From Candidatus Pacearchaeota archaeon (GTDB taxonomy: Archaea > Nanobdellota > Nanobdellia > Pacearchaeales > GW2011-AR1), in contig JAOAJC010000005.1 in NCBI GenBank assembly GCA_026414385.1, positions 1-44,270 on the forward strand: a DNA stretch of 44,270 bases, in the 5' to 3' direction. The notes under the pieces are model-generated. The model worked only from the letters and a program-made list of their open reading frames with translations, was not told the origin of the DNA and did no database searches. The stretch's first letter is position 1; each line of letters opens with the position of its first letter. This document shows positions 1 to 44,270 of this stretch, piece after piece. A program made the position numbers and the translations under genes.

Positions 1-1
1 G

Positions 2-679
2 GTTAATGGATTAAAGATGGATGGGGTTTTGTTTAATTGTCCTGTAAAAGTTTTCTCGCAAAAAGGTTATCTAACAGAAGAATATGTTGATCAGCTACAT
101 GAAACTATTGGCGAGTATATCAAAGCAAGAATGTTTATCATCGCTCCAGCAAGCAGAGTTTATTTCTTGCAAGATTACATAGAACAGAACGGGATAAGAT
201 ATTATGTTTTGAGAATTCCTTATTCTGTAATTGAAGAATTACATAAAAGAGCGTTCACAAGACCATTACAGCCTACTTCTGCAAAAGATATTAATCAAAA
301 TATTGAACAAGTAGGATTTGATTTTATACATCCGCCGAATGTGAAAGCAGAATATTTCAGAAGAAAGCCGAAAGACAAACTGATTGAAGAAGAGCTTGTT
401 ATTGAAATAAAAGAGTTTGAAGCTGTTCAACGAGCAAAAGAGCCTGTTGAGTTCAAAGATCCAAAAGAAGCCTTGAGCATGGTTCTGATTGACAGAGACT
501 ATAATGGCAAATACTTTAATATGACTGACTACTTCTTTGCAGATGATATCAAAAAAGAAGGCTACAAAGTAAGAGTTTCTGCTGAAAAAGTTGGCGAAAA
601 GGTTTGCATTATTTATTTAGATATTTTCGGGAACGAAAGGATTGAGGTAAAAGGAATAAAGGAGTTTAAGAGAGGGTAA
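2..679 (+). CDS. Type III restriction-modification Mod subunit, C-terminal part (5' truncated by window edge)
   Basis: The frame is open to the left edge of the window, so the ATG at 17 in the ORF track is probably internal and only about the last 226 residues are visible. The catalytic methyltransferase motifs (DPPY and the SAM-binding FxGxG) are not in this part. Assignment therefore rests on context: it stops 2 bp before a type III Res-like helicase gene, the standard mod-res order. The visible protein is a mixed alpha/beta domain with an aromatic-rich region (GIRYYVLRIPYSVIEEL), of the sort found after the methylase domain in Mod/N6-adenine methylases. The partner Res would form the cleavage complex with it. 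It could instead be another DNA-processing partner of the helicase, but a Mod tail is the most economical reading. Confidence 0.6.
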   Translation, partial: VNGLKMDGVLFNCPVKVFSQKGYLTEEYVDQLHETIGEYIKARMFIIAPASRVYFLQDYIEQNGIRYYVLRIPYSVIEELHKRAFTRPLQPTSAKDINQNIEQVGFDFIHPPNVKAEYFRRKPKDKLIEEELVIEIKEFEAVQRAKEPVEFKDPKEALSMVLIDRDYNGKYFNMTDYFFADDIKKEGYKVRVSAEKVGEKVCIIYLDIFGNERIEVKGIKEFKRG

Positions 680-681
680 AA

Positions 682-3201
682 ATGCTGCCCATTAAAGTCA
701 ACGAATTGGTTTTGCAGGTTACGAAGAATATAGATCCAGAAAAACTGGATCTAGATAAGTACGAAGATTTTCTCGAGGAGCTTTGCGGACATAGAGAATT
801 CCAGAAAGAGGCGATAAGAACTGCTGTCAGATTTCTCCTAAGTGGCGAGTATAAAAATACAGAAGATTTAGCAAAAGAAAATTTTGACACAAATCCTGCG
901 CTAAAGGAGTATTATAAAAGTTTTGAAAATTTTAAGAACAAACTAGAATTTCCAGATAAACTTGCTTGCACGATTGACCTGGCAACAGCAACAGGAAAAA
1001 GCTGGGTAATGTATGGAATTGCACAGATTCTTTTATGCGAGGGTGCAGTAGATCAAGTATTGATTTTATGCCCATCAAGAACTGTTAAAAGAGAGCTATT
1101 AAAAAAATTTGAAAAATTCGTTATTGACAAAAACTTAAGAGCAGCATTGCAGGATGAAGCGATTCCTATAAAAGCGAATCCAAGCATCACAGATGCTTCA
1201 CGAACAATAAAGAAATGGGATATTTGTATAGATAATGTTCACAAAACTTATGCTCATGTAACTTCTTCTATTTCAGACAGCTTAAAAGGAAAAGGAGAAA
1301 GAACGCTTGTTTTGAATGACGAATCTCATCATATTATGAACCCAGAGGTTGAATCGATAAAAACCGACGTACAAGCAATGAAAGAATGGAAGAAATTCTT
1401 GCTAGATAAAAATTACAACTTCAAATTTATCGTTGGATTTACAGGAACACCTTACATGAGAAACGAGTATGCAAGAGATGTTGTTTACAGATATAGTATT
1501 ATGCAAGCAATGGAAGGTGATATGGCAGGAAATTTCGTTATTAAGAAAGTAGAGTATCTAAAGGAATCCAATGCCAAAACTTGGCCTCAAAAACTAGAAG
1601 AAATTTATGCAAACCATCAAAGAAACAAGAAAACTTGGGATAAAGCAGATAAGCACATTACAATTTTTGTAACTCAAACTATCAATAAGGCTGAGAAATT
1701 AGCAAATGACATCAAGAATTTTCTTATTGATAAGGAAAAAATAACGCCGGATAAAGCAGAAAAGAAAGTTTTAGTCGTAACATCAAGCCCAAAACATGAA
1801 GCGAATAGAGAAATACTAAAAGAGGTTAATAACACAAAAAATCCTGTTGAATGGATTGTTTCTGTAAGTATGCTTACTGAAGGGTGGGATGTGGATAATG
1901 TTTTTCAAATTGTTCCGCATGAGGAAAGAGCTTTTAACTCAAAGTTGTTAATTGCACAAGTATTAGGTAGAGGATTAAGAGTTCCTAAGAATTACTCTTC
2001 TGAACAGCCCACAGTTATAGTTTATAACCATTACAAATGGGGAGAAGCAATAAGAGAACTAGTAGAAGAGGTAATGGATTATGAGAAACGAGTAAGAAGT
2101 TACATTGTCGATAAAGAAAAGGATTACAATTTTGAATTACACAATATGAAATATGAAAAGATAGAGGTTCAAAAGAAATTACATCTTCAAAAAGGCAAAT
2201 ACGAAATACCAAAAATTCCTGAGCTAAGCACACAGTCAGGAATAATAAAATTAAGAACAACTTATTTCCAAATAAAAGAACAAAAGGAGAAGGAAGTAGT
2301 TACGCAAATTCCTGTAAAGCTGTATAGTGTAGAAAGAACTGTTAATGATGTTGTTAACAAATTGGACGAATTCTACGAAGAGAGAGGAATGAAATGTCCA
2401 TATAAAATAGATAAGCAAAAGCTCAAAGTAGAAATAGAACATGCTTTGAAGAAAGCAGATCCTGAAAAGACTGGGATGCTCACTGAAGAAAACAAAAACA
2501 GAATCGAAAGAGCATTTGATGTTTTAAAGAGAGAAGCAACAGGAACAACAGTAATAAAAAGGGTTTCTCAGACGCCTTACATAATAAGAACAAAAGATAT
2601 TCCTGCAGCAAGTGCAAAAGTTTCAGAGTTTCTAAAGAACAAAGCAGTGGTCTACGAAGAATCTTCAATAAAACTGTCTAAAAAGGAAGATAGAGAACTT
2701 ATAGAAGAGGCGAGTAATGAAGCTCCTCGCAAGAATGTGATAATCATTGATAACAAATATTTGTTTAAATGTCCTTTGAATGTAGTAATTCTTTCTCATA
2801 ACAATGAAAGAGAATTCGCAAGATATTTAGCGATGCCGGAATATGCCCAGAAAATAGACGCGTGGATTAAGTCTGTTGACAGAGGGTTTTATGATGTTCC
2901 TTATACCTACCGCAAAGGAACACATCAGAAATGGGCAAAATTTAATCCAGACTTCTTTATCAAGATAGGAAAAGATATTTTAATTGCAGAGATAAAATCT
3001 GATGAAGATATTACTCAAGAAAACAAAGCCAAATTGAAATATGCTAAAATTCACTTTGAAGAATTAAACAAAAAACAGAAGAAATTCAAATATTATTTTA
3101 AGTTCCTTTCCCCACAAGATTTTCCACAGTTCTTTGAAGCTATAAAGGCTGGAAATTATGCAAAATACACCAGCAACCTTGAAGCTGAATTAAAAGTCTA
3201 A
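682..3201 (+). CDS. Type III restriction enzyme Res subunit (DEAD/DEAH helicase-nuclease)
   Basis: An 839-residue superfamily 2 ATPase that would translocate or switch on DNA and cleave it as part of a type III restriction complex. Visible motifs are a P-loop-like ATATGKS (residues 101-107), a Walker B variant DESH (213-216), motif III-like GFTGTP, and a motif VI-like QVLGRGLR. The C terminus holds a PD-(D/E)xK nuclease signature: NPD around residue 757, then AEIK at 769-772. Res subunits usually show TGTGKT and DE(A/P)H, so both ATPase motifs here are slightly divergent. The gene follows the Mod-like gene by 2 bp, implying co-transcription. It lies immediately upstream of the RNA polymerase cluster, an odd neighbour consistent with horizontal acquisition. 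The ATG at 682 is the first start after the upstream stop. Confidence 0.85.
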   Translation: MLPIKVNELVLQVTKNIDPEKLDLDKYEDFLEELCGHREFQKEAIRTAVRFLLSGEYKNTEDLAKENFDTNPALKEYYKSFENFKNKLEFPDKLACTIDLATATGKSWVMYGIAQILLCEGAVDQVLILCPSRTVKRELLKKFEKFVIDKNLRAALQDEAIPIKANPSITDASRTIKKWDICIDNVHKTYAHVTSSISDSLKGKGERTLVLNDESHHIMNPEVESIKTDVQAMKEWKKFLLDKNYNFKFIVGFTGTPYMRNEYARDVVYRYSIMQAMEGDMAGNFVIKKVEYLKESNAKTWPQKLEEIYANHQRNKKTWDKADKHITIFVTQTINKAEKLANDIKNFLIDKEKITPDKAEKKVLVVTSSPKHEANREILKEVNNTKNPVEWIVSVSMLTEGWDVDNVFQIVPHEERAFNSKLLIAQVLGRGLRVPKNYSSEQPTVIVYNHYKWGEAIRELVEEVMDYEKRVRSYIVDKEKDYNFELHNMKYEKIEVQKKLHLQKGKYEIPKIPELSTQSGIIKLRTTYFQIKEQKEKEVVTQIPVKLYSVERTVNDVVNKLDEFYEERGMKCPYKIDKQKLKVEIEHALKKADPEKTGMLTEENKNRIERAFDVLKREATGTTVIKRVSQTPYIIRTKDIPAASAKVSEFLKNKAVVYEESSIKLSKKEDRELIEEASNEAPRKNVIIIDNKYLFKCPLNVVILSHNNEREFARYLAMPEYAQKIDAWIKSVDRGFYDVPYTYRKGTHQKWAKFNPDFFIKIGKDILIAEIKSDEDITQENKAKLKYAKIHFEELNKKQKKFKYYFKFLSPQDFPQFFEAIKAGNYAKYTSNLEAELKV

Positions 3202-3371
3202 CCCTACCACACAACTTAAGAAAATCGCCTTATCACCCGGCATTCGACTTAAGAATCATCACCCGTTATTGCGACAGAGAGAAAAAACGCAAGGTTTAAA
3301 AAGGAAGTTTTATGAAATGATTTATTAATATATACATAAAAATCGCTTTTGGAGAGGATTATTTTCCCAGA
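3202..3371 (+). promoter_or_regulatory. Intergenic region with promoter for the RNA polymerase operon
   Basis: 170 bp between the Res gene and rpoH. Two TATA-like boxes are visible: tttaaaaagg at 3295-3304, preceded by a purine-rich BRE-like stretch, and ttaatatata around 3325-3334. A ggagagg Shine-Dalgarno-like run at 3351-3357 lies 14 nt before the rpoH ATG, which is farther than usual. No other gene is seen here. Confidence 0.45.
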
Positions 3372-3578
3372 ATGCATATACTACAACCCAAACACACAAA
3401 ATTGAAGCCAAATGAGGCAGAAGAATTATTAAAAAAATATAATATTTCTGCTTCGCAATTGCCAAAAATAAGATTAACTGATCCTTGTGTGCCGGAAGGA
3501 TGTAAGGTTGGGGACATTTTAAAAATTGAGAGAAAAGAAGAAGGTAATGTTAATGTTTATTTCAGAGTTGTTGCATAA
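3372..3578 (+). CDS. rpoH: DNA-directed RNA polymerase subunit H (Rpo5)
   Basis: A 68-residue homologue of the C-terminal domain of eukaryotic Rpb5, which forms part of the jaw of archaeal RNA polymerase and contacts downstream DNA. The family hallmarks HxLxPKH near the N terminus, LPKIRLTDP and the VGDILKIER strand are all present, and the length is typical for archaea. It is the first gene of the rpoH-rpoB-rpoA-nusA cluster and ends 2 bp before the rpoB start, so translation is probably coupled. The start at 3372 matches the family N terminus. There is no upstream in-frame alternative start. Confidence 0.95.
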   Translation: MHILQPKHTKLKPNEAEELLKKYNISASQLPKIRLTDPCVPEGCKVGDILKIERKEEGNVNVYFRVVA

Positions 3579-3580
3579 AA

Positions 3581-6500
3581 ATGTCAAAATACAATAATAT
3601 ATTAATAAAAAACTATCTTGAACAGCACTCACTTGTAGAAAGCAACATTATTTCTTTTAATGATTTTATAAACAACAAAATGCAACAAATTATCAACGAG
3701 ATTAATGAGAATATTCAAAATGAAGAAGGGATTGAGATAAAACTCGGCAAAATTAGAGTGGATAAACCGCACATCATAGAAGCTGATGGGAGTGAGACAC
3801 AAATAACTCCGACGATAGCAAAATTAAGAAACATAACTTATTCTGCGCCTGTTTTCGTTGAATTAACAATAAAATTTGACAATCAAATAGATAGTACTGA
3901 AGTTGAGATAGGAAGAATTCCTATTATGGTAAGAAGTGCTGCTTGTAATACTTATGGAATGAGTAGAGAACAATTAAAAGAAATTTATATGGATGCGCTT
4001 GATCCTGGAGGATATTTTATAATCAATGGAAATGAGAGAGTAATGGTTATGAGCGAGGATCTTGCAGCAAATCAGCCATTTATAGAAGAAGGGAGACTGG
4101 GACTAACATTAAGAATATTTTCGCAAAGAGGTTCTTATAGAATTCCAACGACAATATCAGAAGCAAATGATGGAATTCTTGAAGTTAGTTTTAGTAGGTT
4201 AAAAAACATCCCTGCGATAGTGCTTTTAAAAGCGCTTGGAATGACAAAAGAAGCAGACATTACAAAAAACATAAATTACGAAAATGACTGTTTGATAGTT
4301 AATTTATATGAATATGCAAACTTGCAAGACGCTGAAGACGCAATAAATTATATTGGTGAAAAAGCTGGAATTCAGGGAACAAAAAAAGAGATAACAACGA
4401 GAGTTAAACAAAGAATTGATTCTTTTTTATTACCCCATATCGGAACTGATAAAGCGTCAAGGAGCGAAAAAGCATTTACGCTTTGCAGATTGCTAAATCT
4501 TTATCTTAAATCAAAAGACAATAAAAAAATAAGAACTGATAAAGATCATTACGCAAATAAAAGAGTTAAGCTTTCCGGAGATTTAATGAGCGATTTGTTT
4601 AGAGTTAATATTGGAATTTTTATAAGGGAGATACAATATTCTCTAAAAAAAATATCAAAAAGAAAAAAATTCTATTCATTGAAAACAATTGCTAAATCAA
4701 CTTTATTTACCCATAGAATAGAGAGTGCGATTGCAACAGGAAGTTGGATTGGTGAGAGAACCGGCGTTACTCAAAATATGGATAAAACAAATTATCTTGC
4801 AATGTTATCACAATTACAAAGAGTTTCTTCTATGTTGCCAGGCGAGCAAGAGAATTTCATGGCGAGAACGCTACATCCAACGCATTATGGAAGATTTTGC
4901 CCAACTGAAACTCCGGAAGGAACTGAAATCGGGTTGAGAAAAAACTTGTCAATGCTTGCAAAAATTTCGACAGCAATTACATTTGATGAAAATCAGATAA
5001 TTAAAAAATTTAATGAATTGGGGTTAAATAAAGAAAATGGAAAGGATGTATTCTTTAATGGTAGGTCAATAGGGTTTGTTTCAGATGTTAATGGTTTTGT
5101 TAAAAAAATTAGAGAGATGAGGAGAAATGGTGAGTTGCCAAAAGAATTAAGCGTTAGGTATGATTTGCTTTTAGACCAAGTTACAATATCAACTGAGGTG
5201 GGGAGAGTGTTAAGGCCGTTAATTATTGTTGAAAATGGGGTTAGTAAATTGAAAGACGAACATATTGTTTTGTTGGAAAGTGGAAAAATTAAATGGATAG
5301 ATTTGATAAATGAAGGAATTATTGAGTATATTGACGCTGCTGAAGAAGATAATGCAATGATTGCGTTAAATGCGGACGAGATAACTGAAAATCATACACA
5401 CCTTGAAATACACCCAATTGACTTGTTTGGGTTAATAACGAGTCTTGTTCCTTTTGCAAATCATGATCAGAGTTCAAGATTAAATAGGGGGAGTAAAACA
5501 TTAAAGCAAAGTCTTGGAATTTATGCAGCAAATTATTTAATGCGTCTTGATACTGACGTTTCTATATTGCATTATCCACAAAAACCAATAGTTAGAAGTT
5601 TTGTTTATGATACTTTAGAAATTTATCCAGCCGGACAAAATATTGTTGTTGCAATAATGCCTTTTGAAGGATATAATTTAGAGGATGCAGTTGTGTTGAA
5701 TAAAGCAAGTGTTGATAGAGGAATGGGAAGAAGCACATATTTTAGACCTTATAGTGCGATAGAATTGCAATATGCTGGAGGATTAAAAGATGAGATTATG
5801 ATTCCAGATAAAGATGTTGCTGGTTATAGGACAGAAGAATCTTATAAATATCTTGAAGATGATGGAATAGCTTATCCGGAAGCTGATATGAATGAGGGAG
5901 ATGTAATAATAGGTAAAGTTTCGCCTCCAAAATTTTTAAGTGAGGCAAGAGACATAAGCATACAAGCAAAAAAAGAGACAAGTTGCGCGATAAGGCAGGA
6001 GGAGAGAGGAACTGTTGATGCTGTCTTTATAACTGTTGATCAAGAAGGAAATAAAGTTGTGCAAGTCAGAACAAGGGATTCAAGATTGCCGGAACCAGGA
6101 GATAAATTTTCAACTCCGCATGGGCAGAAAGGAGTTGTTGGATTAATAGCGGATTCTGAGGATATTCCTTTTAGCGCATCCGGGATAAAACCTGATTTAA
6201 TTTTCAATCCGCATGGAATCCCGAGCAGAATGACTATTGGATATTTAATAGAGATAGTTGCTGGAAAAGTCGGGGCATTATCTGGAAAAATTATTGACGG
6301 AACTCCATTTAGCGGACAGAGCGTTGAAGAACTTGAACAACAATTAAAGGAAATGGGATTTAGGTATGATGGGAAAGAAACTATGTATAATGGCATTACA
6401 GGAAAGAAAATGGATGCTAAGATTTTTGTGGGTAATATTTATTATCTAAAATTAAAACACATGGTAAAGAACAAAATGCATGGAAGGGCCTCTGGAAAGG

Positions 6501-6832
6501 TTACTTTATTGACAAGACAACCAATTGAAGGCAGGGCAAGAGGCGGTGGATTAAGGATGGGGGAGATGGAACAACAAGCATTAGCAGGACATGGGGCAGC
6601 ACTATTATTAAAAGAGAGATATGATTCTGATAAAACAATCGTGCATATTTGTAAAGATTGCGGGCATATGACTTACGAAGATACAATAAGGAATAGAATT
6701 GTTTGTGAGGTATGCGGAAGTAATGAAGTAGAATCTGTTGAGATGTCATATGCATTTAAATTGCTTGTTGACGAGTTACTTGGGTTGGGAATTCATACGT
6801 CATTTGAACTAAAAAACAAATATGAACAATGA
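3581..6832 (+). CDS. rpoB: DNA-directed RNA polymerase subunit B (unsplit B''+B')
   Basis: 1083 residues covering the whole Rpb2-like catalytic subunit in one gene. Many archaea (for example methanogens and Halobacteria) split it into B'' and B', so this lineage has the unsplit form. Recognisable segments include the GGYFIINGNERV region of the lobe, RFCPTETPEGTEIGLRKNLS of the fork/external region, GYNLEDAVVLNK in the hybrid-binding region and GDKFSTPHGQKG close to the active site. A C-terminal zinc ribbon reads CKDCGH ... CEVCGS. Length is normal for unsplit archaeal RpoB. The stop overlaps the next start in an ATGA arrangement (6829-6832), implying translational coupling to rpoA. Confidence 0.97.
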   Translation: MSKYNNILIKNYLEQHSLVESNIISFNDFINNKMQQIINEINENIQNEEGIEIKLGKIRVDKPHIIEADGSETQITPTIAKLRNITYSAPVFVELTIKFDNQIDSTEVEIGRIPIMVRSAACNTYGMSREQLKEIYMDALDPGGYFIINGNERVMVMSEDLAANQPFIEEGRLGLTLRIFSQRGSYRIPTTISEANDGILEVSFSRLKNIPAIVLLKALGMTKEADITKNINYENDCLIVNLYEYANLQDAEDAINYIGEKAGIQGTKKEITTRVKQRIDSFLLPHIGTDKASRSEKAFTLCRLLNLYLKSKDNKKIRTDKDHYANKRVKLSGDLMSDLFRVNIGIFIREIQYSLKKISKRKKFYSLKTIAKSTLFTHRIESAIATGSWIGERTGVTQNMDKTNYLAMLSQLQRVSSMLPGEQENFMARTLHPTHYGRFCPTETPEGTEIGLRKNLSMLAKISTAITFDENQIIKKFNELGLNKENGKDVFFNGRSIGFVSDVNGFVKKIREMRRNGELPKELSVRYDLLLDQVTISTEVGRVLRPLIIVENGVSKLKDEHIVLLESGKIKWIDLINEGIIEYIDAAEEDNAMIALNADEITENHTHLEIHPIDLFGLITSLVPFANHDQSSRLNRGSKTLKQSLGIYAANYLMRLDTDVSILHYPQKPIVRSFVYDTLEIYPAGQNIVVAIMPFEGYNLEDAVVLNKASVDRGMGRSTYFRPYSAIELQYAGGLKDEIMIPDKDVAGYRTEESYKYLEDDGIAYPEADMNEGDVIIGKVSPPKFLSEARDISIQAKKETSCAIRQEERGTVDAVFITVDQEGNKVVQVRTRDSRLPEPGDKFSTPHGQKGVVGLIADSEDIPFSASGIKPDLIFNPHGIPSRMTIGYLIEIVAGKVGALSGKIIDGTPFSGQSVEELEQQLKEMGFRYDGKETMYNGITGKKMDAKIFVGNIYYLKLKHMVKNKMHGRASGKVTLLTRQPIEGRARGGGLRMGEMEQQALAGHGAALLLKERYDSDKTIVHICKDCGHMTYEDTIRNRIVCEVCGSNEVESVEMSYAFKLLVDELLGLGIHTSFELKNKYEQ

Positions 6833-8979
6833 ATGAAAACATTTATTTTAGAAAACAAGTAAGAGCATTGAAGTTTAACTTAATTAGTCCTGAATTTATA
6901 AAAAAGATAGCGTGTGCAAAAATTGTTACGCCCGAACTTTATGACATAGATGGTTTCCCTGTTGATGGTGGATTAATGGATTTGAGATTAGGGGCTATTG
7001 ATCCTGGAGTAAGATGCAGGACATGTGGAAAGAGAGTAAAAGAGTGTCCGGGACATCCTGGGTGCATAGAATTAGCAAGGCCAGTATTGCATATTAAATA
7101 TATACCATTCATAGAATTGTGCTTGAGAAGTTTCTGTCCGAAATGTGGAAAGTTAACGTTGAGTGAAGAAAAACAAAAAGAGATGAGTATACCAATGAGA
7201 GCAAAAAAAGCGAGAGATGCAAGAAAATGTCCTCATTGTAATGAACCTATAGAAAGAATAAAGCTTGAAAAACCGAGCAATTTTATGATAGGAAAAAAGA
7301 GATTAACGCCGATAGAGATAAGAGAAAGACTTGTTTTAATAACTGATGAAGAATTGAAAAAAATAGGAATTAATCCAAAAACATGCAGACCTGAATGGGC
7401 TGTGTTGTCGTTATTGATTGTTCCGTCTGTAACTGTGAGGCCATCAATAACGCTTGAAACGGGAGAAAGGAGTGAGGACGATCTTACTCATAAATTGGGA
7501 GACATAATAAGGGCGAATCAGAGATTATGGGAAAACCTGAATGCCGGAGCTCCTGAAGTAATAATTGAAGATTTGTGGGATTTATTACAATATCATGTTA
7601 CGACTTTTTTTGACAATAATATTTCTAAAATACCTCCTGCGAGACACAGATCAGGGCAACCATTAAAAACAATAACAGAAAGAATCAAAGGAAAAGAGGG
7701 AAGAATAAGACACAACCTTGCTGGAAAGAGAGTTAATTATTCTGCAAGAACAGTCATATCACCAGACCCATTTATTAAAATAAATGAGGTTGGAATTCCA
7801 ATTGAGATTGCGAAAATTGTAACTGTGATAGAAAATGTAACTACATCAAATATTGAAGAAATGAAAAAATTAATTAAGCAAGGCAACAAATATCCGGGGG
7901 CAAATTATGTAATAAGAAGCGATGGAAAAAAGAAAAAGATAACAGAGGAATTAAGTGAGGAATTGTGTGCAGAGATACAACCAGGATATAAAATTGAAAG
8001 GCATTTAAGAGATGGAGATATTGTATTATTTAATAGGCACCCATCATTGCACAAACAAAGCTTAATGGCTCATTTTGTAAAAGTTTTACCAAACAGAACA
8101 TTTAGATTGCATCCAGCAATAGCAATGCCATATAACGCAGATTTTGACGGGGACGAGATGAATATCCATAGTCCACAAACAGAAGAGGCAAGAGCTGAAG
8201 CAAAAGTATTGTTAGACGTAAGCAAAAACATTATTTCTTCAAAAAACAACATGAATCTTGCTGGAACAATAACTGACGCGATAACTGGAATTTATCTTCT
8301 TGGAAAAGAAGTTGTTAAAAAAGAAGATGCAGATGAACTTCTTTTTTCAGCAGGAGTTAAACCAAAATTAAAAAAGAAAGAAATTGAAGGAAAAGAGGTT
8401 TTTGCACAAGTTTTGCCGGAGAATTTTGAAATAAAACTGGATGATGAATTAAATGGTAGCGAGACATTTGCGACAGAAGATGGGAAATTAACGAAATTAA
8501 TTGACAAAGAGTTTGGGAGAGGAACAACAATTGACGTTATAAACAAAGTATTTACGTTAGGAATGATATCTCTGTCAAGAAAAGGTTATACTTTAGGATT
8601 AAGAGATTTAGATGTAACTGACAAAATTAGAGAACTAACAAAAAAAGTAATTGAAGATGCTGAAAGAAAAACTGCAAGCATTATAAAGGAGTATGAGGAG
8701 AATAGGTTAGTCCCGATAACTGGTAAAACTCTTGAAGAGTCGAGAGAATTGAAGATATTACAAGTATTAAATGAAGTAAGAACAGAAATTGGAAAAATTT
8801 TGAAAGAATATTTCCCTCAGGAAGAAAATGTGAGTAAAATGATAAATGTGGCGCGGCCGGTAGTATGGTTAATATTACGCAGATTGCGTGTTCTGTTGGA
8901 CAACAATCTTTGTGGAATAAAAGAATTAATTTCGGATACACTGATAGAACGCTATCATTTTTTAAACGAAATGATTTGA
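6829..8979 (+). CDS. rpoA1: RNA polymerase subunit A, N-terminal ORF (A' region, frame broken)
   Basis: The first ORF of the largest, Rpb1-like subunit. Residues 1-674 are clearly homologous. They include the clamp zinc sites (CRTCGKR ... CPGHPG and CPKCG ... CPHCNE), the lid/rudder region RLRHNLAGKRVNYS-type (here RIRHNLAGKRVNYSARTVIS), and the active-site loop NADFDGDEMN that binds catalytic Mg. After GTG at 8848-8850 the frame leaves homology: residues 675-716 (RPVVWLILRR...) match nothing expected, while the true continuation GAAGSMVNITQ lies in the -1 frame. A normal archaeal A' ends well past this point, after the bridge helix. So this ORF is truncated by a -1 frameshift near 8850, through a missing base, a real mutation or an unusual split. 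The start overlaps rpoB by 4 nt. Confidence 0.9.
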   Translation: MNENIYFRKQVRALKFNLISPEFIKKIACAKIVTPELYDIDGFPVDGGLMDLRLGAIDPGVRCRTCGKRVKECPGHPGCIELARPVLHIKYIPFIELCLRSFCPKCGKLTLSEEKQKEMSIPMRAKKARDARKCPHCNEPIERIKLEKPSNFMIGKKRLTPIEIRERLVLITDEELKKIGINPKTCRPEWAVLSLLIVPSVTVRPSITLETGERSEDDLTHKLGDIIRANQRLWENLNAGAPEVIIEDLWDLLQYHVTTFFDNNISKIPPARHRSGQPLKTITERIKGKEGRIRHNLAGKRVNYSARTVISPDPFIKINEVGIPIEIAKIVTVIENVTTSNIEEMKKLIKQGNKYPGANYVIRSDGKKKKITEELSEELCAEIQPGYKIERHLRDGDIVLFNRHPSLHKQSLMAHFVKVLPNRTFRLHPAIAMPYNADFDGDEMNIHSPQTEEARAEAKVLLDVSKNIISSKNNMNLAGTITDAITGIYLLGKEVVKKEDADELLFSAGVKPKLKKKEIEGKEVFAQVLPENFEIKLDDELNGSETFATEDGKLTKLIDKEFGRGTTIDVINKVFTLGMISLSRKGYTLGLRDLDVTDKIRELTKKVIEDAERKTASIIKEYEENRLVPITGKTLEESRELKILQVLNEVRTEIGKILKEYFPQEENVSKMINVARPVVWLILRRLRVLLDNNLCGIKELISDTLIERYHFLNEMI

Positions 8980-10271
8980 GCCCGGAAGCAAGAGGGTTTA
9001 TTAAATCTTCATTTATAAAAGGATTGAAACCAACGGAATTTTTCTTTGGGGCGATGACTGGAAGAGATAGCCTTATGGACACTGCATTAAGAACTCCAAA
9101 ATCAGGATATTTGTATAGGAGATTAGTTTCGGCTTTGCAAGATTTAAAGGTTGAATATGATGGAACAGTAAGAGATGCTTCTGAAAATATAATTCAATTT
9201 GTTTATGGAGATGATGGCAAAGATGTTGCAAAGTTGCATCTGAAAGATGATAAAATTTCTCCTGGCGAGGCAATTGGGGTTGTGACTGCACAATCGTTTG
9301 GTGAGGCATCAACACAGATGGTATTAAGAACATTCCATTTTGCAGGAGTAGCACAAATGCAGGTAACGTTAGGATTGCCAAGGTTAATTGAGATTCTTGA
9401 CGCAAGAAAGAAACCAACAACTCCTTCAATGGAAATTTATCTTGAAAAAGAGTATAATAATGAAAAAGATGCAAAAACAATAGCTGAGAAAATAAAAGAA
9501 GTAACTTTGAAAGAAATAGTTTCTGAAATAAAAATTGATTTTGCAAACAAAAAAATAGAGATGATTTTAGACAACAAAGCACTAAAAAGCGTGCATGTTG
9601 GTGTTGGAAAGATAATTGAGAGATTGAACGAGAGAGGATTTAGCGTAAAAGGAAATGAACAAAAAATAATAATTAATGCGGCAAATATGAATTTTAAGGA
9701 GATGTACAAACTTAAAGAAAAAATAAAAGAAAGCACAATTTCGGGTATAAAAGACATTTCACAAGTGATAGTAACAACAAAAGGAAAAGATTTTGTAATA
9801 TTGACTTCTGGCTCTAATTTAAAAGAGATAATGCAGATTAAGGGAGTTGATAAAGAGAGAACAACATCAAATGACATTCATGACGTAGAGCAAGTATTAG
9901 GAATTGAGGCAGCGAGGGCAACAATTATAAACGAGATTAAAAAAGTATTGCAGGGACAGGGTTTAGACATTAATGAGAGGCATCTTAAATTAGTTGCCGA
10001 TGCTATGACTTCTTCTGGAATAGTGAAGGGTGTAACAAGAATGGGGATAATATCAGACAAAGCAAGCATACTTGCTAGAGCGACATTTGAAACACCTGAT
10101 AAGCAATTTATAAGTGCTACTATGCAAGGTGCAACTGATGAATTAAAGTCCGTAATTGAAAATATTTTGCTTAATCAAGTAATACCTGTTGGAACTGGTT
10201 TGCCAGGATTATTGGTAAGAGTGCAGGGGCCATTAGTTATAAAAGAGGAAAAAACAAAGAAAAAAGCATAA
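8865..10271 (+). CDS. rpoA2: RNA polymerase subunit A, C-terminal ORF (end of A' fused to A'')
   Basis: The second ORF of the Rpb1-like subunit, in the -1 frame relative to 6829-8979 and overlapping it by 115 nt. It begins inside the conserved GSMVNITQIACSVGQQ motif. It then carries the bridge helix (PTEFFFGAMTGRDSLMDTALRT), runs straight through the usual archaeal A'/A'' split site (LVSALQDLKVEYDG ... YGDDG), and continues with the A'' trigger-loop region TQMVLRTFHFAGVAQMQVTLG. The normal split point is therefore fused. Reading both ORFs with one -1 shift at 8850 gives a subunit of about 1147 residues. The ATG at 8865 has no clear ribosome binding site and sits in the middle of a conserved motif, so it is unlikely to be a natural start. 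Confidence 0.9.
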   Translation: MVNITQIACSVGQQSLWNKRINFGYTDRTLSFFKRNDLSPEARGFIKSSFIKGLKPTEFFFGAMTGRDSLMDTALRTPKSGYLYRRLVSALQDLKVEYDGTVRDASENIIQFVYGDDGKDVAKLHLKDDKISPGEAIGVVTAQSFGEASTQMVLRTFHFAGVAQMQVTLGLPRLIEILDARKKPTTPSMEIYLEKEYNNEKDAKTIAEKIKEVTLKEIVSEIKIDFANKKIEMILDNKALKSVHVGVGKIIERLNERGFSVKGNEQKIIINAANMNFKEMYKLKEKIKESTISGIKDISQVIVTTKGKDFVILTSGSNLKEIMQIKGVDKERTTSNDIHDVEQVLGIEAARATIINEIKKVLQGQGLDINERHLKLVADAMTSSGIVKGVTRMGIISDKASILARATFETPDKQFISATMQGATDELKSVIENILLNQVIPVGTGLPGLLVRVQGPLVIKEEKTKKKA

Positions 10272-10276
10272 GCAAA

Positions 10277-10693
10277 ATGACTACAATAAATATGCAAATA
10301 ATGAGATATATTAATATTTTAGATAGAGCTTCGCGCGTGAAAACTAAAAATTGTTTTATTTATAATAATATGGTTTTTTTTGCTGTTCCAAAATATACTA
10401 TTTCAAAAGCAATAGGCCCAAATGCAATAAATGCTAGGAAGATTGAAGAACAAATTGGAAAAAAAATAAGAATTATAGAAGAACCTGATGGAATAACCAG
10501 TATTGAAAGATTTATCACGGACATAGTTTCTCCTATAAAGTTTAAATTAATTGAAATAAAAGATAATACTGTTGTTTTAACTGCTGGAAGCACGACGAAC
10601 AAAGCTGCTTTAATAGGTAGAAATAAGAGAAGATTTGACGAGTTAAGAAAAATATTAATGGATAATTTTGGATTGGATTTAAAGATAATTTAA
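10277..10693 (+). CDS. nusA: Archaeal NusA-like transcription factor (KH domains)
   Basis: 138 residues, the short archaeal form that keeps the KH RNA-binding domains and lacks the bacterial N-terminal and S1 domains. Visible features are the AIGPNAINARKIEEQIGKKIRIIE KH core (GxNxxxxK-like) and the second KH-like core AALIGRNKRRFDELRKIL. It probably binds nascent RNA behind RNA polymerase. It starts 5 bp after rpoA. In most archaeal clusters an L30e ribosomal protein gene lies between rpoA and nusA, and it is absent here. The cluster continues elsewhere with rps12 only after a 5-kb insertion of surface-protein genes. Confidence 0.9.
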   Translation: MTTINMQIMRYINILDRASRVKTKNCFIYNNMVFFAVPKYTISKAIGPNAINARKIEEQIGKKIRIIEEPDGITSIERFITDIVSPIKFKLIEIKDNTVVLTAGSTTNKAALIGRNKRRFDELRKILMDNFGLDLKII

Positions 10694-10770
10694 GTTTTAT
10701 AAAAATTAATATATAATCTATTGTAGAGTTTGTTTTATATCAAAAGAGATTGACAGAAATAAAAGAAATC

Positions 10771-10842
10771 TTTATAAATAATGCCAAATTTGATTAGATA
10801 ATGCATAAAGATAAAAATGCTTTAAAAGAGGTGAAAGGAGGT
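10771..10842 (+). promoter_or_regulatory. Promoter and strong Shine-Dalgarno for the surface-protein block
   Basis: A TATA-like box tttataaata at 10771-10780 would start transcription near 10800 and give a leader of about 50 nt. The leader ends with aaaggaggt at 10834-10842, a near-perfect Shine-Dalgarno sequence 8 nt before the ATG at 10851. Most other genes in this window look leaderless, so this strong site marks a gene set expected to be translated at a high rate. Confidence 0.6.
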
Positions 10843-10850
10843 TAATCAAC

Positions 10851-11072
10851 ATGGACACAAAGAAAGTGATCACAACGCTCTTTGTTTTAGTGATTATATT
10901 CTCTTTGTTGAGTATCACACTAAATTTATTGTATGGTGGGAAGACAATAGAAGTAGTTTCAAAACCAAAGAGTGTTGATAAAGCACAAGTTGGACTATTT
11001 ATAGAGGGTAGAGAAACAGGGGTAGCTGTAACTGGAAACTCTATATCCAATGTTGGACTTTATGTTGAATAA
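10851..11072 (+). CDS. Small membrane-anchored surface protein (unknown function)
   Basis: 73 residues. One hydrophobic segment (residues about 7-28, VITTLFVLVIIFSLLSITLNLL) would act as an uncleaved anchor or signal, leaving about 45 residues outside the cell. The exposed part ends in GVAVTGNSISNVGLYVE, a [VL]TG...VG..V motif also seen after the anchor of the protein at 13614. It is the first gene of the surface block, has the best ribosome binding site in the window, and stops 7 bp before the next gene's likely start. The pair is probably one transcript. No family is recognised. Confidence 0.75.
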   Translation: MDTKKVITTLFVLVIIFSLLSITLNLLYGGKTIEVVSKPKSVDKAQVGLFIEGRETGVAVTGNSISNVGLYVE

Positions 11073-11079
11073 AAACAAA

Positions 11080-11697
11080 ATGGCAGAGGAAAACTCAGTC
11101 ATGGTTGTAGCGGTTCTTGCAGTGATTGCATCTTTAGCTGCGGCAGGAATATCCTATTATTCTGCTATAAGCGTTGTTCCGAAGATTGTTGGCTATCAAG
11201 TATATGGTTCGACAAACTTGACAGTAGAGTCTTTTGCGATGATAAATTTTACAGATAGCAGTGTAAATTGGGGTTCTGGGAAAGTGAATATCGGAAAGAC
11301 AAAAGCATATCTTGATACAAGATCTGGAACAGTTACTGATGGAAATTGGACAGCAGAAACTACTGGACTAATGTTAGAAAACCTCGGAAATGTAAATGTT
11401 ACATTAAACCTAAGTGCTGGAAAGACTGCAGCTCAATTTATAGGTGGGACAAACCCTGCTTATAAATGGTGGATAAGAGATAACGAAACCGGAAGTTGCA
11501 TAAACGTTACTGGACCAAGCAATGGTTTTGGTGGATGGGCGGATCCGTCAACAACGTCTATAACAATTTGCAATCCGCTAAGATTCTTGATTGCCTCTAA
11601 TGAGATAAGAATTGACTTTAATGTAACAGTGCCAGAGGATGCAACAAAAGGAGCGAGAAGCGATACCATCACTGCAATCGGAATTGCAACAACATAA
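11080..11697 (+). CDS. Secreted beta-rich surface protein (unknown function)
   Basis: The ORF track starts at 11050, but the methionine at 11080 begins a clean N-terminal signal/anchor (MAEENSVMVVAVLAVIASLAAAG), so I use it (205 residues). The rest is rich in Thr, Asn and Gly with several Asn-X-Ser/Thr sequons (NLTVES, NFTDS, NVTLNLS), suggesting an exported, possibly N-glycosylated beta-sandwich protein. A Cys pair (GSCINVTG ... TICNP) could form a disulfide. Codon choice is less AT-biased than in the neighbouring hypothetical genes, which fits high expression. The N terminus somewhat resembles a pilin-like anchor, but no class III signal cleavage site is evident. Function is unknown; it may be a structural surface subunit. 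Confidence 0.75.
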   Translation: MAEENSVMVVAVLAVIASLAAAGISYYSAISVVPKIVGYQVYGSTNLTVESFAMINFTDSSVNWGSGKVNIGKTKAYLDTRSGTVTDGNWTAETTGLMLENLGNVNVTLNLSAGKTAAQFIGGTNPAYKWWIRDNETGSCINVTGPSNGFGGWADPSTTSITICNPLRFLIASNEIRIDFNVTVPEDATKGARSDTITAIGIATT

Positions 11698-11740
11698 AAT
11701 AAAATTAAATTTTTATTTTTTATTTTTTTTTAAAAAAAGC
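11698..11740 (+). terminator. T-rich transcription terminator
   Basis: Directly after the stop of the 11080 gene, the plus strand contains attttttattttttttt-type runs at about 11710-11733. Archaeal termination needs mainly U-rich RNA, so this is a plausible end for the 10851-11697 transcript. Confidence 0.5.
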
Positions 11741-11778
11741 TTAAAAAAATTTATAAATAAAGAAATTATGAATTCTTA

Positions 11779-12903
11779 ATGAAAAAAGAGATTTATTTGG
11801 CGTTTATTGTTGGAGTAACATTTATTCTGTTTGTAAAAAATGTAAGTGCGTTAGGGATTATGCCTGCAATAAGAGAATTTAATTTTGAACCTGGAAAGAG
11901 GTATACAATAACTTATACAATAATAAATGAAGATTCTAAAAGAGAGATAAATTTATACGTTGGAGGGGATTTTGCAAAATATGCTTCATTAAGCAAAAAA
12001 AGTTTTATTGGTAGCGATAGTTTTAGTGTTACAATAAATTTACCAGACAAATGGGATAAACCTGGAAAGAACATATTGACAGTCGGAGCAAAGGAAACTC
12101 CGAAAGAAGATGAGATGATAAGTACGGTTATTGCAATTGAAGCTGTTGTTTATATTTATGTTCCTTATCCTGGAAAATATATTGATGCAATATTAAATAT
12201 CCCGAACTGCAATGTCGGAGATATTGTTCCTGTTGAGATAAGAATAATAAACCGCGGAACAGAAACAATTGTTCCGCAGATAAGATTAAATTTTTATGAT
12301 AAGGAAAAAAACCTTGTTTATCAAACGGAATTTGAACAGAAAACAATAGAGAGTGGTATTGAAAAAGTGTTTAATAAAGTGATTGATAGTTCTGAATTTA
12401 AACCTGGAGATTATTTAGTTGAGGCAGTTATAGATTATGCTAATGATAAAAAAATATTAAACAAAACATTTAGGGTTGGAAGCTTATCAATTAATGTAAA
12501 AAATTTCACAAAGAAAATTGAGAGTGGTGGATTAAAAAAATATTATATTGATATAGAAAGCTTATGGAATGATTATATAACAAAAATTTATGCTGACGTT
12601 AATGTGTCAAATAGCACATTTAGCACAACATTTAGAACTCCGCCGAATGATTTACCTGGTTGGGGAGAAAGAAGATTAGAAGGTTATTTGGACACAACCG
12701 GAATGATTGGCAAATACAATTCTGAGATAATTTTGTATTTTGAAGATAAGAATATGAGCATAAATGGAGAGTTAGAAGTTTATAAAGAAAAGAGATTTAA
12801 TAATACTTTATTAATAATAGTTGCAATTATTATTGGATTAGTAATTATTTCTGTTATTTATTATCTAATAATAAGATGGAAAATACAAAAAAAGAAAAAA
12901 TGA
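11779..12903 (+). CDS. Secreted Ig-like protein with C-terminal membrane anchor
   Basis: 374 residues. An N-terminal signal peptide (about residues 1-25, ending near VSALG) is followed by two or three beta-sandwich domains. These include a CARDB-like segment around residues 125-235 with the motif GDIVPVEIRIINRGTETI. Near the C terminus a single membrane helix (NTLLIIVAIIIGLVIISVIYYLII) is followed by a lysine-rich cytoplasmic tail. The topology is type I: most of the protein lies outside the cell, tethered to the membrane. The stop overlaps the likely ATG of the next gene (ATGA at 12900), so the two are probably co-translated. A role in the cell envelope is inferred from topology only. Confidence 0.75.
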   Translation: MKKEIYLAFIVGVTFILFVKNVSALGIMPAIREFNFEPGKRYTITYTIINEDSKREINLYVGGDFAKYASLSKKSFIGSDSFSVTINLPDKWDKPGKNILTVGAKETPKEDEMISTVIAIEAVVYIYVPYPGKYIDAILNIPNCNVGDIVPVEIRIINRGTETIVPQIRLNFYDKEKNLVYQTEFEQKTIESGIEKVFNKVIDSSEFKPGDYLVEAVIDYANDKKILNKTFRVGSLSINVKNFTKKIESGGLKKYYIDIESLWNDYITKIYADVNVSNSTFSTTFRTPPNDLPGWGERRLEGYLDTTGMIGKYNSEIILYFEDKNMSINGELEVYKEKRFNNTLLIIVAIIIGLVIISVIYYLIIRWKIQKKKK

Positions 12904-13409
12904 ATAATCTATCAAAAATTAAAAATAAATCTATAAAAAATAAAATAATTATGGGATTATTTTTTATTAGTTTTGCATTATTAATTATATCCACAATGAT
13001 TAATATACACTTATTCCCATATAAAAAAAATATAAATGTTGGCGAAAAGTATGAATTATTGGAAAGCAAAGAACTTTATGCTAACGTGAATGTTAGCAAA
13101 GGAAATAGGGGCGGATTTGATTTGAACAAAAGCGCGCTAACATTTGGAAAGATAAGTTTGGGTGGAAGTGCAACGAGAAGCATTAATTTTGAAAATAATT
13201 ATAATTTTGCAGTTTATGTTAAGATATCTGCAAATGGAGATATAGCAAACTTGCTTTTTTTTAATGAGATTGAATTTGTTAAAGCAAAAGAGAATAAAAG
13301 AATCGGATTTAGTGTTATAACAAATAATGAGACAAAAGTCGGATTTTATGAAGGGAAAGTAAAAATAGATGTTTATCCTGCGTGGGTAGATATTGAAAAA
13401 TTAAAATAG
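12900..13409 (+). CDS. Single-pass membrane protein with external beta domain
   Basis: The ORF opens at 12876, but the ATG at 12900 overlaps the previous stop as ATGA, which is the likelier start (169 residues). A basic N terminus precedes one membrane helix (IIMGLFFISFALLIISTMINI). The outside part has an Ig-like pattern with the segment LTFGKISLGGSATRSINFENNYNFAVYVKI, similar to domains that pack against extracellular fibres or S-layers. It probably works with the 11779 product, which has the opposite anchor arrangement. No named family is recognised. Confidence 0.7.
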   Translation: MNNLSKIKNKSIKNKIIMGLFFISFALLIISTMINIHLFPYKKNINVGEKYELLESKELYANVNVSKGNRGGFDLNKSALTFGKISLGGSATRSINFENNYNFAVYVKISANGDIANLLFFNEIEFVKAKENKRIGFSVITNNETKVGFYEGKVKIDVYPAWVDIEKLK

Positions 13410-13613
13410 TTTAATTATGCGTAAAGCTAATTTGGCTTAAATGTTCATGGAAATGTGTAGCTATTAAACAGAAATTAACATAAAAAATATTAAAATTATA
13501 GACAATAAGCGCTTTATAGTAAGTTGATTAAAATAAATTTATTATTAGTTTTTATATTTTTATTTATAATCGGATAGCAAATAATTTATAAAAAGGACAT
13601 TCTTTAAATTGTA
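13410..13613 (+). promoter_or_regulatory. Intergenic region with promoter for 13614
   Basis: 204 bp without a supported gene. The box tttataaaaag at 13585-13595 is centred about 25 bp before the ATG at 13614, so the transcript would be leaderless. The remainder is AT-rich and shows no other structure I can support. Confidence 0.5.
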
Positions 13614-14276
13614 ATGAAAAAGAGTGTTTTGTTTGCGATTATATTCGTAATGGGATTTGTGTTTTTTATGGCGTTATTTAGTAGTAATATAAAACAAGTT
13701 ATACCATTAACTGGAAAAACAACATCGACTGCTGTTGTAGGGTTTTTTGTTTCCGGAGAGATACAAGAAAGAAATGTTAGCAAGGGATGGAATTTTGTTT
13801 CTTTTTATGTTGAGGCAGGGAATTATAGTGTTGAAAATGTCTTAAACTCTATAGAAGGATATTATGATTACGTGTTAGAGTGGGATTCAAATAATCAAAA
13901 ATTTAAAACTTGGAGTAAATTTGGAACAAGAGAGTTTAATGAGTTAAATAAAAACAAGAGTTATTTTATTTTTTTAAATAGCGCGGGAAAGAAAATAATT
14001 TTAGATGGTGAAAAGTTTGGAAACCTTACATTGATATTACGAGATGGTTGGGAAGCTCCAGATTATATTTATGAGTACGAGTCTGAAAACATAACAGAAA
14101 ACACGTTTAAGAATGTAACTTTTGAATATATTCAAAAATGGAATGAGACAAAACAAGAGTTTATGGTATATAGTAAGCTAAGGAATGAGCAACCATTTAA
14201 CAAAATTTATCCTGGTGAAGGATATCTTATATTAACAAAGGGAGGCTATCTTGTATATGTCAGGACACAAGGATAA
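13614..14276 (+). CDS. Membrane-anchored surface protein with two GWN-type repeats
   Basis: 220 residues. An N-terminal hydrophobic anchor (about residues 4-24) is followed by IPLTGKTTSTAVVGFFVSG, which matches the TG/VG motif of the 10851 product. Two tandem repeats follow. The first begins KGWNFVSFYVE and contains YVLEWDSNNQKFKTWSKF and KSYFIFL. The second begins RDGWEAPDYIYEYE and contains EYIQKWNETKQEFMVYSKL and EGYLILT. This W...W...GY(W/F) repeat type is common in secreted archaeal and bacterial proteins where S-layer-linked or ligand-binding roles are guessed. Several Asn-X-Ser/Thr sequons are present. Function unknown. Confidence 0.75.
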   Translation: MKKSVLFAIIFVMGFVFFMALFSSNIKQVIPLTGKTTSTAVVGFFVSGEIQERNVSKGWNFVSFYVEAGNYSVENVLNSIEGYYDYVLEWDSNNQKFKTWSKFGTREFNELNKNKSYFIFLNSAGKKIILDGEKFGNLTLILRDGWEAPDYIYEYESENITENTFKNVTFEYIQKWNETKQEFMVYSKLRNEQPFNKIYPGEGYLILTKGGYLVYVRTQG

Positions 14277-14332
14277 ACAAAATAAAATGCCGAACCAATT
14301 AAGTTTAAATAGAAAATTAAATTAGAAAAAAG

Positions 14333-15943
14333 ATGAAAAGAGGATTGTTTGGCTTTATTTTGGCATTGATTCTTGCACTAACTATTAGTAAGGTAAGTGC
14401 GGTTTATATTGGATTGACTGATGGTTATGTATATAATAACCTTGGAAGTCCTGTTGGCGGGGCATTCGTTGAAGTTAGTGTTTCTGGTTGTTCTGGGGGA
14501 TATGCAAATGGATGTAAGAGCAATGCGACAACAGGATCAAATGGATATTACATAGCAAGCAATTTAAATTTGCCAAAAAATGGGGGAGTGAGCGTTATTG
14601 CAAGAAAAGATAGCGGGAGCGGAAGTGCAACAGGAAATGCAAACGAGTATCAAGTTGCGCGCGTAAATCTTACGATATGTTATCCACCGTCAGTGCCTCT
14701 CGTAAGTGATGTTCCGAACGGAGATAATAATACAATTATGTTTAGTTGGACTTCGGGAACAGACCCGTTAGGATTAACGAAGCATGATGATTTTATTTTA
14801 GATTCTGTTGTAACAAGCCCTGCAACACCGCCTTTAATGAGAAGTAATCTTTCTTTTACTTCTCATACATGGGGGGCAAGAACATGCAACCCTTATTGTT
14901 GTAGTAATTGGGCAACTGACTCATTTACATTAAATTGTCCGGCACCAACACAACCAACATTAACAGACGTGCCAAATTCTCATAATACAACAGTAACATT
15001 TGCGTGGGTTTCTGGAATTGATCCATACAATAGGCCGACATATGATGAGTTTGATTTAAATGGAAATATAACTAGCCCGGCTGTTTCCCCGATAACAAGA
15101 ATTAATTTGGGTTTTATATCATATATATGGAAAGTTAGAACTTGCAATAATTATTGTTGCAGTAATTGGGTAAGCGATAGCTTTACGCTGGGAAATGGTG
15201 CGCCAAGCAAACCGACAAACACTAATTTTAGTGTTAATAACATAACTGGAAAAACGAATTTAACATGGAATTCTGGAGTTGATCCTGATGGAGATGCAAC
15301 TTATGACGAGATTAGGTTGGAAAATGGAACAATAATAAGCCCTGCAACATCACCTTATGAAATAAATTCTAAGATATTAATTGAGTGGGAAGTTAGGACA
15401 TGCGATAGTTTTGGGGCGTGTAGTGATTGGGTTGAAGTAGATAGCGTAACATGCGCAGAAATTACAGGGGTTTGTGAAAGTTGCCCTGTTTGCGAGGTTT
15501 GCGAACCTTGTGAGGAAAAAGGTGGAAGTACTGGGGGTGGTAAAAAAACAACAACGAGCGAACAAAAAACAAGCATAGTTTGTAATGGGGTTGAGATAAA
15601 AAACGATTTATTATTAAAAGTGGAGATGAGATTGAATGGAAAAAACAACAAAATAAGTTTGTTTGGTTCTAAATGGGCTTGGGAAGATTTGCAATATTGT
15701 CCGTGGTGTTATGATGGGATAAAGAATTATGATGAAGAGGGAGTTGATTGTGGGGGGAGCTGTAGAGAGTGTAGTTTAATAGAACAACCATTTAAAAGAA
15801 AAGGAATTCCATTAGCAACAGTAATAGTGATAATAACATTAATTATTGTAATAGTATATATTAGTTATCAATTTAATTTATGGACAAAAACCAAAATATT
15901 AATAAAAAAAATTTTATTAAGAATTTTAAGCTCTCTTAATTAG
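14333..15943 (+). CDS. Multi-domain surface protein: carboxypeptidase-regulatory-like, three FN3-like repeats, CxxC stalk, C-terminal anchor
   Basis: 536 residues. A signal peptide (residues 1-23) leads to a carboxypeptidase regulatory-like domain (GYVYNNLGSPVGGAFVEV ... GYYIASNL). Three fibronectin-like repeats follow, each with SG.DP and RTC.. motifs; two share the block CNPYCCSNW / CNNYCCSNW. Next comes a dense cysteine stretch, CESCPVCEVCEPCEE, then a glycine/threonine linker and a domain with CYDGIKNYDEEGVDCGGSC, a pattern seen in many archaeal secreted proteins. A C-terminal helix (residues about 497-515) anchors it, with a basic tail inside. It likely stands as a long disulfide-stabilised stalk on the cell surface. 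It is the last gene of the surface block, just upstream of rps12. Confidence 0.8.
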   Translation: MKRGLFGFILALILALTISKVSAVYIGLTDGYVYNNLGSPVGGAFVEVSVSGCSGGYANGCKSNATTGSNGYYIASNLNLPKNGGVSVIARKDSGSGSATGNANEYQVARVNLTICYPPSVPLVSDVPNGDNNTIMFSWTSGTDPLGLTKHDDFILDSVVTSPATPPLMRSNLSFTSHTWGARTCNPYCCSNWATDSFTLNCPAPTQPTLTDVPNSHNTTVTFAWVSGIDPYNRPTYDEFDLNGNITSPAVSPITRINLGFISYIWKVRTCNNYCCSNWVSDSFTLGNGAPSKPTNTNFSVNNITGKTNLTWNSGVDPDGDATYDEIRLENGTIISPATSPYEINSKILIEWEVRTCDSFGACSDWVEVDSVTCAEITGVCESCPVCEVCEPCEEKGGSTGGGKKTTTSEQKTSIVCNGVEIKNDLLLKVEMRLNGKNNKISLFGSKWAWEDLQYCPWCYDGIKNYDEEGVDCGGSCRECSLIEQPFKRKGIPLATVIVIITLIIVIVYISYQFNLWTKTKILIKKILLRILSSLN

Positions 15944-16000
15944 ATAGATTTTTGGCATTTGCAAAAACGATAAAAAGCGCTTTGTAAAAGAGTATAAAGA

Positions 16001-16009
16001 TTTAAAAAC
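16001..16009 (+). promoter_or_regulatory. TATA box of the rps12-rps7-EF2 operon
   Basis: tttaaaaac is centred 26 bp upstream of the rps12 ATG at 16031, so a leaderless transcript is expected. The ribosomal operon thus has its own promoter despite the inserted surface-protein block. Confidence 0.55.
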
Positions 16010-16030
16010 CAAAAAAAATAAGCACTAAAT

Positions 16031-16453
16031 ATGGGATTAATGAATGCAAGAAAATTAATGAAAAGAAATAAAAAATTTAGATGGAGCCAGAAAACTTATA
16101 AAAAAAGAACATTGAATTTGAAAGTTAAGGCAGATCCGCTTGAAGGTGCTGCACAAGCAAGAGGAATTGTTGTTGGCAAATTCCAAAAAGAAGCAAGACA
16201 GCCAAATTCTGCTATGAGAAAGTGTTGTAAAGTGCAATTGATTAAAAACGGTATATCTGTTGGAGCATTTATTCCTGGAAATTTGGCGCAAAAATTCATT
16301 GATGAACATGATGAAGTAATAATTGAGAGAATAGGGGGAAGAATGGGGCGTTCTATTGGAGATATTCCTGGAATTAGTTTTAAGGTAATTAAGGTTAATG
16401 ATCAACCGCTTCATCTTTTGTGGAAAGGAAAGATAGAAAAAGGAAGGAGATAA
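16031..16453 (+). CDS. rps12: 30S ribosomal protein S12 (uS12)
   Basis: 140 residues, the archaeal/eukaryotic (S23e-like) form. It sits at the decoding centre and contributes to tRNA selection. The conserved core [18 protein letters not shown] includes the PNSA loop, which touches A1492/A1493-equivalent bases. The second conserved loop, [21 protein letters not shown], is also present. Length is typical. The start at 16031 agrees with the TATA spacing; the methionine at 16040 is an alternative. It begins the rps12-rps7-EF2 run and ends 2 bp before the likely rps7 start. Confidence 0.95.
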
Positions 16454-16455
16454 AA

Positions 16456-17079
16456 ATGGTAGAGAAAACAGAACAAAAAAACAAAATAAATTTTAAGTTA
16501 TTTGATTTGTATGACACATCAAACATAGAAATAAAAGATCCTGCACTAAAACCATACATTAATTTAAGTGCGAAGCTATTATTAAAATCGCATGGTAGAA
16601 ATCATGACAGGTTTGGTAGTTCAAAAACAAATGTTATTGAAAAATTAGCAAGACATTTAGATGTGCCTGGACATGTTGGGAAAAAACACAAGTTAATTAC
16701 ATCGTGGGGAAGCGGAAAATACAATAAGAATATGAAAATAGTTTTAGAAGCATTAAAATTAATTCAGGAAAAAACAAAGAAAAATCCTATTCAAGTATTA
16801 GTCAGTGCGATAGAAAATGGTTCTCCGAGAGACGAGGTTACTGTTATTGAACATGCAGGAGCAAGATATCCACAAGCCGTTGATACAAGTCCGTATAGAA
16901 GAGTTGCTCTTGCACTAAGATGGTTTGTGCAAGGAGCATATAACAAATCATTTGGAAAAGGTAAAAAAATAAGTCAAACATTAGCAAATGAGATAATAAT
17001 GGCAAGTGAAGGAAACATGGAAAGTTTTGCTGTTTCAAAGAAAACAGAATTAGAAAAACAAGCTGACGGAGCAAGGTAA
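16456..17079 (+). CDS. rps7: 30S ribosomal protein S7 (uS7)
   Basis: The track begins at 16420, inside rps12. The methionine at 16456 (MVEKTEQKNK) fits the family N terminus and the 2-bp spacing to rps12, giving 207 residues, normal for archaeal S7. The conserved segments are GRNHDRFGSSKTNVIEKL, NPIQVLVSAIENGSPRDEVT, ARYPQAVDTSPYRRV and the C-terminal region with NEIIMASEGN. It binds the 3' major domain of 16S rRNA near the E and P sites. The stop is followed 1 bp later by the EF-2 start. Confidence 0.95.
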   Translation: MVEKTEQKNKINFKLFDLYDTSNIEIKDPALKPYINLSAKLLLKSHGRNHDRFGSSKTNVIEKLARHLDVPGHVGKKHKLITSWGSGKYNKNMKIVLEALKLIQEKTKKNPIQVLVSAIENGSPRDEVTVIEHAGARYPQAVDTSPYRRVALALRWFVQGAYNKSFGKGKKISQTLANEIIMASEGNMESFAVSKKTELEKQADGAR

Positions 17080-17080
17080 T

Positions 17081-19273
17081 ATGGTAGAGAAAGAAACGAG
17101 TTTAGAAAAAATAAAAAGATTAATTGCGAATCAAAAAAACATTAGAAATGTAGCAACTTCTGCGCACATTCATCATGGTAAAACCGCATTTACGGACAAT
17201 CTTCTTGCTGCGGCAGGTTTAATGGCTGCAAAAATTGCCGGAAGTTTGGAAGAGGGAATGGCTACATGGCAACACGCTGACGAACAAGAAAGGTTAATGA
17301 CTGTTGATGCTGCTAATGTATCAATGGCCCACAATTATCAAGGAGAGGAATATTTAATTAACTTAATTGACACGCCAGGACACATTGATTTTTCTGGAAA
17401 CGTAACGAGAGCAATGAGAGCTATTGATGGAACATTTGTATTAGTTTGTGCTGTTGAGGGGTGCATGCCTCAAACAGAGACAGTATTAAAGCAAGCATTA
17501 AGAGAGAGGGTAAAACCAGTTTTATTTATTAACAAAGTTGATAGATTAATTAAAGAATTAAAATTAACGCCGGAAGGAATGCAGAAAAGATTCAAAGAAA
17601 TAATTGACGAGTTTAACAGTTTAATAATGAAAATTGCAGAGCCAGAATATAAAGAAAAATGGCAGGTTAATGTAAATGACGGGAGCGTTGCTTTTGGTAG
17701 CGCGAGAGAAAATTGGGCTTTATCTGTTCCTTTTATGAAAAAAAAGGGGGTGAGTTTTAAGGACATAATAAAACTTTATGAAGAGATGGATGAACAACAA
17801 AGAAAAAAATGGATATGGGAAAATGCGCCGTTATATGAGGTTGTGTTAGACATGGCTGTGAAACACCTTCCAAATCCTGTGGAGGCACAGAAATATAGAA
17901 TTCCAAGAATATGGAGAGGGGATTCTGAAAGCAAGTTTGGACAAGACTTAATTAGTTGTAATAAAAATGGAGAGGTTGCATTTGTAATAACAAGAATTGT
18001 TATTGATCCTCGTTCTGGAAAAGAGATTGCTGCTGGAAGATTATATTCTGGAACAATAGAAAATGGAATGGAAGTTTATGCAAACAACGCAGGAAAAAAA
18101 TTTAGGATACAACAAGTTTTAGTTTATAATGGAATAAAACCAGAACAAGTTGATAAAGTTTTAGCTGGAAACGTTCTTGCTATCTCTGGATTGAATGTTG
18201 AGGTTGGCGAAACAATAACAATAAGCCCGCAAACTCCATTTGAGGAAATAAAACATATTTTTCAACCAGTTATTACAAAATCAATTGAAGTTGTAAGGAG
18301 TGCGGATTTGCCAAAATTAATTGAAGTATTAAGAAAAGTTGCGAAAGAGGATCCAAGTATAAAAGTTGAGATTAACGAAGAAACGGGGGAGAATTTAATT
18401 TCTGGAATGGGAGAGTTACATTTGGAAATTATTGAGGGAAGAATAAAAACAGAAAAAGGATTAGACGTAAAAATGGGACATCCAATTGTCGTTTATAGAG
18501 AGAGTGTTACAAAGAGTTCCCCAGTAATTGAAATGAGAACGCCAAACGGACATAATATAGTTTATATGAGCATAGAACCATTAGAAGATGAGGTTTATAA
18601 TGCAATTGAGAGAGGAGAGATTCCTGAAGGGAAATTAAGAAAAAAAGCCGAGGAAGTTTGGAAAAAATTATCAGAATATGGAGTTTCAAATGATGAGGCA
18701 AGACAATATAAAGAAATTTATAAAGGAAATGTGTTTGAAGATAGAACAAGAGGAATTGTTTTGTTAGGGGAAGTTATTGAGTCTGTTTTGGATGGATGGC
18801 GCCTTGTTGTTGATGCTGGGCCTTTGGCAAGAGAACCATTAATGAAAACAAAAGTTATTTTACACGATATGAAAATTCATGTAGATAATGTTCATAGAGG
18901 ACCTGCGCAAATATATCCTGCTGTTAGAAACGCTATGTTTGAAGGAATGGCAAGAGCAGGAGCTTGTTTGTTGGAACCAATACAGAAACATATGTTGGAA
19001 GCGCCTGTTGAATTTATGGGAACATTAACGAACTTGGTTGGAAGCAAGAGGGGTGTTTTATTAGACGTAAAACAAGAGGGAGCTGATACAATAATTGAGG
19101 CAGAAATTCCTGTTGCTGAGATGATTGGGTGGAGCAATGATTTAAGAAGTGCGACAGAGGGGAGAGGAATTTCGAGTTTAATGGATCAGAGATTCCAAAA
19201 ATTGCCAAATGAATTGCAAATGGAAGTTATAAGAAAAATAAGACAGAGAAAAGGATTAACTGAAAACCAATAA
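17081..19273 (+). CDS. fusA: Translation elongation factor 2 (aEF-2), ribosomal translocase GTPase
   Basis: 730 residues, normal aEF-2 length. GTPase motifs are a G1 P-loop AHIHHGKT, G3 DTPGHIDF and G4 NKVD. Domain II-V landmarks include GMGELHLEI and, in domain IV, DNVHRGPAQ, whose histidine is the expected diphthamide site. Two positions are unusual. The P-loop reads HIHHGKT where HIDHGKT is usual, and the switch I segment reads ERLMTVDAANVSM where (A)RGITI(D/N)AANVSM is usual. The factor drives tRNA-mRNA translocation. It follows rps7 directly, as in the str-type cluster. After it the usual EF-1A is delayed by an 800-bp region holding an RHH gene. Confidence 0.95.
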   Translation: MVEKETSLEKIKRLIANQKNIRNVATSAHIHHGKTAFTDNLLAAAGLMAAKIAGSLEEGMATWQHADEQERLMTVDAANVSMAHNYQGEEYLINLIDTPGHIDFSGNVTRAMRAIDGTFVLVCAVEGCMPQTETVLKQALRERVKPVLFINKVDRLIKELKLTPEGMQKRFKEIIDEFNSLIMKIAEPEYKEKWQVNVNDGSVAFGSARENWALSVPFMKKKGVSFKDIIKLYEEMDEQQRKKWIWENAPLYEVVLDMAVKHLPNPVEAQKYRIPRIWRGDSESKFGQDLISCNKNGEVAFVITRIVIDPRSGKEIAAGRLYSGTIENGMEVYANNAGKKFRIQQVLVYNGIKPEQVDKVLAGNVLAISGLNVEVGETITISPQTPFEEIKHIFQPVITKSIEVVRSADLPKLIEVLRKVAKEDPSIKVEINEETGENLISGMGELHLEIIEGRIKTEKGLDVKMGHPIVVYRESVTKSSPVIEMRTPNGHNIVYMSIEPLEDEVYNAIERGEIPEGKLRKKAEEVWKKLSEYGVSNDEARQYKEIYKGNVFEDRTRGIVLLGEVIESVLDGWRLVVDAGPLAREPLMKTKVILHDMKIHVDNVHRGPAQIYPAVRNAMFEGMARAGACLLEPIQKHMLEAPVEFMGTLTNLVGSKRGVLLDVKQEGADTIIEAEIPVAEMIGWSNDLRSATEGRGISSLMDQRFQKLPNELQMEVIRKIRQRKGLTENQ

Positions 19274-19308
19274 TTTTTAACTAAATTTTAGTAAATTATT
19301 AAATAAAG

Positions 19309-19390
19309 TTATTTAATGTTAAATAAAAAAAGAGCTTAAAGAGAATTTATAACTTAATAGTTACAAGAAATATTTATTAATGTTAAATAA
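19309..19390 (+). promoter_or_regulatory. Twin palindromic sites upstream of RHH gene (candidate operator)
   Basis: ttatttaa-tg-ttaaataa at 19309-19326 is a perfect 8-bp inverted repeat. The sequence ttaatgttaaataa is repeated at 19377-19390 with a near-palindromic left arm. The two copies are 64 bp apart, about six helical turns. They lie in the promoter region of the RHH protein gene at 19424, as expected for autoregulation by such proteins. Confidence 0.45.
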
Positions 19391-19423
19391 CTCTAAATAA
19401 TAAAATCTATGTAAAAAGGAAGA

Positions 19424-19654
19424 ATGGCACTAAAAACATTTAACATTGATGAACAAATATACAAAGAATTTTCTGAATATTGCAAGAAAAACGGGATAAG
19501 TATGAGCAAACAAGTTGAGAATTTCTTTAAAGAAGAGTTGATGAAAATAAAATTAAGCATTAAAATGGATGCAAGAGATATTGATATGAAAGAAAAAAAA
19601 GAGAATTTACAAAAAATTTCTCAAGAGGAGCATCCATTAAGTAAATATTGTTAG
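19424..19654 (+). CDS. Ribbon-helix-helix (CopG/Arc-like) small DNA-binding protein
   Basis: 76 residues. The N-terminal MALKTFNIDEQIYKEFSEYCKKNGISMSKQVENFFKEEL has the beta strand-helix-helix layout of RHH repressors and antitoxins: alternating KTFNID strand, then two helices split by a GIS turn. The C-terminal tail ends EEHPLSKYC. No toxin gene follows it, so an orphan antitoxin or a plain transcription regulator are both possible. The palindromic repeats upstream suggest it controls its own promoter. It is inserted between EF-2 and EF-1A. Confidence 0.75.
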   Translation: MALKTFNIDEQIYKEFSEYCKKNGISMSKQVENFFKEELMKIKLSIKMDARDIDMKEKKENLQKISQEEHPLSKYC

Positions 19655-19881
19655 ATTCAAAAATTTGATTGGTTTTCTTCCATATATAAAATTAGCGTTT
19701 AGATATTTAGTGACAACAGCACAACCAAATTAAAAAAGCAAGATTAATAGTTGAGAGGAAGGAAAATAAAATCTCTAGAACCACAATGACAATATTTAAA
19801 ATTAAGACAATCATTCCTTTTTCTTTATCTAAAATATTGATTGAAGTAGAAACGATTAAAAAAGAAATTCTCTAATTATCT

Positions 19882-20047
19882 TTATAGAGAGTTATATTCT
19901 ATTTTCTTTTTTTCCAAGTTCTTCTTTACTTCTTCGTCCCCTATCAAGTACTCTCTTCAAGAATCTGATTCACTTCTACTAAACTTATCCTTAAAAAAAT
20001 ATCAACAGAATAATCCCCTCGATTATCAAAAATAGAAATCTTTAAAT
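19882..20047 (-). pseudogene. Possible frameshifted small protein relic
   Basis: Reading the minus strand from about 20047, a frame encodes ...RISLVEVNQILEES and stops. Moving to the -1 frame at the GAAGAGAG tract gives EYLIGDEEVKKNLEKKKI..., ending at 19882. Joined, they read like one helical, charged small protein of antitoxin-like character. No start codon is visible and the promoter of EF-1A overlaps its beginning. It may be a relic or chance. Confidence 0.25.
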
Positions 20048-20049
20048 AC
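20041..20049 (+). promoter_or_regulatory. TATA box of EF-1A
   Basis: tttaaatac, preceded by a purine-rich gaaatc BRE-like element, is centred 36 bp before the ATG at 20081. The leader would be about 10 nt. Confidence 0.5.
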
Positions 20050-20080
20050 TCATAAATTTACAAAAGTTAATCAAAAGAAA

Positions 20081-21361
20081 ATGGCAAAACAAAAACCAAT
20101 AATAAATATTGTGTTTGTAGGGCATGTTGACCATGGAAAATCAACAACAATAGGAAGATTAATGTTTGATTCTGGAAAAGTTCCACCGGAGGAACTTGAA
20201 AAATTAAAAGCAGAAGCACAAAGACATGGAAAAGCAGGTTTTGAGTTTGCATTTATTATGGACAAGTTTAAAGAAGAAAGAGAGAGGGGATTAACAATTG
20301 ATTTGTCTTATCAAAAATTAATAACTAATAAATACGAGGCAACTATTATTGACGCACCAGGACACAAAGACTTTGTAAAAAACATGATTACAGGAGCAAG
20401 CCAAGCAGATGCAGCATTTTTAACAGTTGCTGCAAAAGAAGGGGTTCAGCCACAAACAAAAGAACACATTTGGCTTTTAAGAACAATGGGTGTTGGACAG
20501 ATTGCAGTAAATATAAACAAAATGGATGCTGTTGGGTATAAAGAAGAAGCATATAAGAAAACAAAAGATGATGTTTCTGCATTGTTAAAACAAGCAGGAT
20601 ATAAACCAGATCAGATTAATTTCCTTGCAATTTCTGGACAGATGGGAGATAATGTTGTTAAAAAAAGTGCAAATATGCCATGGTATAAAGGGCCTACTGT
20701 TTTGGAACAAATTGATTTGTTCAAAGAACCAGAAAAACCAACTGATTTACCTTTAAGAATGCCAATACAAGATGTTTATGAAATTACTGGAATAGGAACT
20801 GTTCCTGTTGGAAAAATAGAAACAGGGATAATGAAAGTTGGGCAAAAAGTAATTGTCTTGCCTGGAAGAACTGGAAAAGGAGTTTCTGGAGAGGTAAAGA
20901 GCATTGAGATGCATCACGAACAATTGCCACAGGCAGAAGCAGGCGATAATGTTGGAGTAAACATAAAAGGAATAGGAAAGAAAGACATTGCAAGAGGAGA
21001 CGTTATTTGCGATGCAGCTAAACCTGCAACAATTGCAGAAGAATTTGTTGCTCAAATAGCAGTTATCTCTCATCCGACAGTGATTGCAAAGGGATATACT
21101 CCAGTGTTCCACGTTCATACAGGACAGACACCTTGTCAGTTTGTTGAGCTAATAGAAAAAACAGATCCTTCTGGACAGACAACAAAGAATCCAGATTTTC
21201 TTAAAAATGGAGATGTTGCCAAAGTTAGAATTAAACCAATAGGAAACATGGTTATTGAGACACAGGCAACAAATCCGCACATGGCAAGATTTGCGATAAG
21301 AGATGCTGGAGCAACTGTTGCTGCTGGCGTTTGCATAGAGATAAAGGCAAAGCAAATTTAA
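20081..21361 (+). CDS. tuf: Translation elongation factor 1-alpha (aEF-1A)
   Basis: 426 residues, typical for the archaeal factor that delivers aminoacyl-tRNA to the ribosomal A site. GTPase motifs are complete: GHVDHGKST (G1), DAPGHKDF (G3), NKMD (G4) and the SGQMGDNV G5 region. Switch I carries [15 protein letters not shown], and the beta-barrel domains 2 and 3 contain [17 protein letters not shown] and [11 protein letters not shown]. In many archaea rps10 follows directly, but here the next gene is an unrelated helical-repeat protein. It has its own promoter. Confidence 0.97.
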
Positions 21362-21414
21362 GAACATAAATAGATTATAATAATCCTTATATATTTTCAA
21401 AAATAGACTAAATT

Positions 21415-21993
21415 ATGGGAATGGCAATAACAAGAGATAATACTCCTTCTATAAAGAGGTTTGAAATAGAAGAGAAATTAAAAAATATGGGTGATTATGC
21501 AAAGATGGGTTATTTATCACAATGTTTAAAGAAAAATCTTGATTTTGATACGAGGAGATTTGTTTTGTTGAAATTGAGCGAGATATACGAAGCAAGAAAA
21601 ATGCACATGGAGGCCGGCAAGATGATGAGGGCTGCTGCAGAAATAACAACTACTTATGAAGGAAAAATGAATGATTTTATGAAATCGGCTGAGTTGTTTA
21701 TCAAAGCAGGAAATTTTGAGGAAAGTGACTCTTCATATAACAAAGCACTTGCATATGCGGCAGGAATGCAAAAAGATAGGTTAAAGAATAGAAGAAAAGA
21801 AGCATATAAACTTCAAGGTAAAGAATTTCTTCAAAAAGACAAAAGAAAGCACGCAATGGATGCTTATGAAAAATTATTAACAATGGAATTAACAGCTGAA
21901 GAAAAAAAAGAGGTGCAAGAAACGCTTTTAATGCTTTATGAAAAATTAGGAAAAATAAAAGAATTTTATGCATTAAAAGCTAGCATGAATTAA
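21415..21993 (+). CDS. Helical-repeat (TPR-like) protein, unknown function
   Basis: 192 residues, almost all predicted helix from its heptad-like composition. Repeats of roughly 35 residues such as MNDFMKSAELFIKAGNFEESDSSYNKALAYA and EAYKLQGKEFLQKDKRKHAMDAYEKLL have tetratricopeptide spacing (A...Y...G...A...Y.KAL). It probably serves as a protein-binding scaffold. A TATA-like ttatatatt at 21387-21395 is 24 bp before the ATG, so the mRNA should be leaderless. The methionine at 21421 is an alternative start. No partner can be read from context. Confidence 0.7.
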   Translation: MGMAITRDNTPSIKRFEIEEKLKNMGDYAKMGYLSQCLKKNLDFDTRRFVLLKLSEIYEARKMHMEAGKMMRAAAEITTTYEGKMNDFMKSAELFIKAGNFEESDSSYNKALAYAAGMQKDRLKNRRKEAYKLQGKEFLQKDKRKHAMDAYEKLLTMELTAEEKKEVQETLLMLYEKLGKIKEFYALKASMN

Positions 21994-22040
21994 TTTTTGT
22001 TAGAAATTGTTTTTATTAATTAATAAAAACATGCATAAGA

Positions 22041-22067
22041 TTATAAAAAAAGAAAGCCCTTGCGGGC
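22041..22067 (-). terminator. Hairpin plus T-run terminator of the 22080 micro-ORF
   Basis: On the minus strand GCCC-GCAA-GGGC forms a short stem capped by a GNRA tetraloop and is followed by TTTCTTTTTTT. It lies just downstream of the micro-ORF stop, supporting a real transcript there. Confidence 0.5.
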
Positions 22068-22079
22068 GAAAATAGAAAT

Positions 22080-22178
22080 TTATTCTGTAGTTGATTCAAG
22101 TCCTTCGAAAAGTTCGTCCCCATCTATTTCTTCTATGTTCTCTTCAAAATTTTCAATTTTAACCTCTTTTTTTACCAT
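22080..22178 (-). CDS. Micro-protein, 32 residues, highly acidic
   Basis: Not in the ORF track because of its size. The minus strand from ATG at 22178 encodes MVKKEVKIENFEENIEEIDG and twelve more residues rich in Glu/Asp, ending in TTE. It has a TATA-like box on the minus strand (plus-strand 22220-22229) about 47 bp upstream and a hairpin/T-run terminator just after its stop, so it is framed like an independent gene. It is divergent from dnaG. Function unknown; a small acidic protein could bind a basic partner. Confidence 0.5.
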   Translation of the reverse strand: MVKKEVKIENFEENIEEIDGDELFEGLESTTE

Positions 22179-22268
22179 TGTAGTGGAAATGTACAGGATG
22201 CTTTTGAAGAAGATTTTTTATTTATAAATTTTTTTATATTAATTGTTACTATCGTAAAAAGAGAAAAA

Positions 22269-22449
22269 TTTATATATTATCAAATAGAGATAAAATTGGA
22301 AGAAGTAGAAAATCATAAAGATTAACTACATTCATATTCACGCCCGTGTTGGGTATTGTTAAGATTAGGATTAATTACTTCTTCTAAAAACAGAAGCAAA
22401 AATATAAGAGAACGAAAAAGAATTGGCTAAAAAGCCGGAAGAATGGAAA
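22269..22449 (+). promoter_or_regulatory. Promoter and long leader of dnaG
   Basis: tttatatatt at 22269-22278 would start transcription near 22298, giving an untranslated leader of about 125-150 nt, long for this genome. The leader contains short potential stems (CTTCT...AGAAG near 22380-22396; GGCTaaaaAGCC near 22425-22436) and no ATG before the dnaG region. Confidence 0.4.
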
Positions 22450-23631
22450 ATGGCAAAAATAAGTCCAGTATCGATTAAATATATGATATACGCAAATTTC
22501 AAGGCAGAGGGCCCTTTAGAAAAGCCCGATGTAATTGGAGCTATTTTTGGGCAGACAGAGGGTTTGCTTGGAAGCGAGCTTGAGATGAGAGAGTTGCAAA
22601 AAGAAGGAAAAATAGGAAGAATAGAGGTTGAATTGGAAACAATTGATGGTAAAAGTATTGGAAAAATTAAAATCCCAAGCGCACTCGACAGAAATGAGAC
22701 AACATTAATTGCTGCTGCAATAGAGACAATTGACAGAATAGGCCCTACCGAGGCAAAAATAGAGATTGAAAAGATAGAAGATGTTAGGGGAACAAAGAGA
22801 GAATTTATTTTAAGCAGGGCCAAAAAGTTGCTTGAGGAATTAGAAAGCAAAGAAGAATTTGAGGAAATGGCTAAGTCGTTAAAAGAAGAGGCAAGAGCTT
22901 CAAAAATACAAGAATACGGGGAAGAAAAACTTCCTGCAGGAGAGATAAGCGGAAATGAGATAATCGTTGTAGAGGGAAGAGCAGACGTTGTTAATTTGCT
23001 TAAAAATAGAGTCAATAATGTAATTGGAATGAATGGGACTAAATTACCGAAGACAATAAAAGAATTGGGCAGAGAGAAAGTAATTACGCTTTTTATTGAT
23101 GGAGATAGGGGTGGAAAGTTAATTGCGAAAAATGTAATAGAAAATGCAAACATTGCTTTTGTGGCGATTGCGCCTGATGGGAAAGAAGTTGAAGAATTGA
23201 CTGGAAAAGAAATATTAATGGCTTTAAGAAAAAAAATGAGTGTTGAGGAATACATGAAAAAGGCTAAACAAAATGGCGACGAGGATAATCATATTGAAAA
23301 AAGTGAAAACCAAGAAGAAAACGAGGAAAAGCAAGAAGAAGCTCAATTTAAGGGAAACATAAAAGAAGCATTAAGAAAAGAATATGAAAAGATAAAAGGA
23401 ACTGGTTCGGCTTTGTTGTTAGATTCAAATTTAGGATTAATAAAAAAAACGAGTGCAAAAGAGGTTGCAAAAAATATAAGTTATTCAAAGAAAAAAATAT
23501 TTGCAGTAATTATTGATGGCACTGCTCTAAGCGGGATAATGAAGGCCTGTGACGAAAATGGGGTATCGTATCTTGCTGCAACAAACTTTGCGGACATTGA
23601 AGACGCAAAAGTTAATCTTGTAAGCTTGTAA
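22450..23631 (+). CDS. dnaG: DnaG-type primase (archaeal)
   Basis: The track uses a TTG at 22423; the ATG at 22450 (MAKISPVSIKYMIYANF) matches the usual archaeal N terminus and gives 393 residues. The conserved N-terminal block DVIGAIFGQTEGLLG is followed by a TOPRIM domain with IIVVEGRADVVNLLKN (catalytic Glu) and FIDGDRGGKL (metal-binding Asp pair). A Glu/Asn-rich acidic linker around residues 275-300 leads to a C-terminal domain with GSALLLDSNLGLI. Archaeal DnaG is associated with RNA primer synthesis and with the exosome, so either role fits. It stands alone with its own promoter. Confidence 0.95.
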   Translation: MAKISPVSIKYMIYANFKAEGPLEKPDVIGAIFGQTEGLLGSELEMRELQKEGKIGRIEVELETIDGKSIGKIKIPSALDRNETTLIAAAIETIDRIGPTEAKIEIEKIEDVRGTKREFILSRAKKLLEELESKEEFEEMAKSLKEEARASKIQEYGEEKLPAGEISGNEIIVVEGRADVVNLLKNRVNNVIGMNGTKLPKTIKELGREKVITLFIDGDRGGKLIAKNVIENANIAFVAIAPDGKEVEELTGKEILMALRKKMSVEEYMKKAKQNGDEDNHIEKSENQEENEEKQEEAQFKGNIKEALRKEYEKIKGTGSALLLDSNLGLIKKTSAKEVAKNISYSKKKIFAVIIDGTALSGIMKACDENGVSYLAATNFADIEDAKVNLVSL

Positions 23632-23676
23632 TAATTAAGCTTAAATAACGTCGTTCCTTATTAAAAAAGATAAAAG

Positions 23677-24141
23677 ATGGTGTTAAAGATACATCCTGTT
23701 AGGAGAATTTTTTATATTTGCCTTATTTCAATATTTTTAATTATTTTGAGTGTTGCAATTTATACTAGTTTTATATACACTCCAAAATGTGAGATTATGG
23801 AATGCTTTAAGGAATATATGGAAAAATGTTCAAAAGCAACTTACATAAATGAAGAGCAAGAAGCATCTTGGAGATATGAGATTCTTGGGAGTGAAGGAAA
23901 AACGTGTAAAATAAGAGTAAAGATATTATTGGCAAAAGAAGGAGAGCTTGGGATAGATAAATTGGTTGGAAAAGAAATGATTTGCTATTATCCATTGGGG
24001 GTTTATACTTATCCTGAAAGAGATTTATCAAAATGTCATGGTTTATTAAAAGAGGAGATACAAGATATTATAATAAATAAACTTCATAAATATTTAATTG
24101 AAAATCTCGGTAAGGTGGCGGAAGGACTTAATAAGTTATAA
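23677..24141 (+). CDS. Small single-pass membrane protein with external Cys, unknown
   Basis: 154 residues. A basic N terminus precedes one membrane helix (about residues 10-31, IFYICLISIFLIILSVAIYTSF). The outside domain has five cysteines (KCEIMEC, KCSK, TCKI, MICYY, KCHG), enough for disulfides. The C terminus is helical. No family recognised. It lies between dnaG and the endonuclease IV gene and may be co-transcribed with the latter, which starts 27 bp later. Confidence 0.65.
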   Translation: MVLKIHPVRRIFYICLISIFLIILSVAIYTSFIYTPKCEIMECFKEYMEKCSKATYINEEQEASWRYEILGSEGKTCKIRVKILLAKEGELGIDKLVGKEMICYYPLGVYTYPERDLSKCHGLLKEEIQDIIINKLHKYLIENLGKVAEGLNKL

Positions 24142-24168
24142 TAAAAATTAAAAGAGTTAATTTAAGAG

Positions 24169-24942
24169 ATGATAAAAATAAGATTTGGACCTGCTGGACT
24201 GGGGCCTGTGAAAGAGGCTATTAAAAATTTAGAGAACTATCATAAATTGGGATTGAGAGCGTGCGAAATTGCATTTACCTATCAAGTTTATATAGGAGAA
24301 AAAGATGCTGAAATAATTGGGAAAAAAGCGAAAGAGCTTGATATTGAATTAAGCATACATGCTCCATATTATGTTAATTTGAATTCTATTGAAAAACAAA
24401 AAAGAGAGGCTACAAAAAATCGAATAATAGATTGTTGCAGAATAGGAAATGCATTGAAAGCAGGACTTGTTGTTTTTCATCCAGGATATTATGGAAAAAA
24501 AAGCAAGGAAGAGAGTTATGAGATAATAAAAAAAGGAATAATTGAGATAAAAGATGAGATTAGAAAAAACAAATGGGATATTAATATCGCACCAGAAACG
24601 ATGGGAAAAATAAATGTCTTTGGTTCAATTGACGAAATAAGTAGACTTGTAAAAGAAACTGATTGTTCGTTTTGCATTGATTTTGCACACGTACTTGCAA
24701 GAGAAAAAAAAGTAGATTTTGAAAAAATAAATAAATTATTTCCGCAGAAAAAATGGCATGTTCATTTTTCAGGCATAATTTATAATGAAAAAGGAGAGAG
24801 AAACCATCGCAAAACAAAAATTGAAGAATGGAAAGAACTGCTAAAAAACCTCCCGAAAGAAAAAGATATAACAATAATCAATGAATCCCCTAATATGGTT
24901 GAGGATTCTGTTGAGGGATTAAAGATTTATGAGAGGTTGTGA
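24169..24942 (+). CDS. nfo: Endonuclease IV-type AP endonuclease (TIM barrel)
   Basis: 257 residues, somewhat short for the family (about 280). It would cut DNA at abasic sites in base-excision repair. Metal-ligand motifs appear in order: SIHAPYYVNL, VVFHPGYYG, NIAPETMG (catalytic Glu), FCIDFAHV (Asp/His), WHVHFSG and a C-terminal INESP. The full trinuclear zinc site looks present. Its 3' end overlaps the convergent RHH-like gene by 53 nt. Other xylose-isomerase-like TIM barrels share these motifs, but the complete set favours endonuclease IV. Confidence 0.85.
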   Translation: MIKIRFGPAGLGPVKEAIKNLENYHKLGLRACEIAFTYQVYIGEKDAEIIGKKAKELDIELSIHAPYYVNLNSIEKQKREATKNRIIDCCRIGNALKAGLVVFHPGYYGKKSKEESYEIIKKGIIEIKDEIRKNKWDINIAPETMGKINVFGSIDEISRLVKETDCSFCIDFAHVLAREKKVDFEKINKLFPQKKWHVHFSGIIYNEKGERNHRKTKIEEWKELLKNLPKEKDITIINESPNMVEDSVEGLKIYERL

Positions 24943-25144
24943 GATTTCTCTTTTTTAATTCGCGTTTTCTGTATTTCTCGATTGCCATAAGCTTAGATTT
25001 AGCTTTTTCCGGATTAACCCTACATATATTAAGTATGCCAAGAATTCTTTGAAGAATGTCATCATAGCTGTCTTTTTTATGAAATCTTAAATTATCCAAT
25101 CTTGCTTTTGTTTGTTTATGGAGTTTTATTGTGGTTATATCCAT
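24890..25144 (-). CDS. RHH-like (VapB-type) DNA-binding protein
   Basis: 84 residues on the minus strand. The N-terminal MDITTIKLHKQTKARLDNLRF has the strand-helix start of RHH antitoxins (TTIKLHKQTKARLDNL), followed by KKDSYDDILQRILG and a basic helical tail. No toxin gene is adjacent, so it may be a stand-alone regulator. Its TATA box (plus-strand 25166-25174) is centred 26 bp from the ATG, making the mRNA leaderless. A 19-bp palindrome lies exactly between TATA box and start, which suggests autorepression. Its 3' end runs 53 nt into the endonuclease IV gene. Confidence 0.75.
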   Translation of the reverse strand: MDITTIKLHKQTKARLDNLRFHKKDSYDDILQRILGILNICRVNPEKAKSKLMAIEKYRKRELKKRNLTTSHKSLIPQQNPQPY

Positions 25145-25147
25145 AGG

Positions 25148-25175
25148 AGTATACTTAAGGTATACTTATATAAAC
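25148..25175 (-). promoter_or_regulatory. Promoter with palindromic operator of the RHH-like gene
   Basis: agtatac-ttaag-gtatact (25148-25166) is a perfect 7-bp inverted repeat. On the minus strand it sits between TATA (tttatataa, 25166-25174) and the leaderless start at 25144, where bound repressor would block transcription initiation. Confidence 0.6.
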
Positions 25176-25181
25176 TTTATG

Positions 25182-25240
25182 GTAACTACATATTAGATAC
25201 TATTTTATAGTTACTAAAAACCATAAAGCTTATAAATAGC
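25182..25240 (+). promoter_or_regulatory. Inverted repeat and promoter of the 25287 surface gene
   Basis: gtaacta (25182-25188) and tagttac (25208-25214) form a 7-bp inverted repeat with a 19-nt gap. It lies just before the TATA-like ttataaata at 25229-25237. The mRNA leader would be about 25-30 nt. Confidence 0.45.
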
Positions 25241-25286
25241 AAAAAGAGAATAGTATTAACTAAATTTTTTAAAAAAACCAAAAAAC

Positions 25287-26501
25287 ATGGAAACAAAGAA
25301 ACTGTTGGTTTCTTTTGTTACAATACTGGCACTAGCAGTAATGTTGGTTCAAAGCGTAAGCGCTTTTAGCCACATTACGAGCGTTGAAGTCAATGGTGTG
25401 GAGGCACTTAGTGGTGCTGAAATAGCAGACTTTGCAGGACAGACATTGCCTGTGAGGATTGTTTTCCAAGCCTATGACGACGCAAGTGATGTCAGGATAA
25501 AAGCATGGATTTCTGGCGAGAAAGAATACGCTGTCTCAACAGACAGATTTGATGTCATTGCTGGCAGAACATACAGCAGACTCATCTCTGTAGAGCTTCC
25601 TAAGAAAATTGATCCGAGCGAGGATTTGAAGCTAATTGTTCTTGTTGAGAGCAAGAACAATGGCGTATCTGATGTAGCTGAAATAGAATTGACTGTGCAG
25701 AGAGAATCTTATGACATTGAGATTCTTGACGTCGCAATGTCTAATGAAGTTAAAGCTGGCAGCAATCTCGTAATTGATGTAGTTTTGAAAAACACTGGAA
25801 GAAAGATGGCTGAAGACAGCTTTGTCAAGGCAAGAATACCTGCATTGGGTATTGAGACAAAAGCTTATTTTGGCGATCTTTCGGCAGTAGATCAAGCAAA
25901 TCCTGACAAAGAAGACGCTGTCCAAAGAAGACTTTTCTTAAGTGTGCCTTCAAATGCGCCTGCTGGAATTTACGTAGTTGAGTTGGAAGCATACAACAGC
26001 GACTCATCTGCATTAGTTACAAAGAAAGTAGCTATAACTGGCGGGGCAGTTGAATCAAGCCAAGTTGTCAGTTCAACAAGTAGCAGAACATTTGCCGTCG
26101 GGGAAAGAGCAGGATATACATTGACATTGGTAAACACTGGAAATCAGATAAGGGTTTATGAGCTGGTTCCTGAGACACCAAGCGATTTGAAATTGAACCT
26201 TGCTGATTCAGTGGTTGCTGTACCTGCTGGTGAAAGCAAGACAGTTAGTTTTGAGGCAGTTGCTACAAAGCAAGGAAGATATGCTTTTGCAGTAAATGTC
26301 TACACTGACAATGAGCTTGTAAAGAGATACAACTTTGTTGCTATAGCAGAGGGAAGCGGAAGTGCTACCAAATACACAAACACAACTGTTTTGATAACAG
26401 TAGTGCTTGCAATAATTTTTGTAGTGCTTCTCGTCGTGTTGATAGTATTGTTAACAAGAAAACCTGAAAAGAGCGAAGAGTTCGGAGAGAGCTACTATTA
26501 A
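25287..26501 (+). CDS. Abundant-looking surface protein with Ig-like domains and C-terminal anchor
   Basis: 404 residues. A signal peptide (residues 1-26, ending VSAF) is followed by three beta-sandwich domains. The middle one begins ESYDIEILDVAMSNEVKAGS and contains the CARDB/NEW3-like NLVIDVVLKNTGRKM. The third begins after VAITGGAVESSQVVSS and contains GYTLTLVNTGNQIRVYEL. A C-terminal helix (LITVVLAIIFVVLLVVLIVLL) with a short tail anchors it in the membrane. Codon use is clearly less AT-rich than in most genes here (many GTC, GAC, AGC, GAG), like highly expressed genes. It has its own promoter and a strong terminator. A main cell-surface coat component is a fair guess. Confidence 0.75.
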   Translation: METKKLLVSFVTILALAVMLVQSVSAFSHITSVEVNGVEALSGAEIADFAGQTLPVRIVFQAYDDASDVRIKAWISGEKEYAVSTDRFDVIAGRTYSRLISVELPKKIDPSEDLKLIVLVESKNNGVSDVAEIELTVQRESYDIEILDVAMSNEVKAGSNLVIDVVLKNTGRKMAEDSFVKARIPALGIETKAYFGDLSAVDQANPDKEDAVQRRLFLSVPSNAPAGIYVVELEAYNSDSSALVTKKVAITGGAVESSQVVSSTSSRTFAVGERAGYTLTLVNTGNQIRVYELVPETPSDLKLNLADSVVAVPAGESKTVSFEAVATKQGRYAFAVNVYTDNELVKRYNFVAIAEGSGSATKYTNTTVLITVVLAIIFVVLLVVLIVLLTRKPEKSEEFGESYY

Positions 26502-26556
26502 AAATAATTTTTTTTGTTTTATTTTTTTATAATTTTTCTCTCCGCTCTTTTTTTTA
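26483..26556 (+). terminator. Terminator of the 25287 gene
   Basis: cggagaga (26483-26490) pairs with tctctccg (26537-26544) across a T-rich loop, and a further run of eight T follows at about 26549. The loop itself contains ttttttttg and atttttttat runs. The stem overlaps the last codons of the gene. Confidence 0.5.
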
Positions 26557-26586
26557 AAAAGAGATTTTATTAGAAACAGTTAAATT

Positions 26587-26664
26587 ATGCACGCAATTAT
26601 TGATTTTTATGATTTTAAGGAGAGAGTGCAGAAAGAGAAAAACGAGAAAATGGAAGAGTTATGA
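26587..26664 (+). CDS. Micro-ORF, 25 residues, coupled to 26661
   Basis: Too short for the track. From ATG at 26587 it encodes MHAIIDFYDFKERVQKEKNE and MEEL-type end, and its TGA overlaps the next ATG (ATGA at 26661). A TATA-like tttttaaaaa at 26551-26560 is about 31 bp upstream. The tight overlap suggests a real two-gene unit ahead of smc. Confidence 0.45.
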   Translation: MHAIIDFYDFKERVQKEKNEKMEEL

Positions 26665-26846
26665 GAGAACTTTTGAATATTGTTAGGAGATGCAAGTTAG
26701 ATAAATTTGAAATTGATATGAGTGATAGAACAATGCAATTTTCGGAAGAACAAGATTTTAGAAAGATTTATTCGTTATTTACTAAAAAAACAATCAAAAA
26801 AGTGAAAACGAGATTAATTATAAAAGTTGGAGAATTTTTAGTTTGA
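26661..26846 (+). CDS. Small basic protein, unknown
   Basis: 61 residues: an acidic/hydrophobic first half with KFEIDMSDRTMQFSEEQDF, then a very basic end KKTIKKVKTRLIIKVGEFLV. It overlaps the 25-residue micro-ORF by 4 nt and lies 67 bp before smc. It may be the second part of a broken gene or a genuine small partner. No family is recognised. Confidence 0.45.
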   Translation: MRELLNIVRRCKLDKFEIDMSDRTMQFSEEQDFRKIYSLFTKKTIKKVKTRLIIKVGEFLV

Positions 26847-26913
26847 GTAAGAAAGACAAATAATTATTATATATCTTAGTTATTTTTAAATAAGCTCTTT
26901 TTCTTAAGAGAGT

Positions 26914-29900
26914 ATGACTTACATAAAAAAGATAGTGATGCAAGGATTCAAGAGTTTTGCAAGAAGAACAGAAATTCCATTTGATAAAGGGATTAATGTC
27001 ATTGTTGGTCCAAACGGGAGCGGTAAAAGCAACATTTCAGACGCGTTGTGTTTTGTGTTGGGAAGGTTATCTATAAAATCATTAAGAGCTGCAAAGGCAA
27101 AAAACTTAATATTTATGGGCTCAAAGTTCATAAAACCTGCTAAAGAGGCGTGCGTTGAGATAGTTTTTGACAATTCTGACAGAACATTTTCAATTGAGAG
27201 AGACGAGATATCTATTGAGAGAAAAGTAAGAAGAGACGGGCAAAGCATTTACAAAATTAATGGCGAGACAAAAACAAGAAATGAGATTATAGAATTATTG
27301 GCGCAAGCAGGAATAGATCCTTACGGGTTTAACATCATTTTACAGGGAGAGATCCAATCAATTGTTATGGCACATCCCGAAGAGAGAAGAAAAATTATTG
27401 AGGACGTTGCAGGGATATCAATATATGAGACAAGAAAAGAAAAATCGTTGAAGGAATTGGAAAAGACAGATGAAAAATTAAAAGAAATTAATGCGGTATT
27501 AAGAGAGAGAACCGCTTATTTAAGAAATCTTGAAAGAGAGAGAGCCCAAGCATTAAAATATAAGGAATTGGAGAGTTTATTGAAAAAAATAAAAGCGTCT
27601 ATAATAAAGAAGAAAATTGACGAAAAAGAGAGAGAATTAAATTCAATATTAAAATCAATAGAGGAAAAGACTCACGAAAAAGAAAAGATAAGAGAAAAAG
27701 CCGAAAAAATAAAAAAGGAAATAGAAGCATTGGGAGAGAAGATAAATCAAATTAATAGGCACATCCAAGAAACGAGCGGCATAGAACAAGAAACTTTGCA
27801 TAATCAAATAGGTAATTTAAAAGCCGAAATTGAGGGACATAAAGTTAGAAAAGAAAATTACGAAAACAGAAAAGAAGAGATTGAGAGAAGAATTGCGAAA
27901 ATAAACGAACAGATACCAGAAATAAAAAGAGAGATAGAGGAATTAAGAGAAAAGTCGCCGCAGGTTGCAAAAAAAGCAAATGAATTGAAAAAAAAGAAAG
28001 AAGAGCTTGCTTTAATAGAAGAAGAAAGGAAAAAAGTATTAACAATAAAAAGTGAATTAAATTCAATAAAAGAAAGAATAAATGACAAGGAAAAACAAGT
28101 TGCGAAAACAAGTGCTGAAAGTGATTTAATATTAAAACAAATTGAAGAGTTATCAAAAAACCTTAGTTATAAAAATGAGGAAGAATGCTTAAAGACAATA
28201 AATTCGTTAAAAAATTTATTAAAAGAAAAGAAAAAAGAATTAGAAACCATTGAAAACGAGAGTTTAAAAAACGAAAAGCAAATTTCTGTGTTGGAATTTG
28301 ACATAAACAGAATTGAAAAAATAAAGAATGATGTCAAAGAAATTGATGTTTGTCCTTTGTGTCAGAGCAAGATAACCGAGAATCATAGAGAACATGTTGT
28401 AAGCGAATCAAATAACAAAATAAAAATTTGTGAAGAAAGAATTTATGCATTGAAAGATGAGATTGGAAGGTTAAAAACAAGAAAAAATCAGCTTATAGAA
28501 GAAATAAAAAGCAATGAAGAAAAGACGTCAAATAGCGAGATTGAGTTAATAAAACAAAAAACAATAAGAGAAAAGAAAGAACATTTAAAAAGAATTGTTG
28601 ACGAAGAAAAAGCCTTGAAAGAAGAGATAATTTCGCTTTTATTAAAAAGAAAAGAGTTAGAAAATAAGACAATCGATTTAAGTGAGATTGAGGCAAGATA
28701 CCACGCTAAAATAATGGAGATAGAGGAGATTTCTTCAAGAACAGAAGAAGATATCGACAACACTTTATTGCATAAGGAAAGAGAAATAGAACAGATGCAG
28801 CACATCATAAAAATGAGCAACAAAGACATTGAAGAAATTGAAAATAATATAAATGAAATTTCAAAAAATCTTGATAGAAAAATTGCGTTATTGGAAGAGA
28901 AAGAAGAGCAGGAGAAAAAGCTTAATGAAAAATTCAAGAAGATGTTTGAGGAGATGGATATGATGCAAAAAGAATTGCAAGAACGAAGCGTAATATTTAG
29001 TGAGACGCAAAATAATATGAGGGCAATTGACGACCAAATTAATTTTTTGAGGATAGGAAAGGCAAAAATTGACGCTGAAAAAGAGGCGCTTGGAATGGAA
29101 ATGAGCGAGTTTGTTGGAGTTGAATTAATAAAAGCAACTATTGAGACATTGCAAGAAAGATTGGCAAAAACGCAACAGGCATTAAGCGAAATAGGGACAA
29201 TAAACATGAGAGCCTTGGAGATTTATGACGAAATGAAAAAAGAATACGATTCTATACAAGAAAAAGTAAACATATTGGAAAAAGAGAAAGCGGAGATAAT
29301 GCAGGTTATTGCAGAAATTGACAGAAAAAAGAAAATTACATTTATGCGCACATTTAAGTCAATAAATGAGCTATTTACAAGGAATTTTTCAAAATTATCA
29401 ACGAAAGGTGAGGCGTTTCTTGACATTGAAAATAAAGAAAACATATTTGATGGTGGAATAAACATACTCGTAAAAAAAGCAAAAGGTAAATATTTTGATG
29501 TAACTTCTCTTTCCGGAGGGGAGAAAGTTCTGGTTGCTTTATCGTTGCTTTTTGCAATACAAGAACATAAACCATATCATTTTTACATATTTGATGAGAT
29601 TGATGCTGCGTTGGACAAGAGAAATTCGGAAAGGTTGGCTGCGTTGTTAAACCAATACATGCAATCTGGACAATATGTTGTCGTAACGCACAATGACGCA
29701 ATAATCATGAATTCAAATTTACTTTATGGAGTTACTATGCATGATGATGTTTCAAAGATATTAAGCATAAAGTTAGAAGACAAAGAAGAGATTAAAAAAT
29801 ATAATGTGCAAAATGCTGTTCAAAAAGAAACGCGTGAGGACGAAAATGAAATCGGGTTTGACGATGAATGGAATTTAAATAATGTTGGGATTAATAATAA

Positions 29901-29982
29901 CATTAACGTGGCTGAAGCAGAGAAAATAACAAATAAAATTGCAAGCAGCGTTGAAAACACCAATCTTGAAAAACGCGGCTGA
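26914..29982 (+). CDS. smc: SMC-family chromosome ATPase carrying a Rad50-type zinc hook
   Basis: 1022 residues, short for SMC (about 1150-1200). The N-terminal head is clearly SMC: QGFKSFARRTEIPF, Walker A GPNGSGKSN (residues 32-40), and the SMC-specific LQGEIQSIVMAHPEERRKII with AGISIYE. The C-terminal head has the signature LSGGEK (866-871), Walker B FYIFDEIDAALD (DE 894-895) and D-loop. Between them are two long coiled coils. Where an SMC hinge domain of about 150 residues is expected there is instead CPLCQSKITENHREHVV (CPLC at 480-483), the pattern of a Rad50 zinc hook, near the centre of the coil. No kleisin (ScpA) or Mre11 gene is nearby. The C-terminal tail after residue 940 is Asn/Glu-rich and low-complexity. 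A box tttttaaata at about 26884 is 25 bp before the ATG. Confidence 0.92.
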   Translation: MTYIKKIVMQGFKSFARRTEIPFDKGINVIVGPNGSGKSNISDALCFVLGRLSIKSLRAAKAKNLIFMGSKFIKPAKEACVEIVFDNSDRTFSIERDEISIERKVRRDGQSIYKINGETKTRNEIIELLAQAGIDPYGFNIILQGEIQSIVMAHPEERRKIIEDVAGISIYETRKEKSLKELEKTDEKLKEINAVLRERTAYLRNLERERAQALKYKELESLLKKIKASIIKKKIDEKERELNSILKSIEEKTHEKEKIREKAEKIKKEIEALGEKINQINRHIQETSGIEQETLHNQIGNLKAEIEGHKVRKENYENRKEEIERRIAKINEQIPEIKREIEELREKSPQVAKKANELKKKKEELALIEEERKKVLTIKSELNSIKERINDKEKQVAKTSAESDLILKQIEELSKNLSYKNEEECLKTINSLKNLLKEKKKELETIENESLKNEKQISVLEFDINRIEKIKNDVKEIDVCPLCQSKITENHREHVVSESNNKIKICEERIYALKDEIGRLKTRKNQLIEEIKSNEEKTSNSEIELIKQKTIREKKEHLKRIVDEEKALKEEIISLLLKRKELENKTIDLSEIEARYHAKIMEIEEISSRTEEDIDNTLLHKEREIEQMQHIIKMSNKDIEEIENNINEISKNLDRKIALLEEKEEQEKKLNEKFKKMFEEMDMMQKELQERSVIFSETQNNMRAIDDQINFLRIGKAKIDAEKEALGMEMSEFVGVELIKATIETLQERLAKTQQALSEIGTINMRALEIYDEMKKEYDSIQEKVNILEKEKAEIMQVIAEIDRKKKITFMRTFKSINELFTRNFSKLSTKGEAFLDIENKENIFDGGINILVKKAKGKYFDVTSLSGGEKVLVALSLLFAIQEHKPYHFYIFDEIDAALDKRNSERLAALLNQYMQSGQYVVVTHNDAIIMNSNLLYGVTMHDDVSKILSIKLEDKEEIKKYNVQNAVQKETREDENEIGFDDEWNLNNVGINNNINVAEAEKITNKIASSVENTNLEKRG

Positions 29983-30005
29983 AATGAGAGAGTAAAAAAG
30001 AAAAA

Positions 30006-30689
30006 TTAGAAGTCAAGCAAACTTGATTGTTTTTTTTCTTGGAAAATTGATTTCCAAGTTTTCCATGTTTTTCTAAAAATGCCTGAATCTTTTAATTTTT
30101 CCCCGTTCTTTTTTAAGAATTCTTGAGTTATTGGATCTGATGGATAGCCGGAACCGATATCACCATATTTTTTGTATTGTTCTTTTAGTTTTGCAACTTC
30201 GTCCTCTCTCTCAACTTTTGCGATAATTGAGGCTGCTGATGTTGAAGGATACAAGAAATCAGCTTTATGTTCAACCGTGAATTCTAAATTTTCCGGGTGT
30301 TTAATAAAACCAATTAAAGTAGAACGCCAAGCTCTCGTATTTATAGACGGACAATCAACAAAGACATGGATTTTTGATTTATTATCATTTAAAGAATTGA
30401 TTATTTCTGCCATTTTTAACGCTTCTAAAGTATTTAGATTAATCCCGGTGTTGATAGACCTGTCAATTTCTTCAGGATAGATTTTAATTGTTTTAATATT
30501 TAGGGCATTCTCTTTTATTATTTTTGAGAGTGATATTCTTGCATTGTGGGAGAGAAGTTTGGAATCTTTTACGCCTTTTTCTTTTAAGAAAATTTCTTTT
30601 TCTTTTTCTAACAAAACTCCTGCTAAAACCATCGGGCCGATTAAAGGCCCTCTGCCTGCATCGTCAATGCCTAAAACCAACATAAACAA
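30006..30689 (-). CDS. rnhB: Ribonuclease HII
   Basis: 227 residues, normal length. The enzyme cleaves the RNA strand of RNA-DNA hybrids and single ribonucleotides in DNA. The first motif reads LGIDDAGRGPLIGPMVLAG, where most family members have GIDEAGRGP. The usual Asp-Glu pair is thus Asp-Asp here. Further catalytic positions are seen in HVFVDCPSIN (Asp) and EHKADFLYPSTSAASIIAKVERE (Asp and the SAASI motif), and the substrate-recognition region IGSGYPSDPIT is present. The methionine at 30683 is an alternative start. It is convergent with smc (24-bp gap) and ends with a short basic tail QEKKQSSLLDF-type, where a PIP-box-like LLDF end could bind PCNA; this last point is a guess. Confidence 0.92.
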   Translation of the reverse strand: MFMLVLGIDDAGRGPLIGPMVLAGVLLEKEKEIFLKEKGVKDSKLLSHNARISLSKIIKENALNIKTIKIYPEEIDRSINTGINLNTLEALKMAEIINSLNDNKSKIHVFVDCPSINTRAWRSTLIGFIKHPENLEFTVEHKADFLYPSTSAASIIAKVEREDEVAKLKEQYKKYGDIGSGYPSDPITQEFLKKNGEKLKDSGIFRKTWKTWKSIFQEKKQSSLLDF

Positions 30690-30725
30690 AGAAATAATGA
30701 ATTGTATAAAAAGCTATTGTAAAAA

Positions 30726-30800
30726 TAGCAGCGGTTGGATTTGAACCAACGATCTCCGGGTTATGGGCCCGGTGAGGACTCCAAGCTCCTCTACGCTGCT
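30726..30800 (-). tRNA. Initiator tRNA-Met (CAT)
   Basis: 75 nt, folding as a full cloverleaf. The acceptor is AGCAGCG/CGCTGCT, the D stem GAGG/CCTC, the anticodon stem CCGGG/CCCGG with loop CCCATAA (anticodon CAT), the variable loop AGATC, and the T arm GTTGG-TTCAAAT-CCAAC; the discriminator is A. The A1-U72 pair and the three consecutive G-C pairs at the bottom of the anticodon stem are archaeal initiator identity marks. No CCA is encoded and no intron is present. It lies just upstream of rnhB on the same strand. Confidence 0.93.
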
Positions 30801-31071
30801 ATAGAAATAAAGATAAGACAGGGCTTTTAAAGATTTGCTAAAATCTCTATTAAAAATTTAAATGTTTTTAGATTATAATAGATTTCTAACGCGATTAAAC
30901 CGGGTGTTTAATGAACTGAGAGATAATAAGGCTTTTGTTAAGCAAAAATTAGGAATTTTCTTGTTGGAGATTTGAGGTTAATAGAACAAAAATTATCGTT
31001 TATATAAAAATTAATTTTAAATTCTTTCTTTAAATAGTTAAAATTAAAAAGAGTGGGTTTTTTAAGTTGTA
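30801..31071 (+). promoter_or_regulatory. Intergenic region with inverted repeat and promoters for 31072
   Basis: 271 bp without a gene. attaaac-cgggt-gtttaat (30894-30912) is a perfect 7-bp inverted repeat. Two TATA-like boxes precede the lipid gene: tttatataaaaa at 30999-31010 and tttaaatag at 31030-31038. Confidence 0.4.
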
Positions 31072-31650
31072 ATGAAAAAAGAGAAGATAATTAACATACC
31101 AAACATTATAAGCATTTTAAGAATAATTCTAACTTTTGTTATTATTTATTTTATTTTAATGAACTTTAGCAGGATTTCCATAGCAATTATGTTTATTATT
31201 GCGATGATAACTGATGCTCTTGATGGGCAAATAGCAAGAAGGTTTAAGATGAAAAGCGAGATTGGAAGAAAATTAGATATGATTGCTGATAGGTTCTTGG
31301 TTATTGGAGTTATATTATTCATATTAATGGAACACAGCATAACCAAATCATTAACGAATTATGAATTTGTTCAGTTTTTATTAATAATGACAAGAGAAAT
31401 CGTTGCTTTTCCTTTTGCAATAATAGCGCTGGCTTCTGGAAATGCTTTTCCAAAAGTAAGAATAATCGGAAAGGCAACAACTGTTTTGCAAGGCATTTCT
31501 TTTCCAATGATTTTATTGAGTAGTGATTATGTTATATTTTCAAAAATTTCAATTTTTTTCTCTATTTTGACTGCAATAAGTGGATTGATTTCGGGATTTA
31601 AATATATAAAAGATGTTAGTGAAAAAAATGACGGGCGCGGGAGAAGGTAA
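31072..31650 (+). CDS. CDP-alcohol phosphatidyltransferase family membrane enzyme
   Basis: 192 residues with four to six membrane helices. The full family signature is present: DALDGQIARRFKMKSEIGRKLDMIAD, i.e. DxxDGxxAR...G...D...D. The enzyme moves a polar head group onto a CDP-activated lipid, here presumably an archaeal CDP-archaeol; the acceptor (glycerol phosphate, inositol phosphate or serine) cannot be read from sequence. Overall layout is closest to PgsA-like members. It heads a three-gene unit with the 31628 gene (23-nt overlap) and a DedA/VTT protein. Confidence 0.85.
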   Translation: MKKEKIINIPNIISILRIILTFVIIYFILMNFSRISIAIMFIIAMITDALDGQIARRFKMKSEIGRKLDMIADRFLVIGVILFILMEHSITKSLTNYEFVQFLLIMTREIVAFPFAIIALASGNAFPKVRIIGKATTVLQGISFPMILLSSDYVIFSKISIFFSILTAISGLISGFKYIKDVSEKNDGRGRR

Positions 31651-31858
31651 AAAATTTATTGGAAAAGCCGATGTGTATATCCATGAAAAAGGAAAGAGTA
31701 ACGCGCGCATTACGGATATTGACATTGAATTAGAGAAATTAAACGGGATTATTAAACCAGGAGAAGCAAGCTATGTGCAAGGAAAGGAGGGAGGGGTTTT
31801 TATTGGGTTAAAAAAAGAGATGATTAATAGGGCGGAGAAAGAGCTGAAAAAGAGTTAA
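31628..31858 (+). CDS. Small soluble protein in lipid-gene operon, unknown
   Basis: The track starts at 31613, but the methionine at 31628 (MTGAGEGKKFIGKADVYIHE) is a better start and gives 76 residues with a 23-nt overlap with the upstream gene. The sequence looks like a small beta domain (GKADVYIHEKGKSNARITDIDIELE; EASYVQGKEGGVFIGL) followed by a basic helix. No family is recognised. Its stop is 1 bp from the next start, so it is firmly embedded between the two membrane-protein genes. Confidence 0.65.
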   Translation: MTGAGEGKKFIGKADVYIHEKGKSNARITDIDIELEKLNGIIKPGEASYVQGKEGGVFIGLKKEMINRAEKELKKS

Positions 31859-31859
31859 A

Positions 31860-32648
31860 ATGATAAATTTCAAAAAACTAAAATTTTATACTTTTCTTTT
31901 ATTGGCTTTTTTATCCTTAATTGTTGTTGTTTATCCTTTTTTTAGAGGATATGATGTTATATATTACAAAAACTTACTTGAATATTTTAACATACCTGAA
32001 TTGATTTATTTAGGATGGATAGTATTAGCAACAGCAACAACAATGCCGATATCCGCACCAATGGTTGCTGGAATAATTTATTTTTCATTTGATAAAGCGC
32101 TCTTATTAACTTTTGTTGGAATAATAACTGGCGCTATTGGCGTTTTTTATATATCAAAATATTTAGGAAAAGATTTTGTGAAAGAGAATTATGGAATAAA
32201 AAGTAAAACAAAGATACATTTGTTTAATGAGTTAATGCATAAACATTCATTAGCTTATGTTGTCTTGATTACTTGTGTTTATGCTTTTCCTTCTAACCTT
32301 GCTTATATGATTGCAGGAGTAACTGAAACGAGTTTGTTAAAGTTAGTTATTATTGTATTAATTGGACATGTTGGGACTGCTTTTGCTGTTGGAGCGTTAG
32401 TTTTTGGTGGATTAAATTCAAACATAACTTACATTTTGATTGGAGTAGCTTATTTGGCTCTTATTAACATAATTCCAATTGGATTATATCACAAAGAAAT
32501 GAAAAAACTTGTTTTATTGATTTATAACAAAAAAGCTTATGAAAGGTTTGTTAAGATGGAAAAGTTGGAGAAAAAAATTGAGAAAGAGGTAGAAAAAACA
32601 GAAAAGAAAATTAAGAAAGAAATATTCGAGGATTTAATAAAAAAGTGA
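31860..32648 (+). CDS. DedA/VTT (TVP38/TMEM64-like) membrane protein
   Basis: 262 residues with about six hydrophobic helices. The VTT-domain hallmarks are visible: a re-entrant loop region with TTMPISAPMVAGIIYFSF, the GAIGVFYISKYLGKDFV segment and AFPSNLAYMIAGVT. Members of this family act as lipid scramblases or transporters in bacteria and eukaryotes. Its place behind a CDP-alcohol phosphatidyltransferase suggests work on lipid carriers or phospholipids. The C-terminal 45 residues are a charged lysine/glutamate coiled coil (KLEKKIEKEVEKTEKKIKKE), not usual for the family. Confidence 0.8.
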   Translation: MINFKKLKFYTFLLLAFLSLIVVVYPFFRGYDVIYYKNLLEYFNIPELIYLGWIVLATATTMPISAPMVAGIIYFSFDKALLLTFVGIITGAIGVFYISKYLGKDFVKENYGIKSKTKIHLFNELMHKHSLAYVVLITCVYAFPSNLAYMIAGVTETSLLKLVIIVLIGHVGTAFAVGALVFGGLNSNITYILIGVAYLALINIIPIGLYHKEMKKLVLLIYNKKAYERFVKMEKLEKKIEKEVEKTEKKIKKEIFEDLIKK

Positions 32649-32766
32649 ATTGGATTGGGTTTTTTGACAAAGACGAATTGAAACTGCTTTGGCTTTTTGC
32701 CTTGTGAAATCGTATTTATTTTGATATTTGAAAACGATTAACTGACAAAATATTAAACTAGAAAAA

Positions 32767-32851
32767 CGCCCGGACCAGGATTTGAACCTGGGAATCCATC
32801 GCTGGAAACAAGGTTAGCAACCTTGCGCCGTAACCACTGGGCCATCCGGGC
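32767..32851 (-). tRNA. tRNA-Ser (GCT)
   Basis: 85 nt class II tRNA. The acceptor is GCCCGGA/TCCGGGC with discriminator G (serine identity), anticodon stem CAAGG/CCTTG with loop TTGCTAA (anticodon GCT, reading AGC/AGU). A long variable arm around TTTCCAGCGATGGATTC and T arm CCAGG-TTCAAAT-CCTGG complete it. No CCA encoded, no intron. Confidence 0.93.
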
Positions 32852-32903
32852 TCAATTAAAATATGAGAGAATTGCTTAAAAGGTTTATTATTTTAATGAT
32901 ATT

Positions 32904-33188
32904 ATGGTTTTATTGAAGATTTTGAATAAATTAAGAAGAAAAATTATGCTTTTGATTAACAAAGATTATGTTATAAAAAAAATTGTAAAGAGAAGAGGAA
33001 AGTGCTTGAAATGTGGAAAATGCTGTATTGGGTGCGAGTATCTTAATAAAAAAACAAGATTATGCAAGGTTTATAAAAATCGTCCAAATTGGTGTCATAA
33101 AGATTTTCCAATTGATGAGTTTGATAAAGTTGTTTTTGGAGTTAGAAACAATTGTGGATATTGGTTTGATGAACAAAAACATTTATAA
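32904..33188 (+). CDS. YkgJ-like zinc/iron-chelating domain protein
   Basis: 94 residues. The cysteine cluster CLKCGKCCIGCEYL and the following LCKVYKNRPNWCHKDFP match the CxxCxxCC...C...RP..C pattern of the YkgJ family (predicted Fe-S or zinc binding; enzymatic role mostly unknown). A basic N terminus precedes it. The box ttaaaagg at about 32876 lies 25 bp upstream, so the mRNA is probably leaderless. The promoter of the next gene lies inside its last codons. Confidence 0.8.
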   Translation: MVLLKILNKLRRKIMLLINKDYVIKKIVKRRGKCLKCGKCCIGCEYLNKKTRLCKVYKNRPNWCHKDFPIDEFDKVVFGVRNNCGYWFDEQKHL

Positions 33189-33210
33189 TCTTAACAATTT
33201 TAGATATAAC

Positions 33211-33612
33211 ATGAAAAAAAGAACATATATGCTGGCTTTGGCAAGCGTCTTTTTGGTTGTGTTTGCAATAGCAATTGTTGTAGCTGTTGCTGAGAAAGAT
33301 GGCGCAAACAAACCTGAAAGCAAAGACAACAAGGAAATTGTTACAGCAGAAAAGAACATGACTTTTGGGCAGTGCGTATCGAGTATCGTAAAGATAAGAA
33401 CTGCTTGTTATGAAAGTGTAAAAACAGCGCGCCAAATGTGTTTGGATAATGCTGCAAATACAACTACAAATAAAGACGCATCCGCACAATGTAACGCGGC
33501 CTATAAAAAGGACTTGAAAGAGTGCAAGAATAAGTTTAAGGCAGCAAAAGTAGAATGCATAAAAACAACAAAGCCTGGCTTTTTTGAAAAACTGCGATAT
33601 GCTTTTGCATAA
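33211..33612 (+). CDS. Small secreted helical protein with paired cysteines
   Basis: The track ORF begins at 33013 inside the previous gene. The ATG at 33211 (MKKRTYMLALASVFLVVFAI) starts a clear signal peptide, giving 133 residues. tttataat at 33182-33189 is centred 25 bp before it. The mature part is helical with regularly spaced cysteines (FGQCVSSI, TACYESV, RQMCLDN, SAQCNAA, KECKNK, VECIKT), likely forming a disulfide-locked helical bundle. Unknown function; exported. Confidence 0.75.
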   Translation: MKKRTYMLALASVFLVVFAIAIVVAVAEKDGANKPESKDNKEIVTAEKNMTFGQCVSSIVKIRTACYESVKTARQMCLDNAANTTTNKDASAQCNAAYKKDLKECKNKFKAAKVECIKTTKPGFFEKLRYAFA

Positions 33613-33706
33613 ATAAATATTTGTTTTTTCTTTTTTAGATTAGTTATTAGCGGCTAAGAAAAGTTTTTAATGAAATTAACCTTTATTTTTAAATGAAAGA
33701 GGGAAT

Positions 33707-35809
33707 ATGAGAGTGAATAATTTAATAAAAAAAGTAAGGAAAAGAACAGGGGAATTAGAGGATTTTGATTCTTTAAAAATAACCAACGCAATAAGAAAAG
33801 CGATGAGAGTAGTTGAGGAAGATAATGAAAACGAGGCAAAAAAAATAACTAATGAAATTGTTAGCGAATTAAACAAAAAAATTAATGAGTTTGTTCAGGG
33901 AATTCCAAACATTGAACAGATACAAGATGTTGTTGAAGAAGTTTTGTCAAGAAGCAAATTCAAAAGAACAGCAAAAGCATATATGTTATATAGAAGAGGA
34001 AGGGCGCATGCACGCGAGTTAAGAGCTTTTTTTGGAATAAAAGATGACTTAAAATTTGACGTTAATGCAATAAGAGTTTTGCAAGAGAGGTATTTGTTAA
34101 AAGATAACAAAGGAAGAATAATAGAAACTCCGACAGAGATGTTTAATAGAGTAGCAAAGACAATTGCTTCTGTTGAGAGAGAAAACAAAGAAAAATGGGA
34201 AAAAACATTTTTTGAAATGATGAAAAATCTGGAATTTTTACCAAATTCTCCAACTTTAATGAACGCTGGAACATCTTTGGGGCAGTTGAGCGCTTGTTTT
34301 GTGTTGCCCATTGAAGATTCTTTGTCAAGTATTTTTGAAACTCTAAAAGAGATGGCGATAATTCAACAAAGTGGCGGGGGAACTGGATTTTCATTTTCTC
34401 ATTTGAGGCCTAAAGGAGACATTGTAAGGAGCACGAAAGGAATTGCGTCTGGGCCTGTTTCGTTCATAGAAATTTATGATGCTGCAACAGAGGTAATAAA
34501 GCAAGGTGGAAAAAGAAGGGGGGCGAACATGGGAATTTTGCACATATCTCATCCAGATGTTGTTGATTTTATAACATCAAAACAAAAGGAAAAACACTTG
34601 TCTAATTTTAACATAAGTGTTAGTGTTGATGACAAATTTATGGAAGCAATAGAGAGAAATGAAGATTATGAATTAATTAACCCTCATAATGGGAGAGTTG
34701 TGAGAAAACTAAATGCAAAAAGACTTTTTGATTTGATATGCGAGAGTGCTTGGAAGACTGGAGATCCTGGCTTAGTGTTTATTGATGAGATAAATAGAAA
34801 AAATCAAATTCCAGGGGTTGGAAGAATTGAAGCGACTAATCCGTGTGGCGAGGTTCCACTATTAAATTATGAATCTTGTAATTTAGGGAGTATAAATTTA
34901 ATGAAAATGCTTAAAAAAGAAGGAGAAAACTATTTAATAGATTGGAAAAAATTTAAAGATACAATAGAACTTGCAGTAAGATTTTTAGATAATGTTATTG
35001 ATGCAAATAAATATCCGTTTAAAGAATTAGAAAAAATGGCATTAAATAATAGAAGAATTGGGCTTGGTGTTATGGGTTTTGCAGAAATGCTTATTCTTCT
35101 TGGGATAGAATATGATTCAGACGAGGCAATAAAAGTTGCAGAAAAATTAATGTTATTTATTAACAATGAGGCGCATAAAGCATCTATGGAATTGGGAAAA
35201 GAAAAAGGCAATTTTCCAAATTTCAAAAAATCAATTTGGGAAGGAAAAGTAAAAAATATGAGAAATTGCGCATGCACGACAATTGCGCCAACCGGAACTT
35301 TGTCAATAATTGCTGGATGTTCTTCTGGAATAGAACCTTTATTTGCGCTAGTTTTTATGAGAGAGGTTTTGGGCGGAAAACATCTTTTTGAGACAAATAA
35401 AATATTCCAAAACATTTTGATAAAAGAAGGATTGTATAGTAATAAATTAATGGAAAGAGTTGCAAGAGATGGAAATTTAAGCAAGATAAAATTACCTGAA
35501 AAAATAAAAAAATTGTTTAAAACCGCATTAGAAATAGATTATGAACAACACATAAAAATACAAGCTGCTTTTCAAAAACACACGGACAATGCTGTTAGCA
35601 AGACAATTAATCTAAAAAGCAACGCTTCTGTTGAGGATGTTAAAAATGCTTATATGATGGCTTACAAATTGAAATGTAAAGGCATAACTATATATAGATA
35701 TGGAAGTAAGACAGAACAGGTTTTATATCTCGGGCAGGGGAAAAAATATTCAAAAGCAAGCGGAGAATATAATAGTGGAAGTTGCATTGGGAAAGTTTGC
35801 ACATTATAA
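33707..35809 (+). CDS. nrdJ: Adenosylcobalamin-dependent (class II) ribonucleotide reductase
   Basis: 700 residues. An N-terminal ATP-cone (residues about 5-95, RKRTGELEDFDSLKITNAIRKA) is an allosteric domain. The catalytic barrel has FLPNSPTLMNAG, GGGTGFSFS, the first conserved Cys in QLSACFV, ATNPCGEVPL (radical Cys and Glu), and APTGTLSIIAG. The C terminus ends SGSCIGKVCTL, a Cys pair that would pass electrons to the active site. Absence of a nearby small (NrdB) subunit gene and the sequence type support the B12-dependent class. It makes deoxyribonucleotides for DNA synthesis. It ends tail to tail with taw1, the two stop codons interlocked in TTATAA. Confidence 0.9.
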   Translation: MRVNNLIKKVRKRTGELEDFDSLKITNAIRKAMRVVEEDNENEAKKITNEIVSELNKKINEFVQGIPNIEQIQDVVEEVLSRSKFKRTAKAYMLYRRGRAHARELRAFFGIKDDLKFDVNAIRVLQERYLLKDNKGRIIETPTEMFNRVAKTIASVERENKEKWEKTFFEMMKNLEFLPNSPTLMNAGTSLGQLSACFVLPIEDSLSSIFETLKEMAIIQQSGGGTGFSFSHLRPKGDIVRSTKGIASGPVSFIEIYDAATEVIKQGGKRRGANMGILHISHPDVVDFITSKQKEKHLSNFNISVSVDDKFMEAIERNEDYELINPHNGRVVRKLNAKRLFDLICESAWKTGDPGLVFIDEINRKNQIPGVGRIEATNPCGEVPLLNYESCNLGSINLMKMLKKEGENYLIDWKKFKDTIELAVRFLDNVIDANKYPFKELEKMALNNRRIGLGVMGFAEMLILLGIEYDSDEAIKVAEKLMLFINNEAHKASMELGKEKGNFPNFKKSIWEGKVKNMRNCACTTIAPTGTLSIIAGCSSGIEPLFALVFMREVLGGKHLFETNKIFQNILIKEGLYSNKLMERVARDGNLSKIKLPEKIKKLFKTALEIDYEQHIKIQAAFQKHTDNAVSKTINLKSNASVEDVKNAYMMAYKLKCKGITIYRYGSKTEQVLYLGQGKKYSKASGEYNSGSCIGKVCTL

Positions 35810-36775
35810 TTGTTTAGATTTGCTTAATAAGACAACTCTTGAATCTTGTTTTTCGTTTATAATTTTATAAGAAGAGTTTTTTTCTATTTCTTTTGCAAAA
35901 GCGATAATTTCGTCATGAGAGGGCATTGAAGAATAAGGCATTTTTGTTCTTGCTCCTCCCACTGCCATATATGCCTTAACTTCTACAAATTTTGGATTTG
36001 ATTTTTCAATTATTTTTGCATATTGTTCTGGAAATAACATATTTGATGATTTACTTAAAGTTAATCTTATGACTGTATTACAAGAAAATTTTTTTAATAG
36101 TGATAAAGATGCGTTTAATTTTTTCCATCCATCCTTAATAATTGGACAACACTCTTTTTGAAAAATTTCCTTATTGGGGGCTGGAAGAGTTAAATAAAAA
36201 AAGGTTGGCTCGTGATTTATCAATTTTTTAATCATGTCTGGATGAGCTCCATTGGTAACGAGAAATACTTTTTTGTTTTTTGATTTTATTAAATCAATAA
36301 ACTCTGGAAGGCGTGGATAGATTGTTGGCTCACCGCTTAAAGAAATCGCAAAAAGATTTGGAGAATCTGCCTCAAAAAAGATTTCCTTTTTAACTTTTGG
36401 ATTTCCTTTGAAACCTGCGATAGCTTTTTTGAATGCATTAATTGATTCTTTATAAATAAACTCTGGAGAATCCCATTTGAAGTTTTTTGGTGGTAAGGTG
36501 AAATTGAGAGAACGCCAACAATGTAAACAATTAAAATCGCAGAAAAACGCTGCAGGCGACATTTGAACGCAGCGATGTGATTGAATGCCATAAAACTTTT
36601 GCTTGAAACAAAAGTTTTCTCCCCTTAGTGCTTTTTTTGTCCATTCACAAATTTTTATTGCGGAGTGCTTTCCTACAAAGCGATAGCCTTGCAAATACAT
36701 TCTTTTTGCTTTCCATTCTGGCAAAGCTACTTTTGACAAATCTATTTGACAGGAAAATTTTTTTGGAGGTTTCAT
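35804..36775 (-). CDS. taw1: tRNA 4-demethylwyosine synthase, radical SAM (TYW1/Taw1)
   Basis: 323 residues. The radical SAM cluster motif is FFCDFNCLHCWRS (CxxxCxxC). Three more cysteines upstream spaced 13 apart (KICEW ... NFCFK ... HRCVQ) match the second 4Fe-4S cluster of Taw1. Further motifs are SLSGEPTIYPRLPEFI and FLVTNGAHPDMI. The enzyme condenses pyruvate-derived carbons onto m1G37 of tRNA-Phe to form the tricyclic wyosine base. It would serve reading-frame maintenance with EF-2 and the ribosome genes in this window. The 3' end overlaps nrdJ by 6 nt. Confidence 0.92.
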   Translation of the reverse strand: MKPPKKFSCQIDLSKVALPEWKAKRMYLQGYRFVGKHSAIKICEWTKKALRGENFCFKQKFYGIQSHRCVQMSPAAFFCDFNCLHCWRSLNFTLPPKNFKWDSPEFIYKESINAFKKAIAGFKGNPKVKKEIFFEADSPNLFAISLSGEPTIYPRLPEFIDLIKSKNKKVFLVTNGAHPDMIKKLINHEPTFFYLTLPAPNKEIFQKECCPIIKDGWKKLNASLSLLKKFSCNTVIRLTLSKSSNMLFPEQYAKIIEKSNPKFVEVKAYMAVGGARTKMPYSSMPSHDEIIAFAKEIEKNSSYKIINEKQDSRVVLLSKSKQL

Positions 36776-36865
36776 TTTGATAATTATGCAAAAAACAATA
36801 AGTTAAAAAGGTTTATGTAAGAAGTTCTTGACATTATAAAATAAATAGGGTTTAAGATAGATTAA

Positions 36866-36874
36866 TTTATATAT
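36866..36874 (+). promoter_or_regulatory. TATA box of the CBS-domain gene
   Basis: tttatatat is centred 25 bp before the ATG at 36895, predicting a leaderless mRNA. Confidence 0.5.
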
Positions 36875-36894
36875 CCAATTTTATTAAGTGGGAT

Positions 36895-37269
36895 ATGAAA
36901 ATAAGAGATATAATGAAGAGACCTTATGTGATTGATAAAGATATTAGTTTAAAAGATGCTGCAAAGATAATGGAAAAAAAGAATATTGGTAGTTTAATTT
37001 TTGTAGCAAAAGAAAAGATAAAAGGAATAATAACTGAGAGAGACATATTAAAAAATTTTGGAAAAAAGACAAATGTTAGTTCTGTAATGACGAAATCTGT
37101 CGTTAGTATAGAGCCAGATGAGAGTATAGAAAATGCTGTTGAGATAATGAGGAGCAAGAAAATAAAAAGGTTGCCCGTTGTAAGTGAAGGAAGGCTTATA
37201 GGTATTGTGACATTAACAGACATTGCTGCACATTATGAAGCATTAGAAGGTAGTTTTTTCTTTGAATGA
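36895..37269 (+). CDS. Two-CBS-domain protein
   Basis: 124 residues made of two CBS domains (residues about 1-58 and 62-120): DIMKRPYVIDKDISLKDAAKIMEKKNIGSL and SVMTKSVVSIEPDESIENAVEIMRSKKIKRLPVV. Each ends in a GI(I/V)T..DI motif. Such stand-alone pairs bind adenine nucleotides or SAM and act as sensors. The target cannot be read from context. Confidence 0.88.
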   Translation: MKIRDIMKRPYVIDKDISLKDAAKIMEKKNIGSLIFVAKEKIKGIITERDILKNFGKKTNVSSVMTKSVVSIEPDESIENAVEIMRSKKIKRLPVVSEGRLIGIVTLTDIAAHYEALEGSFFFE

Positions 37270-37292
37270 GACATTAAAAATTAGAGAAATTA

Positions 37293-37397
37293 TTAGAATT
37301 TTAAACTTGATCTATGTCTATTTGTCTTAAATTTTTTATATGTTTCTTGAGCAAAATCATTAGGATTAATGTCTATTATACATAAATTAAAAAACAT
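37293..37397 (-). CDS. Possible micro-protein, 34 residues
   Basis: Minus-strand ORF from ATG at 37397: MFFNLCIIDINPNDFAQETY followed by a basic tail ending SSLKF. A TATA-like stretch (plus-strand about 37421-37433) lies about 27 bp upstream on its strand, fitting a leaderless mRNA. Composition is protein-like, but it could be chance or the relic of a longer gene. Confidence 0.3.
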   Translation of the reverse strand: MFFNLCIIDINPNDFAQETYKKFKTNRHRSSLKF

Positions 37398-37448
37398 TTG
37401 AATAGGAAAATTAACAAAATATAAAAACTCGGGTTTATTTGGGGATAA

Positions 37449-37706
37449 ATGGTGTTGTTTGAGATTTTTGTTTTAATTTCTGCAATTCCTATTGGATATT
37501 TAATTGCTTATTTTGCGAATGACGAACTTGTGGCTGGAAGAAAATGGTTTAAGGTATTAATTGTGGTTGCATTATTAATGGGGATATGGACATATTATGC
37601 TGGACTAACTTTCATAACTTTGACTTGCATTTTTATTATCATTGTTACAATCGTGTCTTTAATAAAGAGCAAAGACAGAAAATGGACAAGAAAAAGGGTT
37701 AGATAA
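37449..37706 (+). CDS. Small three-helix membrane protein, unknown
   Basis: 85 residues with three hydrophobic segments: FEIFVLISAIPIGYLIAYFA, WFKVLIVVALLMGIWTYYAG and FITLTCIFIIIVTIVSLI. The tail is basic (KSKDRKWTRKRVR), so the C terminus is probably inside. No family recognised. The next gene set has its own promoter. Confidence 0.65.
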   Translation: MVLFEIFVLISAIPIGYLIAYFANDELVAGRKWFKVLIVVALLMGIWTYYAGLTFITLTCIFIIIVTIVSLIKSKDRKWTRKRVR

Positions 37707-37773
37707 CAATTAAAGAATACAAATAATTGTAGAATCTTAAAAATTTTAGAATATTTAGATTAAAAAAGATAGG

Positions 37774-37782
37774 TTTAAAAAT
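37774..37782 (+). promoter_or_regulatory. TATA box of the ileS leader operon
   Basis: tttaaaaat is preceded by the BRE-like ataggt and centred 25 bp before the leader ORF ATG at 37803. Transcription should start at or next to that ATG, making the leader ORF leaderless. Confidence 0.6.
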
Positions 37783-37802
37783 AGAATTTTAATTATTAAA
37801 AT

Positions 37803-37865
37803 ATGGCTATGGATGTAATGAATTCCAATGAGAGAATTATTTCTATTATAGCCATTATTATCTAA
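37803..37865 (+). CDS. Ile-rich leader peptide of the ileS operon (candidate attenuator)
   Basis: A 20-codon ORF, MAMDVMNSNERIISIIAIII, then TAA. Seven of its last nine codons are Ile, using all three codons (ATT, ATA, ATC). It sits at the predicted 5' end of the transcript leading to isoleucyl-tRNA synthetase. Its own sequence holds inverted-repeat arms ATGGCTAT (37803-37810) and ATAGCCAT (37848-37855). Bacterial amino-acid operons use such leader peptides: scarce charged tRNA stalls the ribosome and changes RNA folding. I know of no established archaeal ileS example. The peptide could be chance in AT-rich DNA, but position, promoter spacing and hairpins agree. Confidence 0.6.
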   Translation: MAMDVMNSNERIISIIAIII

Positions 37866-37893
37866 AAAAGCAAGTCGTTTTGGCTTGCTGGAG
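37848..37893 (+). promoter_or_regulatory. Switching hairpins and Shine-Dalgarno after the leader peptide
   Basis: AGCAAG (37869-37874) pairs with CTTGCT (37884-37889), and GGAG (37890-37893), at ideal distance from the ATG at 37902, directly abuts this stem. Alternatively AGCCA (37850-37854) can pair with TGGCT (37881-37885). This excludes both the stem above and the leader's own ATGGCTAT/ATAGCCAT pairing. There is no long T-run after the stem, which favours control of translation over termination. Confidence 0.45.
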
Positions 37894-37901
37894 AATTTTC
37901 T

Positions 37902-38219
37902 ATGACAACTAAGATACAAACAAATCTTGTTGGGGAGGAATTAGACAGAAGGAACTATCGCAAATTAACTGACGAAATGAAAAATGCGATAAGAGAAGAG
38001 ATAATTAGATTATTGAAGAATGGAACATATTGTGGAATACGATGGTTGGAAAAAGAGTGTAATAAGGGAGGTTATGAATATCAAAGGACGACATTAACTT
38101 ATCATATATCTGAATTTATTGAGCGGTGTGTTTTAGAAGGGAATAACAAAAAAGCAAAAGAGATTATAGAGTATTTTAGAGATTTTGGATATAGTGAATC
38201 ATGGTTAAGAAAACTATAA
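37902..38219 (+). CDS. Unknown protein between Ile leader and ileS
   Basis: 105 residues, helical and charged, with two cysteines (TYCGIRWLEKEC) and a possible winged-helix-like arrangement around EEIIRLLKNGTYCGIRWLEKECNKGGY then RTTLTYHISEFIERCV. The DNA- or RNA-binding reading is only an impression. It has one of the few clear Shine-Dalgarno sites (GGAG, 8 nt before ATG) and ends 24 bp before the ileS ATG, so both genes share the leader. A role linked to isoleucyl-tRNA or the leader RNA is possible but unproven. Confidence 0.7.
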   Translation: MTTKIQTNLVGEELDRRNYRKLTDEMKNAIREEIIRLLKNGTYCGIRWLEKECNKGGYEYQRTTLTYHISEFIERCVLEGNNKKAKEIIEYFRDFGYSESWLRKL

Positions 38220-38243
38220 AAAGCAAAAAACCAAAATTTGAAT

Positions 38244-41057
38244 ATGACAATTAACTTAGATAATTTAAAAAGCGAAGAAAAAGATGTATTAGATTTTTGG
38301 GAGAGCCATAAGATTTATGAAAAAAGTGTTAAAAAGAACGCAAAATCGGCTAAAAAATTTTATTTGATGGATGGGCCGCCATATGCTAATGGACAAATCC
38401 ATATGGGCACTGCATTAAACAAAATATTAAAAGACATTGCGATGAGAATGAAAAGATTGCAGGGTTACAATGTGTTTGATAGGCCAGGGTATGATACTCA
38501 TGGAGTTCCAATTGAATTTCAAATAGAGAAAGAGATTGGTTCAAAAAGCAAAAAGGACATTGAAAAATTTGGTGTGAAAAATTTTGTAGAGAAATGTAAA
38601 AAGTTTGCAACGCAATATATTGAAGTGATGAATAATGAATTTAAAAATTTGGGGGTTTGGATGGATTGGAATAATCCTTATATTACATTATCTGATGATT
38701 ACATTGAAGCAATATGGCACGCTTTCAAAGAGGCTGAAAAAAAAGGATTGCTTTATTTAGGAAAATACCCGGTTCATGTATGCACGAGATGCGAGACGGC
38801 TGTTGCTTATAATGAAGTAGAGTACGGAAAGCAAAAAGACATTTCGATATTTGTAAAATTCCCCTTGAAAAATAAGAAAAAAACATTTTTAATAATATGG
38901 ACAACAACACCTTGGACATTGCCTGGAAATACGGGAGTAATGGTTAATCCAAATATTGTTTATGAAGAAATTGAAATTTCTAATGGAGAGAGATGGATAA
39001 TCGCAAAAGAGCTTGTTCCAAAGTTAATGTCTTTGTTTGGAATTGGATATAATGAAAAAAAAGAGTATCAGGGAAAAGAAATGGAAGGTTGGGAATATGA
39101 AAATCCTCTTGCGAAAAATTTGAATGTAAAAGTAAAAAATGGTTATAAAGTCGTTTTATCGGCAAGATATGTAAACATAGAGGAAGGAACAGGGCTTGTT
39201 CATAGCGCTCCTGGACACGGAAAAGAAGACTATGAAGTTGGAAAAGAATATAATTTAGACATTTTATCGCCGGTTTCTATTGATGGATTATTGACAGAAG
39301 AGGCTGGAAAATATGCCGGAAAGAAAGCAAGAGAAGTTGACAAGGAAATTATAGAAGATCTTGAAAAAGATGGGTTTTTAGTTCATAAAATGGAATATGA
39401 ACATGATTATCCTTTATGTTGGAGAGACAAATCTCCTTTGTTAATGATTTCTCAACCACAATGGTTTTTGAAAATATCAGAAATTCAAAAGAAATTAATT
39501 GAAGAGAATGAAAAAACCGTGTGGGTTCCAGAGTGGATGAAGTCGCGAATGAGAGCGTGGCTTGAAGGGATTGGTGATTGGCCAATTTCAAGACAGAGAT
39601 ATTGGGGAACTCCTTTACCTATATGGTATGATGAAAAAACGGGTGAAAAAATTATTATTGGAAGTTTAAGCGAGTTAAAAAGATTAAGTAAAAGAAACAA
39701 AATAGGACTGCATAAACCAGAAATAGATGAGATAACAATAAAATCAAAAAAAACTGGAAAAACATTAAAGAGAGTGCCAGAAGTTCTGGATGTTTGGTTT
39801 GATTCTGGCGTTTCAAGTTGGGCTGCATTGGGTTTTCCAAAGGATAAGAAAAAGTTCAAAGAATTTTGGCCGGCTGATTTGAACATAGAAGGAAGGGATC
39901 AATTCAGAGGTTGGTGGAATTCGCAAATGATTCTTTCCGAGATTAGTTTTGGAGAAAAACCATTCAAAATAGTCGGAGTTCACGGATTTGTTTTAGGAAT
40001 GGGTAAGAAAAAAATGTCAAAATCGCTTGGAAATGTTGTTACCCCATCAGAAGTTATAGAAAAATACGGGAGAGATTTTTTAAGATATTATTTTGCAAAA
40101 GCGTGGAAAGGAGAGGATTTTTCGTATGATGAAGACGAGATGAAAGAGATTAGACAAGTTTTTAGCGTATTTTTGAACATCAATTCTTTCGTTAGTCAAT
40201 TAAATGGAAAAGAAAAACAAAAGATGGAGATTGAAGACAAATGGATTTTGTCAAAGTTTAATAGATTAATAAAAGAAATGAGAGAGAGTTACAATTCCTA
40301 CAGGTTTTATGAAGCAATAGCAAAATTTGAGAATTTTGTTGTTAATGATTTGTCAAGAACTTACATACAAATGATAAGAGAGAGAAGCGAAGAAGCATAT
40401 GATGTGCTTTTCCACATAAGAAATTCTTTAATAAAATTAATTTCTCCAGTGTGTCCGTTAATAACAGAGAGATTATGGCAAGAATTGAGAAAAAACAAAA
40501 CAGTTAAAGAAGATTCAGTTCATTTAACTGAATTTCCGAAAGTTGAGGAAAAGAAAATCAATAATGAATTAGAAAAGGAATTTAGCGTGGCATTAGAGAT
40601 TATTGAAAAAGGATTGGCGATTAGAGACAAAGAGAAAATTGGATTGAGATGGCCTCTTGCAAAAGCAGAAATATGTTCAAAAGAAAAAATTAGGGAGGAA
40701 ATTGAAGAAATTATAAAGAGACAATTGAACGTAAAAGAGATTAAATTTGAAATGGGAAAAGAAATTTCAGTAGCTTTTGATACAAAAATGACTTGGGAAT
40801 TGGAAGCCGAAGGATATTCAAGAGAATTTGCCAGAAAAGTTCAAGCAGAAAGAAAAAATGCCGGATTAAAAAAAGGAGAAATGATAAAATTATTTGTTTC
40901 TTGCGATGACGAATTGAAAGAAATGTTAGAAAAAAATCTTAAATTCTTGAAGGAAAGAACAAATTCTTCAGAAATTAATTTTATCGACGATAAAAAAGCA
41001 AAAAACAAAATAGATTTTTGCATTAAAAATAAAAAAATAACGATTTCTTTTTCGTAA
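38244..41057 (+). CDS. ileS: Isoleucyl-tRNA synthetase
   Basis: The track uses a TTG at 38238; the ATG at 38244 is the likelier start (937 residues, MTINLDNLKSEEKDVLDFWE). A class Ia synthetase that charges tRNA-Ile. Signatures are the HIGH box PPYANGQIHMGT (residues 45-56), the Zn-binding-like HVCTRCETAVAYNEVEY in the connective region, the editing-domain LIIWTTTPWTLPGNTGV, GRDQFRGWWNSQ, and the KMSKS box (590-594, KKKMSKSLGNVV). The C-terminal helical anticodon-binding domain is present. Codon and composition fit neighbours. It is the last gene of the leader-unknown-ileS unit. Confidence 0.96.
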   Translation: MTINLDNLKSEEKDVLDFWESHKIYEKSVKKNAKSAKKFYLMDGPPYANGQIHMGTALNKILKDIAMRMKRLQGYNVFDRPGYDTHGVPIEFQIEKEIGSKSKKDIEKFGVKNFVEKCKKFATQYIEVMNNEFKNLGVWMDWNNPYITLSDDYIEAIWHAFKEAEKKGLLYLGKYPVHVCTRCETAVAYNEVEYGKQKDISIFVKFPLKNKKKTFLIIWTTTPWTLPGNTGVMVNPNIVYEEIEISNGERWIIAKELVPKLMSLFGIGYNEKKEYQGKEMEGWEYENPLAKNLNVKVKNGYKVVLSARYVNIEEGTGLVHSAPGHGKEDYEVGKEYNLDILSPVSIDGLLTEEAGKYAGKKAREVDKEIIEDLEKDGFLVHKMEYEHDYPLCWRDKSPLLMISQPQWFLKISEIQKKLIEENEKTVWVPEWMKSRMRAWLEGIGDWPISRQRYWGTPLPIWYDEKTGEKIIIGSLSELKRLSKRNKIGLHKPEIDEITIKSKKTGKTLKRVPEVLDVWFDSGVSSWAALGFPKDKKKFKEFWPADLNIEGRDQFRGWWNSQMILSEISFGEKPFKIVGVHGFVLGMGKKKMSKSLGNVVTPSEVIEKYGRDFLRYYFAKAWKGEDFSYDEDEMKEIRQVFSVFLNINSFVSQLNGKEKQKMEIEDKWILSKFNRLIKEMRESYNSYRFYEAIAKFENFVVNDLSRTYIQMIRERSEEAYDVLFHIRNSLIKLISPVCPLITERLWQELRKNKTVKEDSVHLTEFPKVEEKKINNELEKEFSVALEIIEKGLAIRDKEKIGLRWPLAKAEICSKEKIREEIEEIIKRQLNVKEIKFEMGKEISVAFDTKMTWELEAEGYSREFARKVQAERKNAGLKKGEMIKLFVSCDDELKEMLEKNLKFLKERTNSSEINFIDDKKAKNKIDFCIKNKKITISFS

Positions 41058-41139
41058 AATTTGTTTAATTTGAAATTAATAAGATTTAAATACTACAAGA
41101 GAGTTAAGAAATTAAGGGGTGTAAAGAAAATAAAATCAT

Positions 41140-41967
41140 ATGATAATAAAAGAAGAATTTTTGAGCAGGTTAAGAAAAATTTTTGATTTAAATCTTTATG
41201 AGGCAAAGGTTTGGACTGCTCTTTTATCAAGAGGGGTTTCAACAGCAGGAGAGTTAAGTAACATTTCTGATGTGCCAAGAAGCAGAACTTATGACATTTT
41301 AGAATCACTTGAGAAAAAAGGATTTATAATCATGAAAATTGGGAAGCCGATAAAGTTTGTTGCATTAAAACCGGAAGAGGTTGTTGAGAGAGTTAAGAAG
41401 AATTTGATAATAATTGCACAAGAAAAGAGCAAGAGATTGGAACAATTAAAAGATGATGAGGTTCTTGATGAGCTTACCTCTCTTTATAATAATGGTGTGA
41501 AGTTTGTGGAACCTTCTGATTTGTCTGGAAGCATAAGGGGGAGACAAAATATGTACAATCATTTAGATATGATGATAAGGAATGCTGAAAAAAGTGTAAC
41601 GATTATAACAACTGCTGATGGATTAAATAGAAAAATGGAAGCATTAATGCCAGCGTTTGAAAAAGCGAAAAAAAGAGGAGTTATGATTAGGATTGCTGCG
41701 CCAATTGTTCCCGAAAACATAAAAGTTGCCAAAGATTTATCAAGGGTTGCAGAAATAAGGGATACGTCAAACGCGAAATTGCACGGAAGATTTGCAATTA
41801 TTGATTCTGAAAATCTAATGTTTATGCTATTAAATGACAAAGAAGTTCATCCAAATTATGATGTTGCTGTATGGTTATCAACAAGTTATTTTGCAAAGGC
41901 AATGGAAAAAATGTTTGAAACAGCTTGGAATGAATTTACTCCATTAAATAAATTGAAAATTAAGTAA
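41140..41967 (+). CDS. TrmB-family transcription regulator
   Basis: 275 residues. An N-terminal winged helix-turn-helix (about residues 10-80) has the TrmB pattern LNLYEAKVWTALLSRGVSTAGELS ... DVPRSRTYDILESLEKKGFI. A coiled-coil linker follows. The C-terminal domain is PLD-like with NAKLHGRFAIIDSENLMFML, a region that binds sugars in characterised TrmB proteins; a lone H.G/K element does not imply enzyme activity. The box tttaaatac at 41085-41093 and an aggggtg run at 41115-41121 precede the ATG. Target genes are not evident. Confidence 0.88.
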   Translation: MIIKEEFLSRLRKIFDLNLYEAKVWTALLSRGVSTAGELSNISDVPRSRTYDILESLEKKGFIIMKIGKPIKFVALKPEEVVERVKKNLIIIAQEKSKRLEQLKDDEVLDELTSLYNNGVKFVEPSDLSGSIRGRQNMYNHLDMMIRNAEKSVTIITTADGLNRKMEALMPAFEKAKKRGVMIRIAAPIVPENIKVAKDLSRVAEIRDTSNAKLHGRFAIIDSENLMFMLLNDKEVHPNYDVAVWLSTSYFAKAMEKMFETAWNEFTPLNKLKIK

Positions 41968-42355
41968 ATTTCTTTTATTAAATAAGAATGGTTTTGTTAT
42001 ATATCAATAAAAATTAAAAACTATTTGCATTTATTAATTAAGTTAAAAAAGAAGTTAAATCTTTTCCTGAGAGATGGCAGATAGCATAAAAAGTGGGACA
42101 GGAGATGGCGAGTGGGAAAAATCTGCCGCCTTACAAAACAAGTGAATAAGAAAAGAGCCTGGAAGGTGTTGTAGAGATAGAAGATGGAATAATGGAAATG
42201 CAAACTTTTGTGGGAAGTGTGGAATATGGATAGGTGAAATGATAAGTTGGGAAAAATACAAGAATCAGGAAGCTATCTTGAAGAGATATTGAAAAAAGAA
42301 GCGAGTGAATATTAACTATCATAAAAATTAAAAGCCCAGGTAATAAGATATAATC
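41968..42355 (+). other. Unassigned 390-bp region with repeats, hairpin and coding-like fragments
   Basis: No intact gene is supported. ttatatatc near 41998 is a TATA candidate. ggcagat (42077-42083) pairs with atctgcc (42121-42127), enclosing two copies of agtggga (42091-42097, 42111-42117). Frames are protein-like in pieces: from ATG 42074, MADSIKSGTGDGEWEKSAAL then a TGA at 42143. The same frame afterwards reads NANFCGKCGIWIGEMISWEK (a zinc-ribbon-like CGKCG) to a TGA at 42290. It may be a broken gene or an RNA gene. I cannot decide between them. Confidence 0.35.
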
Positions 42356-43117
42356 ATGGTATTTATTGACGTGCATTGCCATTTAGATTTTTACAAGAGC
42401 GATAAAAGAATTTTTGAGAGAATTGAGAGGGCAAAAAAAGCAAATGTTGGGATTATCATAAACAACGGAGTTAATGGGAATGCCAATCAAAAAATACTTG
42501 AGATGGTTGAAAAATATCCAGAAATAAAAGCTGCCCTTGGATTTTATCCAGTTGATGCTCTAAAATTAACGGAAGACGAGCTTGATAGAGAATTAAGGTT
42601 GATAAGAGACAATTTACACAAAATCGTTGCTTTGGGGGAAGTTGGATTGGATTTAAAGGAGAATCCCAATTTAAAAACCCAAAAAAGAATTTTTCAGATA
42701 TTTATAGATATGGCAAAACAAAATGATAAGCCATTAATTGTGCATTCGAGAAGAGCGGAAGCAGAAACAATAAGGTTGTTGGAAGAAAATGATATGAAAA
42801 AAGTGATTATGCATTGTTTTTTTGGGAATATGAATCTTGTAAAAAGAATAATAGATAATGGTTGGTGTTTTAGCATTCCTACAATCATTAAATTTAGTGA
42901 ACATTTTCAAAATCTTGTTAAAATTGTTCCAATTTCCCAATTATTCTGTGAGACAGATTCACCTTATTTGCATCCCGACAAAAAGAGAGATAACGAGCCT
43001 GCTAATGTTGTTGAAGCATATAATATGATAGCAAAAATAAAAGGGATAAGCTTAGGAGAGTGCGAGAAGAAAATAGAAGAGAATTATAAGAGATTATTTG
43101 AAAGCAATAATCAGTAA
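42356..43117 (+). CDS. tatD: TatD-family metal-dependent hydrolase/DNase
   Basis: 253 residues. The metal-binding series of the family is in place: FIDVHCHLDFY (HxH), ALGEVGLDL (catalytic Glu), LIVHSRRA and VIMHCFFG (two His), and CETDSPYLHP (Asp). Members cut DNA 3' ends or act on D-aminoacyl substrates; the exact substrate is not readable. Length is normal. The ATG at 42356 gives the expected N terminus MVFIDVHCHLD. Confidence 0.92.
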   Translation: MVFIDVHCHLDFYKSDKRIFERIERAKKANVGIIINNGVNGNANQKILEMVEKYPEIKAALGFYPVDALKLTEDELDRELRLIRDNLHKIVALGEVGLDLKENPNLKTQKRIFQIFIDMAKQNDKPLIVHSRRAEAETIRLLEENDMKKVIMHCFFGNMNLVKRIIDNGWCFSIPTIIKFSEHFQNLVKIVPISQLFCETDSPYLHPDKKRDNEPANVVEAYNMIAKIKGISLGECEKKIEENYKRLFESNNQ

Positions 43118-43144
43118 TTTTTAATAGTTAAAGCTTAAATAATT

Positions 43145-43489
43145 ATGAGATTTGTAAAATATATGAAAAAAAGAAGGTGGATTATAGCATTAATAGTTCT
43201 TGTTATGTTTATTACAATAATAGTAGGATATAGAGTTGGGGTTAAGAATGGGTTTGATGAAAAGATAGCAGATAATAAGACAACCAATGAAAAAAGCTAT
43301 TGTAAGATAGATAGTGATTGCGTGCCAGATTTGTGCTGTCATGCGAAGGGGTGTGTAAATAAGGAAAATGCTCCTAATTGTAGAGAAATTATGTGCACAA
43401 TGGAGTGCAGGGAGGGAACATTAGATTGTGGATATGGGAAATGCGAGTGCATAAATAATAAGTGTGTGGCTGTTTTTAAAAATGAATAA
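43145..43489 (+). CDS. Membrane-anchored cysteine-rich surface protein
   Basis: 114 residues. A basic start (RFVKYMKKRRW) and one helix (IIALIVLVMFITIIVGY) anchor a disulfide-rich outside domain. Twelve cysteines occur in the order YCKIDSDCVPDLCCHAKGC ... NCREIMCTMECREG ... DCGYGKCECINNKCV. The pattern is familiar from archaeal secreted proteins of unknown role. The 3' end overlaps the next gene by 8 nt, so it is co-translated with the subtilase. Confidence 0.75.
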   Translation: MRFVKYMKKRRWIIALIVLVMFITIIVGYRVGVKNGFDEKIADNKTTNEKSYCKIDSDCVPDLCCHAKGCVNKENAPNCREIMCTMECREGTLDCGYGKCECINNKCVAVFKNE

Positions 43490-44245
43490 AAAATTTGTTT
43501 TTGTAGCGATATTGGTTTTTGTTTTAATTGGTTCTATTGGGATTATTATGGCAAGAGAAAATGAAAATATTAAAATGAAGGTTGAGAAAGCAGTTGTTGA
43601 TGAAATTAGCGAAAAAGGAAAGGCGAGAGTTATTGTCGTAATGAAAGATTATGTAAAGATAAATAAAAAAAATAAAGAGACAAGGGAGAGAGCGATTAAT
43701 GAAATAGGAAACGAGAAAATAAAGCATAAATTTGATAGCTTGAATGCGTTTTCTGCTTTTTTGAATGAGGAGGATATTGAGAAGTTTGCTAATAATGAAA
43801 ATGTGGAAAAGATTTATTTTGATAGGCCTGTTAAAGTGTTTTTGCAGGATTCTGTACCTTTGATTAATGCTTCTCTTGCGTGGAGATTGAGAGAAAAGGG
43901 ATTAAACCTAACTGGAAAAGAACAAACAGTATGCATTATCGATACTGGTGTTAATTATAGCCATATTAATCTTGGGAGGTGTTTTGGAAATACATGTAAA
44001 ATTATTAATGGTTATGACTTTGTGAATAATGACAACGATCCAAAAGATGATCATGGACATGGAACTCATGTAACGGGAATTGTTGCTGCCAATGGTTCTT
44101 TAAACGGGGTTGCGCCAGAAGCAAAAATTGTTGCGATAAAAGCGCTTGATTCTAGCGGAAACGGGTATATTTCAGATGTTATAAAAGGAATTGAGTGGTG
44201 CACTAATAATGCTTCTTTGTTTAACATTTCTGTAATAAGTATGAG
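43482..44245 (+). CDS. Subtilisin-like serine protease (S8), 3' truncated by contig end
   Basis: Absent from the ORF track because it runs off the end. The ATG at 43482 starts a signal peptide (MNKKFVFVAILVFVLIGSIG). An I9-type propeptide (about residues 33-120, with ARVIVVMKDY and LNAFSAFLNEEDIEKF) follows. The peptidase domain shows the catalytic Asp in VCIIDTGVNYSH and catalytic His in DDHGHGTHVTGIV. The reading breaks off at VISMS, just where VISMSLG is usual, so the Ser motif is missing because the real sequence ends at about 44245. It is exported and probably processes surface proteins. Confidence 0.9.
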
Positions 44246-44270
44246 CTGTCTCTTATACACATCTCCGAGC
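44246..44270 (+). other. Illumina Nextera adapter sequence (artefact)
   Basis: The last 25 bases begin CTGTCTCTTATACACATCT, the transposase mosaic end used in Nextera libraries, and continue with the CCGAGC of the i7-side adapter. They are not genomic. Confidence 0.97.

Follow-up and report, generated by a model that had tools for sequence, protein, structure and literature searches.

An intact open reading frame on the forward strand of the window (i.e., the entire stretch of 44,270 nucleotides analyzed here) encodes an SMC protein of 1022 residues that carries a zinc-hook motif at the apex of its coiled coil, and is referred to below as the hook SMC. The features of the gene and its product are as follows.

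26914..29982, forward strand: hook-SMC gene, 1022 aa, open reading frame intact
26914..27420, forward strand: N-terminal ATPase half-head, residues 1-169 (PF02463, TIGR02168/02169 and PDB matches)
27007-27030, forward strand: Walker A of the N-terminal half-head, GPNGSGKS, residues 32-39
27421..28341, forward strand: coiled coil, N-terminal arm, 307 residues from AGISIYE to the hook
28351..28401, forward strand: zinc-hook motif CPLCQSKITENHREHVV, residues 480-496, with C480 and C483 as the presumed zinc ligands
28378..29253, forward strand: coiled coil, C-terminal arm, 382 residues from the hook to LSGGEK (its coordinates overlap the end of the zinc-hook motif)
29281..29778, forward strand: C-terminal ATPase half-head (Pfam and PDB matches, motifs)
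29509-29526, forward strand: LSGGEK signature motif, residues 866-871
29581-29616, forward strand: Walker B/D-loop, FDEIDAALD, residues 893-901
29779..29979, forward strand: variable C-terminal tail of ~65 residues; the matches of relatives mostly stop at residue 954-960

The C-terminal tail is acidic and Asn-rich, and is absent or different in most relatives. Upstream of the gene lies a 404-aa Ig-like membrane protein (window positions 25287-26501) that is often conserved in Pacearchaeota, and downstream, on the opposite strand, lies RNase HII (30006-30689), often conserved beside the hook SMC of Pacearchaeota. These conserved neighbors do not suggest a partner for the hook SMC. The distance from AGISIYE to the hook is 307 residues, varying by no more than 1-2 residues in nearly every member of the window's family, and that from the hook to LSGGEK is 381-383 residues in nearly all of the family. 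An artifact of assembly or a chimeric sequence was considered and rejected, because the same layout, with constant arms and conserved neighbors, recurs in ~130 independent genomes.

The heads of the protein encoded at 26914-29982 are unambiguously those of an SMC and not of Rad50. The first-pass annotation had called both heads SMC-like from their motifs, which are present as described (LQGEIQS at residues 143-149 and AGISIYE at residues 166-172, in addition to those listed above), and the profile scores bear it out: 547.9 bits for TIGR02168 and 544.2 bits for TIGR02169, vs at most 114 bits for the Rad50 models. The NCBIfam cut-offs for SMC (567 and 729 bits, respectively) are not reached, the model match breaking off at the hinge. 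Pfam SMC_N spans residues 3-946 (E = 2.3e-53), and the top PDB matches are archaeal and bacterial SMC heads (1e-103 to 1e-66; 5xei, 1.5e-103), whereas Rad50 heads match at 1e-12 only. In a head tree in which SMC and Rad50 sequences of the class were sampled (ASRP is not in the tree), the 25 class Rad50 sequences form one clade with a support of 100 and all SMCs form the other. The heads of the hook SMC thus fall inside SMC and outside Rad50, and the opposite placement, which had been named in advance as evidence against the annotation, did not occur. When Rad50 was left out of the tree, 38 SMCs of the window's order were split from ten hinge-bearing SMCs of the class (support 100/99). Membership in Rad50 (cut-off 700 bits) is ruled out by the head scores together with the head tree, and membership in ASRP by the head score (129.8 bits against a cut-off of 300, model NF045487); the arcadin-4 model NF053563 gives 54.4 bits against a cut-off of 860.

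One further observation concerns Walker A. In one relative (L086, an ORF of 1492 aa), alignment places an insertion of ~520 aa within the SMC Walker A (GPNGSGKS/C...HN/SN), apparently a P-loop intein, and from ORF length and match start an apparent intein at the SMC P-loop may also be present in genomes G035, G047, G078, G130, G010 and G009.

The window belongs to the order Pacearchaeales (Pacearchaeota) of the class Nanobdellia, with the named relatives being Candidatus Pacearchaeota, and the order genomes seen are apparently all metagenome assemblies. Orthologs of the hook SMC were found in 130 of the 132 order genomes; hooks were read directly in the SMCs that were fetched, and the other orthologs were judged by full-length alignment to the window protein. 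The trait therefore belongs to the whole order rather than to one gene, with some relatives lacking both hinge and hook.

Canonical SMCs carry the hinge domain PF06470 at the coil apex, and no match to it was found in the hook SMC or elsewhere in its genome. Among 188 genomes drawn from the class, 136 have a PF06470 match, none of them in the window's order; the remaining 52 comprise 34 genomes of the order and 18 others. After adding 16 further order genomes, mostly from its smaller families, none of 50 order genomes has PF06470 over the cut-off, vs 136 of the 154 other class genomes. No full SMC was found in the 18 negative genomes outside the order (nine of family f13 and five more without any SMC match, and four with fragments only), so among genomes with a full SMC, hinge loss and membership in the order go together. 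In family f13 (G136, G148, G157, G164, G171, G178, G183, G189 and G194), SMC and ScpA were undetected in all nine genomes and ScpB was undetected or marginal, including in single-contig genomes, at 94-95% completeness; this family has apparently lost the whole SMC complex.

The protein is also shorter by about the expected amount. Between the head anchors, hook SMCs have ~693 residues, vs 833-902 in ten hinge SMCs of the class. The first-pass annotation had put the deficit at ~150 residues, the size of a hinge, which agrees with the measured gap of 140-209 residues; the gap equals roughly one hinge and, in most comparisons, a slight shortening of the arm as well.

What stands at the apex is a Rad50-type hook. 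In 180-aa apex fragments from 46 distinct order SMCs, with a mean column identity of 39%, the sole invariant residues are C480, P481 and C483 (C-P-x-C), and since these are the only residues unchanged among 46 divergent apexes, the motif is not due to chance. PF04423 (Rad50_zn_hook) matches residues 465-504 (E = 0.001 with the whole protein as query, 1e-4 with the apex fragment), scoring just below the curated cut-off for the hook SMC alone, and 33 of the 46 homologous apexes match it singly at E <= 0.05. When the apex profile was compared with 177,635 PDB sequences, the top two matches were 6zff (5e-9) and 1l8d (1.4e-8), both structures of the Pyrococcus furiosus Rad50 hook, and the profile alignment stays in register through the hook. 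An AlphaFold2 model of the apex (a single chain, built with the 46-apex alignment) predicts a pair of long helices with a short connecting loop at ~477-488, with a mean pLDDT of 96.4. A hinge fold at this position, the other outcome named beforehand as speaking against the annotation, is absent from the prediction, which has a helix-loop-helix hairpin instead. In a Foldseek search with the model, chains of 1l8d ranked first and second (TM 0.83 by target, rmsd 2.4-2.6), with E-values that are weak, as for a coiled-coil apex (0.004-0.013). Profile, predicted fold and conservation together uphold the initial reading of a Rad50-like CPLC hook in place of the hinge.

The single CPxC pair is the only cluster of cysteines in each chain. 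A tetrahedral zinc site of four cysteines would thus need a second chain, as in the Rad50 hook.

The origin of the hook was considered from the residues around CPxC. I/V at +7, T/S at +8, H/Y at +11 and V/I at +15 are common to the SMC hooks and the 25 class Rad50 hooks. The ungapped similarity between the two sets after CPxC is 20, vs -9.8 (sd 4.9) for a position-permuted control (500 permutations, highest 10.1), and some pairs are near-identical, e.g., CPVCKQKVGEDHK of an SMC and CPVCKQKVGEEHK of a Rad50. From this similarity we infer that the SMC hook descends from a Rad50 hook. It is less probable, but a serious possibility, that no Rad50 gene donated the hook and that a collapsed hinge converged on it instead: the signal lies in only ~20-30 residues, and hook geometry itself constrains sequence. 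The excess over the permuted control and the near-identical pairs argue against such convergence.

The partners expected of a canonical SMC are encoded in the same genome. The first-pass annotation had noted that no kleisin or Mre11 gene lies next to the hook SMC, which holds for the locus; elsewhere, however, the genome has ScpA on contig C22 (23678-24316; ORF of 301 aa, full-length Pfam match, E = 2.9e-13), ScpB on contig C34 (ORF of 204 residues), and a separate Mre11-Rad50 operon on contig C11. Mre11 thus adjoins a true Rad50, which has a CPTC hook of its own, and not the hook SMC. The search that the annotation had proposed for ScpA, ScpB, Mre11 and a second SMC found the first three, and no second full SMC was found in this genome, which is ~90% complete. 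ScpA is present in 33 of the 34 order genomes in the class draw and in 11 of the 16 added to it, and ScpB scores over the cut-off in the window's genome and nearly all relatives. In archaea, ScpA and ScpB may not interact, as the ScpB homologs tested did not bind ScpA (PMC7055376). In the window's family, ScpA frames are often of greater apparent length (~275-370 aa, vs ~225-300 aa in many relatives with a hinge SMC), which might reflect adaptation to the hook SMC.

Some members of the order have neither hinge nor hook. Eight distinct SMCs in families f4, f6 and f7 (L041, L042, L046, L047, L048, L050, L051 and L052) have about 780-810 residues and no CPxC, and between the head anchors they are ~155 residues shorter than hook SMCs. 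The AlphaFold2 model of one of these SMCs (pLDDT 89, from only 8 sequences) has a helical hairpin inserted at its tip, and a fold search of this tip against the PDB gave generic coiled-coil matches only, none of them informative. ScpA is kept in most of the genomes with hookless SMCs. On the tree, family f7 forms the sister group of all other SMCs of the order, and some f4 sequences fall within the hook SMCs. The hookless state requires three independent events on this tree, whether origins or reversals; more than one exchange of the apex thus seems to have taken place. The existence of these relatives also indicates that the apex can change further and that an SMC of this order does not strictly need the hook. 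On balance, we favor the view that the SMC apex in this order is an exchangeable module, in which the hinge was lost basally, mostly with a Rad50-derived hook in its place and in at least some lineages with shorter arms and a third, helical-hairpin apex, and ScpA was retained. If so, the DNA channel and gate function of the hinge would be dispensable for a natural SMC-kleisin complex.

Taken together, these findings make it very probable that the protein is the cell's canonical SMC by descent, with a Rad50-type zinc hook replacing the hinge, its apexes being joined by zinc and its heads bridged by ScpA. It is the only full SMC found in the genome, and most likely forms an SMC-ScpA complex dimerized through zinc. 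Each chain would fold back on itself to form the arms, and two apexes would meet in a small, tight joint without a channel, where other SMCs have the hinge, with a single zinc bound by Cys480 and Cys483 from both chains. The heads of this homodimer would be joined by ATP and bridged by the ScpA encoded elsewhere, and the whole may work as an SMC-kleisin machine for DNA looping or translocation. Zinc binding, dimerization, the complex with ScpA and a function on the chromosome are all proposed here from sequence, gene content and predicted fold. The hybrid design between SMC and Rad50 that was initially proposed stands insofar as SMC heads are combined with a Rad50-type hook; a kleisin gene elsewhere in the genome makes an SMC-kleisin complex the more natural reading than half a Rad50.

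Two other readings of the protein deserve weighing against the zinc-joined SMC-kleisin complex. Zinc hooks are common to Rad50, ASRP (coalescin, Sph) and arcadin-4 (PMC9389158), and the protein might be a divergent member of these families with a role in repair or chromosome compartments, its SMC-like heads having arisen by convergence. This is very hard to reconcile with scores far below the cut-offs of all three, with heads that lie inside SMC on the tree of SMC and Rad50 sequences, with a true Mre11-Rad50 operon in the genome, or with the coexistence of the hook SMC and ScpA, and we regard it as highly improbable. Somewhat less remote, yet still unlikely, is the possibility that CPxC is a structural or redox motif at the turn of the coiled coil and that the dimer forms through the heads, the kleisin or rod contacts of the arms. 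The eight order proteins without CPxC imply that an SMC can function there without the motif, and zinc at the apex is something we infer. In those proteins, however, arm length has also changed (~155 residues) and the predicted tip is not the same; in all long-arm forms the motif is invariant, and its flanks follow the Rad50 hook pattern.

A review of the superfamily (PMC10586767) distinguishes SMCs, with hinge, kleisin and KITE or HAWK subunits, from Rad50, with zinc hook and Mre11 and without kleisin. The hook SMC breaks this split by bringing together an SMC head, a kleisin gene and a zinc hook. It resembles the canonical prokaryotic SMC-ScpA(B) (TIGR02168/TIGR02169, COG1196) in its heads, phylogeny, long arms, ScpA and ScpB genes and single copy, and differs in lacking PF06470, in its zinc-hook apex and in having somewhat fewer residues between the heads than most class SMCs with a hinge. 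With Rad50/SbcC it shares the apex hairpin with CPxC...(I/V)T..H, for which 1l8d and 6zff are the best fold and profile matches; unlike Rad50, it has SMC heads and no adjacent Mre11, the genome having a separate Mre11-Rad50 operon, and its arms are longer than those of the genome's own Rad50 (702 aa in all). ASRP (coalescin ClsN, Sph) and arcadin-4 are likewise natural archaeal proteins of the SMC superfamily with zinc hooks (PMC9389158), but are not orthologous to SMC by NCBIfam scores, and the ASRP model has 593 positions. Many homologs of Lamassu LmuB, which is Rad50-like, also carry a hook (PMC10586767). The hinge-less SMCs of marine actinobacteria (PMC12153180) are natural SMCs without a hinge, but they are bacterial and have no CXXC hook, whereas CXXC is present and invariant in the hook SMC; they are more like the eight hookless SMCs of the order. 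Roles proposed for the hinge include DNA binding and, in recent work, selective gating in obstacle bypass (PMC12647877), so an SMC without the hinge channel offers a direct test of hinge-dependent SMC activities.

The closest designs are engineered. In the open-access journal literature, no naturally occurring canonical SMC was found to be described with a zinc hook, and the only earlier reports of a hinge-to-hook swap that we could find describe a laboratory construct. Bacillus subtilis with Smc(Zh), in which SMC heads and arms are joined by the P. furiosus Rad50 hook, grows normally on rich medium (PMC5344682), and in the reverse swap, also a laboratory construct, a Rad50 with the MukB hinge works and repairs DNA in fission yeast (PMC6969161). 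Since both swaps are functional in vivo, the design of the hook SMC is workable. The hook SMC is a natural counterpart of Smc(Zh), a swap that evolution has fixed across an archaeal order.
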